Shown in pieces: positions 1-62,181 of a stretch of DNA of 62,181 bases. The position numbers were made by a program, and so were the translations under genes. Below the pieces are notes generated by a model. The model had not been told where the DNA came from. It did no database searches and saw nothing but the letters and a program-made list of their open reading frames with translations. The DNA lies in the NCBI GenBank assembly GCA_003223325.1, contig QHYS01000085.1, positions 1-62,181 on the forward strand, written 5' to 3'. The stretch is from Acidobacteriota bacterium (GTDB lineage: Bacteria > Acidobacteriota > Terriglobia > Acidiferrales > UBA7541). The number at the start of each line of letters is the position of its first letter. The stretch's first letter is position 1.

Positions 1-672
1 GCGCTCGATGAAGGCCACTCGGTGTTGTTTGAAGGTGCGCAAGGCACCATGCTGGATATCGACTACGGTACCTATCCTTTTGTCACTTCCTCGAACGCCA
101 CTGCCGGTTGCGCATGTACGGGCCTGGGCGTGGCGCCTACGCGAATTTCGGGAATTGCTGGCGTGACCAAGGCCTACACCACCCGCGTCGGCAGTGGCCC
201 GTTTCCCACGGAAATGCCGGATCTCGACGCACGCGAATTGCGCGACCGCGGTAAAGAATACGGAGCGGTCACCGGCCGTCCGCGCCGCTGCGGATGGCTG
301 GACCTGGCCATCCTGCGTTACGCCGTTATGTTGAACGGCATCACCTCGCTCATCGTGACGAAGCTCGACGTCTTCGATACGCAGCGCGAAATCCAAGTCT
401 GCGTGGGCTACTGCTACAAAGGCACTCCCATTCACGAAATGCCCGCCGCCGTCGAGGACTTCCAGCACATTCGACCGGAATACCGCACGCTGCCCGGCTG
501 GCAGGCGTCAACAGAGGGCATTCGAGACGCCAAGGATCTCCCGAGAACTGCTCTCGATTATCTGAAATTCATCTCCGATCAACTCGAGGTCGAGATCGGC
601 ATGATTTCCACGGGTCCGGAACGCGACGCCACCGTCGTCGCCTCCGGAACGCAATTCGCCTCCTGGCTCTGA
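1..672 (+). CDS. purA: Adenylosuccinate synthetase, C-terminal part (5' end outside window)
   Basis: The reading frame is open from the first base, so the gene starts upstream and only about 223 C-terminal residues are present. The enzyme joins IMP and aspartate with GTP to make adenylosuccinate, the first committed step of cytosolic AMP synthesis. Family-typical segments are visible: FEGAQGTMLDIDYGTYPFVT near the start, then SSNATAGCACTGLG and the TRVGSGPFPTE loop, and the late RPRRCGWLDL block. It ends in TGA ten bases before moeA, so it may be co-transcribed with the molybdenum-cofactor genes, although the functions are unrelated. Confidence 0.96.
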   Translation, partial: ALDEGHSVLFEGAQGTMLDIDYGTYPFVTSSNATAGCACTGLGVAPTRISGIAGVTKAYTTRVGSGPFPTEMPDLDARELRDRGKEYGAVTGRPRRCGWLDLAILRYAVMLNGITSLIVTKLDVFDTQREIQVCVGYCYKGTPIHEMPAAVEDFQHIRPEYRTLPGWQASTEGIRDAKDLPRTALDYLKFISDQLEVEIGMISTGPERDATVVASGTQFASWL

Positions 673-681
673 GCAGCGGGA

Positions 682-1893
682 ATGCTGTCCTTCGAAGAAG
701 CACGGGAAAAGGTGATCGCCGCGGTTCGCGCCCTGCGCGGTCCGCTGGCGGCCGAGACGGTCGAGCTCTCACATGCCTGCGGCCGCGTCCTAGCGCAGCC
801 GGTCATGGCCGATCGCGATTATCCGCCCTTCGACCGATCCATTCGCGACGGCTTCGCGCTGCGTGCCGATGACGCCGTTTCCGGCGCCACGCTCCGCTGC
901 ACTGGCGAAATCAAAGCGGGCAGCAGCTTCGATGGTGTGGTCGGCCCCGGCGAGTGTGTGCAGATCATGACCGGCGCGGCTGTGCCGGCCGGCGCCGATG
1001 CGGTGGTGATGATCGAGCACGTTCTCATTGACGGAGAGCGCGTCGTGCTCAGCCGCCCTGTGAGCCGTGGCCAAAGCATCGTGTCGCGCGGCAAAGAAGC
1101 GCGCGCGGGGCAGCAACTGCTTCCGCCTGGCACGCCGCTGGGTTATGCCGAAATGGCCTTGGCCGGCCAGGTGGGCGTGCACCGCGTCAGCGTCTTCCAG
1201 CGCGCGCGAGCCGCCATTCTCTCCACCGGAGACGAAGTGGTGGATGTCTCCGCCACTCCGGGACCGTTGCAGGTTCGCAATGGCAATACCATTGCGCTCG
1301 AGGCACTCGCAGGCCTAACGGGAGCCGAAGGCGAATCTCTGGGCAATGCGCCAGACGAAAAAAGAGAACTGCGCCGCCGCATCGAACGCGGTTTAGAAGT
1401 GAATCTCCTCATCATTTCCGGTGGCGTCTCCATGGGCAAGTACGATCTCGTGGAGATAGTCCTCAGCGAGCTGGGCGCCCAGTTCGTCTTCGACTCGGTG
1501 GCCATCCGACCGGGCAGGCCGGCCGTTTTCGGTGTGTGCCGCGGCAAGCCCGTGTTCGGGCTGCCCGGCAATCCGGTATCCACCATGGTTACGTTCGAGC
1601 TTTTTGTCGTGCCCGCGATTGACATACTCAGCGGCGCGGAACCGCGGCCGCTGCCGATTTTCCGGGCCCGGCTAGCGCATGCGCTTCACGAACGCAGTGA
1701 ATTGACTCACTTTCTGCCCGCTCGCGTGCAGACCGTGCGGGGAGAGCCGGAGGTTTCGGCTCTGCCGTGGCAGGGTTCCGGCGATGTCGTGGCCATGGCT
1801 CAGTCCAACGCATTTCTTGTGGTACCGCCCGAAAAGCTCGATTGGGACGCCGGCGAAATGGCCGTGGTGCTTCCTCGCCGCGGCCGGTTATGA
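682..1893 (+). CDS. moeA: Molybdopterin molybdenumtransferase
   Basis: This 403-residue protein matches the usual MoeA length. MoeA inserts molybdate into adenylylated molybdopterin, the last step of molybdenum cofactor synthesis in the cytosol. Visible motifs are DRSIRDGFAL near residue 50, the MTGAAVPAGADAVV loop near residue 95, the MoeA/MoaB-fold block SGGVSMGKYDLV near residue 250, and RPGRPAVFG...GLPGNPVS near residue 275, followed by a small C-terminal domain. The stop overlaps the moaC start as ATGA, implying translational coupling. The cofactor could serve the exported Moco oxidoreductase at 13130-13930. Confidence 0.95.
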   Translation: MLSFEEAREKVIAAVRALRGPLAAETVELSHACGRVLAQPVMADRDYPPFDRSIRDGFALRADDAVSGATLRCTGEIKAGSSFDGVVGPGECVQIMTGAAVPAGADAVVMIEHVLIDGERVVLSRPVSRGQSIVSRGKEARAGQQLLPPGTPLGYAEMALAGQVGVHRVSVFQRARAAILSTGDEVVDVSATPGPLQVRNGNTIALEALAGLTGAEGESLGNAPDEKRELRRRIERGLEVNLLIISGGVSMGKYDLVEIVLSELGAQFVFDSVAIRPGRPAVFGVCRGKPVFGLPGNPVSTMVTFELFVVPAIDILSGAEPRPLPIFRARLAHALHERSELTHFLPARVQTVRGEPEVSALPWQGSGDVVAMAQSNAFLVVPPEKLDWDAGEMAVVLPRRGRL

Positions 1894-2399
1894 AAAAACT
1901 TTCCCATTTCGGCAGGGGCGCGGAAGTGGCCATGGTGGACGTCAGCGCCAAAGCTACGACGTTGCGCAAGGCCTGCGCTCACGGCTTCGTGCGTATTGGC
2001 CCTTTGGCGCTCGAGCAAGTGCGCAGGCGCAAAACGCCCAAGGGCGACCCCCTCGAGATCGCTCGCATTGCCGGAATCGCCGCAGCCAAACGCACTTCCG
2101 AGTGGATACCTCTTTGTCATCCTTTACCCATCACGCACATTGATGTGACCGCGCGCCTATGCCAGAATGGCGTCGAAGTCACCTCGAGCGTCACAGCCGC
2201 GGCGCGGACCGGTGTGGAAATGGAAGCGCTTGTTGCGGTTGCCGCCGCCGCGCTTACCGTCTACGACATGTGCAAGGCCCTCGATAAGTCGATCGAAATC
2301 ACTGATATCTATCTGGTCGCAAAGACGGGGGGCAAGAGCGGCGATTATCGCCGCGGTGCACAAGGCCAAGAGCGAGGTAAAACGCAGCGAGGCAAATGA
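1890..2399 (+). CDS. moaC: Cyclic pyranopterin monophosphate synthase
   Basis: The 169-residue protein is MoaC, which converts 3',8-cH2GTP (made by MoaA) to cyclic pyranopterin monophosphate. The family signature [12 protein letters not shown] lies near residue 75, and the segment [11 protein letters not shown]...YDMCKALD runs near residues 115-140, followed by the usual KTGGKSGDY tail. The frame is open upstream to 1767, but the ATG at 1890 overlaps the moeA stop and places the first residues where the family begins. Its own stop overlaps the next start, again as ATGA. Confidence 0.95.
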
Positions 2400-3139
2400 A
2401 TCCCTCCGCCAAGACCGTGAATGTTCTGATCGTAGATGATAATCCGTTGGTCCGCGAGCTGATGGCACAGGCACTCGATCCAGTCTGCCGCGTCATTATC
2501 GCCTCCGATGGCGCCGACGCTCTTCTGAGAGCAGTGGACGCCCCGCCCGATCTGATCATCACCGATTTCAAAATGCCGGGCCTTGATGGCCGTCAGCTTT
2601 ACGAGAAGCTGCGCCATCGCGAGTCAACGCGCAACACTCCTTTCATTTTCGTGGCCAGCCAGGGCGATATCGAGGAAAAGCTGCGCCCGCTGGTGGCTGC
2701 CGAAGATTTTCTCACCAAGCCCTTCTTTGTGGCCGACCTGGTGCGCGTAGCGAAAAAATTTGTCGATCGCTTGCATCTGGAAAAACTGCAGCAGCGTGGA
2801 TCGCGGCCGGGCGTTATTCAGGGGCGCCTCGAAGAGATGGGTGTGACGGAACTGATGCAGTCGCTCGAAATGGGACAGAAGTCCTGCCGGCTGGCGCTTC
2901 ACCGCGGCAATCAGAGCTGCGAATTATATTTCTCGGGCGGGCAATGCAAGGACGCGAAGCTCGGCAAGCTCGAAGGCGATGCGGCCGTATATGAAGCGGT
3001 CAATTGGACCGATGGCGAATTCGAAATCGATTTCTCCGCTGTTTCAGATCGAACCACCACCACGCGTTCCACCACCGGCCTGCTGATGGAAGCCATGCGC
3101 CTGATGGACGAGGCTAGCAGTAGCCGCGTGCAAAGCTGA
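2396..3139 (+). CDS. Response regulator receiver with C-terminal DUF4388 domain
   Basis: A 247-residue two-domain protein. Residues about 8-125 form a CheY-like receiver: acidic pair D14/D15, probable phosphoacceptor D57 in the ITDFKMPG segment, and the conserved lysine in FLTKPF. Residues about 140-240 resemble DUF4388 (PATAN-like), seen in GVIQGRLEEMGVTELMQSLE and ELYFSGGQCKDAKLG. That domain is common in Acidobacteriota, Deltaproteobacteria and Cyanobacteria regulators, and its output is poorly defined. There is no DNA-binding domain. It sits between moaC and mogA with a 4-base overlap to moaC, so it is probably made with the cofactor enzymes. No histidine kinase is adjacent. Confidence 0.88.
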   Translation: MNPSAKTVNVLIVDDNPLVRELMAQALDPVCRVIIASDGADALLRAVDAPPDLIITDFKMPGLDGRQLYEKLRHRESTRNTPFIFVASQGDIEEKLRPLVAAEDFLTKPFFVADLVRVAKKFVDRLHLEKLQQRGSRPGVIQGRLEEMGVTELMQSLEMGQKSCRLALHRGNQSCELYFSGGQCKDAKLGKLEGDAAVYEAVNWTDGEFEIDFSAVSDRTTTTRSTTGLLMEAMRLMDEASSSRVQS

Positions 3140-3146
3140 ACGGCAG

Positions 3147-3623
3147 ATGCGCGTCGCCCTGCTGACCCTCAGCGATTCTGCCTCACGCGGCGAGCGCCAG
3201 GATAAGTCCGGGCCGGCAGTGGCGGAGCGCTGCCGCGCGCTCGGCTGGCAAGTCTTTTCCTGCGAAATCATTTCCGATGACCGCCAAGCGCTCGAGAAAC
3301 GGCTCTTGGCGCTTGCCGATTCGGAGTCTGTGGACGTGGTTCTCACCGCCGGGGGCACGGGAGTCGGCCCGCGCGATACAACTCCGGAGGCAACTGCGGC
3401 GGTCTGCCAAAAAATCCTGCCGGGCTTCGGCGAACTCATGAGAGCGAAGGGGCGCGAGAAGAATGCTCGAGCGGTGCTTTCACGTGCGGTGGCCGGAGTT
3501 TGCAAGCGCGTGCTGATTGTTAACCTGCCGGGCAGTCCGCGAGGCGCGGTGGAGTCTTTCGACGCCGTAGCCGATCTTTTGCCTCACGCCGTCGAAGTTC
3601 TTCGCGGCGCCTCCCACGATTAA
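3147..3623 (+). CDS. mogA: Molybdopterin adenylyltransferase (MogA/MoaB family)
   Basis: The 158-residue protein has the MoaB/MogA fold. The signature TAGGTGVGPRDTTPEAT near residue 70 binds molybdopterin, and NLPGSPRGAVESF near residue 128 is the second family block. MogA adenylylates molybdopterin before MoeA inserts metal, so this completes the late cofactor steps with moeA. It starts 7 bases after the response-regulator gene and is the last gene of the run. A MoaB assignment is possible because the two families are hard to separate by eye. Confidence 0.92.
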   Translation: MRVALLTLSDSASRGERQDKSGPAVAERCRALGWQVFSCEIISDDRQALEKRLLALADSESVDVVLTAGGTGVGPRDTTPEATAAVCQKILPGFGELMRAKGREKNARAVLSRAVAGVCKRVLIVNLPGSPRGAVESFDAVADLLPHAVEVLRGASHD

Positions 3624-4042
3624 GTAGCCGTGGCGATGTAATATTACAGAAGATAGACGGGAAGAAAGAAAGCCATCGGTTGCTTCTCTTCTTCAACATA
3701 TCCCCCTGGCAACACATTGTCGACCCGACTTCAATGCCCGAAGTCTAAGATGTGTCAATCGCATATATGCTAACCCACCTTCTCGCTTGATCGCTGCGTC
3801 ACAATTTTCCTACCACGCGCGGCAGCTTTGGGGCTGGGTGAATGCCCCAGTCCGGTGCAAACAGTGTCAAGTTTATGCTTTATGTGGGCTTACCATTCTC
3901 GGTGAGGCCTTTTCCACAAACTTTTCAACATTTTTGTTGAAAACTTTCCGCATTTTTTGTCGAGCCTGAAGTCTACTCTGTGCTTTTTTTGACGCTGCCA
4001 TTGACCCGATGCTAGAGTAACTGCCACGGAAACCCCCAAACC
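3624..4042. other. Intergenic region after the molybdenum-cofactor run
   Basis: No convincing gene lies in these 419 bases, and the short ORFs here lack family features. It holds a 10-base palindrome GCATATATGC (3761-3770), a GC hairpin TGGGGC/GCCCCA (3829-3834 with 3844-3849), and an AT-rich perfect inverted repeat at 3922-3943. A terminator for mogA and the permease promoter should be here, but neither can be placed with confidence. Confidence 0.5.
3922..3943. repeat. AT-rich perfect inverted repeat upstream of the permease gene
   Basis: TTTTCAAC and GTTGAAAA are perfect 8-base arms around a 6-base loop ATTTTT. It lies about 100 bases before the permease start in a locally AT-rich stretch, unlike the GC-rich genes around it. 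It could be a regulator-binding palindrome or part of a weak terminator. It lacks the GC-rich stem expected of a strong intrinsic terminator. Confidence 0.45.
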
Positions 4043-5179
4043 TTGGCTGCCGGTCCAATCGCGACGCAGATTTATCCCGCGAAATTTGTGTACTTCAATT
4101 TATTGTGGCGAAACCTCGGAGTTCATCCCTTGCGCTCAGCCTTCAGCGCCGCCGCCATTGGTCTGCAAGTCTTCTTCATTCTTCTAATTGTTGGTTTGAC
4201 CTCAGGAATTTTGCGCGACTGGCGCACCCGCGCCGAGGGCGTCGGCGCGGACATCATCGTACAGCCGCCCAACTCTTCAATCTTTTTTTCCTTTTCGAGC
4301 GCCGTCATCCCGCAATCGCAAGTGGCTCGCATCGAGAAGCTTCCCGGCATCGATGAAGTCGGTCCCGTGGTCATTGTTGTAGATACCGCGACTCTCGGCG
4401 TCATTTATGGGATTGATTACGCGCGATTCAGTGGCTTGAGCGAAGGCTTTACATTCCTTTCGGGCGGCGCCTTCACTGGACCTAATGATGTCATCGCTGA
4501 CGATCTGGCGGCACAAACACGCAAGCTCACCGTCGGCTCCGATGTTTCGCTGATGAACCGAAACTTCCGCGTGAGCGGCATCGTCGTGCACGGAAAGGGC
4601 GCTCGCTTTTTTGTTTCCATGGAGACGGCTCAGGAGATCGCCGGGGCCGAAAAGCGCGTCTCCATGATCTATGTACGCAGCACGGGCAATACAGAGGCTG
4701 TACGCGCCGAGCTCACCCGGCTTCTGCCCGGTTACCGCATTCGTTCGATGGCGGAATACATGTCCTTGATGACCTCTTCCAGCCTTCCCGAGCTAAGGCC
4801 CTTTATTCGGTCCTTCATCGGCCTCGGTGTTGTGATTAGTTTTCTGGTGGTTCTGCTGACCATGTATACCCTGGTGCTGGAGCGGCGCCGTGAGATCGGC
4901 ATCTTGAAGGCCATCGGTTCTTCGCGCTTGGAGATTTGTTGGCTGATCGTCGCGGAAGCTCTGTTGCTCGTCGCTTTGGGCGTAGTCGTCGGTCTGCTTG
5001 GCACTTACGCTACCACCACGCTGCTGCATCGCACCTCGCCGACGCTACAGATCGAAATCACTTGGGATTGGATCGTCCGTTCCATTCTGGTCGCTGTTGT
5101 TGGCGCGCTGGCGGGTGCCGCATATCCGGCCGTTCGCGCTGCGCGTAGCGATCCGATCAACGCCCTCGCCTACGAATGA
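4043..5179 (+). CDS. ABC transporter permease, FtsX/MacB-like
   Basis: A 378-residue membrane protein with one N-terminal membrane segment (about residues 30-50), a long periplasmic region (about 60-245), and three C-terminal segments with the FtsX-family signature around LERRREIGILKAIGSS (near 280). The end, YPAVRAARSDPINALAYE, is the typical FtsX-family C-terminus. Such permeases move lipoproteins, peptides or drugs with an ATPase partner. No ATPase gene is adjacent, so the substrate is unknown. The start chosen is TTG at 4043; GTG at 4088 is an alternative. Confidence 0.87.
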   Translation: MAAGPIATQIYPAKFVYFNLLWRNLGVHPLRSAFSAAAIGLQVFFILLIVGLTSGILRDWRTRAEGVGADIIVQPPNSSIFFSFSSAVIPQSQVARIEKLPGIDEVGPVVIVVDTATLGVIYGIDYARFSGLSEGFTFLSGGAFTGPNDVIADDLAAQTRKLTVGSDVSLMNRNFRVSGIVVHGKGARFFVSMETAQEIAGAEKRVSMIYVRSTGNTEAVRAELTRLLPGYRIRSMAEYMSLMTSSSLPELRPFIRSFIGLGVVISFLVVLLTMYTLVLERRREIGILKAIGSSRLEICWLIVAEALLLVALGVVVGLLGTYATTTLLHRTSPTLQIEITWDWIVRSILVAVVGALAGAAYPAVRAARSDPINALAYE

Positions 5180-5362
5180 TCCCTCAAAAAATTAAGGGTA
5201 CCCAAAGGGAAGCACTTTTCGCGGCACACAGAGTGAGCTTTCGCCGCTTAAGCAAACTCGAACCACAGTGAGGAGCGCTTCCCAATGCCGCGACTTGTTG
5301 CGCTCGTTGGGTGCAAGGGAGGATCTCTGAGCGGATTTCCTGCTTCACTACGTCGCCACGAT

Positions 5363-6193
5363 CTAGGTGCCTTGGACCTTCGCCTGCCTGGCAATGCCTT
5401 GAAATTCCAACGGCAGATGCGCGTCGACCAACGACGCGCCGCCGTCCACTTCAATCAGCTGCCCCGTGATCCAACCGGCTTCCTGCGAGCAAATTAGCGC
5501 GACGGCATTGCCGATATCAGATGGTCTTCCGAGCCGGCGCATCGGCGTCCAGCCGCGCTCCTGCCAGTCGCGCAATCCGCTTTGAAAAACCTCGGGCAAG
5601 CTGTTTAGGACGCTGTCTTCCACCCAGCCTGGGCTGATCGAATTCACGGTAATGTCGCGCTCCGCCAGCGCCACGGCGAAATAACGCACCAACGATTCCA
5701 TCGCTGCTTTTGCCGCGCCCATCGCAACCCAGGGTTGCCAACTCCCGAACCGTCCGCCGGGTGCGAACGTAATGGCCACGATCCTTCCCCCATTGGGCAT
5801 GAGCGGGGCCGCTTCGCGCACCGCCACCAGGAACGCCTTCGCCTGCGAGTCGACAGCTGTGTCCCATTGGGACAGAGTGATGTCCATGGGCGCCTGGTAA
5901 AACGTCGGCGCTTCGGTTCGCGCATTACTTACAAAAATGTCGAGCGAGCCGAATTCCGCCCGCACCTGCTCGAAGATCCGTCGCACCTCATCCGGCCGGC
6001 ACACATCCGCTTGTACGAGAAATCCGCTTGACCCTAGCTGACGAATCTTCGCCAGAGTTGCTTCGGCGGCATCGCGATTGCGATAGTAATGAACCGCGAC
6101 GCGGGCCCCCTTTTCCGCCAGCTTCAGCGCGATGCCCCTGCCGATGCCTCGCGAACTTCCCGTGACCAGCGCATTTTTCCCTTGGAATGACAT
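5363..6193 (-). CDS. Short-chain dehydrogenase/reductase, atypical active site
   Basis: A Rossmann-fold SDR of 276 residues. The nucleotide-binding TGSSRGIGRG motif is near residue 10, SNARTEAP replaces the usual NNAG strand, and ITGQLIEVDGG near the end is family-typical. The ATG at 6193 is chosen because GGGAGG lies about 8 bases upstream; a longer frame to 6238 has no such site. In the WVAMGAAKAAM segment the lysine is kept, but the position four before it is Met, not Tyr. The Tyr seven residues before the lysine, used by FabI/FabL-type enoyl reductases, is Trp. It may be a FabL-like reductase with altered chemistry or a non-catalytic member. It stands alone on the minus strand. Confidence 0.85.
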   Translation of the reverse strand: MSFQGKNALVTGSSRGIGRGIALKLAEKGARVAVHYYRNRDAAEATLAKIRQLGSSGFLVQADVCRPDEVRRIFEQVRAEFGSLDIFVSNARTEAPTFYQAPMDITLSQWDTAVDSQAKAFLVAVREAAPLMPNGGRIVAITFAPGGRFGSWQPWVAMGAAKAAMESLVRYFAVALAERDITVNSISPGWVEDSVLNSLPEVFQSGLRDWQERGWTPMRRLGRPSDIGNAVALICSQEAGWITGQLIEVDGGASLVDAHLPLEFQGIARQAKVQGT

Positions 6194-6394
6194 AGGCCAC
6201 CTCCCGTCATGTGGCGCGGATGTTAGTCCTCGCGACATCGGCAGTCAATCCCGCCGCCAGCGACTCTTGGCGGCTTCGAACTACGCCGTTACTTTGGCGC
6301 ATCCTGAGACGGGCCGATGATCCGTTGGGAGTGAGGTCACTTCTGCGTGTCGCCCTGGCTCGTGTCGCACCTTCGGGTGTAGACTCGGGCAGCG

Positions 6395-7684
6395 ATGAAG
6401 TTCCACAGGATAGCACTCACCATCGCCGTGTCCGTAGCCCTTGCTGGATGGCTCGTTTCACCGGGGCTCCGCCAGACAAACGCACAGCCCTCTCGCAAGA
6501 CCGAACACACTCAGATAGCGGAATTTTCAGAGGCGGGCAAGGACGCGCTGTCGCGCCAGTTAAGTGACGCCGTCGCTCGGGGCGACACGCCCGGCGTCGT
6601 CGCCCTCGTTGTCGGCCGCGATGGCGTGTTGTACGAAGGCGCAGCGGGCAAGCTCGCTGTGGCCCACAATATCGCCATGCCCGCCAATGCCATCTTTGCG
6701 ATCGCGTCGATGACCAAGCCGGTGACCTCGGTGGCCATCATGATGTTGCTTGAAGAGGGCAAACTCAGCCTCGATGATCCGGTGTCGAAATACCTGACCG
6801 GGTTTGACAACCTGCGGGTCATTACGAAATTCAACGAGAAGGATGCCACTTACGAAACGCGACCGGCCAAGCGGCCCATGACCATCCGGCACTTGCTGAC
6901 GCACACCTCTGGCATCGGCTATGCGTTTACGAACCCAATCGAGTATCAGCTTACTCAGGCGACGAAAAAGAACGAGTGGGAGTTGCCGCTGCTGAGCGAT
7001 CCAGGCGAAAAATGGCACTACAGCGCCAGCACGCGCGTGCTCGGCATGATCGTCGAGAAGATCACCGGCGCGTCGCTCGAGGACTATTATCAGCAACGCA
7101 TCTTCAAACCGCTGGGCATGGTGGATACGTCGTATGCCGTGCCCGCCGCCAAACAGTCGCGCGTGCCAACACAGCACAGCCGCGTCAACGGCCTCTTGCA
7201 GGAGCAGCCCCGTGCACCCATCCCGTCGACGCCGACGCCCCCGTTTCGCGGCGATGGGGGCCTATACTCGACCGTTCAGGATTACGGCAAGTTCGTCCGG
7301 ATGATGCTCAATGGCGGCTACCTCGCGTCTGCACAAATCCTGAGCGAGAGCTCGGTGAAGATGATGGGCGAGAACAACATCGGCGCGATCTTCGTGGACC
7401 TGCAGCCAGACGCCGACAAGCAGCGCACCAGGCCGTTTCCGCTCGGCGCCGGCCACGACAAATTCGGACTGGGGTTTCAGATCGCGTCAGGCGATCCGCA
7501 GGACGCAAAATACCGCAGCCCGGGCAGCCTGAGCTGGGCGGGCATCTATAACACCGAGTTCTGGATCGATCCCGTGAAGCGCATCGGCGGCGTGCAGATG
7601 ATGCAGGTGCTGCCGTTCTACGACGATGGCGCAATTCGAACCTTGCGTGACTTCGAGGAACTGGTGTACAAAAACCTCCAGTAA
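6395..7684 (+). CDS. Secreted serine hydrolase, beta-lactamase class C / esterase family
   Basis: The 429-residue protein starts with a signal peptide (about residues 1-31). The catalytic S-x-x-K is in ASMTKP near residue 105, the Y-x-N position is YSAS near residue 208, and the late FWIDP segment lies beside the third box. These fit penicillin-binding-protein-like esterases and D-aminopeptidases of the beta-lactamase superfamily, so true beta-lactamase activity should not be assumed. It sits in the periplasm or is secreted. The PQQ dehydrogenase follows about 20 bases later on the same strand and is probably in the same operon; an ester-hydrolysis-then-alcohol-oxidation pairing is a plausible inference. 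Confidence 0.88.
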   Translation: MKFHRIALTIAVSVALAGWLVSPGLRQTNAQPSRKTEHTQIAEFSEAGKDALSRQLSDAVARGDTPGVVALVVGRDGVLYEGAAGKLAVAHNIAMPANAIFAIASMTKPVTSVAIMMLLEEGKLSLDDPVSKYLTGFDNLRVITKFNEKDATYETRPAKRPMTIRHLLTHTSGIGYAFTNPIEYQLTQATKKNEWELPLLSDPGEKWHYSASTRVLGMIVEKITGASLEDYYQQRIFKPLGMVDTSYAVPAAKQSRVPTQHSRVNGLLQEQPRAPIPSTPTPPFRGDGGLYSTVQDYGKFVRMMLNGGYLASAQILSESSVKMMGENNIGAIFVDLQPDADKQRTRPFPLGAGHDKFGLGFQIASGDPQDAKYRSPGSLSWAGIYNTEFWIDPVKRIGGVQMMQVLPFYDDGAIRTLRDFEELVYKNLQ

Positions 7685-7705
7685 CGTGCGGGGAGGAACG
7701 TGGCC

Positions 7706-9616
7706 GTGAACAAAAGCTTGAACAGCAAATCGAGTTTTCGGTTCCTGCGTCCCTCTGCCGCTTTCGGTCTGTGCCTCGCGTGCGTGGCCATGCTTGCCCT
7801 CTCGCGCGTACACGCTGCGCCACAACAAGGTTCACCCTCCGGCACGTCCTCAAGCGCGGAAGCCCGCGACGTTTCGCACCTGGCCGCGTCACCCGCCTTC
7901 GCCGCGCGGGATCTCGCGGCGCCCCCGCGCGAAAACTGGCTCAAGGTCGGAGGCAGCCTTTCCAATGAGAACTGGTCTCCGCTAAACCAGATCAATCGCG
8001 AGAATGTGGGTACGCTCAAGGCCGTGTGGCAGACGCATTTGGATGGCTCCGCACTCGCCACGAAATATTCCGGCGAAGCGCAGCCCGTGGTTTATGAGGG
8101 CGTTCTTTACATCGTTACCGGAGCCGACGACGTATTTGCCATGAGCCTGAAGACCGGCCAGATTCTGTGGAAATATCAGGCGCATCTGGACCAGAGCATT
8201 AACACCGTATGCTGCGGCTGGACCAGCCGCGGCATCGCCATAGGCGGCGGCAACGTTTACCTCGGCCAGTTGGACGGCCGCCTCGTAGCGCTCGATCAAA
8301 AATCAGGCAAGCCCAATTGGTCGATTCAAGCCGAGCAATGGCAGCAGGGGTACACCATTACCGCCGCCCCGCTGTATTACGACGGTATGGTGATTGCGGC
8401 CTTCGCGGGTGGCGAAAAGGCCGTGCGTGGCCGTGTCAAAGCCTACGACGCCCAGGACGGGCGCCTGATTTGGACTTTCTATACCATTCCCGGGCCGGGC
8501 GAAATGGGGCACGACACTTGGCCCAAAGACACGGACGCCTGGAAGTACGGCGGGGCAACGGTTTGGCAAACTCCAGCCGTCGATCCAGAACTGGGACTCC
8601 TCTACTTCACCACCGGTAACCCGGGGCCCGATTTCAATGGAAGGATGCGCCCCGGCGATAACCTCTTCGCAAACTCCATGGTGGCCATCGAAACGAAGAC
8701 CGGCAAATATCGCTGGCACTTTCAGCAGATTCACCATGATTTGTGGGACTACGACGGCCCCAATCCAGTCATGCTTTTCGATGTGAAGGTCGACGGCCGC
8801 ATTCGCAAAGCCGCAGCCGAAGCGAACAAGGACGGCTGGGTATACATCCTGGATCGCACCAACGGAAAGCCGCTGATTGGCATTGATGAAAGGCCCGTCC
8901 CGCAGGAGGCGCGCCAATTCACTTCGCCGACGCAGCCGATTCCTCGCGGCGATGCATTCGTGCCGCAGTCAATTGATGTGGCACCGGAGGGCTACACCTT
9001 GGTGAACCAAGGCCGGACTTTCACGCCGTTTTGGGGCGAGGGAATCGTGCTCAAACCTTCCCCACGTGGCGGCGCGAACTGGCCGCCTAGTTCCTATGAC
9101 CCTGCAACCGATTTTTACTATGTTTGCGCGACCGACGCTGCCAGTTTATTCAAAGGCGGGGAGGACGATCAAAAACTCCCGCAAGAGGGTCAAGGATATT
9201 TGGGCAGCGCTTTCGGTGGAATGCCTCTGGGTTCAAACGGAATTTTTGCGGCGCTCGACATGAAGACCAACCGCCTCGTTTGGCAGCAGAGATGGAAGGA
9301 TAGTTGCTACAGCGGATCGGTAACCACCGCCGGCGGCCTTGTCTTTGTAGGCCGAAACGACGGCCGGATGACCGCGCTCAACTCCTCCAACGGCCAGCGA
9401 CTTTGGGAGTTCCAGACTGGCGCCGGCGTGAACGCTCCCCCGAGCGTCTTCGAGTATGAAGGCGACGAATACGTGGCAGTTTATTCCGGTGGCAGTCTCT
9501 TTGCCTCCGCGCCACGCGGGGACAGCGTTTTTCTTTTCTCTCTGAGGGGCGCGTTGACGCCCGTCTCCGAAATCTCGTCGAAGTCGCCCGTCGCCCAGCC
9601 GGCGGAGAATCGCTAA
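7706..9616 (+). CDS. PQQ-dependent alcohol dehydrogenase (quinoprotein)
   Basis: An exported quinoprotein of about 636 residues with a signal peptide. It has an eight-bladed PQQ propeller with repeated tryptophan-docking segments such as TGQILWKYQ and NGQRLWEFQ. The adjacent cysteine pair TVCCGW, a PQQ-site hallmark, is present. The active-site region is HHDLWDYDGPN: the catalytic Asp is followed two residues later by another Asp, the position that distinguishes lanthanide-dependent XoxF/PedH-type enzymes (D-x-D) from calcium MxaF (D-Y-A). No CxxCH is seen, so electrons must leave through a separate cytochrome. GTG 7706 is preferred over GTG 7700 because GGGAGGA at 7691 is better spaced. Substrate unknown. 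Confidence 0.9.
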   Translation: MNKSLNSKSSFRFLRPSAAFGLCLACVAMLALSRVHAAPQQGSPSGTSSSAEARDVSHLAASPAFAARDLAAPPRENWLKVGGSLSNENWSPLNQINRENVGTLKAVWQTHLDGSALATKYSGEAQPVVYEGVLYIVTGADDVFAMSLKTGQILWKYQAHLDQSINTVCCGWTSRGIAIGGGNVYLGQLDGRLVALDQKSGKPNWSIQAEQWQQGYTITAAPLYYDGMVIAAFAGGEKAVRGRVKAYDAQDGRLIWTFYTIPGPGEMGHDTWPKDTDAWKYGGATVWQTPAVDPELGLLYFTTGNPGPDFNGRMRPGDNLFANSMVAIETKTGKYRWHFQQIHHDLWDYDGPNPVMLFDVKVDGRIRKAAAEANKDGWVYILDRTNGKPLIGIDERPVPQEARQFTSPTQPIPRGDAFVPQSIDVAPEGYTLVNQGRTFTPFWGEGIVLKPSPRGGANWPPSSYDPATDFYYVCATDAASLFKGGEDDQKLPQEGQGYLGSAFGGMPLGSNGIFAALDMKTNRLVWQQRWKDSCYSGSVTTAGGLVFVGRNDGRMTALNSSNGQRLWEFQTGAGVNAPPSVFEYEGDEYVAVYSGGSLFASAPRGDSVFLFSLRGALTPVSEISSKSPVAQPAENR

Positions 9617-9747
9617 GCGGCGCGAGACTAAAGAGCCAATCCTGACCGACGGGCTATCGTGATCGCCTACCGGCTCTCTACCCATTCCCTCCTCACCAAA
9701 CGAATGACCGGGGGGGGACGATTTGTTCGGTAGGTTCCGAACGCCCG

Positions 9748-10668
9748 TCAGTCTCGAACAATTAGCAAGTTATCAGAGGCCGCCCGATGTTCTGCCTGCG
9801 GATACGCACGGCGGAATTTCTTGCGCGGGAGTCGGTTCCACCACATCAGGGCGCCGGTAATGGCCGAGACAGCGGGAACGAGCCCTACCATGGTCCAAAG
9901 CGACTCCGTAAGCCAGTTGAACCTGCCGAAATGAAGCTGCGTGATCAGGGAAAGAAATGAGCCGCCCATAAGGTGAATCCTGGGACTGAAGGTGAGTGCG
10001 GGAAAACAGAAGTAGATGCCCGAGATTCCCCAAACCAGCACAAAGAGCCAGCACCAAAAGCCAATGGCATTGTGCAAGTCCCAATTGAGCCGGCGGAAGT
10101 TTGCGTTCCAGTTGATCGTGGTGCTACGCCGCCAATTCTTGATTCCCGGCCACCAGAGAATGGCTCCAGTTAAGGAAAGTAAAGTAATAAGGCACGCGCC
10201 GATGCCGTTCACTAGTCGCCCGGTCCTTTTAGCCAGAAGATTGTCATGTAAATCGGCGAGCCACCCGAGAATGCGATCAACCGCCGAATGAGGATCGCCC
10301 AAATCCAAGCCCGCATATGGATCGAATAAGCGTTCGATTCGTTTGTGGGCCCGCTCCAACACAACTTTGTCCGGCCCGTCGGGTGTTTGTGCTTCACGTA
10401 TGTTATCCACTTCGTATGTTGGGTAGGCTCGCAGCGCTTGCTGTGTCAGTTCCTCCGCATTCATCCGCTGCCCCGACTCGGCCACAACTACTGTTTTGCG
10501 GGAGAACTTCCTCGTAAGCTCGCGGCGGTAAACGAGCGCACTGCCTGAGATGCTGATTGTTATGACGTAAATTCCGATTCCCACCCCGACCCACAAGTGG
10601 ACCTGAAGAAAGGCCTTGCGAACCCACAAACTCTGGGGGCGTTGAACCCATTGTTGCCAGGGTGTCAT
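9748..10668 (-). CDS. PepSY-associated transmembrane protein
   Basis: A 306-residue membrane protein of the PepSY_TM family. A first membrane helix (about 28-50) with HLWVGVGIGIY is followed by a periplasmic PepSY-like region (about 55-125), a helix with WWPGIKNWRR near 175, WDLHNAIGFW near 197, and a last helix ending in MWWNRLP. Conserved histidines in or beside helices suggest heme or metal contact, and relatives occur with iron or siderophore reductases. A shorter paralogue lies at 37694-38425. No operon partner is seen. Confidence 0.85.
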   Translation of the reverse strand: MTPWQQWVQRPQSLWVRKAFLQVHLWVGVGIGIYVITISISGSALVYRRELTRKFSRKTVVVAESGQRMNAEELTQQALRAYPTYEVDNIREAQTPDGPDKVVLERAHKRIERLFDPYAGLDLGDPHSAVDRILGWLADLHDNLLAKRTGRLVNGIGACLITLLSLTGAILWWPGIKNWRRSTTINWNANFRRLNWDLHNAIGFWCWLFVLVWGISGIYFCFPALTFSPRIHLMGGSFLSLITQLHFGRFNWLTESLWTMVGLVPAVSAITGALMWWNRLPRKKFRRAYPQAEHRAASDNLLIVRD

Positions 10669-10877
10669 TTCCCCTCCGGGGACCGGAGCACAAATATGAG
10701 ATGTGAGGTAATGGACACCTGCGAATGCGAGATGGTTCGAAGTATAAACCGCTCGGCCGTATGACGCTAACGTTTATGGGAATCTGGCTCGATGAGAGTA
10801 CCTTTCGCATCATCCGCCGCCCACAAATTCATGGTGTCACTGCTGTTTTATTCGGAAAATCGAAAGCGGAGGCAGTA

Positions 10878-11570
10878 ATGTCCTCGCGCCGCTCGATTCT
10901 GCTTTGGGTCACCCTTGGGGGGCTCATCTTCGTCTGGCTGGGATGGTGGTACCGTTCGTCCCACCAACAGGCAAAGGAAACACCTCCCGCGACAATCGAT
11001 AGGCAGCCGGTCACTTTCGCGAACCGCACTTTTGATCCGCCCAGTCCGCCGGCCGATATGCCACCCTTGGCCGCGGGGGAACAGGCGGAGTGCGATTCCA
11101 ATTTCTTGTCCAACGCTAGTGTCGGAGGGCAGACTCAACAAACCGATGCCACGCATGCCCTCGTTACCATCACGCAGATCAACGTGACCCTACAGCTCAA
11201 CATCACTATCTGGGCGCCGGCCAATGTAACTCCACACGTCATCGAACATGAACAAGGCCATCGCCAGATCGCTGAATATTACTACCAGACCGCCGGCGAA
11301 CTAGCCCAGCGAATCGCTTCGACTTACATGGGCGAAAGAGTCGAGGTCGAAGGTACGGATTTGGCTGCCGAGTCCACCAAACTGTTCCAACAAGTGGCTA
11401 CCGAGATCACCGATGAATACAGCAAAGAATTGAACCCGGGACCGACACAACTGCTCTACGACGGCATCACGGACCACGGCCGGAATGAGGTCATCGTCAA
11501 GGATGCCGTCGCTTCGGCCGTCAAGAACGCAGTCGAGTCACCTCAGCCTGCAACACATCCAGGAAATTGA
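10878..11570 (+). CDS. Membrane-anchored HExxH protein, DUF922-like
   Basis: A 230-residue protein with an N-terminal membrane anchor (about residues 8-24) and a periplasmic domain. The HEQGH motif at residues 124-128, in a VIEHEQGHRQIAEYYY context, is a gluzincin-type HExxH zinc site, as in DUF922 predicted proteases. Activity is not proven for that family. The frame is open from 10725, but ATG 10878 has GGAGG at 10868-10872 and begins just before the anchor, so it is chosen. The gene stands alone between the PepSY gene (divergent) and the PilZ gene. Confidence 0.72.
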   Translation: MSSRRSILLWVTLGGLIFVWLGWWYRSSHQQAKETPPATIDRQPVTFANRTFDPPSPPADMPPLAAGEQAECDSNFLSNASVGGQTQQTDATHALVTITQINVTLQLNITIWAPANVTPHVIEHEQGHRQIAEYYYQTAGELAQRIASTYMGERVEVEGTDLAAESTKLFQQVATEITDEYSKELNPGPTQLLYDGITDHGRNEVIVKDAVASAVKNAVESPQPATHPGN

Positions 11571-11784
11571 CTCCCGCCGCATTGCGATTGCGCCTCGACG
11601 ACAACTTTGGTTGAAACTCGCCACTGGGCTGACTCCTGTTCAACTGAGGCTTGGAACGCCGCCCACTTTCCTTCCGGAGGACGTTATCGGCAACAGCACA
11701 AGGGCGCAGCGGCCTGTTGCGCTGCGACCGGAAGCGACAGACACTTGAAGTGACAGGCCTACGAGGATTTTGCCGGACGGAAAA

Positions 11785-12174
11785 ATGCGCGACGATCGAT
11801 CCAAACTAACGACCGCCACGCCGTTTGCCGGAAGGGGCCGCAAACCAGTCAAACAGCGGGCCGTTCAGCGCTGCTCGTTGGTCGCTTCCGCTGAGATAAC
11901 CGAACTGTCCACGGGAACTCGCCTCTCGGCGCGAACGTCCGAACTCGGTATTGGGGGCTGCTACCTTGAGACGCTGAACCCCTTCCCCGATGGGACGGTC
12001 GTCCAGTTACGCATTCTCAGGGACCAAGGTGTCTTCGAAACCAACGCCAAAGTGGTCTATTCGCACGCCAACTTCGGGATGGGCCTGGCCTTTACCGACA
12101 TGATTGCCGACCAGCGTTCCGTGCTGGAAGACTGGTTGGCCGATCTTGTGACTCAATCCCGGCAGGCTTCGTAG
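11785..12174 (+). CDS. PilZ-domain protein
   Basis: A single-domain protein of 129 residues from the ATG chosen; a TTG at 11770 would add five. The PilZ-like features are the basic N-terminal stretch and the ELGIGGCYLET segment, which corresponds to the D/NxSxxG c-di-GMP-contact motif, then a strand-rich body ending with a helix (VLEDWLADLV). The classical RxxxR motif is not clean, so c-di-GMP binding is uncertain. A paralogue is at 37295-37612, where GDLSVFGCFIETR is the same segment. Confidence 0.8.
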   Translation: MRDDRSKLTTATPFAGRGRKPVKQRAVQRCSLVASAEITELSTGTRLSARTSELGIGGCYLETLNPFPDGTVVQLRILRDQGVFETNAKVVYSHANFGMGLAFTDMIADQRSVLEDWLADLVTQSRQAS

Positions 12175-12496
12175 TTCCATTTGGACCCGCTCGCAACCGG
12201 AAATGAGACGGTCCGGCTACGATCTTCGTCCTGAGCGACTCGCGGGGATTTCACTATACACAGGCTTTGCATGCGCATCTCTCCGGAGCTGTCGCTCGGG
12301 ATGAGATTCCTTGTAGCCGAGTGATAAGGAGCCTCGTCGATCGGCGGCCCAGCCAAATGGGGGGGTCTGGGCGCATTTGACAGGCGGTCTCCCTGTCTTT
12401 GAACTGTCCCCTGGATCAGTAGACATGCTCTGCGCGGGGCGCGTAGATTGACCCTCCGGGGAATTACTTCGTGGCCACTGTGATCTCAAGGGAAGG
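12175..12496. other. Intergenic region, nothing recognised
   Basis: 322 bases between the PilZ and TPR genes. Minus-strand reading frames through it show no family features and look like shadows. It may hold the promoter of the TPR gene. Confidence 0.5.
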
Positions 12497-12985
12497 ATGG
12501 GGGAAATGCCGGACGATGCTGGTCTTGCCGAATTCAAGCAGGGAATCGAGCTGTTGCAAAACGGGTACGCGACCAAAGCACTTGAACGCTTTCGTTACGC
12601 TGCCGAATTGAAGGGACAAAATCCATATTACCTTTCTTTTCTTGGAGTCTCCATGGGGCGTGCCCAAGGGAAGTGGGCCGCAGCGGTGGAACTTTGCAAG
12701 ACAGCCCTCAGCATGAGGCGTAATGAGGCCCAGCTATACCTGAACTTGGCCGAGGTCTATGTGTCTGCCGGACGGCGTGACAATGCGATTGAGACACTCG
12801 ATGCCGGCTTGACATACTGCAGAGCAGATAAGCGCATAGGGCAGATGCGCGGCAGGCTGGGAAGACGATGCTCCCCGCTCCTGCCGTTTCTTGGGCGCAG
12901 CAATTTGTTGAACCGCAGCCTGGGTAAGTTGCGCCACCGCGTACTCGGGCGCGTACGGAAGGTAAATCCGCCTTTCGCCGCTTAG
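12497..12985 (+). CDS. Small tetratricopeptide-repeat protein
   Basis: A 162-residue protein with two to three TPR units. AEFKQGIELLQNGYATKALE starts the first (about residues 10-43), NPYYLSFLGVSMGRAQGKW the second, and AQLYLNLAEVYVSAGRRDNA the third (about 78-112). The C-terminal 45 residues are basic and may form a helix. There is no signal peptide or membrane segment. It is probably a cytosolic scaffold whose partner is unknown. An ATG at 12506 has AAGGGAAGG at a more normal distance and could be the true start. Confidence 0.78.
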   Translation: MGEMPDDAGLAEFKQGIELLQNGYATKALERFRYAAELKGQNPYYLSFLGVSMGRAQGKWAAAVELCKTALSMRRNEAQLYLNLAEVYVSAGRRDNAIETLDAGLTYCRADKRIGQMRGRLGRRCSPLLPFLGRSNLLNRSLGKLRHRVLGRVRKVNPPFAA

Positions 12986-13012
12986 CAGCCTAACAAAGTC
13001 CAACCCGACTGC

Positions 13013-13035
13013 GGAGGGTCCCAACGGGACCCTCC
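13013..13035. terminator. Strong GC hairpin between convergent genes
   Basis: GGAGGGTCCC (13013-13022) and GGGACCCTCC (13026-13035) are perfect 10-base arms around a 3-base loop. It lies between the TPR gene (plus) and the Moco oxidoreductase gene (minus), both reading toward it. This fits a shared bidirectional terminator, although no T tract follows. Confidence 0.6.
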
Positions 13036-13129
13036 CCGAGCGCGCGCACTCGCTCTAAGGAAGTCTCTGCGCACGCTGGGGCGCGTCATCGGAGTTCTGG
13101 CACGCGCCGCCTTTGCGCGTGCCGGGATA

Positions 13130-13930
13130 TCAGATACCCGCGTACCAGGAGAAGCCTCGCTCCGTCCCCCCGGCTCCGAATCCCTTGCCGATGTCCTTTA
13201 CCGTGTCGGTGACGGTGATCCAGGAGAGATATTTCGTGCTCTTGCCTCCGAGTTGGCGGGGTATGCGTACCCGAAGCGGCGCGCCGTGACCCGCAGGGAG
13301 GAACTCCTGGCCATTCATCCCATAGGCCAACAGAGTCTGCCGATGCCAGGCGTCGGCCATATCGATGCTGTTCCACTTGCCCTTGATCGTCTGCTTGTCT
13401 GCGGCCTCAAAGTTGGTATCGAAGCCAAAAAACACAACGTACTTAGCCTGCGGCCGGACTCCGACCAGGTTCAAAACGTAGGAAAGAGGGACACCAATCC
13501 ATTCGGCAATGAAGGACCAGCCCTCTTCGCAGGCCTGATGGAAGACATGGCTCTCGGAAGGAAACCGCTTCAGTTCCGCAAGAGAGAAGAACGATGGGCG
13601 GGCGACCAAGCCGTCGATTTTGAGCCGCCAGTCCCGGAACCCGCCAGCCAATAACCGCTGGTAGGTTTCATCCTCGGGAGCTGCGCCCTTTATAGGGGCA
13701 ATCTTTGAGATGTCGCTGCGGGTATACTCCCGGGCCAGTGCGTGTCGGGACACCAACACCCGCTGGGCAGCGTAGGTCATGGTTTCGCCGACTCCATAGA
13801 TTCCGCCATCGTCGGGCGGAATCAGACCGTACCGATCGGCCAGTCGAGCGGCAATTCCCAAGCCGGAAGCGCCAGCGGCAGCCACTACGCCTGTCGCGAT
13901 CAGCTTTCGCCGTGAAAGTCGTTCGCTCAT
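13130..13930 (-). CDS. Tat-exported molybdopterin oxidoreductase, sulfite-oxidase / MsrP-like
   Basis: 266 residues from the ATG at 13930, chosen for AGGAG about 8 bases upstream and the twin-arginine signal SRRKLIATG that follows; the longer frame upstream is an artefact. The sulfite-oxidase-type molybdopterin domain is shown by LKIDGLV, the ACEEGWS segment whose cysteine should ligate molybdenum (MsrP has a similar CxxxW), and a late GHGAPLR block. MsrP-type proteins reduce oxidised methionine in the periplasm with electrons from a membrane heme protein. Here the start overlaps the stop of a cytochrome b gene, so the two are likely a redox pair. The exact substrate is unknown. Confidence 0.88.
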   Translation of the reverse strand: MSERLSRRKLIATGVVAAAGASGLGIAARLADRYGLIPPDDGGIYGVGETMTYAAQRVLVSRHALAREYTRSDISKIAPIKGAAPEDETYQRLLAGGFRDWRLKIDGLVARPSFFSLAELKRFPSESHVFHQACEEGWSFIAEWIGVPLSYVLNLVGVRPQAKYVVFFGFDTNFEAADKQTIKGKWNSIDMADAWHRQTLLAYGMNGQEFLPAGHGAPLRVRIPRQLGGKSTKYLSWITVTDTVKDIGKGFGAGGTERGFSWYAGI

Positions 13931-14703
13931 GAGCACTCCTTTCTGGCACCACTGTAGCCCGTAATCATGGCCCGCACGCGGCCAGCGAAACCTGCGAGGC
14001 AAACCATCGCGATGTGCACGCAAAGAAAGAGAACCAGGGCAACCGCGACGAAAAAGTGGATGGTGCGTGCCGATTGTTGACCGCCAAACCCGCTCCGGAG
14101 TAGCGGGACCACTGACGCGATGGCCGGAGACATGGCCAGGCCCGTGAGGATGATCAGCGGAAACAGTACGAAGACGACCGCGAGATAGGCCAGCCTCTGG
14201 ACCGCGTTGTACGTCAGCGACTCTTCTTCCGTGGGGCGCCTCCAGCGCAAATCGTTCCAGACGATACGCGCGACACGGCTCCAAGCGAGATCAGCCCTGG
14301 CGGGTAACAAATTCTTGCCAAAATGATGACTGAGCAGGCCGAAGGGGGCGTAAACCAGGCCGGTCAAGACGGAAATCCAGGCCGAGAGAAAATGCAGATA
14401 CCGGCCCCAGCCGGAGTGGCCAATCATGAAAGGAATCGGAAGGTCAATCAGGGAGGGAGTTCCCACGCCGCCTGTTTCGCCCCAGTAGAGACGCGGATGG
14501 GCGATAAGAATGGCGATACCGCTGACGAGCAGGCCAAAGAAACTGACCGTCGTGATCCAGTGGGTAATGCGGACGACCGCAGAGTGCCGCGGAGAATCCA
14601 GGCTATCCGAGCCTCGGATGGCGAGCCCGGCCAGGTAAGCAATCTCCGCCATAACCACCGCCGCGATAATAGCACGATGCGGGGTCCCCGGCGCCCGCCG
14701 CAT
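13927..14703 (-). CDS. Cytochrome b, membrane electron donor of the Moco enzyme
   Basis: A 258-residue integral membrane protein with about five hydrophobic segments, resembling the Ni-hydrogenase / thiosulfate-reductase cytochrome b561 family. Histidines placed for two hemes are in RITHWIT (near 48), LHFLSAW (near 104), RTIHFF (near 215) and CVHIAMV (near 228). The stop overlaps the start of the exported oxidoreductase by four bases, so translation is probably coupled. It would carry electrons between quinol and the periplasmic molybdenum site. The start at 14703 lacks a clear ribosome-binding site. Confidence 0.85.
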   Translation of the reverse strand: MRRAPGTPHRAIIAAVVMAEIAYLAGLAIRGSDSLDSPRHSAVVRITHWITTVSFFGLLVSGIAILIAHPRLYWGETGGVGTPSLIDLPIPFMIGHSGWGRYLHFLSAWISVLTGLVYAPFGLLSHHFGKNLLPARADLAWSRVARIVWNDLRWRRPTEEESLTYNAVQRLAYLAVVFVLFPLIILTGLAMSPAIASVVPLLRSGFGGQQSARTIHFFVAVALVLFLCVHIAMVCLAGFAGRVRAMITGYSGARKECS

Positions 14704-14724
14704 TTGCGCATGCTGGGGGGCGGG

Positions 14725-15600
14725 CTACAGCCCCGCGTTGCGCGCCAAGACCAGGGTCATGCTCGACCAATCCATCTCTCCCTGCCCTTGTGCCAAAGCG
14801 GAGAGGAGATGGTCGTGAACCAGACTCGCTAGTGGCATCGGCGCAGCGCACTCGTCGGCCGCCGCCAGCACTAGGCGCACGTCTTTCAATCCCAGCTGCA
14901 GCGCAAATTTGGCGGGTTCAAACTGTTCCTGCGCAATGATGCTCCCATAGTTCGCGATAAACGGGGATCCGAATAGAGCATTCATGATTTCGAGGAAGGC
15001 CTGGGGAGCAACGCCTGCTTTCCGTAGGGTCGCATAGGCTTCTCCAAGCGCCTCAATCATGCCGATGATCATGAAGTTGCCGCAGACCTTGGTGACATTT
15101 GCCTGCCAAGGCTCGACGCCCACCACGAATGTCTCGCGTGCGATAGCGTCGAAAAGCGGGCGGCAGCGTTCCACCAGTTCACAGGGTCCGGCGGCCACGA
15201 CCAGCAATTTCCTGGCTTCCACGGCTTCCGGGCGACCGAAGACCGGCACACTCAGGTAGCCCTGGTTGCGCTGAGCATGTTCTGCGGTCAACTTGCGAGC
15301 CAGCGCCGTGCCGATCGTGCCGTGCGCGAGGTGAATGCAATCCTTCTTCAGGGCGCAAGCGATGCCATAATTTCCGAACACGACCTCTTCGAGTGCCTGA
15401 TCGTCCGCGACCATCGTCATGACGACCTCCGCATCGCGGCAAGCATCCGCGGGGGAATCGGCTACGCGCGCGCCGTCCCCGCCAAGCGCCTCTGCCTTTT
15501 CACGGTTGCGGTTATAGACCATCAAGCTGTGCCCGGCGCGGAGCAAGTTGCGCGCCATGCCCGTACCCATTCTCCCGAGTCCAACGAAAGCGACTTTCAT
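14725..15600 (-). CDS. NAD-binding beta-hydroxyacid dehydrogenase (3-hydroxyisobutyrate dehydrogenase-like)
   Basis: 291 residues. The Rossmann motif GLGRMGTGMARNLL is at the N terminus, so the ATG at 15600 is used and the 62 upstream codons are discarded. The substrate motif corresponds to HLAHGTIGTALARKL near residue 110. The C-terminal helical domain has the catalytic-lysine region NVTKVCGNFM near residue 170. Such enzymes oxidise or reduce 3-hydroxyacids with NAD(P); the substrate cannot be read here. It is followed upstream on the same strand by the crotonase gene, 35 bases away, suggesting one catabolic operon. A broken paralogue is at 28485-29172. Confidence 0.88.
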   Translation of the reverse strand: MKVAFVGLGRMGTGMARNLLRAGHSLMVYNRNREKAEALGGDGARVADSPADACRDAEVVMTMVADDQALEEVVFGNYGIACALKKDCIHLAHGTIGTALARKLTAEHAQRNQGYLSVPVFGRPEAVEARKLLVVAAGPCELVERCRPLFDAIARETFVVGVEPWQANVTKVCGNFMIIGMIEALGEAYATLRKAGVAPQAFLEIMNALFGSPFIANYGSIIAQEQFEPAKFALQLGLKDVRLVLAAADECAAPMPLASLVHDHLLSALAQGQGEMDWSSMTLVLARNAGL

Positions 15601-15635
15601 AACCCCGGCCTCGCGGCTCCTCTGCTCGGAATCCG

Positions 15636-16496
15636 CTATTTGATGTTGTTTTCCTTGCCTTCTTTCACGTATGCGATCGATGACGCGATATGATTTCTGC
15701 TGTGGATGGACTTCTTCTTGGCCAGATGCGCAAACATTTGAATGCCAAAGCCGCCGTCCAAGTCGTCCGTAATCCTCTTTTTCCATGGGCGCCGTATGAT
15801 TTGCGTGGCGAGGCGGCGCGTGATGCGCGGTTGGGTCATGATGTGATCGGCAATCTTCCAGGCGCGATCCAGGAGTCTATCGCCGGGCACCACTTCATTG
15901 ACCATTCCGTACTCCAGGGCCTTTTTCGCGTCAATCGCCTGGCCGGTGAGCAATGCATAGGCTCCGCGCTTGACGCCCAGCAACTCCAGGAAACAGCTGT
16001 GAATGCCATCTCCGGGAACTGAGCCGATGTCATAATGCAAATCAAAAATGATGGCGTCTTCGCTGCAAATGGTGATGTCACACATGAGGCAGATTTCCGT
16101 ATGAAAGCCGGGGCCGTTCAGAACACCGATGGTCGGAATTTCCAGATCGTTCACTAAAGAGCTGACGTTGATCCTGCCGTCTTTATAGGCGTACTCGTAT
16201 GCCCAATGCTGCAAATCTTCTTGTTCGAGTTTGAAGCCTTCCGGATCTGCGTCCATCATGAAGTCTTTGCCCGTACCGGTGAAGATCATGACTTCGTTTT
16301 CAGGATCCGCGCCGATGGTCTTGAAAAGCTGGCCGACCGAACGATGATTTTCGACGCTCAACTGGATGGGTCCGCCTGCGGTATGTGCTTGAACGAGAAT
16401 GACGCCATCCTCGCGCCTTTCCAGTTTGTAATGCTGCTGGAATCGCTCCTTGTATTGCTCGAACTTTGGGGTGGACACAAAATCCACTAATGACAT
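15636..16496 (-). CDS. Crotonase-superfamily hydrolase, 6-oxocamphor-hydrolase-like
   Basis: 286 residues with GGAG about 10 bases before the ATG. It has the crotonase fold, and its pattern follows 6-oxocamphor hydrolase: NGPGFHTEI (His at the place of OCH His122), FDLHYDIG (Asp near OCH Asp154), then SVPGDGIH, LLTGQAIDAKKAL and YGMVNEV. OCH cleaves C-C bonds of beta-diketones by a retro-Claisen reaction. That chemistry is inferred from residue pattern only; a generic enoyl-CoA hydratase is the alternative. It probably works in the same pathway as the dehydrogenase downstream. Confidence 0.82.
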   Translation of the reverse strand: MSLVDFVSTPKFEQYKERFQQHYKLERREDGVILVQAHTAGGPIQLSVENHRSVGQLFKTIGADPENEVMIFTGTGKDFMMDADPEGFKLEQEDLQHWAYEYAYKDGRINVSSLVNDLEIPTIGVLNGPGFHTEICLMCDITICSEDAIIFDLHYDIGSVPGDGIHSCFLELLGVKRGAYALLTGQAIDAKKALEYGMVNEVVPGDRLLDRAWKIADHIMTQPRITRRLATQIIRRPWKKRITDDLDGGFGIQMFAHLAKKKSIHSRNHIASSIAYVKEGKENNIK

Positions 16497-17056
16497 GACG
16501 AATTCTCCTTTCGCTAGTTCGATGAAGCTATGTAGAGCAGCTCGCTCCTACAGAAGCTCGACACCGCGCCTGAAAATATGCCGAGCCTAGATGATTTAGC
16601 GGGCCTCGACTCGGGGCACGTTACGTGACTACAGCCGTTTGCGTCAACGGGGCCCCCAGCATGCGCCGCTGTTACGCATGTTAGGGTGGTGGCGGCGCAA
16701 TCCGCGCCACCGAGGCGGCACTCGTGGGTGTAGTGTTTGCCTTGTCTTTAGCAAAGAATATCTTACGAATGTGCAGGTATCCCAAGAGCCAAGAGGCTCG
16801 GTCATGAAAACATTATGCCTTCTGCCCATTTTATTCATGGTCCTCGGCGCAAATACGGCGGCGCAAAAGCAACCGCAGGAGCGTTTGCCATAGACCGCGA
16901 TCCACAGCTTTGCCTGGTCGGAATTCCATCCAACCACTGAGATCTACGCGACCAAAACGCTGAGCCGCCGGAGCCCCCCAGGCGCGCCGCTTTTGCGTGC
17001 GATGGGCTGGAAGCTGGATCCCCCGACAGACGCCCTCTGTGTGGTTGTTAGGGTGA
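16497..17056. other. Intergenic region with a possible signal-peptide ORF
   Basis: 560 bases. On the plus strand an ATG at 16804 opens a 29-residue frame beginning MKTLCLLPILFMVLGANTAA, a good signal peptide, and ends at TAG (16891-16893). The frame continues open past this stop without recognisable similarity. This is either a tiny secreted peptide or the 5' scar of a lost secreted protein. A GGTGGCG/CGCCACC hairpin lies near 16685-16712. Nothing else is recognised. Confidence 0.4.
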
Positions 17057-17479
17057 TTAGGCCGGCCCCGGCGTAGTCAGAGAAAAAATCATCGCCAGGA
17101 GTTTTGCCGGCTCAGTTGCACTGGCGTTATTGGAAACCTCGTGTGTGCTCCCGGGCGGCTCAAAAAACATCTCTCCGGTTCGATAGGTTCTCTCTTCCTG
17201 CCCGGAGATCTTGGTGACAATCGCCCCTTCCAGCACATACGCAAGAACCAAGCCCGCATGGTGATGCGTCTGGCCGATTCTTCCCGGCGGGTAGTTAACA
17301 TAACTGACCGTGACCTCCCAATCTTCCATGGTGAGGTTCGGCAGCTCATGTTTGAAGACGGGACCGTTTCCTGCCGGTGATTGTCGCGAAATTGTTCCGT
17401 TGTGTGTCTGTGCATCCGCAGCGCTGAATTTGCATAGCAAAGCGATGGCCCCAGCAAGAGTATCTCGACGCGTAATCAT
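17057..17479 (-). CDS. Secreted cupin-domain protein
   Basis: 140 residues with an N-terminal signal peptide (about 1-23) and a single cupin barrel. The first cupin motif is seen in IGQTHHHAGLVLAYVLEGA (two or three metal-binding histidines and a downstream Glu) and the second in FFEPPGSTHEVSNNA (conserved His). Such small exported cupins often bind a divalent metal; the substrate is unknown. It is separated from the kinase gene by about 46 bases, so an operon is possible but not evident. Confidence 0.85.
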   Translation of the reverse strand: MITRRDTLAGAIALLCKFSAADAQTHNGTISRQSPAGNGPVFKHELPNLTMEDWEVTVSYVNYPPGRIGQTHHHAGLVLAYVLEGAIVTKISGQEERTYRTGEMFFEPPGSTHEVSNNASATEPAKLLAMIFSLTTPGPA

Positions 17480-17525
17480 GACCCTGATTATACTCGCTGC
17501 GGATTAATCCAAATCCGAAGATCGC

Positions 17526-20219
17526 CTATTTCGCCTTCGACTCCGCGACAGGTGCCAGTCCTTCGCGCACCTTGTGGAGCAGTGCCTCCCTTGTAAATGG
17601 CTTCGGAAGCAGAATGATGTTGGAATCGAGTAGCCCGGGATGCGTGAAGCCAGAGTAGCCTGACATGTAGACCACCCTAATCTGCGGCCTTATGGCAACC
17701 AGACTCCCGGCCAAGGCCTGCCCATTCATCCCCGGCATGATCACATCGGTAAGTAGCAAGTGGATTGGACCGTGATGCTGGCCGGCGATGTCGATAGCCT
17801 TATCGGGGCGTTCCGATGCCAGTACGGTATAACCATTCTGCGTCAACACCGTAGCCGTGAACTCTCGCAGCGCCTCTTCGTCCTCAACGAGCAATACCGT
17901 TTCGGTGCCGCGCAGTAATTGCACGGAGCTGACCGGTCTATCGGTGCCTACCGCCTCGGTCGTACGGGGCAGGTAAATCTTGAACGTGGTGCCGTGACCC
18001 ACTTCGCTGTAAACCCAGATAAAGCCCCCGCTCTGCTTGACCACGCCATAGACAGTCGCCAACCCTAATCCCGTACCCTTGCCCATCTCCTTGGTGGTGA
18101 AGAACGGCTCGAATATGCGAGCCTGGGTCTCCGCCTCCATTCCAACACCCGTGTCAGAGACCGCAAGGAGTACGTATGGCCCTGGCGGCTGAAGCGGGTG
18201 CTTACGGACGTAGTCCTGATCCAAATCTATATTGGCAGTTTCGATCGTCAGCTTTCCGCCATTCGGCATCGCGTCCCGAGCGTTTACGGCCAGGTTTATG
18301 ATGACCTGCTCGAGTTGTCCTTGATCCGCCTTAACCCACCCTAGAGTGGGGGTTAACGCCGTTTGCAAGTCGATGTGCTCACCAATGACACGGCGAAGCA
18401 TCTTCTCTACATGGCGGACGACAGCATTTAGGTCCAAAACTTTCAGTTCCAGCACCTGCTGGCGGCTGAAGGCCAAAAGCTGGCCAGTCAGCGATGCAGC
18501 GCTTCGCCCTGCCTTCGTGATTTGCTCGCAATTCTTATGGAGCGGATCACCCTGGGGCAGGTGTTCTTCCAGGAGCTCAGCGTATCCAATGATGACGCTC
18601 AATAAGTTATTGAAGTCATGGGCGATTCCGCCGGAGAGCTGACCAATGGCTTCCATCTTCTGCGCCTGTCGGAGTTGTTTCTCGAGAGATCTCTGCTCGG
18701 TAATGTCTTTAAAAATACCGAGAATACACTTCTCTCCCGCAATGTCGACCAGCTCGGCCGAATCCAGCGCCGTCCGCTGTTCACCCGACTTGGTGCGAAA
18801 AGTGATTTCCAGGTCGCGAACCGAAGCGTCTTTGTTGAGTCTTTCCAGGAGCGTGGCCCGATCCTCGGGCCGCTCCCAAAACTTAAGTTCGAGCGATGTG
18901 CGACCAATCACCTCCTCTCGCCCGTATCCGGTAACACGAAGGAAACTTTCGTTCACATCCATGTACCGGCCCTCCGATGCAGTAGCGATAGTCGTGGGTT
19001 CTGGGCTCGCGTGGAACGCCTTGTAGAATCTCTCCTCTGCCTTTTTGCGCTCGGTAACATCGAGAACTACGCCTGAAATTCGGACCGGCACACCAGCCCG
19101 ATCGCGTTCAACGGCACCTCCCAGCACCTGCACGACGCGCTCGTGACCATCAGGCCGGACGATGCGGTACTCGAAGGGGTCTACCGAATTCCCGCCAAGC
19201 AGATCTCTAACCGACTTTTCGCGGAGCCACACGTCGTCGGGGTGGATTAATTTCCCCACGGAGGCAGGTTTTCCGTCGAACTCTTGCGGAGAGATGCCAT
19301 AGATTCGGAACATCTCAGCGGACCACGTGAGATCATCGTTAATGATGTCCCAACTCCAATCCCCCACGTGAGCGATCGCCTGAGCCGCGTTGAGTCGTGC
19401 TTCGCTTTGCCGCAGATCTTCCTCCGCCTTCTTTCGCTGCGAAACGTCACGAAACATGAGTTGAGACGCAGATTCCCCTTGATAGACGATCGTCCGTGCC
19501 GCCACTTCCGCGTAGATTTCCCTTCCATCCAGGCGAATGAGTCTCGTTTCGTTCCGCCGCACAGACACAAAGTCGACAGAGAACGCTTGGATCCGCTGTT
19601 TCACGGCTTCTCGATGGTCGGGATGCACGAAGTCGAGATGTTGCTTTCCCAGGAGTTCATCGACGGATGAAGCGCCAAACAATGCCGCCGCACTGGTGTT
19701 GGCAAAGATAATCGTCCCACGGCGATGAACCAGTATCGCGTCCGGAGATTGCTCAACAAGCAGGCGGTACGATTCTTGATTTTGGCGAAGGCTCTGTTCT
19801 GCTCGCCTCCGTTCGGTAATATCTTCGATTGCCACCAGCCTTGCTGGACGCCCCGCCCATTCCAAATCGTGCGAGGTGATCTCCACTTCGATCAGGCTTC
19901 CGTCCTTCTTTCGGTGCCTCCACCTGCCCGCCCTCTCGAGCCCTTGGGGAGCCTTAGCGACGCTTTCCAGCAGCGCCGGGAGATCCTCGGCCGGACGAAT
20001 ATCCCCGCCGGTCATGCGCAGGAACTCCTCGCGCGAATAACCGTAATGGTCCATGGCCGCCTGGTTGACCGCTAGGAAAGCCAAAGATTGCGCGTCGTAC
20101 ACCCACATCGGCTGCGGGTTTTTCTCGAAGAGCAATCGGTACGGCGCATCTGAAGTTCGCAGCAACCTTCCGGCCTTCTGGCCCCGGTGGTTTCTGACCG
20201 CCAGTTTTCTTTTTGCCAC
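17526..20219 (-). CDS. Hybrid sensor histidine kinase: four PAS domains, kinase core, receiver
   Basis: 897 residues without membrane segments, so a cytosolic sensor. Four PAS domains occupy about residues 20-140, 145-265, 275-395 and 400-520; the third has the PAS_3-like GDWSWDI start, and short PAC-type linkers such as ITERRRAEQSL separate them. HisKA follows with the phosphoacceptor His in GGIAHDFNNLL (near 545). The HATPase has an N box NLAVNARDAMPNGG, G1 SDTGVGM and G2 GKGTGLGLATV. A receiver ends the protein (TDVIMPGMNG, KPFTREALL). This is the common PAS-HisKA-HATPase-REC layout; the ligand is unknown and no partner regulator is adjacent. Confidence 0.94.
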   Translation of the reverse strand: MAKRKLAVRNHRGQKAGRLLRTSDAPYRLLFEKNPQPMWVYDAQSLAFLAVNQAAMDHYGYSREEFLRMTGGDIRPAEDLPALLESVAKAPQGLERAGRWRHRKKDGSLIEVEITSHDLEWAGRPARLVAIEDITERRRAEQSLRQNQESYRLLVEQSPDAILVHRRGTIIFANTSAAALFGASSVDELLGKQHLDFVHPDHREAVKQRIQAFSVDFVSVRRNETRLIRLDGREIYAEVAARTIVYQGESASQLMFRDVSQRKKAEEDLRQSEARLNAAQAIAHVGDWSWDIINDDLTWSAEMFRIYGISPQEFDGKPASVGKLIHPDDVWLREKSVRDLLGGNSVDPFEYRIVRPDGHERVVQVLGGAVERDRAGVPVRISGVVLDVTERKKAEERFYKAFHASPEPTTIATASEGRYMDVNESFLRVTGYGREEVIGRTSLELKFWERPEDRATLLERLNKDASVRDLEITFRTKSGEQRTALDSAELVDIAGEKCILGIFKDITEQRSLEKQLRQAQKMEAIGQLSGGIAHDFNNLLSVIIGYAELLEEHLPQGDPLHKNCEQITKAGRSAASLTGQLLAFSRQQVLELKVLDLNAVVRHVEKMLRRVIGEHIDLQTALTPTLGWVKADQGQLEQVIINLAVNARDAMPNGGKLTIETANIDLDQDYVRKHPLQPPGPYVLLAVSDTGVGMEAETQARIFEPFFTTKEMGKGTGLGLATVYGVVKQSGGFIWVYSEVGHGTTFKIYLPRTTEAVGTDRPVSSVQLLRGTETVLLVEDEEALREFTATVLTQNGYTVLASERPDKAIDIAGQHHGPIHLLLTDVIMPGMNGQALAGSLVAIRPQIRVVYMSGYSGFTHPGLLDSNIILLPKPFTREALLHKVREGLAPVAESKAK

Positions 20220-20526
20220 TATTTGCTCGATCCGTCCTTGGGAGTCGCGGAGCGATCAGGCACACATGAACGATTGGCTCGTCTCTCCGCGGCGTAGTGC
20301 CTGTCCTCCCGGTTGTAGGACACCCTAGAAGCGATTAGGTTCTCCTGTCAAATTAGTCCGTAGCGACTGATATCAGATGAGTCAACCCCCACGAGCAAAC
20401 GCAGACGCACCCATGGCATGCCCAGGGGTTCTTTACAAAAAGCACAACCATAACAGTGGCTCCGATTGCTACAAGGAGGACGCATGAAGGGGAAAGCTGT
20501 TTTGAGTATACCTGCGCGAGGACCCG
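20220..20526. other. Intergenic region before the kinase gene
   Basis: 307 bases between the kinase start (minus) and the glgB stop (minus). No family-level gene is visible. An 18-codon plus-strand ORF with a strong Shine-Dalgarno sequence begins at its end (listed separately). The kinase promoter should lie here. Confidence 0.5.
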
Positions 20527-20540
20527 CTATAGCCGTTTGA
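20484..20540 (+). CDS. Possible 18-residue small ORF, antisense to the glgB end
   Basis: A perfect AAGGAGG (20473-20479) lies 4 bases before ATG at 20484, opening an 18-codon frame that ends in TGA at 20538-20540 and overlaps the 3' end of glgB on the other strand. The peptide has no membrane segment or known motif. The ribosome-binding sequence is striking, but the short frame may be chance. Confidence 0.25.
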   Translation: MKGKAVLSIPARGPAIAV

Positions 20541-22779
20541 AGTAGAGCGCCGCGAGGGGCGGCAGTCGCAGCGGCAGCGAATATTCCATCCCCATCCACG
20601 GCACCGGCTCGGCCATCACTCCTCCGCCATTCCCGTAATTGTTGCCGGCGTAATACTGGGAATCGCTGTTGAAGAATTCTCGGTAATAACCTGGCTCGGG
20701 CACGCCGACGCGATAATTTTCGCGGGCCACGGGTGTGAAGTTCGCCACCACAATCAAGAAGTCCTCGAGATTTCTGGCGCGCCGGATGAAGGAAAGTACG
20801 CTCGCGTCCGCATCGTTGCAGTCGATCCACTGAAACCCCTGCCACTCAAAGTCCACCTCGTGCAGCGCCGCTTCCCGCCGGTAGATCGAATTCAGGTCGG
20901 CAACGAGTTGCTTCAGCCCCTGATGTTCGGGATAACCAAGCAGGTTCCATTCCAGGCTCGCGCCGTGGTACCACTCCGATCGCTGCCCAAACTCTCCGCC
21001 CATAAACAGCAGCTTTTTCCCCGGATGCGCGCACAGATACGCATACAGCAGCCGCAAATTTGCAAATTGCTGCCAGAGGTTGCCCGGCATTTTGTCGATC
21101 AGAGATCGTTTTCCGTGCACGACTTCATCGTGCGAGAGTGGCAGCACAAAATTTTCTGTGAAGGCGTAGAGCATCGAAAAGGTCATGCGGTTGTGCTGGT
21201 ATTTGCGATAGATGGTGTCATGCGAGAAGTAGCTGAGCGTATCGTTCATCCAGCCCATATTCCACTTGAGCGTGAAGCCTAACCCACCGAGATACGTCGG
21301 TCGCGACACTGCCGGCCATGCCGTGGATTCCTCCGCCACCATCAGAACGCCCGCATGGCGTTCGTTGGCGACTTCATTCAGGCGCTTCAGAAACGAAATC
21401 GCCGCTAGATTTTCGCGGCCCCCGAACTCATTCGGAATCCACTCGCCCGGGCGCCTCGAATAGTCGAGGTACAGCATGGAGGCGACCGCGTCCACGCGCA
21501 ACCCATCGATGTGATATTTGTCCAGCCAAAAGAGCGCGTTCGAAAGCAGAAAGCCGCGCACTTCCGATCGCCCATAATTGAACACCAGGGTTCCCCAATC
21601 GGGATGCCGCCCCTGCCGCGGATCTGCGTGCTCGTAAAGATGCGTGCCATCGAATTCCGCCAGGCCGTGTGCGTCGGCGGGAAAATGCGCCGGCGTCCAA
21701 TCCAGCAATACGCCAATGTCTTCCTGATGGCAGCGGTCCACCAGGTACATGAAATCCTTCGGCTTGCCGTAACGGCTGGTCGCCGCGAAGTAACCAATCG
21801 TCTGATATCCCCAGGAGGCGTCAAACGGGTGCTCCATCACCGGTAGGAGCTCGATATGCGTATAACCCATCTGCTTCACGTAGGGAATCAGTTGATCGGC
21901 GATCTCGCGATAGGTGAGCCAGCGATTGCCTTCTTCCGGAACGCGCCGCCAGGAGCCGAGATGGACTTCGTAGATGGAGATCGGCTGGGCCAGCCATTCG
22001 CGTTTCCCGCGCGTCTTCATCCATGCATCATCGTTCCAGCCGTAGCCGTCGAGTGACGCCACCACCGAGCCCGACTTCGGTCGCAGTTCCGCCTCAAATG
22101 CGTAGGGATCGGCTTTCAGAAACGGAAGCTCGCCCAGCCGCGAGCGAATCTCGTACTTGTAAACCGTTCCTTCCTTGAGCTCCGGTAGGAACAATTCCCA
22201 CACGCCCGAATGTCCCCGCGAGCGCATAGGATGCACGCGACCGTCCCAGCGGTTGAAGTCGCCCACAACGCTGACGCGCAGCGCATTCGGCGCCCAGACG
22301 GCAAACTGCACTCCCTGTACGCCGGCCGTCTCGCACGCGTGCGCGCCTAGTTTGTCGTAGCTTTGCCAATGGGAACCTTCTCCCAAAAGGTGTAAGTCGA
22401 ACTCGGTCAGCAGAGGAGGGAAGGCATACGCGTCCGGTACTTCGCTCACCCCGCCGTCATGCCAGCGCATGCGCAGTCGATAATCCCGCGCCTCTAACTC
22501 TTTGTACGCCGGCGGCAGAAGCGCCTCGAAAATCCCGTCAGGACCGGCCCTTTCCGCGGGAATCGCCTCGCTATTCACAACCAAGCTTACCGAGGCTGCG
22601 TAAGGTTGGATGGTGCGAACTAGAACCCGTGGCCTGCCTTCGCGTTCTACAGCGTGCGGCCCCAGCAATCGAAACGGCTCGCCATGCTCGGCCCGCGCCA
22701 GCGCGGCCAGTTCCATGTCGAATTCCGACACCGGTTCCCTCGGTACGCCTGGACTCGCGTTTTCCGCCACCTTGGCCAA
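20527..22779 (-). CDS. glgB: 1,4-alpha-glucan branching enzyme
   Basis: 750 residues, normal for long GlgB. It makes alpha-1,6 branches in glycogen in the cytosol. Two N-terminal CBM48-type beta domains (about 25-125 and 130-240) precede the GH13 barrel. Barrel signatures are LLPVMEHPFDASWGYQ, DGLRVDAVASML (nucleophile Asp), MVAEESTAW (acid Glu) and PLSHDEVVHGK. The start is TTG at 22779, with AGGA upstream at suitable spacing; the next ATG would remove the first 21 residues. No other glycogen genes are adjacent, so it is a stand-alone locus here. Confidence 0.95.
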   Translation of the reverse strand: MAKVAENASPGVPREPVSEFDMELAALARAEHGEPFRLLGPHAVEREGRPRVLVRTIQPYAASVSLVVNSEAIPAERAGPDGIFEALLPPAYKELEARDYRLRMRWHDGGVSEVPDAYAFPPLLTEFDLHLLGEGSHWQSYDKLGAHACETAGVQGVQFAVWAPNALRVSVVGDFNRWDGRVHPMRSRGHSGVWELFLPELKEGTVYKYEIRSRLGELPFLKADPYAFEAELRPKSGSVVASLDGYGWNDDAWMKTRGKREWLAQPISIYEVHLGSWRRVPEEGNRWLTYREIADQLIPYVKQMGYTHIELLPVMEHPFDASWGYQTIGYFAATSRYGKPKDFMYLVDRCHQEDIGVLLDWTPAHFPADAHGLAEFDGTHLYEHADPRQGRHPDWGTLVFNYGRSEVRGFLLSNALFWLDKYHIDGLRVDAVASMLYLDYSRRPGEWIPNEFGGRENLAAISFLKRLNEVANERHAGVLMVAEESTAWPAVSRPTYLGGLGFTLKWNMGWMNDTLSYFSHDTIYRKYQHNRMTFSMLYAFTENFVLPLSHDEVVHGKRSLIDKMPGNLWQQFANLRLLYAYLCAHPGKKLLFMGGEFGQRSEWYHGASLEWNLLGYPEHQGLKQLVADLNSIYRREAALHEVDFEWQGFQWIDCNDADASVLSFIRRARNLEDFLIVVANFTPVARENYRVGVPEPGYYREFFNSDSQYYAGNNYGNGGGVMAEPVPWMGMEYSLPLRLPPLAALYFKRL

Positions 22780-22829
22780 GGATCCTGGTCCTTCCCCGAT
22801 CTAATTTTAGATGAATATTTCCATTTCGT

Positions 22830-23106
22830 GGGGGACTGTCTTCACCGGGGCGCAAGTGGTCGCAAATACCGGCGTCGCGCGCTCGCCATCGTGCTCGCAC
22901 ACAACATCTGGTCCGGCGGCGTTTTGCCGATTCTCGTCACACTGATTGGATGGGTCATGCTGACCGAGATACGTTTCCTGTTCCTTCCTCCGAAAGCCAG
23001 CCTCGGCATCCTGGAGGGCATGCAGTTTGAAAGATTCTTCTAGGCCCACTTGGCCATTCCCTTCGTCCTCGGCATCTACCTCACATACCTCACCTTCCAC
23101 TGCGGC
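22830..23106 (+). pseudogene. Remnant of a small integral membrane protein
   Basis: One frame reads VLAHNIWSGGVLPILVTLIGW and on to MQFERFF, then a TAG at 23041-23043, then AHLAIPFVLGIYLTY in the same frame. This resembles a widespread uncharacterised four-helix membrane protein of about 130 residues, in which a Tyr is expected at the stop position. No clear start codon or ribosome-binding site remains, and the frame runs into the mobile element at 23201. It is best read as a decayed gene. Confidence 0.6.
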
Positions 23107-23200
23107 GATGGCCGCCTGTCGACTAGCCTGCCCCCCTCAAGCGCAAAAGAGAGGAGAAATGGCTCAAGACTTTGCGTCAAAATCGTGGCACGATCAAAGG

Positions 23201-23556
23201 GTAAACGACCCCTGACTGGAAGTCAGAGGCTTTTCACTGGAGAGCATGCGCGACCATAGTACAAAGATCAGACCGCCATCTCCGCGAAATTGGCCTTACC
23301 TCTCGGGTTCGGCACCTGCGTTCCCCGAAGGCCGTTGTGCCGGTTTACACCGGGCGACCAGCCCGGTCGCCGTTGGTCAAACCTACGACGGCGAAGGCGG
23401 CATTCGCTTGCGACCGCGCCTAGGTCCCATCGCGGGGCGTCCGGATCGCTCCGGCAAAACACAAGCGGCAGTGCCATTTGAGTGCGGTGACACCTTAGCA
23501 TACAAACGCCTCCTCCCCCGACTGAAGTCCGGGGTTTCCGGCGCAAGGAATTTTCT
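23201..23556 (+). mobile_element. 356-bp repeat element, copy A: candidate orphan HEARO / IscB-type omegaRNA
   Basis: Identical in length to copy B (36939-37294) with four substitutions by direct comparison. The left end forms a CTGACT/AGTCAG hairpin (23212-23226). The right end carries CCCCGACT-GA-AGTC with a GGGG arm, like IS200/IS605-family end hairpins and like the tnpB end at 29199-29229. The interior is rich in hairpins, including mutually exclusive CCGGGC/GCCCGG and GGCGACC/GGTCGCC around 23350-23371. No intact coding frame is present. It ends immediately before ATGA, which is the methyltransferase start. Size, end structures and the ATGA junction fit HEARO RNAs, the guide-RNA part of IscB elements; this family call is inference. 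Confidence 0.6.
23545..23549 (+). promoter_or_regulatory. Ribosome-binding site supplied by the mobile element
   Basis: AAGGA lies 7 bases before the ATG at 23557 and is inside the repeat element. The same site exists in copy B (37283-37287) before the PilZ gene. The element therefore brings the translation signal of both downstream genes. Confidence 0.65.
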
Positions 23557-24231
23557 ATGAACGAAAAGAGCGGTTTCACCACTCCCATACGCGATTTGAA
23601 GATCGAGGCGGTCTTAAGCCGCTTGCATGCGGCCGCCGACGCGCAGGAAGAGGAGGCGGAGTTGGCCGCGCGCCCTCGTAACTTGAAGAATACCCAGTGG
23701 GGGCCGGATTTTCTGAAGGACAAAATGATCCCCATCCACCGCGAGCAGGGCGCATTCCTGTATCTGGTGGCCCGTTCCATTCGTGCGAAAACCATCGTTG
23801 AATTCGGAACGTCTCACGGGCTTTCTACAATCTATTTTGCCGCGGCCATCAGGGACAATGGCACACAGGGGCAAGTGATAGGAACCGAGTTCGTTGCTGA
23901 AAAGATGGCCCAGGCCCAGCGCAATCTCGAACAAGCCGGCCTTGCCCGCTTCGCGCGCATTCGAGAAGGAGATGCCCGGCAGACGCTGAGAGATCTTCCG
24001 GACGGGATCGACATGTGCCTCATGGATGGGTTTCCGCCATACTCGCTCGAGGTCTTCCGGGTCATCGCGCCGCGTCTGAGAAAAGGCGCAATCGTGGTCA
24101 TTGATGGAACAGAGACGCTTCGAGAACCGCAAGCCGATTTCCTCGCCTATCTCGCAGATCCTTCGAATGGATTTCGCTACACGGAACTCTCGATCGGTGA
24201 CGGCACCGGCCTCGCCGTCAAAGACGCCTGA
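23557..24231 (+). CDS. Class I SAM-dependent O-methyltransferase
   Basis: 224 residues. The SAM-binding motif I is VEFGTSHGLSTIYFA (near 87-101), followed by the acidic strand GTEFVAEKM, a motif with REGDARQTL, and DMCLMDGFPPYSLEV, in the order of caffeoyl-CoA / catechol-type O-methyltransferases. The substrate is unknown. The start codon is the ATGA at the end of the repeat element, so the original upstream region has been separated from the gene. No operon partners are seen; the next gene begins about 190 bases later. Confidence 0.85.
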   Translation: MNEKSGFTTPIRDLKIEAVLSRLHAAADAQEEEAELAARPRNLKNTQWGPDFLKDKMIPIHREQGAFLYLVARSIRAKTIVEFGTSHGLSTIYFAAAIRDNGTQGQVIGTEFVAEKMAQAQRNLEQAGLARFARIREGDARQTLRDLPDGIDMCLMDGFPPYSLEVFRVIAPRLRKGAIVVIDGTETLREPQADFLAYLADPSNGFRYTELSIGDGTGLAVKDA

Positions 24232-24424
24232 TGCGCCAAACGCTCTGCTGGACCAAGCGCTGCGGAACACGACGCCCCCTCGCTCACATGAAAGTCGAGC
24301 TCCGTTAGCAAGCCGAAATTAGCGTCCCCTGTTGTCGGACTGCGGTGATAATTGCACACTTGCTGTGATTGCGTTACAGTGCGGCTCAAGTTGGTATGAG
24401 AATTCTGGAGGAGGCGGTAGTGCC

Positions 24425-26164
24425 ATGCGCACAATCATCAAGCCATCGGGAATATCCGTAGCGCGAACACTACGGGCGCGAATATTCCTAGCTCTGCTCT
24501 CGGCGGTCCTTGTGCTGATGAGCCACGGCGGGTCGGAGGCCATCGCGCAGGACCGCAATCAGGGCCGATCCATGGTGATCTCGCACAACGGCATTGTCGC
24601 TGCGGAATCACCTCTCGCGGCGCAAGCCGGCGCGCAGATTCTCGAGCGCGGAGGAAATGCGGTGGATGCTGCGGTAGCTGCCAATGTCATGATGGGCCTC
24701 GTTGCGCCGATGTCCAACGGCATCGGCGGAGATCTTTTCGCCATCGTCTACGACGCCAAGAGCGGAAAGCTGTACGGATTGAATGCCAGCGGATGGGCCC
24801 CGGCTGGCTTGACCATTGACTTTTTGAAGAGTCAAGGTTTTCGCGATATGCCGCAGCAAGGTATCCAGAGCGTCACCGTGCCCGGAGCGGTGGATGGGTG
24901 GCAGAAGCTCCTGGATCGCTTCGGCAAAAAGAAATTGTCCGAAGTGCTCGCGCCGACCATTAGAACCGCGGGTGACGGGTTTCCCATCACCGAGTGGATC
25001 TCCGGACTTTGGGCCGCGAATGCTGACTTCCTGCGGGGAAATGAGGCTGCGGCGCGGACCTATCTTCCGGACAACCAGGCCCCGGCCCTAGGACAGATCT
25101 TTCGCAATCCGGATTTGGCGCGCTCGCTGCGCTTGATCGCCCAGGGCGGGCGAGATGCTTTCTATAAAGGTGGGATTGCCAAGAGTATTGTGGAAACCTC
25201 TCGGCGGCATGGCGGAACTTTGGCGGAAAAGGACTTTGCCGAATTCTCCAGTGAATGGGTGGATCCCATCTCGACCACGTACCGCGGCTGGCGGGTTTAT
25301 GAGATGCCGCCCAATAGCCAGGGTCTGGCCGCTCTCGAAATGCTCAATATTATGGAGACGTTTCCGCTCGATAAGTCTGGACTGAATAGTGCCGCAACGC
25401 TGCATACCATGATCGAGGCGAAAAAGCTCGCTTATGCCGACCTCATCCGCTATATCGGCGACCCGAAATTTTCAACTCTGCCGGTGAGCCAACTTCTCTC
25501 GAAGGAATTTGCGTCGGCGCGGGCCAAGCAAATTGATCCCAACAAGGCGAACTGCAATGTCGGCCCGGCCACGTCGCTGCCGGGCAGCAGTACGATCTAT
25601 CTGAGTACCGTCGATCGCGACGGTAACATGGTCTCGCTGATCCAAAGCAATTTCGGTGATTTCGGTTCGGGAGTCGTCGCTGACGGCACCGGCTTCGTCC
25701 TGCACAACCGCGCCGCGCTCTTCACTCTCGATTCCGCCTCGCCCAATGCGCTCGCTCCGAGGAAGCGGCCGTTACATACCATCATTCCGGCGTTCATGGA
25801 GAAAGGAAATGTGCGCATCGCCTTCGGGATCATGGGCGCGTGGAACCAGTCTCAGGCGCACGCGCAATTCGTCTCCCATATCGTGGATTTCGACCAGAAT
25901 ATACAATCGGCCCTGGAGACGGCCCGATTTACGAAAATGACCTTTCAGGGCTGCGACGTACAACTGGAGAATCGGGTGGCTGGCAACGTACGCTCGGAGC
26001 TGGAAGGCAAGGGGCATGTGCTCCGGATGCACAACGGCTTTTCCAATACGTTCGGCGGCGGCCAGGCCGTCATGCGGGATTTTGCCACCGGGGTCAATTA
26101 CGGCGCGTCCGATCCGCGCAAGGACGGCGCTGCGGTTCCCGAGCTGCCGTCGCCAAATCCTTGA
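24425..26164 (+). CDS. ggt: Gamma-glutamyltransferase (glutathione hydrolase), exported
   Basis: 579 residues from the ATG at 24425, chosen for GGAGGAGG at 24407-24414 and the signal peptide (about 1-42) that follows. This Ntn-hydrolase cleaves gamma-glutamyl bonds in the periplasm after autoprocessing into two subunits. The large-subunit block GGNAVDAAVAANVM is near residue 77 and GIGGDLFAIVY near 99. The likely catalytic Thr of the small subunit is T390, in GSSTIYLSTVDRDGN, aligned with the TTHYSVVD motif of E. coli. FGSGVV follows. A perfect hairpin after the stop suggests single-gene transcription. Confidence 0.93.
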   Translation: MRTIIKPSGISVARTLRARIFLALLSAVLVLMSHGGSEAIAQDRNQGRSMVISHNGIVAAESPLAAQAGAQILERGGNAVDAAVAANVMMGLVAPMSNGIGGDLFAIVYDAKSGKLYGLNASGWAPAGLTIDFLKSQGFRDMPQQGIQSVTVPGAVDGWQKLLDRFGKKKLSEVLAPTIRTAGDGFPITEWISGLWAANADFLRGNEAAARTYLPDNQAPALGQIFRNPDLARSLRLIAQGGRDAFYKGGIAKSIVETSRRHGGTLAEKDFAEFSSEWVDPISTTYRGWRVYEMPPNSQGLAALEMLNIMETFPLDKSGLNSAATLHTMIEAKKLAYADLIRYIGDPKFSTLPVSQLLSKEFASARAKQIDPNKANCNVGPATSLPGSSTIYLSTVDRDGNMVSLIQSNFGDFGSGVVADGTGFVLHNRAALFTLDSASPNALAPRKRPLHTIIPAFMEKGNVRIAFGIMGAWNQSQAHAQFVSHIVDFDQNIQSALETARFTKMTFQGCDVQLENRVAGNVRSELEGKGHVLRMHNGFSNTFGGGQAVMRDFATGVNYGASDPRKDGAAVPELPSPNP

Positions 26165-26196
26165 TTCCGACAGGCCGAGTTAGGGGACCTCAAACG

Positions 26197-26229
26197 GAAG
26201 GAGATTTCACTACTAGGGAAATCTCCTTC
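26197..26229 (+). terminator. Hairpin downstream of ggt
   Basis: A perfect 12-base stem (26197-26208 with 26218-26229) around a 9-base loop lies 33 bases after the ggt stop. The position fits a terminator; the downstream sequence is not T-rich. Confidence 0.6.
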
Positions 26230-26386
26230 ACTGGATGCCCGGGCGCTATAGCTTGTTTCGTTTCTCAAATAGCTAACCTACTGATTCCATGTATGTTCCC
26301 ACAAGAATCCCAAGGACAGATGGAACTCTGTGTGCAGCGTTCCCGAAAAGGTGCTCTCGCAGTTATCGGAGCCAGGCCCAGCGCGC

Positions 26387-26770
26387 ATGCAGATGCCCAG
26401 AAAGGTCCCGATTTCACCCTTCGCGCCACTTCTACTGGCGGTCATTGCTCTGGTCACACCGGCAAAGGCAGAGCAGCGCCTCGGTGGCAACTACCAGTGC
26501 GTGCGGCTCGAGTTCGAGGGGCAATCCGCACCCTGCCAAAGCCCGCCACTCGTTCTCAACCAAGACGGAAGCTACGATATTTGGGGCGAGCACGGGACGT
26601 ATGAGGTCGTCCAGGGCCGCTGGCTAGTGCTATCGCATTCCAAGCGCCGCGGGTTAGGCCACTTTGTCAAGCCGCACGAGATCGTCTTCGAGTACCGCGT
26701 CGGGAAAAGACGTTGCCGCGTTACCTTCCGCAGGATCTTCGAAGCGCCGCCAGGTTTTTGGTGGGGCTAG
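26387..26770 (+). CDS. Small secreted protein of unknown function
   Basis: 127 residues from the ATG at 26387. A signal peptide ends at TPAKA-EQ (about residue 29). The mature part of about 98 residues has Cys pairs (NYQCVRLEF, APCQSPP, RRCRVTF) and a beta-rich pattern with many aromatic residues and Gly (GSYDIWGEHGTYEV). I do not recognise the family. It looks like a small periplasmic beta-sandwich or lipocalin-like fold. No lipobox is visible. It is convergent with the GGDEF gene, 29 bases apart. Confidence 0.6.
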   Translation: MQMPRKVPISPFAPLLLAVIALVTPAKAEQRLGGNYQCVRLEFEGQSAPCQSPPLVLNQDGSYDIWGEHGTYEVVQGRWLVLSHSKRRGLGHFVKPHEIVFEYRVGKRRCRVTFRRIFEAPPGFWWG

Positions 26771-26799
26771 AGCTCTTCCTGCGGTCCTCCTCGTAGCGA

Positions 26800-28071
26800 C
26801 TATCCCACTGAGCGAGACCGCTTTTGCGTTTCCTGTTTCATCGCGTAGAGTGCCTCGTCGGCGGCCATCAGCAGCCGTTCCGCGGTCGCGCCGCTTGATG
26901 GATATACCGCGACGCCGACGCTGACTGAAATTTTCGGCTGCTCGGTTTGTGATGCCAGGCGTTCACGAATGCGGCTGGCCACCTGGCGGGCCGCCTGAGC
27001 TCCGGTTTCCGGCATCACCAGGGCGAATTCATCACCGCCGTACCGCGCGGGAGTGTCCACCGCGCGCGAATGCACCCGCAAGACATCTGCTAGGCGCCTG
27101 AGAGCGCGGCTTCCCACGAGATGTCCGAATCGATCGTTAATACTTTTCAGACCATCGAGATCTAGCAAGAGCACGGAGAATTCTCGGTCGGTGCGGCCGG
27201 AGCGCTCGATCTCCGATTCGAGGACATCGATCAAGTGACGATAGTTGGCAAGGCCGGTGAGAGGATCGCTGATGGCCAGTTGCTGCACTTGCTTAAATAG
27301 CCGGGAATTATCGAGCAGGGTACCGCCCAGCACGACGGCATAGCTCGAGACACGCAAGATTTGCGCCAGCGTGAAGGGAGCATCGAGCGCCTGCAGCGAC
27401 ACCATAAGCACCAGTTGCGCGGCGATGTTCATCCAAGCCGCCAGGGCCAGTGCCTGATCGAGTCCCGAGAACGCTGTCTTGAGGCGCTGGCGAAAGGCGG
27501 CGGCCGCGAGCACATACAGAAACACCGGCAATAACTGTAGCGGCTGCATGATGGGTCCCGCGGGCCAAATTTCGGGCTGCCGCGAGAAGAGCAAATAGAG
27601 CGCGCCAGCCGCATAAGCAATTGTGCCGACGAACGCCATCAGCGCGACGTCCTTTCGAGCTGAATCTACAGAATGCGGAAAGGGGCGTTCCAATGCCGAA
27701 GCCAGCAGCATCGCTTCCGCCAGCAGTATGTTGCTTTGGAGCCAGAAGGGACGCAGCGAATCGAGCAACCGTAGTGCGGAATCGAGGTTATGAAACAGGT
27801 GCAAGGCCAGAGCCAACTGCATCAGGCCCACGACGCCGAAACCGATGGCCAGGATCAAGGACATCAAATCGCGCGTGCCCCGGAAGTGAACCAAAGCATT
27901 TGCGGTAAATGTGAAGGTCAGGAACGCTCCGATGGTGTCAATGCTGGCGCAGAGGGAGGGATCGGCGGAAAAGGGAAGACCACGCACACGAAGCGCGATG
28001 GCAAAAATCGCCGCACTGCCGGCGATAATCGCAAAAGCGGCTCGCGCGTTTTGCGCAGGTGCGCGTTGCAT
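26800..28071 (-). CDS. Membrane diguanylate cyclase (GGDEF protein)
   Basis: 423 residues from the ATG at 28071 (a GTG at 28086 is possible). The N-terminal half has about seven to eight hydrophobic segments, a membrane sensor of MASE type. The C-terminal GGDEF domain starts at SDPLTGLANYRHL, contains the metal Asp in LLLDLDGLKSIND and the intact active site YGGDEFAL, and ends with the SVGVAVYP strand, so c-di-GMP synthesis is expected. No RxxD inhibitory site is evident. PilZ proteins in the window could be receptors, but this link is only suggested by co-presence. Confidence 0.92.
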   Translation of the reverse strand: MQRAPAQNARAAFAIIAGSAAIFAIALRVRGLPFSADPSLCASIDTIGAFLTFTFTANALVHFRGTRDLMSLILAIGFGVVGLMQLALALHLFHNLDSALRLLDSLRPFWLQSNILLAEAMLLASALERPFPHSVDSARKDVALMAFVGTIAYAAGALYLLFSRQPEIWPAGPIMQPLQLLPVFLYVLAAAAFRQRLKTAFSGLDQALALAAWMNIAAQLVLMVSLQALDAPFTLAQILRVSSYAVVLGGTLLDNSRLFKQVQQLAISDPLTGLANYRHLIDVLESEIERSGRTDREFSVLLLDLDGLKSINDRFGHLVGSRALRRLADVLRVHSRAVDTPARYGGDEFALVMPETGAQAARQVASRIRERLASQTEQPKISVSVGVAVYPSSGATAERLLMAADEALYAMKQETQKRSRSVG

Positions 28072-28484
28072 ACCCCACCGCCCCACGGCCGGGAAGCTAC
28101 AATTATTATCCCTCAGCCGCGCAGCGAAATGTCAGATGCGTCGCCTCTTTGTTAACTACAGTGTATATTTTAGGGGCTAGCCATCAGGGGACGCCCGCAG
28201 GGCGCGAAGCGCCAGATTGTGTATCCCGCTCGGCGGTAGCGGCACGGGCTGCGCTTTGTTCTGAGAAATCATCCTCACCTGTGACTCCTCTCAAAATTGG
28301 AGTGGAGAGCGATAGCGCTAGTCGGAGAGCTATCGTAGGGCAGGAATGGCTGCTCGTGTAGGGAACGGGAGAATGCATAGGAACCGAACTCTTTGCGTGG
28401 AAGCAGCGCCGCGGTTCGGAGGTTGCAGAATCAAGGGAACTTCCACGCTCGATCCAGGGCCGGCGCCACTACCCAGATTCGGGT
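28072..28484. other. Intergenic region, no gene recognised
   Basis: About 410 bases upstream of the GGDEF gene. No family-level coding signal is seen. A hairpin with arms CGATAGC (28309-28315) and GCTATCG (28328-28334) is present; a hairpin with the same arm sequences occurs at 29834-29869 beside the tnpB remnant. Confidence 0.45.
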
Positions 28485-29172
28485 TCAGGACGTGCTTACT
28501 TTATGTTTGGCCTCCTGCAGTCCCGCATTCAAGCGAGCGATCTCGGTGAAGACGGACCAATCGCACTCACCCAAACCATAGGCTGGGGCGGCGGTAATCT
28601 TGTCGCGGACGACGCTTGCCAAGGGAAGGGGAACGCGAAACTCTGTTGCCGTCTCCAAGATATAGCGGACGTCTTTTGAGCCAGCACCGTTGAGGGTAGA
28701 TCCCAAGATCTGCTCAAAGTTGCGGGTGCGAATTTTCTCTGCATACCTGGGCAGTGGCAGGGTGCTGTAGCACTTCTTTGATCATGGAGGCGACCGTCTC
28801 CAAGTTGAGGCCCTGCTTTTCCGCAAAGGTGAATTTTTCGCCCATTGTTTCCAGAAGGCAGGCGGCGAAGAAATTCACCACCAGCTTGAAACTCGCAGCG
28901 AGCGCCGGCTTATCGCCCAGCACGAGGAGCTTTGCCGTATAAGCGTCGAGAACCGGCCGTGATCGCTCGATTATGGCAGGCTCACCCGCCACGAAACTCA
29001 TGAGCTTTCCTGCGGCAGCGTGGTCCGGATGGCCCGCGAAGGTCGCCGCCAGGTAGTGACTACCGTGATCCGCGTGCAGCTTGGCAAATTGCGAGGTCGC
29101 CTTGGGCGTTGCGGTCGAGGTGCCAATATGGATTGCACCGGGACGCAACCCCAACCAACCACCAACCTCCAA
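28485..29172 (-). pseudogene. Truncated, frameshifted beta-hydroxyacid dehydrogenase
   Basis: Reading on the minus strand, 29172-28714 encodes the part from PGAIHIGTST through GKLMSFVAGEP to the C-terminal helical domain (KLVVNFFAACLLETMGEKF), and 28706-28485 in another frame continues with LPLASVVRD and WSVFTEIARLNAGL. The N-terminal Rossmann domain with its GxGxxG is missing and is replaced by a GGTTGG-rich stretch and then the tnpB element end at about 29199. A frameshift lies near 28705-28745. The C-terminal part parallels the intact gene at 14725-15600, so the two are paralogues. Confidence 0.8.
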
Positions 29173-29186
29173 CCCACCAACCCTGC
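29147..29186 (-). repeat. GGTTGG-type G-rich repeat, possible G-quadruplex
   Basis: On the minus strand this 40-base stretch consists of repeated GGTTGG/GGTGG units with at least six GG or GGG tracts separated by one to three bases. It lies exactly between the end of the tnpB element and the point where the dehydrogenase fragment becomes recognisable. It could fold as a two-tetrad quadruplex or be slippage at a deletion scar. Confidence 0.5.
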
Positions 29187-29198
29187 GAGAATGCCACT

Positions 29199-29229
29199 GT
29201 GATAACTCCCCGACTAAAGTCGGGGCTTC
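29199..29229 (-). mobile_element. IS200/IS605-type right-end hairpin after tnpB
   Basis: On the minus strand, directly after the tnpB stop, the sequence GAAGCCCCGACTTTAGTCGGGG is followed by AGTTATCAC. CCCCGACT and AGTCGGGG form a perfect stem around a two-base loop. This matches the usual subterminal hairpin at the tnpB end of IS605/IS1341 elements, where the omegaRNA (reRNA) also ends. Confidence 0.75.
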
Positions 29230-29757
29230 TCATGCAACGCATGGCATTACCTCACCTACGTTAACGCATGAAGGCACTATCCGTGCCCTTTGTAAAATTA
29301 CCTGTGCGGAAATGTGGTCACGGTCAGTAATCAATCCGCAGGCGGTACAAACAGGTTCTCGATCGGACAACCGCTTTGGTACCGCGGCCCCACAGATACA
29401 CGTTTGGCTCGTTCCTGGTGCTGGGACCGGGATAAACTCACGACCGGCACTCTCAGCCTTGTACGCAAGCTTTTGAAAAAACCCCGCCCCTCCGGCATCC
29501 TGAACAAACTTCGCCAGCATGCCGCCAGCCAGCCCTGGGACATTTAAATCTTCTACCGCAATGGTTCCGTAATTCTGTACCAGCCCAGTAGACAGCTGGT
29601 GCTGAAAATCTGCCCTCTGCTGTGCCATGTGCTGGTGAATCTTCTGAAGCAGCAGTACCGCCTTACCACGGCGATGACCCCTCTTACGCCTAGCTACACG
29701 ACGCTGCGCTACTCGAAGTTTGGCCTGTGCCTGCTGATAATAGCGAGGATTTTCGAT
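29230..29757 (-). pseudogene. tnpB: RNA-guided transposon nuclease TnpB, N-terminally truncated
   Basis: About 175 C-terminal residues of TnpB. ENPRYYQQAQAKLRVAQRR starts the recognisable part, then IHQHMAQQRADF, the RuvC-II glutamate in AVEDLNVPGL, and the zinc ribbon CICG...CTAC with the last RuvC Asp in LITDRDH. The N-terminal half, including the first RuvC Asp, is gone; the frame continues to 29916 but is unlike TnpB. It is therefore expected to be inactive. TnpB is a Cas12-like nuclease guided by RNA made from its own 3' end. No tnpA is nearby. Confidence 0.85.
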
Positions 29758-29996
29758 TGCCGGCCGTACAGATTGCATCGAACCCGGAACCCGAAAAAGA
29801 GGGTCCCCTTGTCCGAAAGGGGCCTCAGGGAGGCGATAGCTAGACAGGGGATGCGGAGAGCCGCTATCGTGCAAGCAGCATTGCCGGGTCCACGGCAGGT
29901 AGGGTGTGCGAGGCAAAACCCCAAAGGGAGTCGCGTGGGCAGCACGAGCGCGCAGGACGCCAGGGAGCCTCCATTCGCGCTGAAATGGGTGTTCTG

Positions 29997-30944
29997 ATGC
30001 GGATCATGATCATGGGCGCGGGCGGTGTGGGCGGCTACTTCGGCGCCAAGCTGGTCAAGAGCGGCTGCGAGGTGAACTTCGTTGCCCGAGGAGCGCACCT
30101 CGCGGCAATTCGCCAAAGCGGCTTGCGCGTGGAAAGCCAGCTCGGCGACATCTATCTTCCAGAAGTACGCGCGAGCGATGACCCCTCCGCGTTTGGCTCG
30201 CCCGATTATATTTTCCTGAGCGTGAAATTATGGGACACGGAAGCAGCGGTCCGCGCCATGACGAAAATCATTGCGCCACATACGGCCGTCCTGTCATTTC
30301 AAAATGGCGTACAGAATAACGACCTGCTGCGAAAAATGTTCGGCGAGAAAGCAGTGATGGGAGGAGTGGCCTACATCGGGGCTGGGATCGCGCGTCCCGG
30401 GGTGATTCGCCACACGGGAACGATACAAAGATTGGTGTTTGGCGAATTTGATGGTGGCCGCTCGGAGCGCGCCGCCGCGTTGCTCGAAGCATGCACGCGC
30501 GCCGGAATTGATGCGGAGATCAGCGCGGATGTGCGGCGGGCGATATGGGAGAAGTTTGTGTTCATCGTGGGGCTCTCCGCGCTTACCAGTGCGACGCGCA
30601 AAACCATCGGGCCGGTGCGTGCGAATGAACGCACGCGTGCCTTGCTGTTGGAGATCATGAGGGAGACGGTTGCGGTGGGACGGGCGCACGGGGTGAACTT
30701 GCCGGAGGATTATGCGGACAAGCGGCTGGCGTTTGTGGACAGCCTTCCTGCGGAGATGACTTCGTCGATGCACAATGATCTCGAAGCAGGGAAGCGGCTG
30801 GAGCTCGACTGGCTGAGCGGCGGCGTGGTGGAATTGGGCGAAGCTGTGAACGTGCCCACGCCGATGAACCTCGCGGTCAGCGCGATCCTCGCACTCTACG
30901 CAAACTCCGGTGAGGCCGCTCAGTCACGATGGGCGACCCGGTAG
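29997..30944 (+). CDS. Ketopantoate reductase family protein
   Basis: 315 residues. The Rossmann motif MGAGGVGGYFGAKL is at the very N terminus, so ATG 29997 is chosen; ATG 29985 is the alternative, and the longer frame is shadow. The ApbA/PanE family signatures are visible: VARGAHLAAIRQSG (NADPH phosphate site), SVKLWDTEAA (catalytic Lys), FQNGVQNNDLL, and the C-terminal helical domain with EKFVFIVGLSALTS and SSMHNDLEAGKRLELDWLSG. The family makes pantoate, but many paralogues reduce other 2-ketoacids. The end overlaps the next gene by 16 bases, so the two are coupled, which argues for a catabolic role here. Confidence 0.87.
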   Translation: MRIMIMGAGGVGGYFGAKLVKSGCEVNFVARGAHLAAIRQSGLRVESQLGDIYLPEVRASDDPSAFGSPDYIFLSVKLWDTEAAVRAMTKIIAPHTAVLSFQNGVQNNDLLRKMFGEKAVMGGVAYIGAGIARPGVIRHTGTIQRLVFGEFDGGRSERAAALLEACTRAGIDAEISADVRRAIWEKFVFIVGLSALTSATRKTIGPVRANERTRALLLEIMRETVAVGRAHGVNLPEDYADKRLAFVDSLPAEMTSSMHNDLEAGKRLELDWLSGGVVELGEAVNVPTPMNLAVSAILALYANSGEAAQSRWATR

Positions 30945-32062
30945 TCGCGTTGACGCAAATGGTCCCGTCTCTGACGATCCGTTCCATCCGCAGCAGGGCT
31001 GTTTCCGTACCGATGCGATTCGCGCTAGGCACCAGCGCCCAAACGGTGCGCGCGGCGCCGCTGCTACTGATCGATCTCGAAACCGAGGAGGGAATCACCG
31101 GCCGGACGTATCTGTTCTGCTATATGCCGATGGGGGCGGCGCTCGTTGCACGCGTGCTGGAAGATGCGCTGGGTGCGATGAAGGGCGAAAGGATCGAGCC
31201 CGCCCATATTGGAGAGAAGACCGGCGCCAAGCTAGCGCGGCATTTTCGGTTGATCGCAGCGAGCGGGGTGATTGGGCTGGCGCTCTCCGCGCTCGACGTG
31301 GCGTGCTGGGACGCGATGGCCATAGCGGCCGGCAAGCCGCTGGTGGAATTTCTGAGGGGCACGCGCAAGGCCATTCCAGCTTACAACAGCAATGGGCTGG
31401 GTCTAATGCCACAGGAGAAACTCGCTGATGAGGCTGAGGAGTTGCTCGGGGGCGGCTTTCGCGCTGTGAAATTGCGCCTGGGCTATGCGACGCTCGCGGG
31501 CGATCTCGCCGCGGTGCGCGCTGTGAGAAAGCGCTTGCCGGATGATGTCGCCATTATGGCGGACTACAACCAGGTTCTCACGGTGGAAGAGGCGCTCGAA
31601 CGCGGACGTGCGCTCGAAAGCGAAGGACTGGCGTGGATCGAAGAGCCCATCGAGCATGACGACTATGCGGGCTGCGCGCGAATTGCGCGCGAGCTCGCGA
31701 CGCCCATCCAGATCGGCGAGAATTTCGTCGGCCCGAATGCGATGGCGTCCGCAATCGCGGCGCAGGCGGCCGATTACATGATGCCGGACGCGATGCGCAT
31801 CGGCGGCGTGAGCGGATGGCTGCGCGCGGCGTCGCTCGTTTCGGCGGTACAGATTCCGTTGTCCTCGCATCTTTTGCCCGAAGTGAGCTCGGCTTTGCTG
31901 GCGGTCAGTCCCACGGCGCATTGGCTCGAGTACGTGGATTGGGCCTCGGCGATATTGGCGGAACCGTTTCCAGTGGTGAACGGTATGGTGACACCGCCAG
32001 CCATGCCGGGGAGCGGCGTGAATTGGAACGAAGAGGCCGTCACGCGGTATCGGATGGAGTAG
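30929..32062 (+). CDS. Enolase-superfamily enzyme, mandelate racemase subgroup
   Basis: 377 residues with an N-terminal capping domain (about 1-140) and a TIM barrel. The pattern follows mandelate racemase: ADYNQ (Asp and Asn metal region), WIEEP, IGENF, MPDAMRIGGVSGWLR (Asp of the His-Asp dyad), SSHLLPE (catalytic His) and HWLEYVDW. The second lysine of the K-x-K motif is replaced: the segment is AVKLRLGY, so the (S)-specific base is Arg. That argues against simple mandelate racemisation and for a dehydratase or another racemase. Mg-dependent proton abstraction next to a carboxylate is expected. Co-transcribed with the ketopantoate-reductase-like gene. Confidence 0.86.
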   Translation: MGDPVVALTQMVPSLTIRSIRSRAVSVPMRFALGTSAQTVRAAPLLLIDLETEEGITGRTYLFCYMPMGAALVARVLEDALGAMKGERIEPAHIGEKTGAKLARHFRLIAASGVIGLALSALDVACWDAMAIAAGKPLVEFLRGTRKAIPAYNSNGLGLMPQEKLADEAEELLGGGFRAVKLRLGYATLAGDLAAVRAVRKRLPDDVAIMADYNQVLTVEEALERGRALESEGLAWIEEPIEHDDYAGCARIARELATPIQIGENFVGPNAMASAIAAQAADYMMPDAMRIGGVSGWLRAASLVSAVQIPLSSHLLPEVSSALLAVSPTAHWLEYVDWASAILAEPFPVVNGMVTPPAMPGSGVNWNEEAVTRYRME

Positions 32063-32263
32063 CGCCGCCATCCGCACGACAATGCCGCACCTACGAATCA
32101 ACACTTGCGAGATCAAGCGAGCTAAGCATCTTGAAATGAGCACTTAGAATGAGTATTGGCAAGAAAATGAGGGTGGGGGGTGCCCTCCTGTTTTTGACTG
32201 ATCAGCCCGTCGGTAACGTTACAATGGCGGGGATTCTCGATCGACCTGGGATGGCGAAGCGCG

Positions 32264-33124
32264 ATGGCGGATGACCCGAACAGAAATGGGCTGGCTGGGC
32301 TGCGCGTTTTGTGTCTTGAAAGCCGGCGCGGGCAGGAGATGGCCAAGCTGATCGCGAACTATGGCGGCGAGGCGATCGTGGCGCCCTCGATGCAGGAAGT
32401 GACGCTGAAAGATAATCCCGAGGCGCTGAACTTCGCCCGAAAACTCGCTGAGGGCGGATTCGAGATCGTGATTTTCCTCACCGGAGTGGGAACGCGCGCA
32501 CTGGCGCGCCTTGTGGAGGCGCAAGGTTTGCGGCAAAAGTTTGTGGACGCCTTACGGCTGGTGAAGGTCGTAGCGCGCGGGCCGAAGCCGATGGCTGTGC
32601 TGGCGGAACTGGGAATTCCTGTGAGTGTGGCGGTGCCGGAGCCAAATACGTGGCGAGAGTTGCTGGCGGCTCTCGATGCGCGGAAAAATTCGATTCCGCT
32701 CCAGGGAAGCCGAGTTGCGGTTCAGGAATACGGCGCGACGAATGTGGAGCTGCTGGCGGGATTGAAGGAGCGCGGCGCGATCGTGACGCGGGTACCGGTT
32801 TATGAGTGGGCGCTGCCGGCCGATACGGGACCGCTGCGAGACAGCGTGCAAGCCATCGTGAATGGCCGAATTGATTTGGCTTTTTTTACCACCTCGGTGC
32901 AGGTGCAGCACCTTTTGCGCATCGCCGCGGACATGCAAGTCGAGGAGTCTCTGCGCGGTGCGTTCCGTCGCATCGTGGTCGGTTCGATCGGGCCAATGAC
33001 TTCGCAGGCGCTGCGGCAGAATGGGTTACCGGTGGATTTCGAGCCCGAGCATCCGAAGATGGGATTTCTGGTTGCGGAGGCAGCGCATCGCGGCCGGGAT
33101 TTGGTCCAACAGAAACGGAGGTAA
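32264..33124 (+). CDS. hemD: Uroporphyrinogen-III synthase (HemD family)
   Basis: 286 residues in the two-domain HemD fold. Visible features are RVLCLESRRGQEMAKLI (first domain), FLTGVGTRAL, then after a hinge GSRVAVQEYGATNVELL, DLAFFTTSVQVQHLL and VVGSIGPMTSQAL. HemD closes and inverts ring D of hydroxymethylbilane on the way to heme, siroheme and cobalamin. No other heme genes are adjacent. The MetE-like gene follows 5 bases after it, so they are co-transcribed. Some HemD-like proteins are fused to or function as regulators, but none of that is visible here. Confidence 0.85.
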   Translation: MADDPNRNGLAGLRVLCLESRRGQEMAKLIANYGGEAIVAPSMQEVTLKDNPEALNFARKLAEGGFEIVIFLTGVGTRALARLVEAQGLRQKFVDALRLVKVVARGPKPMAVLAELGIPVSVAVPEPNTWRELLAALDARKNSIPLQGSRVAVQEYGATNVELLAGLKERGAIVTRVPVYEWALPADTGPLRDSVQAIVNGRIDLAFFTTSVQVQHLLRIAADMQVEESLRGAFRRIVVGSIGPMTSQALRQNGLPVDFEPEHPKMGFLVAEAAHRGRDLVQQKRR

Positions 33125-33129
33125 CAAGC

Positions 33130-34257
33130 ATGAGTGGCGGATTTGCGCCGGGGAGAGACGTGATGGCAGAGCAATACCGGGCGGATCATGTGGGAAGCTT
33201 TCTGAGGCCGGCGGAGCTGCTGGAGGCGCGGCGCAACGGAAAAGACCCGCAGCGGCTGCATGAACTGGAAGATCGCCACATTGCGCGCGTTTTGGCGAAA
33301 CAGAACCAGCTGGGTTTCGAGATTTTCACGGACGGCGAACTGCGGCGGCGGAATTTCATGAGCGATTTCACCGACGCTGTGGACGGCTTCGACCTCAGCG
33401 ATTCGCTGGACCGGACCTGGGAGGCGGGTGAGGCAAAGAGCGCTACGCTCAGAGTCGCGGGGGTGGTGACGGCGAAATTGAAGCAGGTGCGGCCATTGAC
33501 CGGGCATGAGCTGCCTTATCTGAACAAGCACAGTCCGGGCGCGATTAAAATGACGCTGCCGAGCGCGACGCAGTTTCCGGCAATCTCGTATAAGCGCGGC
33601 GTCACGGACAAGGTCTATGACACGCATTCGGCGCTGCTGTGGGACATTGTCGGCATCATGAAGGGGGACTTGGCGAAGCTGGCCGGTGAGGGCGTGAAAT
33701 ACATTCAGATCGATGCGCCGCGCTATAGCTATTTCATGGACGAAAAATGGCGGCAGTGGATTCGCACTGAAATGAAGGTCGAGCCGGACGTACTGCTCGA
33801 GGAATCGATCCGCGCGGACAACGCCTGCTTGGATGCGGCGCGGCGTCCGGGCCTGACTCTGGCGATTCATCTTTGTCGCGGGAATAACCGAAGCCACTGG
33901 TATGCCGAAGGTGGTTACGATGCGATCGCGGAAAGGCTTTTCGGAACGATGAACGTCGACCGCTTTCTGCTGGAATATGACGATGACCGCTCGGGCACGT
34001 TCGAGCCGCTCCGGTTTGTTCCCAAGGGAAAAACGGTGGTGCTGGGATTGATCAGCTCGAAGCGGCCGCAACTGGAAAAGGCGGACGTTCTGGCGCGGCG
34101 GATCGAGGAGGCTTCGCGGTTTGTACCGCCCGAGAATCTGGCCGTGAGCCCACAGTGCGGTTTTGCCTCAACGATGGAAGGGAATTTACTCACGGAAGAG
34201 GATCAGTGGGCCAAGCTGGCGTTGGTGGTGGAGACGGCGCGTCGGGTGTGGAAATAA
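33130..34257 (+). CDS. Cobalamin-independent methionine synthase C-terminal-domain-like protein
   Basis: 375 residues forming only one TIM barrel of the MetE/UROD superfamily, about half of full MetE. Zinc-ligand positions are recognisable: His and Cys in IHLCRGN, Glu in LEYDDDR, and Cys in SPQCGFAST. The start ATG 33130 has GGAGG at suitable spacing. Stand-alone domains of this type are archaeal core methionine synthases or act in methyl transfer and degradation reactions (for example 5-methyltetrahydropteroyltriglutamate-like or epoxyalkane:CoM transferases). The methyl donor and acceptor cannot be read from the sequence. Linked to hemD. Confidence 0.82.
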   Translation: MSGGFAPGRDVMAEQYRADHVGSFLRPAELLEARRNGKDPQRLHELEDRHIARVLAKQNQLGFEIFTDGELRRRNFMSDFTDAVDGFDLSDSLDRTWEAGEAKSATLRVAGVVTAKLKQVRPLTGHELPYLNKHSPGAIKMTLPSATQFPAISYKRGVTDKVYDTHSALLWDIVGIMKGDLAKLAGEGVKYIQIDAPRYSYFMDEKWRQWIRTEMKVEPDVLLEESIRADNACLDAARRPGLTLAIHLCRGNNRSHWYAEGGYDAIAERLFGTMNVDRFLLEYDDDRSGTFEPLRFVPKGKTVVLGLISSKRPQLEKADVLARRIEEASRFVPPENLAVSPQCGFASTMEGNLLTEEDQWAKLALVVETARRVWK

Positions 34258-34288
34258 GGCTCGGGAACGCCAACCATGTCATTCTGAG

Positions 34289-34383
34289 AGGCTGTAACTT
34301 TTTCGATTTTTTGCCAAAACCGTCGCTGAAAACATTGAGGTTAGATGCGGAAAATTCGCGAATTGTGAATAAAGTTACAGCAT
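34289..34383. mobile_element. 95-bp MITE-like insertion with terminal inverted repeats
   Basis: The left end AGGCTGTAACTTTTTCG and the reverse complement of the right end ATGCTGTAACTTTATTC agree over most of 17 bases, with an 11-base perfect core (34291-34301 with 34371-34381). The insertion is flanked by the direct repeat CTGAG (34284-34288 and 34384-34388). Removing it restores TGTCATTCTGAG joined to CGAAGCGAAGAATC, which resembles a REP-like repeat common between genes in Acidobacteriota. The interior is AT-rich and has no coding capacity. Confidence 0.65.
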
Positions 34384-34434
34384 CTGAGCGAAGCGAAGAA
34401 TCGGTCCGCACTTCTCTCTTAGACTGACGCAACG

Positions 34435-35223
34435 ATGGAAGACAACAAGATTCTCGCCGGGAAAATCGCCATCGTCACGGGGGGGAGCCGCGGGATTGGC
34501 CGCGCCATCGCGTTGCGATTGGCGCGCGAGGGTGCGCAGGTGATGATCGCGGCGCGCGATAAAGTGGCGTTGGCCGACGCAGCCGACGCAATCGGCAAGG
34601 TCGGCGGCAAAGTGAAGACGCTCGCCGCCGATTTACGTGAGCCCGAAGCGCCGGGCGCGGTGGTGCGCGCGGCGCTGGAAGGGTTTGGCGCGATCGACAT
34701 CGTGGTGAACAATGCGGGCGCGACGCGGCGCGGCGAATTCCTAAAGCTTTCGGACGCGGATTGGACCGATGGTTTCGCACTGAAATTTTTCGGCGCGGTG
34801 CGCCTGGTGCGGGCGGCTTGGCCGCACCTGAAACAGCGGCGCGGCGCAGTGCTGAACATCATCGGGACCGGCGGCCGTACGCCCGGCCCGCTCTTTACCA
34901 TCGGCGGCTCGGTGAACGGCGCGTGTCTGTCGTTCACCAAGGCGCTGGCGGATATTGGAGTTCGCGATGGCGTGCAGGTGAACGCCGTCAATCCCGGGTA
35001 TATCCGCACCGACCGGCTGCGCGCCTGGCTGGACGCGGCCGCCGCGCAGCATGGCGGTGACTCGGAGGCCGCGGCGCGGGAGATGGTTACGCGCGCTAAT
35101 ATCGTGCGGTTGGGGGAGCCCGAGGACATCGCGAATCTGGCGGCATTCGTGCTGGCTCCGCAGAACAGGTTTTTGCAGGGCGCGTTGATTGATCTGGACG
35201 GCGGGATGACGAAAACGGTGTAG
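34435..35223 (+). CDS. Short-chain dehydrogenase/reductase lacking the Tyr-Lys pair
   Basis: 262 residues with a normal SDR Rossmann half: TGGSRGIGRAIAL near residue 15, NNAGATRRG near 90. The active-site strand NIIGTGGRTPG is followed by TIGGSVNGACLSFTKAL; aligning with Y-x-x-x-K families places Gly and Asn where Tyr and Lys should be. The later lysine is the one normally seen further along the helix. The C-terminal NPGYIRTDR and GALIDLDGG blocks are family-typical. Either the family uses other residues or it is not a dehydrogenase. It follows the MITE-like insertion and has no strong ribosome-binding site. Confidence 0.83.
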   Translation: MEDNKILAGKIAIVTGGSRGIGRAIALRLAREGAQVMIAARDKVALADAADAIGKVGGKVKTLAADLREPEAPGAVVRAALEGFGAIDIVVNNAGATRRGEFLKLSDADWTDGFALKFFGAVRLVRAAWPHLKQRRGAVLNIIGTGGRTPGPLFTIGGSVNGACLSFTKALADIGVRDGVQVNAVNPGYIRTDRLRAWLDAAAAQHGGDSEAAAREMVTRANIVRLGEPEDIANLAAFVLAPQNRFLQGALIDLDGGMTKTV

Positions 35224-35308
35224 CACCCCAGCACGAAACCGGCGCGCGCTGGCGACCGCGTGTACTCTGTTTGCAGACGGATACTAACCGACTATTCGGA
35301 GTCTGGAA

Positions 35309-35600
35309 CTACGATTTTGCGGATTTGCCTAGAAGTTCCTTCAGGCGCGCCCAGGACTGCTCGCGGGCTTTCCTGTCGGCATCGGTTGCATCCGGCATTT
35401 GCGGCTCACCGGCGGCCTGCGCCGTCATAGGTCACTTGTTCAAATTTCTTGCCGGCGGCTTTCATGTTCGCGGTGGCATCGGGTATGGTAGCGTCCACGC
35501 GAGCATCGTTCCTGGCGAAGAAACCATAAACGGGCGCCTTGATGCGGGCCATGTCGGCTTTATCCGGCGGCGTGCCGTAGAAAACGACCGGGGATTTGAA
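35309..35600 (-). pseudogene. C-terminal remnant of a dienelactone hydrolase family protein
   Basis: On the minus strand VVFYGTPPDKADMARIKAPVYGFFA...DARVDATIPDATANMKAAGK...VTYDGAG is the last third of a dienelactone-hydrolase-type alpha/beta hydrolase. The frame then shifts (near 35405), and another frame continues with DATDADRKAREQSWARLKELLGK to a TAG at 35309-35311. The catalytic Cys or Ser part is absent, so the gene is not functional. Confidence 0.75.
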
Positions 35601-35904
35601 TGCTACGGAGGAGCGCGCAGGCGCGCAGGCGATTGAGGTCGAGCGCATGCTTGCGGTCTCCGCCCCCTTGGGAACAAAGCGGCAGCTGCTCGGTATGGCG
35701 GAAAGCGCGATAATGAAAAGCGTGCGTTATTTGGTCGCGATCCTGTGCGGCGGCTCTGTGTGTTGCTTTATAAGGCCCCTGTACTTGCGGACAGTAGTAT
35801 TGGTTTCTCTTAGCTCCTAACCTGTTGCTTCTGGTGGTGTGCCCGGCATTTGGGAATCGGGCCGGCGCTTGCCCGGGAGATGCCTCGGAAAAGGACCCCC
35901 TCCA
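35601..35904. other. Intergenic region, nothing certain
   Basis: About 300 bases between the hydrolase remnant and the PilZ-like gene. A plus-strand ATG at 35714 opens a short hydrophobic frame (MKSVRYLVAILCGG), but it lacks a ribosome-binding site and ends after 35 residues. I see no supported gene. Confidence 0.35.
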
Positions 35905-36672
35905 ATGAAAAGACGTCCAACGGCAGCAAACGGAACAAAACTGGAACGCAGGAAGGAGACGCGTTTCCCGGTGAGCATTCCTATGCAAGTGAGTTGGAAG
36001 GGGGCGGACGGCGTGTTGATGAAAGAGGAGGCCTTCGCGAGGCTAGTGAATGCCTATGGCGGGCTATTGGAGATGGCGAATTATCCCGACCTCGGAACCA
36101 GAGTGACGCTCACAAACTTGCTCTCGGCCGAAACGATGGAGGCTCGCGTACTGGCGACGCCCAATTCCCGTGAGGGCGTTTCGCATGGGATTGTGGTGGA
36201 GCTCGTCACGCCCGACGAAAGCTTCTGGGGAGCAAGCCTGCAGATGAAGAAAGCGGGTGTGGAACTGCAAAGGCTGGAAAAGAGCTTGCGCTCACAGAAT
36301 CTCGATCTGCGGCTGCTCAAGGAGTTCCGCGACGCGGTTGACTATTTGCATGCCATCGCCGGGTCGGTACAGCAGGCGCGGGAACGCCAGATGGAAGGCG
36401 ATGAGGAAGGCGTGGACTCCTGGCTCGTTGCGGAGCGAATTCGCCGCACCATAAATTTTTGTCTCGAGGTGATTACAGACTTCGAAGCGGGCCGCATCAC
36501 CGAAGACACCAAGGGGTTGGCTGAGCTTCTAGAATCCGTGGAGCAGATTAGCCAGCGCTTTCGAAGCCTGCTTACCCCCGGGACTGCGAGCTCCGTACGG
36601 GATAGGCAGATTGCAACGCCCGAACCGTCGACGATTGGTCGGCGAAGCCGCGCTGAATCCCGCGGGAACTAG
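35905..36672 (+). CDS. PilZ-like domain protein with C-terminal helical region
   Basis: 255 residues from the ATG at 35905. Residues about 15-110 are PilZ-like: the basic ERRKETRFPV start corresponds to the R-x-x-x-R region, followed by VSIPMQVSW strands and VNAYGGLLEM in place of D/NxSxxG. Residues about 125-225 are predicted long helices (RLEKSLRSQNLDLRLLKEF, then YLHAIAGSVQQARERQM), followed by a Ser/Arg-rich tail. It may couple c-di-GMP or a related signal to a protein partner. The PilZ assignment is by pattern only. Confidence 0.68.
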   Translation: MKRRPTAANGTKLERRKETRFPVSIPMQVSWKGADGVLMKEEAFARLVNAYGGLLEMANYPDLGTRVTLTNLLSAETMEARVLATPNSREGVSHGIVVELVTPDESFWGASLQMKKAGVELQRLEKSLRSQNLDLRLLKEFRDAVDYLHAIAGSVQQARERQMEGDEEGVDSWLVAERIRRTINFCLEVITDFEAGRITEDTKGLAELLESVEQISQRFRSLLTPGTASSVRDRQIATPEPSTIGRRSRAESRGN

Positions 36673-36707
36673 TCAATCGGATGCTGGCGCGGCCGCAGTT
36701 TCGACGT

Positions 36708-36864
36708 TCATTGTTTGACGAGGTCCATGAGCTTCTGATCGGCCCTTTCTTCGTCCAAAGTTTCCCCTAGCAGTGTAGCCGCTTTTCTCTCGCCAAGAAT
36801 TGCGCGCCGAGCTGTAGGCAGCTAACTTGCGGTTTTCGACGCGCTCGACCTCCGCGTCAGGCAC
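36708..36864 (-). pseudogene. Fragment of a DUF892 (YciE/YciF) ferritin-like protein
   Basis: On the minus strand ERVENRKLAAYSSAR continues in one frame, then after a frameshift KAATLLGETLDEERADQKL and MDLVKQ reach a TGA at 36708-36710. This is the last helix pair of a DUF892 stress ferritin-like protein (typical: QRVEHYEIA...LLQETLDEE). The rest of the gene is missing, so this is a scar. Confidence 0.65.
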
Positions 36865-36938
36865 GCATGTTTAAAAAACGACACGTTTTGTAGGAAATTG
36901 ACAAGGACGCTGGGCAAAAGAGGTTCATACTTCAGGTT

Positions 36939-37294
36939 GTAAACGACCCCTGACTGGAAGTCAGAGGCTTTTCACTGGAGAGCATGCGCGACCATAGCAC
37001 AAAGATCAGACCGCCATCTCCGCGAAATTGGCCTTACCTCTCGGGTTCGGCACCTGCGTTCCCCGAAGGCCGTTGTGCCGGTTTACACCGGGCGACCAGC
37101 CCGGTCGCCGTTGGTCAAACCTACGACGGCGAAGGCGGCATTCGCTTGCGACCGCGCCTAGGTCCCAGCGCGGGGCGTCCGGATCGCTCCGGCAAAACAC
37201 AAGCGGCAGTGCCATTTGAGTGCGGTGACACCTTAGCATCCAAACGCCTCCTCCCCCGACTGAAGTCAGGGGTTTCCGGCGCAAGGAATTTTCT
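36939..37294 (+). mobile_element. 356-bp repeat element, copy B: candidate orphan HEARO / IscB-type omegaRNA
   Basis: Same element as 23201-23556, with T/C, T/G, A/C and C/A differences as the only changes seen. Copy B has GTCAGGGG where copy A has GTCCGGGG in the right-end hairpin. It begins at GTAAACGACC and ends before ATGA, which is the start codon of the PilZ gene. The 5' flank AGAGGTTCATACTTCAGGTT differs fully from that of copy A, as expected of independent insertions. No nuclease ORF is inside or next to it. Confidence 0.6.
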
Positions 37295-37612
37295 ATGAAG
37301 GTGGAACAACATCGCGCGACGCGCCACCGATTCGCCGCCCGGGCGGAAGTCGTGGATGTGGAGTCCGAAAAGCAGGTTGGGGCGCTCACCGGCGATTTGA
37401 GCGTCTTTGGCTGCTTCATCGAAACGAGGGCTCCCTTTCCGCGGGGAACGAAGGTGCGCATAAAAATTAATCACCGCGGATCGACATTCGTTGCCTTAGG
37501 GTACGTGTCCTATTCGCGACCGACCGGAATGGGCATTCGATTCGGCACCATTGAACCGGCCCACCAGCAGACCCTCGAAAACTGGCTGGCACAGCTCAGA
37601 ACTACCGACTAA
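37295..37612 (+). CDS. PilZ-domain protein fused to element-derived start
   Basis: 105 residues, a compact PilZ-like protein. It starts QHRATRHRFAA (R-x-x-x-R region), then GDLSVFGCFIETRAPFP (D-x-S-x-x-G position), a strand VALGYVSYSRP and a C-terminal helix ENWLAQL. It is similar to the PilZ protein at 11785-12174 in order and motif. Its ATG is the end of repeat copy B, which also provides AAGGA 7 bases upstream. The gene keeps a full-length PilZ domain, so the insertion probably landed exactly at the original start codon. Confidence 0.8.
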   Translation: MKVEQHRATRHRFAARAEVVDVESEKQVGALTGDLSVFGCFIETRAPFPRGTKVRIKINHRGSTFVALGYVSYSRPTGMGIRFGTIEPAHQQTLENWLAQLRTTD

Positions 37613-37693
37613 CCCAGATTCGGTCACGAATGTGTTGGCTTCTGCAATCCGTGGTCAAGCTTCGCGGCGCTCGCGCCGCCAAACTTCAACCAT

Positions 37694-38425
37694 TTACTTT
37701 GGCAGGGGAGCGCCCTTGCGTACCAGCAAGCGATGGCAGCACATAAACATGCCAGTGAAAGCCAGAACCGCGGGTACCAGGCCTAGCACAGCCCAGAGCG
37801 CCTCGGTGAACCAATCGAATCTGCCGAAATGCAGATTGGAGAGCCACGTAAGGACCTGGTCGCCAAAGCGCAGCTTGTCGGCGGAGCCGGGATCAAATGT
37901 GTCGACGATGCTATCGAACGGCCGGGGGAAGGAAAAGTAGATTCCCGAGATGCCCCACACCATTACGAAGAGAAAGCAACAGAATCCGAGCACATTGTGC
38001 AGGTCCCAATTGATTCGCGCAAAGCTCGATCTCCAATTAACCGTCAGACTCCGGCGCCAATGCGCGATTCCCGGCCACCATAGAACCACTCCCGTCAGGC
38101 AAAGCAGTGTCAGAGAGATTGCCCCGATGCCGTTCAGGCGCCGGCCGGTGTCTCCCATTAACAATTCACCGTGAAACTTCACGAGCCATTCGACGACGCG
38201 GAAAATGACCGACTGGGGATCGGCCGCAACCTCGAGCTCATTGCGAAAAACGATCATGCTGCCGGAAACACTCATGTACGCGAGATAGACGCTGGCTACC
38301 ATTCCCACCCACAGGTGAATTTGGAACAAGGCGCGGCGCAGCAACAAACTTTCAGGATGGTGCAGCCATCGCTGCCAAGCGGAGACTTCGTGCCGGCGAG
38401 CCACTGTGGAAGGCGAAGTTTCCAT
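37694..38425 (-). CDS. PepSY_TM family membrane protein without the periplasmic PepSY segment
   Basis: 243 residues from ATG 38425. Helices match the protein at 9748-10668: QIHLWVGMVASVY, WWPGIAHWRRSL, WDLHNVLGFCC, WGISGIYFSFP and a last helix ending in CCHRLL. Compared with that paralogue, about 70 residues between helix 1 (FRNELEVA) and the next conserved block (FHGELL) are missing, which is where PepSY lies. This could be a natural short form or an internal deletion kept in frame. It starts 4 bases after the stop of the unknown gene upstream, so they form an operon. Confidence 0.82.
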   Translation of the reverse strand: METSPSTVARRHEVSAWQRWLHHPESLLLRRALFQIHLWVGMVASVYLAYMSVSGSMIVFRNELEVAADPQSVIFRVVEWLVKFHGELLMGDTGRRLNGIGAISLTLLCLTGVVLWWPGIAHWRRSLTVNWRSSFARINWDLHNVLGFCCFLFVMVWGISGIYFSFPRPFDSIVDTFDPGSADKLRFGDQVLTWLSNLHFGRFDWFTEALWAVLGLVPAVLAFTGMFMCCHRLLVRKGAPLPK

Positions 38426-38429
38426 TCTT

Positions 38430-39197
38430 TTACAGCAACACGCGAACCGATCGATCGCTGCCCCTGGGCGGCAGTTTCGGGGGCCGGGCGCCATGGCGCT
38501 CGGCGCTGGCCACCGGAACGTAGCTCAGTTGCTCGCCGCTACGAGCGCAACGGAGCATCAAGCCGCCGCGGCTCATGTCTCCTCGTCCCACAAATTCGGC
38601 AGGGAAGAGCAGCCGCTCTTGGAAGATTTGCAGTAAGGGTTCAACATATTTTGGCGTAGCGATGCTGCCCAAGAGAACGATCTCGCAGCGGCTTCCCATG
38701 TGCTTGGCAAGCCGCCATGCATCACGCTCCAGGGGAATGCGGTAGCGCTCCTCAGAGGGAGTGACCGGCACGGAGGAGATGGCGCACAGCCTTTCTCGGG
38801 TTAACAGCATCTCGGGACAGAGCAGCCCGCCGCAGGCCGTAATCACCAGCGCTCCGGCTGTATTGGGCGGAGGTTGAGCGAACGCCTTGGCATAAGCGAG
38901 CTTGCCGCGGAAATAGAGGCCGCTGATAAAGGAGAAGGCTTCGCCGAGGGTCAATCGGCCGTCGCGAAGCCGGAGCGCCAGTGGGAAGCTAGCGTCTTCG
39001 CGCAGGATCAACTTGGCGCGAATGCCACTGACGTTTGCGGGGGAGAGAAGAAAGATGCGAGGAACGGGCTCGGAGTCGGGAAGAGCGAAATCTCCGGAGC
39101 CGCCCGCGGCTTTCTTGTCAACGCCCGCGTTTTCGGTTTGGCCGAGCGCACCGCTGTTGCGGCGCGGCTGTCGAGTTTTTCGCGCTTTTTGTGGCAC
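38430..39197 (-). CDS. Conserved-looking protein of unknown function
   Basis: 255 residues; I do not recognise the family. The first 45 residues are low-complexity and basic. The body starts RIFLLSPANVSGIRAKLIL, contains LRLRDGRLTLGEAFSFIS, a hydrophobic ALVITACGGLLCPEMLL segment, CEIVLLGSIATPKYVEPLL and a C-terminal FPAEFVGRGDMSRGGLMLR. The alternation of strands and helices suggests a cytosolic alpha/beta fold. No signal peptide. Stop 38430 lies 4 bases before the PepSY-type start, pointing to a functional link, perhaps with iron or redox membrane proteins. Confidence 0.6.
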   Translation of the reverse strand: MPQKARKTRQPRRNSGALGQTENAGVDKKAAGGSGDFALPDSEPVPRIFLLSPANVSGIRAKLILREDASFPLALRLRDGRLTLGEAFSFISGLYFRGKLAYAKAFAQPPPNTAGALVITACGGLLCPEMLLTRERLCAISSVPVTPSEERYRIPLERDAWRLAKHMGSRCEIVLLGSIATPKYVEPLLQIFQERLLFPAEFVGRGDMSRGGLMLRCARSGEQLSYVPVASAERHGARPPKLPPRGSDRSVRVLL

Positions 39198-39573
39198 CCA
39201 GGAATAATAGCTTAGGTTTCGAGGAAGGCAACTTGTCTCAGGCCAGTAGGAATGTCTGGCCTACCAGCGGGTTTGACGCTCGGCCGGCGATCGCGCGCCA
39301 CTAGGTGGTGCTCGGGCGAGGCGTAATGCCGTTCGGTAGCGTGTGCCGTTTGACGCGCCGCGGTCATCTATCATCTAAATGACCTGAATTTTTTTGGGGG
39401 ATGTCGTTCAATGGGTACCACGAGAGCGACAGCAAGGGTTATCGCCCTGTACAATAGACAGCCGCAGCGAGTCATCTATTTCGCTGGGCCAAACTAAATC
39501 GTTAACCAACACAGGCTCTAGAAGGTTTGTAGGTAAGACTATAGGGTCCCTGGGTGGGGAGCGGAGAACCTGG
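39198..39573. other. Regulatory region upstream of the RND efflux operon
   Basis: 376 bases between divergent genes with no coding signal. It includes a hairpin AGGCCAG/CTGGCCT (39240-39246 with 39256-39262), a possible -35 TTGACG (39350-39355), and a 23-base palindrome listed separately. The efflux operon promoter is probably here. Confidence 0.5.
39362..39384. promoter_or_regulatory. Operator-like palindrome before the efflux operon
   Basis: GGTCAT (39362-39367) and ATGACC (39379-39384) are perfect arms separated by 11 bases, about 190 bases before the adaptor gene. TTGACG lies just upstream, so the palindrome would sit over a promoter. This arrangement is typical of TetR-family repression of RND pumps, but no regulator gene is adjacent. 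Confidence 0.4.
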
Positions 39574-40770
39574 ATGAAATGGAGCAAGGAAATCACGGCG
39601 GCCGCGGCGCTGGCCGTTTTGCTGGTGATCTCGGGATGCGCCAAAAAGAGTACCCAGGCTGCGGGACCGCCGCAATCTGCTCCGCTGGTTACCGTGGCGG
39701 CGGCTACGGCCCATGACGTTCCGGTATATCTCGAGGAGATCGGTCGCAGCGGTGCTTTTGAATCGGTGACCGTGACACCACAGATTTCCGGCAAGATCAT
39801 CGAGAGGCATTTTCAGGACGGCGCGGAGCTCAAAAAAGACCAGCTCTTATTCACCATAGATCCTCGGCCTTACCAGGCTCAGCTCGATTCGGCCCAGGCG
39901 CAGCTCGCGCAAAGCAAGGCGGCGCTGGATTTGGCCAAGACGCAATTAAAGATGTATGACAGCATCGCCAATACGCGCGCCGTTTCCCAGCTCGACGTCG
40001 AGACGAAGAAGAACACCGTGGCCGTGGATGAGGCCCAAGTACAAGCGAACGAAGCCGCCGTGGAAAACGCCAAGCTCAACCTGGACTACTGCTACATCCA
40101 TTCGCCGATCGACGGCCGGGCGGGAATGAGACTGGTGGACGTGGGTAATGTGGTGCAGACGAATACCACCGGGCTGCTGCTCATTCAACGGCTGGACCCG
40201 ATCTACGCGGACTTCACCGTCACGGAGGCCGATCTTCCGGAAGTGCAGCGGCAGCTCAGTCGAGGGTCTTTGCATGCCTTGGTGCGCATTCCCTCGGATC
40301 CACCGAACCGAGCGCGCGAGGGCAAACTGACCTTCGTGGATAATACGGTGCAGAATGCCACCGGCACGGTAAACCTGCGGGCCACCATTGCCAATGCTGA
40401 CCACCATTTTTGGCCGGGACAGTTCGTAAACGTGACGTTGGTTTTGGCTACCGTGAAGGGCGCGGTGCTCATCCCCAATCAAGCTACGCAAATCAGCCAG
40501 CAGGGTCCCTATGTTTACGTGGTCAGGTCCGACCAGACGGCGGAGTTGCGCCAGGTAACGCTGGGCCAGCGGCAGGGTGACGACGTGGTGGTGACGAAGG
40601 GGGTCGCAGACGGTGAGCAGGTGATCGTCACCGGCCAGCTCACGGTTGCGCCTGGCGGCAAAGTTCGCGTGCAAGAAACTGGATCAGCGAATGCGCCGCC
40701 TGGCGGCGTATCCTCCCGTTCCGGGTCCCTGGCGAAATCATCCCATTCCGGCAGTACCGGCAAGAGCTGA
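39574..40770 (+). CDS. RND efflux periplasmic adaptor (membrane fusion protein), lipoprotein
   Basis: 398 residues from ATG 39574. A lipoprotein signal with lipobox VISGCAKK (about residue 22) anchors it. The adaptor order is barrel-lipoyl-hairpin-lipoyl-barrel: EIGRSGAFESVTVTPQISGKI (lipoyl half), a long alpha hairpin (YQAQLDSAQAQLAQSKAALD ... AVENAKLNL), the second lipoyl half CYIHSPIDGRAGMRLVDVGN, and C-terminal VTLGQRQGDDVVVTKG. It is of MdtA/AcrA type. It is followed 13 bases later by the pump gene and then the outer-membrane channel, a full tripartite operon. Confidence 0.92.
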   Translation: MKWSKEITAAAALAVLLVISGCAKKSTQAAGPPQSAPLVTVAAATAHDVPVYLEEIGRSGAFESVTVTPQISGKIIERHFQDGAELKKDQLLFTIDPRPYQAQLDSAQAQLAQSKAALDLAKTQLKMYDSIANTRAVSQLDVETKKNTVAVDEAQVQANEAAVENAKLNLDYCYIHSPIDGRAGMRLVDVGNVVQTNTTGLLLIQRLDPIYADFTVTEADLPEVQRQLSRGSLHALVRIPSDPPNRAREGKLTFVDNTVQNATGTVNLRATIANADHHFWPGQFVNVTLVLATVKGAVLIPNQATQISQQGPYVYVVRSDQTAELRQVTLGQRQGDDVVVTKGVADGEQVIVTGQLTVAPGGKVRVQETGSANAPPGGVSSRSGSLAKSSHSGSTGKS

Positions 40771-40783
40771 GAGGGCGGCTGGC

Positions 40784-43700
40784 TTGAACCTTTCCGAATT
40801 ATTTGTACGCCGGCCAGTGATGACGGTGGTGTTGACCGCCTCGGTGATTCTCTTCGGCCTACTGGCCTACTTCGATCTTCCGGTGAACGATTTACCGGCC
40901 GTGGATTATCCGGTGATTCAGGTCAGCGTGGGTTATCCGGGTGCCACGCCGGAGACGATGGCTAATAACGTGGCCACGCCGCTGGAACGCCAGTTCATGC
41001 AAATTCCCGGGCTGGAGATGGTGACGTCCAACAGCGGCACAGGCCACAGCAACTTCGTCTTGCAGTTTCATCTTTCTAAGAGTGTTGATGCCGCGGCCAC
41101 GGACGTGCAAGCGGCCATCAGCCAGGCCACCGGGCAATTGCCGGTCGACCTCCCCAGCCCGCCGATCTTCACGAAGACAAATGACCAGCGATACCGTCAC
41201 CGAAGGGCAGCTCTTCGACTACGCCAACACGCAAGTGGGCGAGCGGCTCAGCATTCTGCCGGGCGTGAGCCAAGTGCAAGTTTTCGGCACGCAATCGGCC
41301 GTGCGCATCAAAGCGGATCCTTCGGCGATGGCCAGCCGCAACATCACCGTAGACGATCTGAACAGCGCGATCAAGAACGGCACGGCGTACACGGGAGCAG
41401 GGCAGCTCGATGGCGAGCATCGCACTTTCCTGCTTCAGCCCCAAGGGCAACTGACCAAGGCGGAAGATTACAACGGCCTCATCGTCAGCCAGAACAATGG
41501 CCGGCCGGTCTATCTGAAGGATGTGGCCAAGGCTGCCGACAGCGTGCAGGACGAGCGTGTCAACATGCGCTTCTGGGTACGGGGCCACCAGGTACCTTCG
41601 GCGATTGTGGTCATCTTAGTTTTCCGCCGAGCCGGCTCTAACGCCGTGCAAGTGGCCAAAGAAGTGCGCGACGCTGCGCCCAGCATCCGCGCTACGCTGC
41701 CGAGTTCGATAGACCTCGTGCCGATCTACGACCGTTCGCTAACCATTGTGAACAGCGTAAAAGATGTCCAAAGCACGTTGCTGATCGCCTTCGGTCTGGT
41801 CGTGCTGGTCATCTTTTTATTTCTGGGGCGGGCCACCGACACCCTGATCCCGGCGGTAGCGCTGCCACTGTCGTTGCTGCTCACGTTCGTGGTCATGAAT
41901 GTTCTGGGCTATAGCTTGGACAATCTTTCACTGATGGCGCTGACGCTGGCGATCGGATTCCTGGTGGATGACGCCATCGTCTTTCTGGAAAATACGGTTC
42001 GCCTAATGGAGGAAGGGCACGGGGCGTTCGAAGCGACGTTAGACTCGGCGCGAGAGATCAGCTTCACGATTTTGGCCATGACCATTTCACTGGCGGCCGT
42101 GTTTATTCCGCTGGTTTTCATGAGCGGCCTGGTTGGTCGTATCTTCCGCGAATTTTCGATCACCATCATCGTGGCCATATTCGCAAGCGGAATCGTATCG
42201 CTGACGCTTACGCCTTTGATGTGTTCGAGGCTGCTGAGCCGGCGCGGTGAAGGTGCTAAAAAAAATTGGATGGAGCGCGTGATCGGAGGGATCGAGGGCC
42301 GCGTTTTGAATCTATACGGGCGCTCGCTGTGGTTCTTCCTGCGGCAGCGCTGGGTTTCGGCTCTGGTGTGGCTCGGCTGCCTGACAGGCACGGGATATTT
42401 TTTTTATGTCGTTCCCAAGGCGTTTCTGCCCATTGGCGATAGCTCCTTTGTGCGCGGCGTGTTTGTGGCGCAGGAGGGTTCGTCGCCGGAGCAGATGCAT
42501 GTCTATCAACTTCAATCCGAAGAGGCTTTGCACTCGGACCCGGCTGTTGATGTGACATTCACCATGTCCGGTGCCACCTCGTTTTTCCCGGCCAATCAGG
42601 GAATCATATTCACGGTGCTGAAAGATCCCGACCAGAGGCCGCCCATCCAGGCAGTTTCGGCACAACTGATGGGGATGATCAATTCGAGAGTGCCGGGGCT
42701 GCTGACGTTCCTGCAGCCGAGCCCGGTTCTGCAGATTAGCACCGGCGCGACTGCGAATTTTCAGGGCCAGTTTGCCTATTCGCTATCGGGCATCGATCCC
42801 AACCAGGTCTATTCGGTCGCCGGGCAATTGATGGCCAAGATGCGCGAGTTTCCGGGATTCTTGTTCCTGAATTCGGACCTCTTTAATCACACTCCGAATC
42901 TGCAAGTCGATATCCTGCGGGATCAGGCCAAGATTTATGGAGTCTCCGAAGCACGCATTCTTGCGCTGCTACACAACGCCTATTCACAGAATTACACCTA
43001 TCTTATCAAGCGGCCCAACGACCAATACCAGGTGATCCTGGAAGTAGCGGATAGCGATCGCGCCGATCCGCAGGACTTGAATCTGCTGTACATCAAGAGC
43101 GACGACGGCCAGCGGATGGTGCCGCTGCACGCAGTAACCAAGTGGTCGTCCCTGCTTGGCCCGCAGGCCGTCAACCACATCAACCAGTTCACCAGCGTAA
43201 CTGTCTTTTTCAACCTCAAGCCGGGCTACACGATTGGCCAAGCCACGCAGTTTGTCGAGGACGCCGCCAGGCAAATCCTGCCGATCGACGTCCGCGGCAG
43301 CTTGCAGGGCGAGGCCTTAACGTTCCGCGACACCGTCTCGAGCCTGACCATACTCATGTTCTTGGCCGTTTTCGTGATGTACGTAATCCTGGCCATTCTG
43401 TACGAGAATTATCTGCACCCGATTACTGTACTTTCTTCGCTTCCGGTGGCGTTGGTTGGCGGATTATTGACTCTATGGATCTTCCATGCGGAAGCTTCGC
43501 TCTACGCCTTCATTGGCATGTTCATGCTCATGGGTATCGTCAAGAAGAACGGAATCCTGATCGTGGACTTTGCGCAACAACGAGTGGAGCAAGGCATTAA
43601 CGATTTGCAGGCGATTCACGATGCCAGCATGGAGCGCTTCCGCCCGATCATGATGACCACGCTCGCAGCGTTAATGGGGGCATTGCCCATCGCGTTGGGA

Positions 43701-43919
43701 TTTGGCTCTGATGGCGCATCGCGGCGTCCTCTGGGTTTGGTGGTGGTGGGCGGACTGATCGTTTCGCAGTTCATTACGCTGTACATCACACCGGCGATTT
43801 ACCTCTATCTGGAAGAGTTCCAGGAGAAAGTACTGGATCGAACCAGCTTCTTCCGTTCCACGAGCGGTCGTGCGCCCCAGACCGCGCACGCAGTGGAGAG
43901 CCTTGTTTCGCATGACTGA
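40784..43919 (+). pseudogene. RND multidrug transporter (MdtB/AcrB-like) with an internal deletion and frameshift
   Basis: Two frames together give a full-length HAE1-type pump. The first frame runs NLSELFVRRPVMTV to SPPIFTKTN near 41180, and the second resumes at SDTVTEGQLFDYANTQVGE. In relatives about 12 residues (of PNDQPIMY type) lie between them, so roughly 35-37 bases are missing and the frame is shifted. The rest is intact: the membrane domain with DDAIVFLENT (proton-relay Asp pair region), the second periplasmic half and the C-terminal helices GIVKKNGILIVDFA. The start is TTG 40784 after GAGAGGG. This is either a true pseudogene or an assembly error. Confidence 0.85.
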
Positions 43920-45450
43920 CAGTCGAAACAGTTTGCGGCGCGGATTGGGGACCGTCGTCCTAGCCGTCTACCTAACATTTCTCACCGGCTGCACAGTTGG
44001 GCCGAAGTATGCGCGGCCCTCGGCCGTGGCCCCTCCGGCTTACAAGGAGCTCACGCCGGAGGATTTCAAGGATACCGACGGGTGGAAGCAGGCCCAGCCG
44101 GGCGACGCGACTCTGAAGGGCAATTGGTGGGAGATATTCAACGATCCGCAGCTCAATGCACTGGAACAACAGGTGAACGTCTCCAATCAGAATATTGCCT
44201 TGGCCGGGGCGAATTTTTTGGCGGCGCGGGCGCTGGTCCGGCAGACTCGCGCGCAGTACTATCCGACGATCACCGCCAATCCGACGATCACCAATTCGCG
44301 GCCATCCTTGGGACAATTCGGTGGAGTGAAGACCGGAACCTCTTCGACCAGCAGTGGTTTTGCGCTATCGTCGTTTACGGATTACTCGCTGGCCTTCGAT
44401 GCGTCCTGGGTGCCGGATTTCTGGGGAAAAATTCGCAACACTTTTCTACAAAACGCCGCGGCTGCGCAAGCCAGCGCCGCGGATTTGGAAAACGTTCGTT
44501 TGACGGCGCAGGCCGAGTTGGCCATAAATTATTTTGAAACACGCACCCAGGATGCCTTGAAGCAGCTCTTTGACGAGACCGTAGCGGCCTATCAGGACTC
44601 TCTGGAGCTAACGCAGCTTCAATTCAACGCCGGCCTTGCCTCGGACGAGGCAGTGGCTCAGGCAGAGACGCAACTTGAGGCGACCCAAGCTCAGGACACG
44701 AATCTGGGCATCGCCCGGGCGCAGTTCGAGCACGCCATAGCGATGCTGCTCGGCCAGCCCGCGTCGACATTTTCGTTGCCTGCCGCGCCGCTCGAAGCCA
44801 GTCCGCCAGCGGTTCCGTTTGGCCTGCCGTCGCAAATTCTGGAACGCCGGCCCGACGTAGCGTCTGCCGAACGCCTGGTGGCACAGGCCAACGCGCAGAT
44901 CGGGCTGGCGACCGCAGCTTACTATCCGACCGTCACCTTGAGCGCGACGGGCGGATTCTCGAATACTTCGCCGACGGCATGGTTTGCCTGGCCCAGCCGT
45001 TTCTGGTCCGCCGGTCCGGCGTTAGCGGAGACGCTATTCGAGGGAGGACTGCGGCGCGCTACTGTGCGGCAGTTCCGGGCATCCTACGACCGCAGCGTGG
45101 CGAACTATCGCCAGACCGTGCTCACCGCTTTCCAGCAGGTGGAAGACAATCTTGCGGCATTGCGAATTCTCTCGCGGCAGCTCCGACAGCAGGACACAGC
45201 CGTCAGGTCGGCGCAAAGGAATTTACAGTTGGCGCAGCAGCGCTATCAGGCGGGCATCGATCCCTACCTCAACGTGATCACAGCGCAAACTGCATTGCTC
45301 ACCAATCAGCAGGCGGCGGTCAATTTGCGGAGGGATCAAATGACGGCCAGCGTGCAATTGATTGAGGCGCTCGGAGGCGGCTGGGACTCCGCGCAGCTGC
45401 CGTCGATGAGAGATGTAAGCGAACTGACGCCCTCGGCAAACACCAAGTAG
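43912..45450 (+). CDS. RND outer-membrane channel lipoprotein (NodT/OprM family)
   Basis: 512 residues from ATG 43912, which overlaps the pump stop. The lipobox is FLTGCTVGP near residue 25. The family pattern is NWWEIFNDPQLN, then the two repeats of coiled helices and beta strands (QYYPTITANPTI and AYYPTVTLSATGGFS), RRPDVASAERLVAQANAQIG, and a C-terminal QRYQAGIDPYLNVI repeat. It would form the trimeric channel to the outside for the adaptor and pump upstream. It is intact although the pump is broken. Confidence 0.92.
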   Translation: MTDSRNSLRRGLGTVVLAVYLTFLTGCTVGPKYARPSAVAPPAYKELTPEDFKDTDGWKQAQPGDATLKGNWWEIFNDPQLNALEQQVNVSNQNIALAGANFLAARALVRQTRAQYYPTITANPTITNSRPSLGQFGGVKTGTSSTSSGFALSSFTDYSLAFDASWVPDFWGKIRNTFLQNAAAAQASAADLENVRLTAQAELAINYFETRTQDALKQLFDETVAAYQDSLELTQLQFNAGLASDEAVAQAETQLEATQAQDTNLGIARAQFEHAIAMLLGQPASTFSLPAAPLEASPPAVPFGLPSQILERRPDVASAERLVAQANAQIGLATAAYYPTVTLSATGGFSNTSPTAWFAWPSRFWSAGPALAETLFEGGLRRATVRQFRASYDRSVANYRQTVLTAFQQVEDNLAALRILSRQLRQQDTAVRSAQRNLQLAQQRYQAGIDPYLNVITAQTALLTNQQAAVNLRRDQMTASVQLIEALGGGWDSAQLPSMRDVSELTPSANTK

Positions 45451-45486
45451 CAGCTTGGGGAGATGCTGGGCGAGACGACCCGCTGA

Positions 45487-46410
45487 CTACTTGTTCTGCT
45501 CGCGCTCGTTCTTCTTGTCTTGCTTCTTCTCATTTTGGGCTGCTGCGGCTTCTTCCGCAATTTCCTTGTTGTAGATCTCTGCTTCGGATTCCGAGCAAAC
45601 CATTTCGCGGATATCGAAACTGTCTGCCTCTAAGCGCAATGGGTACTTGTCGAGAGCGTTCCACGGCTTGGTGTAGTATTGGGGGTCGATGATCGTAAGA
45701 GTAAGTTGCATGAGGTCGTGACTTACCCGATGAAACTGTTCCTCTACCTTTAGGTCCTTGGTATGCGGACGCCCGGCGTTGTCGATCCAGGTCCTTTCGT
45801 CCAAGCCGGTGGTTTCCACCACGAAGGTGTAGTCGTCGACCCATTTGCCAGTCGAGTATCCGTACCAGCGCGGCTCAGTAATCGCGGGGAAGGCACGGCC
45901 ATCGGTCCAGATGGAGCGCCATACCTGGTCATTTTCATACACGACCAGCGTCTTCTTGGGCGTCTGAACGATTTGAATGGCTCTCAAATCGTGTAGATCG
46001 ATGCGCGGGAAGCCGATGGGATCGCACATCTTGAACGGGTCGTTGACTTGAGCTAGAGGATAGGAGCCGAAGCCATCGCCGTATTTGTGTTCCTTCCAGG
46101 CTTTTTCTCCCTCCGGCGTGTAGGGAAGAGGATGCTTCCCGTCCATAGGATAGTTATACGCGCCTTGCGCCTGGACGCCGTTTCGCCATCCTTCGGCCGG
46201 TTCCCAGGTCCCGGAGATGTCGTGCCTGGGAGCGGGAGCTGATTTTTGAGGCTCGACCACTCTGGGGATCGGCCGGTTCCAGCCGTCTATGTGGACTTCA
46301 AGCTCATCGGGGTCGACAGGGCTTGAGTTTTGAGCATGCGCCACGATCGAAGGCGACAAGATCAGTACTGCGAATCCGGTGAGGGGGAGAACAGGGAAGC
46401 GCTGAAACAT
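45487..46410 (-). CDS. Secreted protein of unknown function, paralogue of 59489-60292
   Basis: 307 residues from ATG 46410 with GAGGAGAG upstream. Signal peptide about 1-27, then HDISGTWEPAEGW, YTPEGEKAWKEHKYG, MCDPIGFPRIDLHD, VYENDQVWRSIWTDGR, WYGYSTGKWVDDYTFVVETTG and PHTKDLKVEEQFHRV, and a Lys/Glu-rich end. The family is an uncharacterised periplasmic protein frequent in Acidobacteriota. The protein at 59489-60292 has the same order of blocks. It begins 14 bases after the DUF6152 gene stop and so forms a pair with it. Confidence 0.8.
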   Translation of the reverse strand: MFQRFPVLPLTGFAVLILSPSIVAHAQNSSPVDPDELEVHIDGWNRPIPRVVEPQKSAPAPRHDISGTWEPAEGWRNGVQAQGAYNYPMDGKHPLPYTPEGEKAWKEHKYGDGFGSYPLAQVNDPFKMCDPIGFPRIDLHDLRAIQIVQTPKKTLVVYENDQVWRSIWTDGRAFPAITEPRWYGYSTGKWVDDYTFVVETTGLDERTWIDNAGRPHTKDLKVEEQFHRVSHDLMQLTLTIIDPQYYTKPWNALDKYPLRLEADSFDIREMVCSESEAEIYNKEIAEEAAAAQNEKKQDKKNEREQNK

Positions 46411-46424
46411 TGCCGGTGCTCTCC

Positions 46425-46862
46425 TCACTTCACGGCGTTGGCTTCATGATCTTTCCGCGCGGCGTCATTGCCGTCATATTTCCCGGCGGTCTTCATAATC
46501 TGGCCATTGGGGAGCACGATCTGAGCGAGGCGCGCGATGGGCGCGCCGCTCCGCGCGACTTCGCTGGTGACAATGGTGATTCCATCGCCCGGCTTCAGAG
46601 TTCCTGCGGTAAAGCCAAAGTTAATCATGTTGGAGGGAGCAACCAACTCGCCAACCCAGTGAACGATATTGCCGCCATCATCTTTTACGTCAAACCTCAA
46701 GAGAACATGCGGATTGGTCCACAGCCAAGCCGTCACCGTGCCCTTCAACATGACCGTTTTGGCTTCGTATGCGGCGTTGCCGTGATGCGCGAGCAGAGGA
46801 GGAGAGGCGATCAGTGACAAAAGAGCAGTAACAAGAACACGCGCCTTCAGCCTGGCGTTCAC
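46425..46862 (-). CDS. DUF6152 secreted protein
   Basis: 145 residues from GTG 46862; a TTG at 46883 would overlap the oxidase gene. A signal peptide ends before AHHGNAAY. The DUF6152 pattern is LKGTVTAWLWTNPHVLLRFDV, HWVGELVAPSN, LKPGDGITIVTSEVARSG and VLPNGQIM. It is a small exported beta-barrel-like domain of unknown function. It lies between the oxidase and the secreted partner, all on the minus strand and almost contiguous. Confidence 0.82.
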   Translation of the reverse strand: MNARLKARVLVTALLSLIASPPLLAHHGNAAYEAKTVMLKGTVTAWLWTNPHVLLRFDVKDDGGNIVHWVGELVAPSNMINFGFTAGTLKPGDGITIVTSEVARSGAPIARLAQIVLPNGQIMKTAGKYDGNDAARKDHEANAVK

Positions 46863-46870
46863 GGTGTTCC

Positions 46871-48112
46871 CTAGCTTTTCCAATTAGGAGTGGCAACGTA
46901 TTCGCGGGTGATGTCCGCGACGGTGCGCGTGCCGCAATTGCCCATCACCAGTTTCAGTTCACCCTGCATGATTTCGAGCACGCGGTCGACACCGGCCTGA
47001 CCGAATGCCCCGAGTCCCCATAGAAAGGGTCGGCCAATGCCCACGGCCTTGGCGCCGAGCGCCAGGCCCTTGAAAACGTCGGTGCCACGACGAAAGCCGC
47101 CGTCGACGAACACAGTCAGGCGGTTGCCCACTTCCGCGACGACTTCGGGCAAGGCCTCGATTGTGGCACGGCCAGTTTCTGTGGAGCGCCCTCCGTGATT
47201 GGAGACCAAAATGCCGTCGATACCATGTTCGACGCAGAGCCGCGCATCCTCGCGGGTATCTATCCCCTTGATGAAAAATGTTCCTTGCCAGAACTTGCGG
47301 ATGCGGTCCACGAACGCCCAATCCATCGCAGGATTTTGCCTGAGCACGCCGTCCATGTTGATGCCGTCATACATGGGATGCTCTTTAATGGCCGATCCGG
47401 GCTCGCCTTCGTGGCACGTGGCGCATGGACTCATGTCCTTGGGCCTGGTGCGCAGATAGGTTTCGCTGTGGCGGCCGGTGGTGTTATCGCAGGTGAGGGC
47501 AATCACTTTGCAACCGGCAGCTTCCACGCGCCGCAGGATTTTCTCGCAAGCGTCCCAGGAACTTGGGGCGTAGAGCTGATACCACACGGGGCGCCCGAGT
47601 TCCTTGTTCACCTCTTCGACCGGCGTCGATGTCGACGTGGACAAAAACTGCAGTGTGCCGCGCGCTTTGGCGGCGCGGGCGACGGCCAATTCACCGTCGG
47701 GGAAAAACGATTTCTCCCCGCCGGTGGGGCAGGTGAAGATCGGGCTGTTATAGACAGTGCCGCCCAAGTCGACGTGCATGTCCACTTTGGTGGCGTCGCG
47801 CAGCCGGCGCGGGCGCAACTCCACGTGCCTGAATCCTTCGCGATTGGCGCGTAGCGTGGCGTCGTCATCCACGCCGCTGGCCATATAAGCCCAGTGGCCG
47901 GGCTGGACTTTCCGGTGAGCAGCCTCCTCGAAATCGAAGACGTTGAGAGCTTGCGCCGGGCTGGCGATTACGTCGGAGGCTTCGCGCGTTTGCTGGGCCA
48001 GGCCGCTTTGCTCAAGGAATGCAGTCACTCCGCCAAGCGCAGCGACGTAAGGGCTGGCGGCCAGAAACTTAAGAAATTCGCGGCGGGCACTACGAACAGA
48101 AGTTTGTTCCAT
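46871..48112 (-). CDS. Exported FMN alpha-hydroxy-acid oxidase with a CxxCH motif
   Basis: 413 residues. The N terminus SARREFLKFLAAS is a Tat-type twin-arginine signal. The FMN barrel has the lactate/glycolate-oxidase order: GTVYNSPIFTCPTGG, FLSTSTSTPVEE, PVWYQLY, IALTCDN, IKGIDTREDARL, then the active-site base in VSNHGGRST and VFVDGGFRRGTDVFK. Residues C230-A-T-C233-H234 form a CxxCH, the covalent heme c motif, in the loop before the seventh strand. This would be an unusual flavocytochrome, or the motif is a metal or disulfide site. The substrate is a 2-hydroxyacid. It starts a three-gene cluster. Confidence 0.85.
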   Translation of the reverse strand: MEQTSVRSARREFLKFLAASPYVAALGGVTAFLEQSGLAQQTREASDVIASPAQALNVFDFEEAAHRKVQPGHWAYMASGVDDDATLRANREGFRHVELRPRRLRDATKVDMHVDLGGTVYNSPIFTCPTGGEKSFFPDGELAVARAAKARGTLQFLSTSTSTPVEEVNKELGRPVWYQLYAPSSWDACEKILRRVEAAGCKVIALTCDNTTGRHSETYLRTRPKDMSPCATCHEGEPGSAIKEHPMYDGINMDGVLRQNPAMDWAFVDRIRKFWQGTFFIKGIDTREDARLCVEHGIDGILVSNHGGRSTETGRATIEALPEVVAEVGNRLTVFVDGGFRRGTDVFKGLALGAKAVGIGRPFLWGLGAFGQAGVDRVLEIMQGELKLVMGNCGTRTVADITREYVATPNWKS

Positions 48113-48282
48113 AGTGGGCGTACTCTAGCACTTCTGCCTGCGGCTGACCAGACGCAAAGGAGCAATCTCGGCGGCACTGGCGTGGCCGTTTCGGAATAAT
48201 CTAGAATGAGACCATCGGTCCCGCACGCCGGAAGTGGGTCTTGAGCTGCGTTATTAGGTGCAGAGAACGCGAGGTGAGGGTG

Positions 48283-49389
48283 ATGGTCCGAAGGGGATTC
48301 ACGCTAGCTGCTGTGCTTACGGCGGTCGTTGCGTTTGCCGGGGCGAGCCGCGCCCAAGAGACTCCATACCCTAAACCGACCGACCTCCCCAATCCGTATC
48401 GTCTCGTCCAGGGCTGGCCCACTCTGCCCAAGAGCATGAATGGAGGTCATTGGGGTGAAGTAATCCGGGTGCATGTCGATTCCAAGGGCAACATTTGGGT
48501 CTTTCATCGCTGCTTCAACGTCGTGCCTCCGGGCAATGCCACGTGCATCAATCGCGGAGACGCGAATCCGCCAATTTTGGAATTCGACCCATCAGGGCAG
48601 CTTCTGAAAAGCTTCGGCGTGGGACTCTTTGCATATCCGCATGGGTTCACCATCGATCCCGACGGGAATTTGTGGGCCAGCGACGTAAACGACCAGGAAA
48701 CGGTGCTCGGCATGTCGGCGAAGAACACGGCCGGCGTGATCATGGGGCAGGAGGTCCTGAAGTTGAGTCCGGAGGGCAAGGTTCTGATGACGCTCGGCAA
48801 AGAGGGCGTGGCGGGGGATGGTCCGGACACGTTCGATCGGCCGACTGGCGTTGCCATTGCGCCGAATGGCGACATCTTTGTGGCCGACGGCCATTACCCG
48901 AACAAGCACGACTCGGCGCGGGTGGTGAAGTTTTCCAAGGATGGCAGATTCATCAAATCCTGGGGAAATAAAGGAGCGGAACCCGGCAACTTTGACGAAC
49001 CGCACGACATTTTTGTGGGCGGGTCTGAGAACCGCGTGTACGTCGCTGATCGCAGAAACCGCCGAATCCAGGTTTTCAACCAGGACGGCAACTTCATCGC
49101 GGCGTGGAAACAATTCGGCCAACCAAGTTCGGTATTTGTCGGAAAAGACGACACGATTTACGTCGGGGCCTCGTTCCCGGATCCCAAAGCAAAGAAAGGC
49201 GAGTTGCGGGGTATCGTGATTGGGAACGCTAAAGACGGCTCGCTCAAGGCGTTCATTCCTGATCCCGCAGACCTCGATCGAGTGATCAATGGCACTTCGG
49301 CGTCGGGCATCGCGGCCGATGACAAAGGCACCATCTACGCCGCTGACGTCGGCACGCACAATCTAAGAAAATACGTCAAAGTCAACTAA
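48283..49389 (+). CDS. Secreted NHL-repeat beta-propeller
   Basis: 368 residues from ATG 48283, with GAGGTGAGGG in front. Signal peptide about 1-25, then about six NHL-type blades: HVDSKGNIWVFHR, GFTIDPDGNLWASDVND, GVAIAPNGDIFVADGHYP, DIFVGGSENRVYVADRRNRRIQVFN and a last IAADDKGTIYAADVG. It resembles peptidyl-alpha-hydroxyglycine alpha-amidating-lyase-like and 6-bladed secreted propellers. No catalytic role can be assigned. Its 5' region is divergent from the oxidase gene. Confidence 0.87.
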   Translation: MVRRGFTLAAVLTAVVAFAGASRAQETPYPKPTDLPNPYRLVQGWPTLPKSMNGGHWGEVIRVHVDSKGNIWVFHRCFNVVPPGNATCINRGDANPPILEFDPSGQLLKSFGVGLFAYPHGFTIDPDGNLWASDVNDQETVLGMSAKNTAGVIMGQEVLKLSPEGKVLMTLGKEGVAGDGPDTFDRPTGVAIAPNGDIFVADGHYPNKHDSARVVKFSKDGRFIKSWGNKGAEPGNFDEPHDIFVGGSENRVYVADRRNRRIQVFNQDGNFIAAWKQFGQPSSVFVGKDDTIYVGASFPDPKAKKGELRGIVIGNAKDGSLKAFIPDPADLDRVINGTSASGIAADDKGTIYAADVGTHNLRKYVKVN

Positions 49390-49767
49390 GCGTGATAGTA
49401 AGTCAGTTTCCGAAAGGCGCTAACGTTTTCGGATGCTTATTATAGTCATGACGACGGGCTAATGCCTCTGTGTGGTAAAGTGCATCCATCGTTTACGAAA
49501 GCCCGCGACGAGGAGTCGCGCAATTCATGGGGCGAGACGCTATTCGATCGGCTAGCGGGGACAGTTATTGCGCTGGACCTTCTTCTTTTGAGCCTGCCAC
49601 GGCCATTTAGCTCCTGATACATGGGATTTTCGTGACTCACGACGTAAGCGCCTCTATTCCCACTCCATCCCACTCCAGCCAGCTTGACACTCCCCACATG
49701 CAGCTATATGCTCCGCGCTAACATTCTCGTTTTTTATTCGGAAGTTGCCTCGCAACCGGAGGTAATC
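49390..49767. other. Intergenic region before the TonB receptor gene
   Basis: 378 bases. No gene is recognised; reading frames on both strands lack family features. The receptor promoter should be here. Confidence 0.4.
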
Positions 49768-52700
49768 ATGAGAAAGAGCCAGACTGTCGGGCATTTTCTG
49801 GTGGTTTGCCTGCTTGCGGCAACGTCTGCATGGGGGCAGGCCGGTACAAATTCAGGCGTCATCGCAGGCGAAGTGGACGATTCCTCGGGAGCTAAAGTCC
49901 CGAACGCAAAGGTCGAGGTGACCAGTCCGGCGCTGATCGAACAGGCGCGCGAAACGGTCACCGGCGATGACGGGCTGTACAGAATTGTAAACCTGCCGCC
50001 GGGCATTTACGCGGTGACCGCGACGCAAATGGGCTTCAGCGCGTCGAAGCACGAGGGCATCGAAATCACGACGGGGTTCACGGCAACGGTGAATTTCAGC
50101 CTGACGCCAGGGTCCGTGACGCAAACGGTTACGGTCACCAGCGAGGCCCCCGTTCTGGACACACAAGACTCGGTGGTACAGAAAATCGTCAGCAACGCAG
50201 TTCTCGAGGCGCTGCCGATCGGGAAGAGCGCTACCGATTATCCCGCGCTGCTTCCCGGAGCTATCGCGCCCGCTGCGAGCCAGGACGTGGGTGGCCTAAG
50301 AGGAGAGCAGAGCCAGGGTTTCCGCATCCATGGGAGCGCCCCGATTGACTATACGGAACTGCGGGATGGCATGTACTACGGGGCGATGACCGGTGGAGGA
50401 AGTAATCAACTTTCCAGCAACAACCCCACGGCCACGCAAGAAGTCCAGCTTGAAACCGGTGGGTACACGGCCGAGGATTGGAACAACGGCGGTCACGTCA
50501 ACATCATTCCGAAGAATGGCGGCAATGCTTTCCACGGATCATTTCAGGCCGACTTCGGCCACAAAGCCCTGCAGTCAGGGAACGTCACGCCGGCGCTTCA
50601 GGCTCTGGGTGTTCCCGCGTCTTCTTCTATCCGCAGCCTGTATGAAGTCGCAGGAGGAGTCGGCGGCCCTATCAAGAAAGATAAGCTCTGGTTCTTTGCT
50701 GACGCGAGGCATTGGATCAGTTCGTCCTATCAGGCGGGAGCCAACTTCTTCTATGACGCCAACGAAGCCGCTCCTTTTCCCAATAACCTCTATTACGCGG
50801 CGGATCCTAGCCGCCCGGCTTACGACATTAATACCTATACGGAGGTAGGCTTGCGCTTAACCTGGCAGGCCACCAAGCGAAATCAGTTTACTGAGCACTT
50901 CATCCAGGAGAGAAATTGCAACTGCTTCTATACGATCAGCTCGGGCCTACTCGCTCCCGAAGCGGCCACGCACCACTATTACCTGCACGATTCGCACGAC
51001 CAGGTCACGTGGACGTTCCCGGTCAACAATAAGCTAGTCTTGTGGGCGGGTTTCACAGCGGTGATGAGCGACATTGACACGAAGGGTAGCGGAGAAACTC
51101 CGACCAGCTTTGCTATTACCGACAGCAGCGCAAATTTTACCTACGGTGCAAACGGCACCGCCCTGAATCCTGGCGGGACTTACGGCCTCACCACCCAGAT
51201 TGACTTTAACGAAAACTTCACCGCCTCCTATACAACGGGGCCGCACGCTTTCAAGTTCGGATTCTCCGAACTGCAGGCGAGAGGAAGTAGATTTGCCACC
51301 TTCTCCAATCTCGCCGGCGCCAATGGCTTTCCTTACGGCGTTCAGTTACAGATGCAGTGCCAAGCGATTACTTTGGCCAGTCCTATGGCCGGTCTCCCGC
51401 CTGGCGCTCCGTACCCTGCTAGTTTGCTCAATGCAGCCGGCCTGCCAACAACTGATTACAAGATCGGGAACAAGGTCCTTAAGGCACCGACGGTAGCGCC
51501 GACAACCGTAAACAGCTTGTCCTGCCCGGTCGTTCCTGGAGTCTAGACGCAGGCGCTGCTGCCCAGCCAAGTTGTACAGTTCCTCGCTCCCTATGACCTT
51601 TCGGTAAGTGGGGAGGATCACGCGCTCTTCGCACAGGACCAATGGAGGATCAAGCGGCTGACCGTGAATCTGGGTCTGCGGTTCGATTGGTTTCAGGGTC
51701 GCGACCCAGCGCAAACAGAGCCGGCGCAGCCGCAGTTCGGCCTTGCCGCCAAGAGTTTTGCCGCACAGAACAGCGCGGCGGATTGGAAAGACATCAATCC
51801 GCGGCTTGGTGCGGCCTACGACCTGTTCGGTAATGGCAAAACGGCTCTAAAAGTCTCGCTCTCACGAGGCGTACTTACCGAAGGGCTGACCACGAGTGGA
51901 ATCACGTTGCTGACCAATCCTGTGAACGAGCTGGCCAGCAGCACTACGCGGAGTTGGACAGATTACAGCGGTACATTTAACCCCCTAGCGGATGGTGCGA
52001 ACTTTACCAGTCCGCTTGCCAGCGGCGGCCTAGGCAGCCTAGGCCCCGCGAACACGGCGGGTTTCTACAGTGGTTCGAACACTGCCAATGTAACTTATGC
52101 TAACAACGTGACACACGGCTTTCAGAATCGTCCCTACGACTGGATGCTGTCGGCCTCGGTCCAGCAGGAAGTCGTCAGGAATGTCGCGGTGAGCATCGGC
52201 TATTACCGAACGTGGTTCGGCAATCTGACGGTTGCGCAGAACACCGCCATCCCAACGACGGGCTACGACCAGTATTGCGTGACGCCGCCCGCGAGCACCG
52301 CCTATCCGGGATTTGGCGGTACGCAGGTGTGCAATCTCTATGATCCTCAGTCTCTGTATCTCGGCAGGGCTTCGTATCTGGTGCAAAAAGCGTCGAATTT
52401 CGGCAAAGAATCGGACGTCTACACAGGAATCGACGCCATCGTGAATGCCCGGTTTCACGGAGTGCTGCTGCAGGGCGGCATGACCGCGGGACATGAAGTT
52501 ACCAACTACTGCATCGAGGTAAATTCACCCCAAGATTTATTTTGGATCTCGAATCCATCGCCTGGCGCTTCTTCCATTCTCGAATTCAACAACAACAATG
52601 CCACGAATACCAGCTCCGTGCAGGGGAATGTCACTCCGCTCGTAAACGATGCCGCTCCGTGCCACATCAATCCGCCGTGGTATCAAAATCTTCAGTTCAA

Positions 52701-53157
52701 GATGATCGCGGTATACACGCTGCCCTGGTGGAAGATAAAGCTGAGCGCCAACGAGCAAAACCTGCCCTCGATCCCGCTCCAGGGAACTTACTTTTACAGA
52801 TGCGGCTTACCACAGACCTGCGTAAGTGCCGGCGTCCAATTCCTTCCCAACACGAACGGCCATACGACCCTTACGGGAAACCCTACGAATAAGGTCGAGG
52901 TACTTACGCCGCAAACTCTTTTCCCCTTTGGCCGGGACAATCAAGTCGATTTCCGCGTAGCCAAGGACATCAACATCACAGAACGATGGAAGATCCAGCC
53001 GACCGCGGATTTTTACAATCTGCTGAATGCCAATCCGATTCTGACCGTCGGAACGGCGTACAACACGTCAGCGCCCGGCACACCTGGCGCGTGGCGCAAT
53101 GCCACGAGCGTTTTGCCCGGGCGACTCATCAAGTTCGGCGTGCACCTAGACTTCTAG
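49768..53157 (+). pseudogene. TonB-dependent, CarboxypepD-reg outer-membrane receptor with in-frame amber codon
   Basis: One continuous frame of 1129 codons carries a TAG at 51544-51546 (codon 593). Both sides fit one protein: a signal peptide, a carboxypeptidase-regulatory domain (SGVIAGEVDDSSGAKVPNAK), plug segments (DTQDSVVQKIVS, FRIHGSAPIDYTELRDG), barrel strands, then after the stop HALFAQDQWRIKRLTVNLGL and an end VLPGRLIKFGVHLDF. A CAG-to-TAG change would explain the stop. Such Oar-type proteins take up large ligands. RBS GGAGGT precedes the ATG. As it stands only about half the receptor would be made. Confidence 0.85.
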
Positions 53158-53247
53158 GGTGCCCCGACGCGCCCCCGGCCTAGCCGAGCGCGGTCCTCGC
53201 CCAGGCAAACACACGTTCAAACTTCGGCAGCGAGTTTCAATGGTTAA

Positions 53248-54420
53248 CTAGAGGCACTGGCAGTAGGAGCGGCCGAGCTCGGCAATCGAGGGGCAACCGA
53301 GCAGCCGCAGCGTTCGCTCCAAATCCGTCCTCAGAATCTCGAGAGCGCGTGCTACGCCCGCTTCGCCTGCCGCCGCCAGGCCGTAAGCGTAAGCCCGGCC
53401 GCACAGAACGGCACGGGCGCCCAGGCAAAGCGCCTTCACGATATCCGCGCCGCGACGAATGCCTCCGTCCATGAGCACTTCGATTTGCCCGTTCACCGCC
53501 GAGACGATTTCCGGCAGCACTCTCAAAGTGGCCTGGACGCCATCGAGTTGTCTCCCACCATGATTGGAAACCACTACTGCTCGAGCTCCCTCGTCGATGG
53601 CACGTCGGGCATCCTCTCCCGTAAGCACTCCCTTGATGATGATTGGGCCGCGCCAGACGTCGTGAATCCAGCGCAGGTCTTCCCAGCAGATCGTCGACTG
53701 GGCTAAAGCTGAGCCGACATCGATCAACGGCATCGGTCCACGTCCGGGGACGACTACATTAGGCAGCGGCCGTACGCCGCCATCGAGCAAAAAGCTCGCG
53801 AGCCAACCGGGACGAGCCAGCACCTGGGGCGAAAATCGAATTTTGCCGATGAGACTCGGCCCAAGCAGCTCCTTCATACCGTTGCGGAAATCGCGCTCGC
53901 GCATTCCCGCGACGGCGGTGTCAACGGTGACAACGATACCGGCAAATCCGGCGTTGCGGGCACGTTCCAGGGCGCCTTCGGCAACTTCACGGCCTCCCAT
54001 CAAGTAGAGTTGATAGAACACCGGGCCGGTGGATGCGGCCTTGACTTCTTCTAGCGCATAACCGGAGATTGTCGAGAGGATGTAAGCTGTGCCCGCTTGC
54101 CCCGCCGCGCGACACGCCGCCACTTCACCGTCCGGGTGTATGACGCGGCTATAGCCGACCGGCGCCAGCAACGCGGGAACGGAGAGATCGCAACCCAAGA
54201 CTCGAGTCCGCAAATCGCAGTGAGGGATTGCTATGGCTTGGCGCGGACGGAACGTGATTTCCTCAAAGGCGCTACGATTTTCGCCCAGCGTGATTTCATC
54301 TTCGGCGCCTCCATCCACATAGTCGAAAACGACTCTGGGCAGCCGGCGGCGCGCCAAATTCCGGAGGTCAGCAATATTCACAACGCGTGGAGATGCGACT
54401 CTTGCGGCGTATCTAGCCAT
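53248..54420 (-). CDS. FMN-dependent alpha-hydroxy-acid oxidase (lactate / glycolate oxidase family)
   Basis: 390 residues, no export signal. Conserved blocks are VFDYVDGGAEDEITL, LLAPVGYSRVIHPDGE, ILSTISGYALEEV, YQLYLMGG, IVVTVDTAVAGMRERDFRNG, IIIKGVLTGEDAR, the active-site VSNHGGRQLDG, and VLMDGGIRRGADIVKAL. It oxidises a 2-hydroxyacid to the ketoacid. It lacks the CxxCH of the other oxidase (46871-48112). The cysteine-bearing end (SYCQCL) is odd but unassigned. It is convergent with the receptor gene and divergent from the acetamidase gene. Confidence 0.92.
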   Translation of the reverse strand: MARYAARVASPRVVNIADLRNLARRRLPRVVFDYVDGGAEDEITLGENRSAFEEITFRPRQAIAIPHCDLRTRVLGCDLSVPALLAPVGYSRVIHPDGEVAACRAAGQAGTAYILSTISGYALEEVKAASTGPVFYQLYLMGGREVAEGALERARNAGFAGIVVTVDTAVAGMRERDFRNGMKELLGPSLIGKIRFSPQVLARPGWLASFLLDGGVRPLPNVVVPGRGPMPLIDVGSALAQSTICWEDLRWIHDVWRGPIIIKGVLTGEDARRAIDEGARAVVVSNHGGRQLDGVQATLRVLPEIVSAVNGQIEVLMDGGIRRGADIVKALCLGARAVLCGRAYAYGLAAAGEAGVARALEILRTDLERTLRLLGCPSIAELGRSYCQCL

Positions 54421-54591
54421 CTGCAGAACCGTGGGACCTCTGCCGTGAGGAATTTACCACGACCAAGGAGGCAAATGGCGCGGCGCGGTGGAGTTGAAAG
54501 GAAGAATTGGTCCTCGGAATTGAGGCGCGTTACAATCCCGGCGCAGGCACGAGAAAATGCACGCTCGTAATTTGTCTTCGGAGAACCAACG

Positions 54592-55635
54592 ATGACGCGA
54601 TCCGCAGCTCCGGTCCTTTTTCTCTTTGCGTACTTGGCTGTTCCATTAAAGGCGCAACAGTCCACAGTGCCGGCAGGGCAAATCTATCAACTCAAGCCTA
54701 CGCCGCAAACAGTCGTGTGGGGATATTACGATCCGAAGACTCCCCCCGTGCTGCGCATCAAATCGGGCGACACGGTCGAAATCCAGACGCTTATCGCCTC
54801 GAGTCCCGAGCGCTTTGATAGCGCCGGCCTGGGATCCGACCAAATCGAACCAGCGTTGCGCGACATTTACCGAGAGGTCAAGGAAAGAGGTCCCGGTTAT
54901 CACGTCCTGACCGGCCCGATCTTCATCGAAGGCGCAGAGCCGGGCGACGTTTTGGAAGTGCGCATCCAGCAAATTCGGCTGGCCATCCCGTATGCGATCA
55001 ACGCCTTTTCGCCCGGGCGCGGTTTCTTGCCGGACGATTACCCGTACGCGCGGACTAAAGTTATTCCACTCGATGAAAAGCGCATGGTAGCTCACTTCGC
55101 GGATGGAATCGAGATTCCGATTCGTCCCTTTTTTGGCAGCATGGGCGTGGCGCCGCCGGGAGTGACCGGGCGCATTAGCAGCAATCCGCCTTGGATGCAC
55201 GCAGGGAATTTGGACGACAGGGATTTGGTCGCCGGGACCACGCTTTTCATCCCGGTGCACGCGCGTGGGGCGCTCTTCCAGGTGGGCGACGGCCATGCAG
55301 GCCAGGGAGATGGGGAGGTGGATGTCACCGCGTTGGAAACTTCGTTGACCGGTACCTTCCAATTTATTGTGCGCAAAGATATGCACCTGCGCTGGCCTCG
55401 CGCCGAAACGCCCACGCAGTACATCACCATGGGGCTGCACGCGGACCTGACCGAAGCTACGAAAATGGCTGTGCACGAAATGATCGATTTTCTGATGCAG
55501 GAAAAGCACCTGAGCCGCGAGGATGCCTACATGCTGGCAAGCGTCTCGGCCGATCTGGCGATCACCGAAGTCGTCGATGGCAACAACGGCGTGCACATGA
55601 CAATTCCCAAGGCAATTTTCGTAACGAAGCGATGA
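54592..55635 (+). CDS. Exported acetamidase/formamidase family protein
   Basis: 347 residues with a signal peptide (about 1-22). The acetamidase/formamidase fold is shown by VVWGYYDPKTPPVLRIKSGD, GPIFIEGAEPGDVLEVRI, FFGSMGVAPPG, SNPPWMHAGNLDDRDLVAGTTLFIPVHARGALFQVGDGHAGQGDGEV and the late ASVSADLAITEVVDGNNGVHM. The family releases ammonia from short amides; export suggests an extracellular amide. It stands between two other genes without close neighbours. Confidence 0.93.
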   Translation: MTRSAAPVLFLFAYLAVPLKAQQSTVPAGQIYQLKPTPQTVVWGYYDPKTPPVLRIKSGDTVEIQTLIASSPERFDSAGLGSDQIEPALRDIYREVKERGPGYHVLTGPIFIEGAEPGDVLEVRIQQIRLAIPYAINAFSPGRGFLPDDYPYARTKVIPLDEKRMVAHFADGIEIPIRPFFGSMGVAPPGVTGRISSNPPWMHAGNLDDRDLVAGTTLFIPVHARGALFQVGDGHAGQGDGEVDVTALETSLTGTFQFIVRKDMHLRWPRAETPTQYITMGLHADLTEATKMAVHEMIDFLMQEKHLSREDAYMLASVSADLAITEVVDGNNGVHMTIPKAIFVTKR

Positions 55636-56004
55636 GCCAATCGGAGCCCTGGGAGGGAAGCAAGTCACGGCTAAATCCCTTTCTCTGGACGCTTACTCTT
55701 CCCAAGCTTGACTTGAGGTTATCAGAAGAATAGAGTCTGGACCGCTTTCTGCTTTTTTCGAGGATAGTCGGCCTAATCAGAAGCGTTCTTTGTTGCTTAA
55801 GACGCAGGGGAGAACTGTCTTACGTACTGGTCGACTATTTTTCGTGCTGGTTGCTCCGTTCCGAACCGCCGTTCTTTACTGCCTGATCGCTACTCCTGTG
55901 GCCGTCTTTTATATCTGGGCTCGCCCGTCCTTTTACCTGGTTTGTGGTTGCCGGATCTCGGTTCGGCCGGAAATAGGCAGGTGGAAACTAACAGGGGTGC
56001 GTTC
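55636..56004. other. Intergenic region with a possible sigma-70 promoter
   Basis: 369 bases. TTGACT (55708-55713) and TAGAGT (55731-55736) are separated by 17 bases, close to a sigma-70 promoter, about 270 bases before the next start. No gene is recognised. Confidence 0.35.
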
Positions 56005-56960
56005 ATGAAAGGGAAATTGGGGAAACTCCTACTTGTCGGGCTTGTCCTCAGCGTTAGTCTGTCGCTATCGCTCCGTCTTCGAGCGCAGGAACAACCGCAT
56101 CGCCAGAATCTCGGAGAGCTTCAACGTGCAGTTATGAACTTTGGGTCGACCTCGGAGACAACACTGCTGTTGCAATCAGCGGAACCACATTCGAGATCAC
56201 CAAGACCGTCGAGCTGACCGGTGGAAAAGGCGCCGCGCATCGAGATCCGGATAACGCCGCGTATGATCCCGTCAAGGGCTTGTACTACGTTGGCATCGTT
56301 ACAGGGCAGGGAAATAAAGATGACACAATCGAGATTGTCGATACCAAGGCGGCCAAATTGGTGGGCAGCATCAAGATGGATGGCACCGATCCGGCAGGAA
56401 TCATCCTTGACCGTGCAGCAAACAGGCTCTACGTTGGCATGGGAGATGTCGTGAACGGTGACAGTGTCGTCAAGGTCATCGACACCAACAAACGAGCTGT
56501 GATAGCCGAGTGGCCCATCACCGGAGGGCCGCAGCCCCACACCGCGGGTTTGGACGCCGCTCATCATCGCCTGTTTATGGGCAGCCGGCTGGGAGGAGGG
56601 CACGTGGTCGATCCCGGGAAACTTGTGGTCCTCACCGACACCGGAAAGGTAGTTCAGGCGCTGGACGCCGTAGGCGGCGCTGATGAGATCTACTATGACG
56701 CTCCGACTTCGCGTATTTATTTTTCCGGGAGCTCGGGAAGTTTGGCCGTGTTTCATGAGGACGACCCGGACCATTTCCGAATGCTTGGAAAAGTTCCGAC
56801 CGGATCGATCGCCAAGTCGGGTGTGTGCATCCCGGAAATGAAGCGGTATTACTCGGCTGTCCCGAAGCACCTGGTCCAACTGATGCCTACAACGCAATAT
56901 GGGACAGACGACTGGCTTACGGAGGAATCCCATCTCATGGTCTTTGAAGAGGTTCCCTGA
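56005..56960 (+). pseudogene. Secreted YVTN-type beta-propeller with frameshift
   Basis: ATG 56005 opens a signal peptide (KLLLVGLVLSVSLSLSLRL) in one frame; the propeller lies in another. From about 56130 the second frame reads YELWVDLGDNTAVAISG, DNAAYDPVKGLYYVGIV, IEIVDTKAAKLVGSIKMDG, NRLYVGMGD, HHRLFMGSRLGGGH and RIYFSGSSGSLAVFH. The frames join near 56110-56130, so one or a few bases are missing or added. The PQQ gene starts 4 bases later; both would be exported. Confidence 0.75.
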
Positions 56961-56964
56961 GAAC

Positions 56965-58833
56965 GTGCGCTCCCTGGCTTCCTCTTGTTTATTTCTCGGC
57001 TGTGTGGTGATTGGCACGACGCTGGCTACCGCACCGGTCTTCGGGCAAACCGTGTCTTCTCAAACTGTATTGGGCGCAGACGTTTATCAGACGCGGTGTG
57101 CGCAATGTCATGAGAATGCGGCGGCCAGTCGCGCGCCCTCGCGGGACACACTGCAGAAAATGACGGCGAGCCGCATCCTGCGGACCTTGGACTTCGGACT
57201 GATGATGGGCGTGGCTTACCCGCTGACGCGCGAGGAGCGCCAGGCCGTCGCCGGTTTTCTGGGCACCAAGGGGAGCGAGCCAGGACCCGCGGCCAGCGCC
57301 TTCTGCAGCGCTGAGCGGCATCCCCTGTCCGCCGAAACGGCCGGGAATTGGAATGGCTGGAGTCCCTTGCCTGCGAATACCCGCTTTCAACCATCCGGCG
57401 GAATCACCCGTGATCAAGTCCCGCGGCTGAAATTGAAATGGGCATACGGATTTGCGGGAGACGTGACCGCCTTCGCCGCGCCCACGGTCTTGGACGACAC
57501 GATTTTCGTGGGCAGCGCCGGCGGAGTAGTGCAGGCGCTGGAGGCGAAGACCGGCTGCCTGCATTGGACTTTTCAGGCCAACGGGCCGGTGCGCTCCGCG
57601 ATTACGGCTGTGGCGAACGCCTCGGGTTCGGATTACTCGTTGTTGTTCGGTGATCAGATCGGCTGGTTCTATTCACTCGAAGCCAAAAGCGGCCAGCTGC
57701 TTTGGAAGCACCGCATAGACGACCACGAGGGGACGCGGCTGACGGGCTCGCCCGAGGTCTATGCAGGGGTAGCATTCATCGGAGCGGCCTCCTGGGAGGA
57801 GACTCGCTCGATCGAGCCGCACTACGCTTGCTGCACGTTTCGCGGCAGCGTGACGGCACTTCGCGTGGCGGACGGATCGAAGGTTTGGAAGACCTACACG
57901 ATTGATCCGCCCAGGAAGACGGGGGTCAACAGCGCAGGCGCGCAGCAGTGGGGACCTTCCGGGGCGCCGGTGTGGTCGGCACCTACGATTGATCCCAAGC
58001 GCGGCGTGATCTATGTGACTACGGGCGACAACTACTCCTCTCCTGCCACGGCAACCAGCGACGCGGTGATGGCGCTGGATATTACAACGGGGAAGATACG
58101 ATGGTTCCAGCAAACCACCCCGAACGACGCCTATACGAGCGCCTGCCGCAACCACGGCCCCAACTGCCCCGAAGAGGACGGCCCCGATTATGATTTTGGT
58201 TCCTCCGCGTTGTTGCTCTCGTTGCCGGACGGAAAAGATATTCTCGTTGCCGGGCAGAAATCTGGGGTGGTCTATGGGCTGGATCCGAACCAGAAGGGCA
58301 AGGTTCGTTGGCAGACGCGCGTCGGACAGGGCGGCAGGAACGGAGGCGTGCAGTGGGGTATGGCCAGCGACGGCCAAGCGGTCTTCGCAGCGGCCTCGGA
58401 TTTGACCGGAGTGCTGAACTCTGGCGGGGCCGTGGGCGGGGCCAAGTTCGATCCCGCCAAGGGCGGCGGCTTGACGGCGTTGCGACCGGCCGATGGCGGC
58501 AAGATGTGGTTCGTCGCGCCACATCCGTGCGATCCGCCGCGCCCCGGTTGCAGCCCCGCGCAGTCGCAGGCGGTGACGGCCATTCCCGGGGTGGTTTTTT
58601 CGGGCTCCGTTGACGGCCATTTGCGCGCGTTTGCGGCCGGAGATGGCAAAATCCTGTGGGATTTCGACACCGCAAAAAGCTACTCCACGGTGAACGGTGT
58701 CGAAGCCAAGGGAGGATCGCTCGACGGCGCCGGCCCGGTCGTCGCTGGGGGAATGCTGTTTGTAAATTCCGGTTATCCTCGCAACGGCGGAATGCCGGGA
58801 AACGTGTTGCTGGCGTTCGCACCAGAAGAGTGA
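56965..58833 (+). CDS. Cytochrome c-PQQ fusion dehydrogenase (PVA-dehydrogenase-like)
   Basis: About 622 residues from GTG 56965. Signal peptide about 1-28, then a short cytochrome c domain with CAQCH at residues 45-49, then a PQQ propeller (docking segments such as SGQLLWKHRI and DGKILWDFDT). The SIEPHYACCTFRGS adjacent cysteines and the CRNHGPNCPEEDGPDYDFGSSALL active-site region resemble polyvinyl-alcohol dehydrogenases rather than methanol-type enzymes. It would oxidise secondary or polymeric alcohols and pass electrons through its own heme. It sits in a run with the propeller gene upstream and the DUF6152 pair downstream. Confidence 0.88.
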   Translation: MRSLASSCLFLGCVVIGTTLATAPVFGQTVSSQTVLGADVYQTRCAQCHENAAASRAPSRDTLQKMTASRILRTLDFGLMMGVAYPLTREERQAVAGFLGTKGSEPGPAASAFCSAERHPLSAETAGNWNGWSPLPANTRFQPSGGITRDQVPRLKLKWAYGFAGDVTAFAAPTVLDDTIFVGSAGGVVQALEAKTGCLHWTFQANGPVRSAITAVANASGSDYSLLFGDQIGWFYSLEAKSGQLLWKHRIDDHEGTRLTGSPEVYAGVAFIGAASWEETRSIEPHYACCTFRGSVTALRVADGSKVWKTYTIDPPRKTGVNSAGAQQWGPSGAPVWSAPTIDPKRGVIYVTTGDNYSSPATATSDAVMALDITTGKIRWFQQTTPNDAYTSACRNHGPNCPEEDGPDYDFGSSALLLSLPDGKDILVAGQKSGVVYGLDPNQKGKVRWQTRVGQGGRNGGVQWGMASDGQAVFAAASDLTGVLNSGGAVGGAKFDPAKGGGLTALRPADGGKMWFVAPHPCDPPRPGCSPAQSQAVTAIPGVVFSGSVDGHLRAFAAGDGKILWDFDTAKSYSTVNGVEAKGGSLDGAGPVVAGGMLFVNSGYPRNGGMPGNVLLAFAPEE

Positions 58834-59045
58834 AAGCTGCTCTTGCCCGCCATCACTTTACGGCGAGATATCTGCGCCATCCATTTTTCCAGGAAGCTCC
58901 AGCGGCAAAAATTATTCTCGCAGAGGGCGCGCTTACTTTGATCGTGCTTCTTGCTTTGCTCAGTAGAAAGCCGCAGGATGTATACTCTACGACGACCCGC
59001 AATTAGCCGAACCGGGATTGATGCCCAAATCGGAGGGTGCTTACG

Positions 59046-59426
59046 GTGAGGGTAACCAGCTTTTTGGCGGTTGTTCTTCTTTTATCAACGACAAGCGCTG
59101 TGATGGAGCACCACGGAACAGCAGGGTACGACATGACCAACATGGTCACCTTTGGGAAGGCCACGATTACAGAGATCGAGTGGACCAATCCTCATTGCCA
59201 GATTCGTTTCGACGTGATGAATGACAAGGGCGATCTGGAACACTGGACACTCGAGGCTCCTCCTCCGAGCATGTTGGCGCCCCGCGAGTGGAGCAGGAAG
59301 TCGCTGCAAGCAGGCGATATGGTGAAGATCGAGTTTCATGCTGCCAAAAACGGCTCGCCCTTCGGAATCATACAAAGGGTAACCCTCCCCAATGGCAAAA
59401 TACTTCGCGCCTATCCGGACCGCTGA
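59046..59426 (+). CDS. DUF6152 secreted protein, second copy
   Basis: 126 residues from GTG 59046, chosen because GGAGG at 59031 is 9-10 bases away; GTG 59037 is too close. Signal peptide, then EHHGTAGYD, FGKATITEIEWTNPHCQIRFDV, HWTLEAPPPSM, LQAGDMVKIEFHAAKNGSP and VTLPNGKILRA. The same block order occurs in the protein at 46425-46862. It is followed by the same type of secreted partner. Confidence 0.82.
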   Translation: MRVTSFLAVVLLLSTTSAVMEHHGTAGYDMTNMVTFGKATITEIEWTNPHCQIRFDVMNDKGDLEHWTLEAPPPSMLAPREWSRKSLQAGDMVKIEFHAAKNGSPFGIIQRVTLPNGKILRAYPDR

Positions 59427-59488
59427 GCGCCTCGCTCCATTTTGTTCCTGCCCCAGTACGACTTCGAAGACTGAGTAAAGGAGTTCTT

Positions 59489-60292
59489 ATGCGAAATCTC
59501 TTCTTGCATTCCGCCGCTTTGGTGCTGGGAGTGGTGGCCTTATCGGCCGGTTCAGGAGGTCAAACGAAGACGCCGGCAAACTCCAAAGCCGGAGCTCAAG
59601 GGCAGATCCCCGATTTGTCTGGAGACTGGGGGAATCCCGTTGGCGCAGGAGGCGGAGGCTTTATCATTTCCGATCCAGGCGACAGAAAGGCAGGAACACC
59701 GCAAGACGATACGCCGTATCAGCCCTGGGCACTGGCCAAGCTAAATTCCGAAAGACCCGAAAACGGACCCCACGGGACTTTTGAGAATACGACAGACCCG
59801 CGTCTGAAGTACTGCGATCCGGTGGGCGTCCCGCGGATTTACCTGGTCCCCACGCAATTCCGGTTTGTTCAGACCCCCGATATCCTGTACATCCTCTATC
59901 AATACGGTCCGACTTGGCGCCCGGTAGCCATGAACCGCGGCCACCGCCAGGACCCCGATCCTACCTGGTGGGGAGAGTCAGTCGGGAAGTATGAAGGCGA
60001 TACTCTGGTCATTGACACCATCGGCTTTAACGATAAGACCTGGCTCGATCACGTAGGGCGTCCGCATAGCGACGAGCTGCACCTCACTGAACGGTTCCGA
60101 CGCATCAATCATGACACTCTACAGCTCGACTTGGTCTTCGACGACTCGAAAGCCTACACAAAAACGTGGGCCGGACGAAAAATCTTCGCGTTGCAGCACG
60201 GTGGCTTCGAGGACGCTTATGCCTGCTCGATGTCGGAGTATGAGCACTTTCGCCAGAGCGTCGTGGACCCGGTTACTGCTCCCAAGAAGTAG
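59489..60292 (+). CDS. Secreted protein of unknown function, paralogue of 45487-46410
   Basis: 267 residues from ATG 59489 with AAAGGAG in front. Signal peptide, then PDLSGDWGNPV, PYQPWALAKLNSERP, LKYCDPVGVPRIYLVP, FVQTPDILYILYQYG, GESVGKYEGDTLVIDTIGFND, TWLDHVGRPHSDELHLTERF, MSEYEHFRQ. The matching blocks in the paralogue (MCDPIGFPRI, TTGLDERTWID, GRPHTKDLKVEEQFHRV) show a common family. Both copies follow a DUF6152 gene, so they very likely act together. Confidence 0.82.
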   Translation: MRNLFLHSAALVLGVVALSAGSGGQTKTPANSKAGAQGQIPDLSGDWGNPVGAGGGGFIISDPGDRKAGTPQDDTPYQPWALAKLNSERPENGPHGTFENTTDPRLKYCDPVGVPRIYLVPTQFRFVQTPDILYILYQYGPTWRPVAMNRGHRQDPDPTWWGESVGKYEGDTLVIDTIGFNDKTWLDHVGRPHSDELHLTERFRRINHDTLQLDLVFDDSKAYTKTWAGRKIFALQHGGFEDAYACSMSEYEHFRQSVVDPVTAPKK

Positions 60293-60765
60293 TTAAGCTT
60301 CCTCACAAAGGCTTACGGCTTCGGGCTTGGCGACTCCTGTGGGGTTTGCACGAGTTTCTGCAGCACGCACCACTGCGGGCGGTCCTCCGGCGTCGGGAAA
60401 CAGCCGGTTACGCAGCGCGAGCGTCGGAAATTCCACGATGCGGGCCATGAGAACGCCGATTCCTATGCGTAAGGGCGACACACTCCGTAGCTCGCGGCCA
60501 CCAGGAAGGTCGTGAGGAGCATGAGATAGAACGACGGATAGATCTTGAAACCCCGCCGGATGATGAATCGGGCTAGATCGATGCTGCGTTTCCTCTTGTA
60601 TTCGCTGAAGAGCAGACCTGAAATCAGGAAGCCGCTCAGCACGAAAAACAGGTCCACACCCGCCCAACCCGTTTCCTTCCAGACACCCTCCATGACACCA
60701 TGCCGCCCCAGCACAAATAAAACGGCGATGCCGCGCAGAATGTCGAGTCGCTTATTACGCATCAT
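60293..60765 (-). pseudogene. Acyltransferase-3 (OafA-like) gene with large internal deletion
   Basis: On the minus strand the first 90 residues are a good acyltransferase-3 start: NKRLDILRGIAVLFVLGRH (catalytic-type His), GWAGVDLFFVLSGFLISGL and FIIRRGFKIYPSFYLML. After a stop at 60463 another frame reads VEFPTLALRNRLFPDAG, like the last helix of the same family. About 200 residues between are missing. The intact enzyme would be an inner-membrane acetyltransferase. Confidence 0.75.
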
Positions 60766-61010
60766 GCGAGGAACCCCAAAAGTCGAGCCTAGCTCGAGCC
60801 CCAGTCAGCAATGAATGGCATATACGTCGGCGCGATTGGAGTCTCGCTTTACGTTAGGAGGCGAGATTTCATTGCGCCAATCCATCGCAGGCGTTACGTT
60901 GCCTTGGTTGACATGGCCCGAGAACTCGGGCCCTCGCGGGGAAGTGTGTTGCTAAAATCCGACCGAATAGTGAGGAGTTGCACTTCGAGGCCACCGCAGG
61001 GAAGCGGCAC

Positions 61011-62181
61011 TCAAATCTTCAGGAACGTAAGCCAGGGCAGTTCGATCAGGACATAGACAGCGAAGAAAAGAAAGCCCAAAAGAAAGCCCAAGCTCCAGAA
61101 GTCCTTGCCTTTGATATAACCGCAACCGTAGTAGATCGGCGAAGGCCCGGTTCCATAAGGTGTGAGAATGCCCATGAGGCCGAGGGGGTAGCTAAGCAGC
61201 AGGGCCCAGGCCAGCCGCGACATACCCGGAATGGTTATCGCGACTACAAGAAAGACTTGAAACAGCGCGCTGACGTGGGCGGTAATGCTTGCAAACAGGT
61301 AGTGCAACAGGAAAAAGGCGGCGACCAAGAGCACGGCGGCCATAATGACACCGCGATGCGAGAGGATCGCCGCGAGAGATTGGGCGATCCAATCGACAAA
61401 CTTGGTTTCGGCCAGACCTCCGGCGAGGGTAACCAGCGTGGCGAACCAGACCAGGACGTTCCAGGCTTGAGTGTTCGCGAGGATGTCGTTCCAGGTGACC
61501 ACGCCCAGGATGACCATGAGGGTGACGACCAAGATCGCGGCAATGGTGGCATCAATGTACTTTGCGCCACCGATCCACAGAAACAGCGCTAAAAGAACAA
61601 GAGCGAGCAAGGTTATCTCTCTGCGCGAGACCGGACCCATCTGGCGCAGTTGTTCGGCGGCCCAGCGGGGCGCTTCGGGCGCTTCGCGGGTTTGGGGAGG
61701 ATAGATCTTGTAAGGCCAAGTCGGCGGCGAGCACGTTTGGGGCGAGCGCCGTGACGAACATGCTGCTGGTGACGCAGGTTACCGCGAGCGCCGTGTACAT
61801 CAAGTAGGCGCCAATGTTGCGTGCGCTTTCGTCGTTGGGCAGCGATCCATATAACTCGGGGATGTTGCGGAGGATTGGAAAGAGCGTTCCGCCGCTCCGC
61901 GCGGTGTTAGACGGCATGAAGGGCGAGAGGGCCAGATCGGCCAGGGCGATAGCATATCCGAGACCCAAGGTGCGCCTTCCCATAGCTCGGATTAGCAGCA
62001 ACGCGATGCGCTTCCCGAGACCGGTCTTGGTGTAGCCAAGCGAGAAGATGTAAGCGGCGAAGATGAGCCAGACCGTACCGTTGGCGAATCCGCTGAGGGC
62101 CGAGAGAGTCGCCTGTGAGGTCGAGGCGTGAACCAGACCCGAAAGGGCGGCATCGACGACCCCTACAAGGCCGAGAGCGGC
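61011..62181 (-). pseudogene. DASS/SLC13 dicarboxylate transporter, frameshifted and cut by the window end
   Basis: From the window edge the frame runs FANGTVWLIFAAYIFSLGYT, LGYAIALADLALSPFMPSNTARSGG, MFVTALAPNVLAADLAL to about 61705. It then shifts, and a second frame reads KIYPPQTREAPEAP (61704-61670), GPVSRREITLLALVLLALFLW and on to the C-terminal LTPYGTGPSPIYYG and a stop at 61011. About 28-30 residues (one membrane segment) are missing at the join. The SNTAR and late TPYGTG motifs are the two substrate/Na+ sites of citrate/succinate transporters. Confidence 0.82.

Follow-up and report, generated by a model that had tools for sequence, protein, structure and literature searches.

SusCD systems are amplified pairs of outer-membrane and periplasmic proteins that have co-diversified and, like the DUF6152-partner pairs described here, are present tens to hundreds of times next to various enzymes, but the SusCD folds are unrelated to those of DUF6152 and its partner, both of which are small exported proteins. 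CusF and CcmE are periplasmic OB-fold metal or haem proteins, and a small exported OB barrel is also predicted for DUF6152. We know of no N-terminal His-His in CusF or CcmE, and a search of solved structures found no sequence relation between OB proteins of this type and DUF6152. DUF4198, DUF6702 and Ang-1/2 (PMC12537917), as well as LPMO and the CopC histidine brace (PMC7529816, PMC10952591), are secreted proteins in which the signal peptide is immediately followed by a conserved His and in which a further His is conserved, which is also the arrangement in DUF6152. For DUF4198 and DUF6702, metal binding was predicted from the conserved N-terminal His and recently confirmed by experiment (PMC12537917); its conservation is 79% and 65% in these families, compared with 100% in DUF6152, and DUF4198 prefers nickel and is reported to be a beta-sandwich, whereas DUF6152 is a predicted OB-fold. 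DUF6152 also differs from the N-terminal-histidine metalloproteins in having a near-constant calycin-like partner and a metal site that is only predicted. The partner shares a predicted up-and-down barrel with calycins (FABP/CRABP, NanoLuc), with no sequence relation found, and has a conserved Cys pair, inserted segments and a C-terminal helix of its own.

The window analysed is a stretch of 62,181 nucleotides from an acidobacterial draft genome of 6.1 Mb (98% complete), hereafter the home genome. Two pairs of a DUF6152 gene and an uncharacterised partner gene had been predicted in it, and both were found, one on each strand (Table 1). Both DUF6152 copies score above the curated Pfam cut-off for PF19649 (27 bits) and therefore belong to this family, whose entry gives no function and whose description includes neither the partner, the fusions, the His-His cleavage site nor the copy number. 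No paper naming DUF6152 or PF19649 was found in the literature searched, the parts of the PMC12537917 main text used here do not name the family, and the partner matched no Pfam or NCBIfam family. The predicted paralogy holds for both members (DUF6152 copies 33% identical, E 5e-24; partners 35%, E 2e-30), and hydrophobic export-type N-termini on each agree with the predicted export.

Table 1. Features of the two DUF6152-partner loci of the window and of the adjoining genes.
Feature	Position	Strand	Evidence and remarks
DUF6152 copy 1	46883 (GTG 46862)-46425	-	PF19649 63.2 bits, alignment
DUF6152 copy 1, parts		-	Signal peptide, predicted cleavage between ...LLA and HHGN, then predicted OB-fold domain; model pLDDT 87
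DUF6152 copy 1, His-His codons	46787-46782	-	
DUF6152 copy 1, third His (NPH) codon	46709-46707	-	
Partner copy 1	45487..46428; start GTG 46428 or ATG 46410	-	Model pLDDT 91, FABP/CRABP-like barrel Z ~8
Partner copy 1, character		-	Exported, predicted calycin-like barrel protein; two conserved Cys; no Pfam/NCBIfam family
DUF6152 copy 2	59037 (GTG 59046)-59426	+	PF19649 74.0 bits
DUF6152 copy 2, His-His codons	59109-59114	+	Atypical Glu, not a small residue, just before
Partner copy 2	59489-60292	+	35% identical to copy 1; partner profile match E 1.5e-78
FMN_dh-family oxidoreductase adjoining pair 1	46871..48112	-	PF01070 E 9.5e-110; context, outside the unit
PQQ-type beta-propeller with N-terminal cytochrome c domain, adjoining pair 2	56899..58833	+	PF13360, PF01011, PF13442; context, outside the unit

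Several features of the surrounding genes can be added. The FMN_dh protein has a twin-arginine-like N-terminus, and the PQQ-type protein weakly matches TIGR04528, 'acido-empty-quinoprotein group A' (66 bits against a cut-off of 650). The contig carries a third DUF6152-partner pair 3 kb beyond the window, with an array of more partner genes behind it; pair and array together occupy 65034-70663, 3-8 kb from the window end. Beside them is a third FMN_dh gene (63550-64785), and the contig has three FMN_dh paralogs.

The two families are linked far beyond the window. A profile search of the home genome gave about 98 copies of DUF6152 (100 match pieces) and at least 150 copies of the partner, the best 150 of 192 candidates having been scored. 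A partner lies within 700 bp of 89 of the 100 DUF6152 matches, compared with about 6% expected by chance, while 51 of the 150 scored partner copies have no DUF6152 gene within 1.5 kb. The same order of genes had been claimed for both pairs, and this is correct for the window, but in general 54 pairs run DUF6152-partner and 24 partner-DUF6152. For these 78 pairs the distance matrices of the two proteins correlate with a Mantel r of 0.67 (none of 2000 permutations was as high, the best reaching 0.13), which indicates that the genes were duplicated as pairs; DUF6152 and its partner have co-diversified. Local tandem duplication of the pair was rejected because the copies are scattered, with median identities of 36% and 33%. 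Similarly, a recently mobile cassette was rejected, the copies being mostly far diverged and the pairs co-diversified.

Across the phylum, both families were found in 21 of 199 genomes, DUF6152 alone in one, the partner alone in one and neither in 176 (Fisher P 4e-26). All 19 loci selected from other genomes by DUF6152 have the partner inside the 3.2 kb examined, and the great majority of 80 loci selected by the partner contain a DUF6152 gene, the latter set having been found with a six-member partner alignment that favours partner-rich genomes. In 17 further genomes, from Acidobacteria, Proteobacteria and one bin labelled Acidimicrobiia, the DUF6152/partner copy numbers include 40/38, 47/43, 57/54, 100/88, 125/138 (in a genome of only 2.6 Mb) and at least 150/150; these genomes were drawn via partner matches and are thus biased high. 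Among the partner-selected genomes the two numbers track each other (Spearman 0.76). By the identity of one partner, the named genomes nearest to the home genome are Acidobacteria gp2 AA84 (93%) and AA83 (79%). In some genomes from soil and sea the unit ranks with the more abundant gene families, although one member is named in no paper found and the other is hit by none of the family models used in the search.

The two proteins also occur as a single chain. Five ORFs in four proteobacterial genomes encode a signal peptide, DUF6152 and the partner in one chain, and in the gammaproteobacterium TMED78 (G209, 1.6 Mb) 32 of the 47 DUF6152 copies are fused to the partner. One example of a natural fusion is found at 5434-6663 of stretch L165. 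DUF6152 is N-terminal in all 37 fusions, which share ancestry and hence are not independent of one another, yet 24 of the 78 unfused home-genome pairs have the reverse gene order. With DUF6152 first, the His-His described below stays at a free N-terminus, and such fusions are to be expected if DUF6152 must keep its N-terminus free. The unrecognised exported module of the original prediction is strongly supported by the linkage of the two families, their near-perfect co-occurrence and co-diversification, and the 5 + 32 natural fusions.

We put the probability at about one in two that DUF6152 acts with its partner as a single secreted unit of two parts, a ligand-specific metalloprotein. Pairing, co-occurrence, co-diversification, fusions and invariant residues were observed directly and the folds are predictions, whereas the cleavage site, the binding of metal and ligand, the docking and the chemistry are inferred.

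The strongest new fact is that three histidines of DUF6152 are invariant and that two of these stand at the N-terminus predicted for the mature protein. Residues were counted over 260 sequences, which come from the home genome, from dozens of others and from a gammaproteobacterium. His1 and His2 are each found in 255 of 255 alignable sequences, and the His of an xPH turn in 259 of 259, nearly always as NPH but also as QPH, YPH or FPH; other conserved columns are W45 (96%) and E48 (91%). A hydrophobic stretch directly precedes His-His in 254 of 255 sequences. The residue before His-His is Ala in 223, Ser in 26, Gly in 3, and Thr, Pro and Glu in one each (A/S/G/T in 253/255), and position -3 is almost always occupied by a small or aliphatic one. 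In G209, where this residue is A in 22, S in 21, G in 2 and T in 1, Ala and Ser are about equally frequent, which points to a constraint for a small residue, as in a signal peptidase I site, rather than for Ala. Since His-His directly follows the signal peptide and a small residue, mature DUF6152 most likely starts with it at the predicted cleavage site. DUF6152 thus shows the marks of N-terminal-histidine metalloproteins, being secreted with a His after a predicted peptidase site and having a second conserved His, with these residues as putative ligands. Copy 2 of the window is the sole case of 255 with Glu at -1; it may therefore not expose His-His, and is probably cut elsewhere or degenerate.

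A loose twin-arginine pattern is found in 15 of the 254 stretches upstream of His-His. This low frequency suggests that Sec export is the rule for DUF6152, and Tat export as a general route was rejected. Against the Sec-type rule, a DUF6152 protein of Novosphingobium sp. PP1Y plasmid Mpl (L208, 3183-3911) has a twin-arginine-like signal peptide with RRAFLK.

The same residues bear on an explanation without any metal, which we regard as unlikely: DUF6152 and the barrel would together capture small organics for uptake by TonB receptors or TRAP transporters, or for neighbouring hydrolases, and the histidines would be structural. Known amplified binding-protein families have a copy-number pattern similar to that of the unit, and the unit lies beside a TonB receptor on sphingomonad plasmids and has TRAP, TonB and sulfatase neighbours in G209. 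However, a structural need poorly explains why all 255 sequences have two neighbouring His exactly where cleavage is predicted, or why DUF6152 is N-terminal in every one of the 37 fusions.

Folds were predicted for both proteins. DUF6152 was modelled (pLDDT 87) with OB topology, a five-stranded barrel with a helix between strands 3 and 4, and some 80 of its residues align with PriB/SSB at VIA Z 8-9. In the model of the partner (pLDDT 91), about nine strands form a barrel and a helix closes the C-terminal end; it compares with FABP, CRABP and NanoLuc at Z ~8 (110-120 residues at 3-3.5 A). Foldseek gave weak matches for both models, none with E below 0.001, so that the likeness is at the level of the fold and implies no relationship; the CcmE structure 2kct is among those of the DUF6152 model (E 1.6e-2). 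For DUF6152 and for the partner alike, searching solved structures by sequence turned up no convincing relative. We therefore describe DUF6152 as a predicted OB-fold and the partner as a predicted calycin-like up-and-down barrel, both of them barrels that many unrelated proteins share. The covariation pairs 30-46, 29-49 and 34-42 fix the register of DUF6152 strands 2 and 3 so that the xPH His faces Glu48. The N-terminal ten residues of the model have a mean pLDDT of 75. High covariation scores of columns 1-2 and 27-28 were dropped as evidence, being artefacts of invariant columns. In the partner, two Cys (97% and 98%), Arg137, Glu195 and Asp213 are near-invariant.

As a ligand-specific metalloprotein, the unit would work as follows. 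DUF6152 would be exported, mostly by Sec, and signal peptidase I would remove the signal peptide immediately ahead of His-His. The small OB-fold domain of the mature protein would then start with His1-His2, which together with the xPH His and probably the strand 3 Glu may bind a transition metal in the manner of N-terminal-histidine ('histidine brace') sites. The metal would most likely be copper, which is a guess by analogy with the histidine-brace precedents (PMC10952591, PMC7529816); because DUF4198 prefers nickel, nickel or zinc could also serve. The partner, a putative calycin-type barrel with a conserved Cys pair, may bind a small, probably hydrophobic organic ligand and would dock with DUF6152 where it is not fused behind it. 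The metal head would act on the ligand in the barrel, or capture metal together with it, and the many co-diversified copies may differ in ligand and be placed beside varied enzymes that handle it. Given the three invariant histidines and the DUF4198/DUF6702 precedent (PMC12537917), the reading we favour most is a secreted metal-binding OB head paired with a ligand-binding barrel. The genes around the unit point to neither a substrate nor a metal. Should the metal site prove real, the histidine-brace proteins would gain an OB-fold class.

A more far-reaching form of this reading, which we consider improbable, would make the unit a secreted mononuclear copper enzyme of a new class. Its OB-fold histidine-brace head would oxidise small hydrophobic compounds presented by the calycin partner, and in some hosts diheme cytochromes would supply the electrons. 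Amplification to about 150 or more copies in one genome would then provide a combinatorial toolkit with which to attack recalcitrant organic matter of soil and sea. Alternatively, the unit could be an 'anglerase'-like metal-capture module without oxidation chemistry, with DUF6152 binding Cu, Ni or Zn and its partner passing the metal on or binding a metallophore. The N-terminal His logic is that of DUF4198, DUF6702 and the Ang proteins (PMC12537917), and in G209 a HupE/UreJ_2 metal-permease gene stands between two fused DUF6152-partner genes (C25:78643-80109, L203). This striking case is a single one with no wider pattern, none of the three HupE/UreJ_2 genes of the home genome being directly adjacent to the unit, and tens to 150 or more such pairs per genome are hard to motivate, which makes metal capture a doubtful alternative.

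The genomic neighbourhood was covered for all DUF6152 copies of the home genome, in 75 stretches. The original prediction had both copies following exported redox enzymes and serving dehydrogenases, perhaps in cofactor or electron handling. The first part is true of the two window pairs but does not characterise the family as a whole, and the second did not hold up: PQQ_2 genes are not enriched near a pair (2-3 of 21 in the whole home genome, P 0.12-0.34), only 2 of the 7 FMN_dh genes are near a DUF6152 gene, both of them paralogs on the window contig, and the neighbours are diverse, with ClpP, trigger factor, sulfatases and TRAP transporters among them. With no regular neighbourhood with PQQ or FMN enzymes, service to these dehydrogenases was rejected. 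Neither family had been expected to occur often without the other or without a redox gene; the families are indeed not independent across genomes, but most copies lack a redox gene. A periplasmic accessory of dehydrogenases is thus very unlikely. The redox enzymes ahead of both window copies speak for it, as do CytoC_RC-type diheme cytochromes, 9 of 13 in the home genome lying within 1 kb of the unit (P 4e-8), but most of the roughly 100 home-genome copies have no adjoining dehydrogenase and redox neighbours are few elsewhere, with cytochromes beside the unit in about 4-5 of the 80 partner-selected loci.

Metallo-beta-lactamase-fold genes are also found within 1 kb of the unit in the home genome (13/53, P 1e-4). 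Elsewhere the neighbours include sulfatases, NHL proteins, arylsulfotransferases, and TRAP and TonB components. Novosphingobium sp. PP1Y and Croceibacterium atlanticum are cultured sphingomonads with the unit on a plasmid. On plasmids of cultured sphingomonads, where the unit adjoins a TonB receptor, the partner is annotated 'hypothetical protein', and the DUF6152 neighbour was confirmed in all four plasmids examined; on a Sphingobium plasmid the unit also occurs with annotated monooxygenases and a peroxiredoxin. Finally, the diheme cytochromes noted above are secreted proteins of about 390 aa with two CxxCH motifs and a C-terminal domain starting (S/A)xxQILDKYI..., and are found near DUF6152 or partner genes in stretches L060, L057, L023, L020, L061, L043, L016 and L080.
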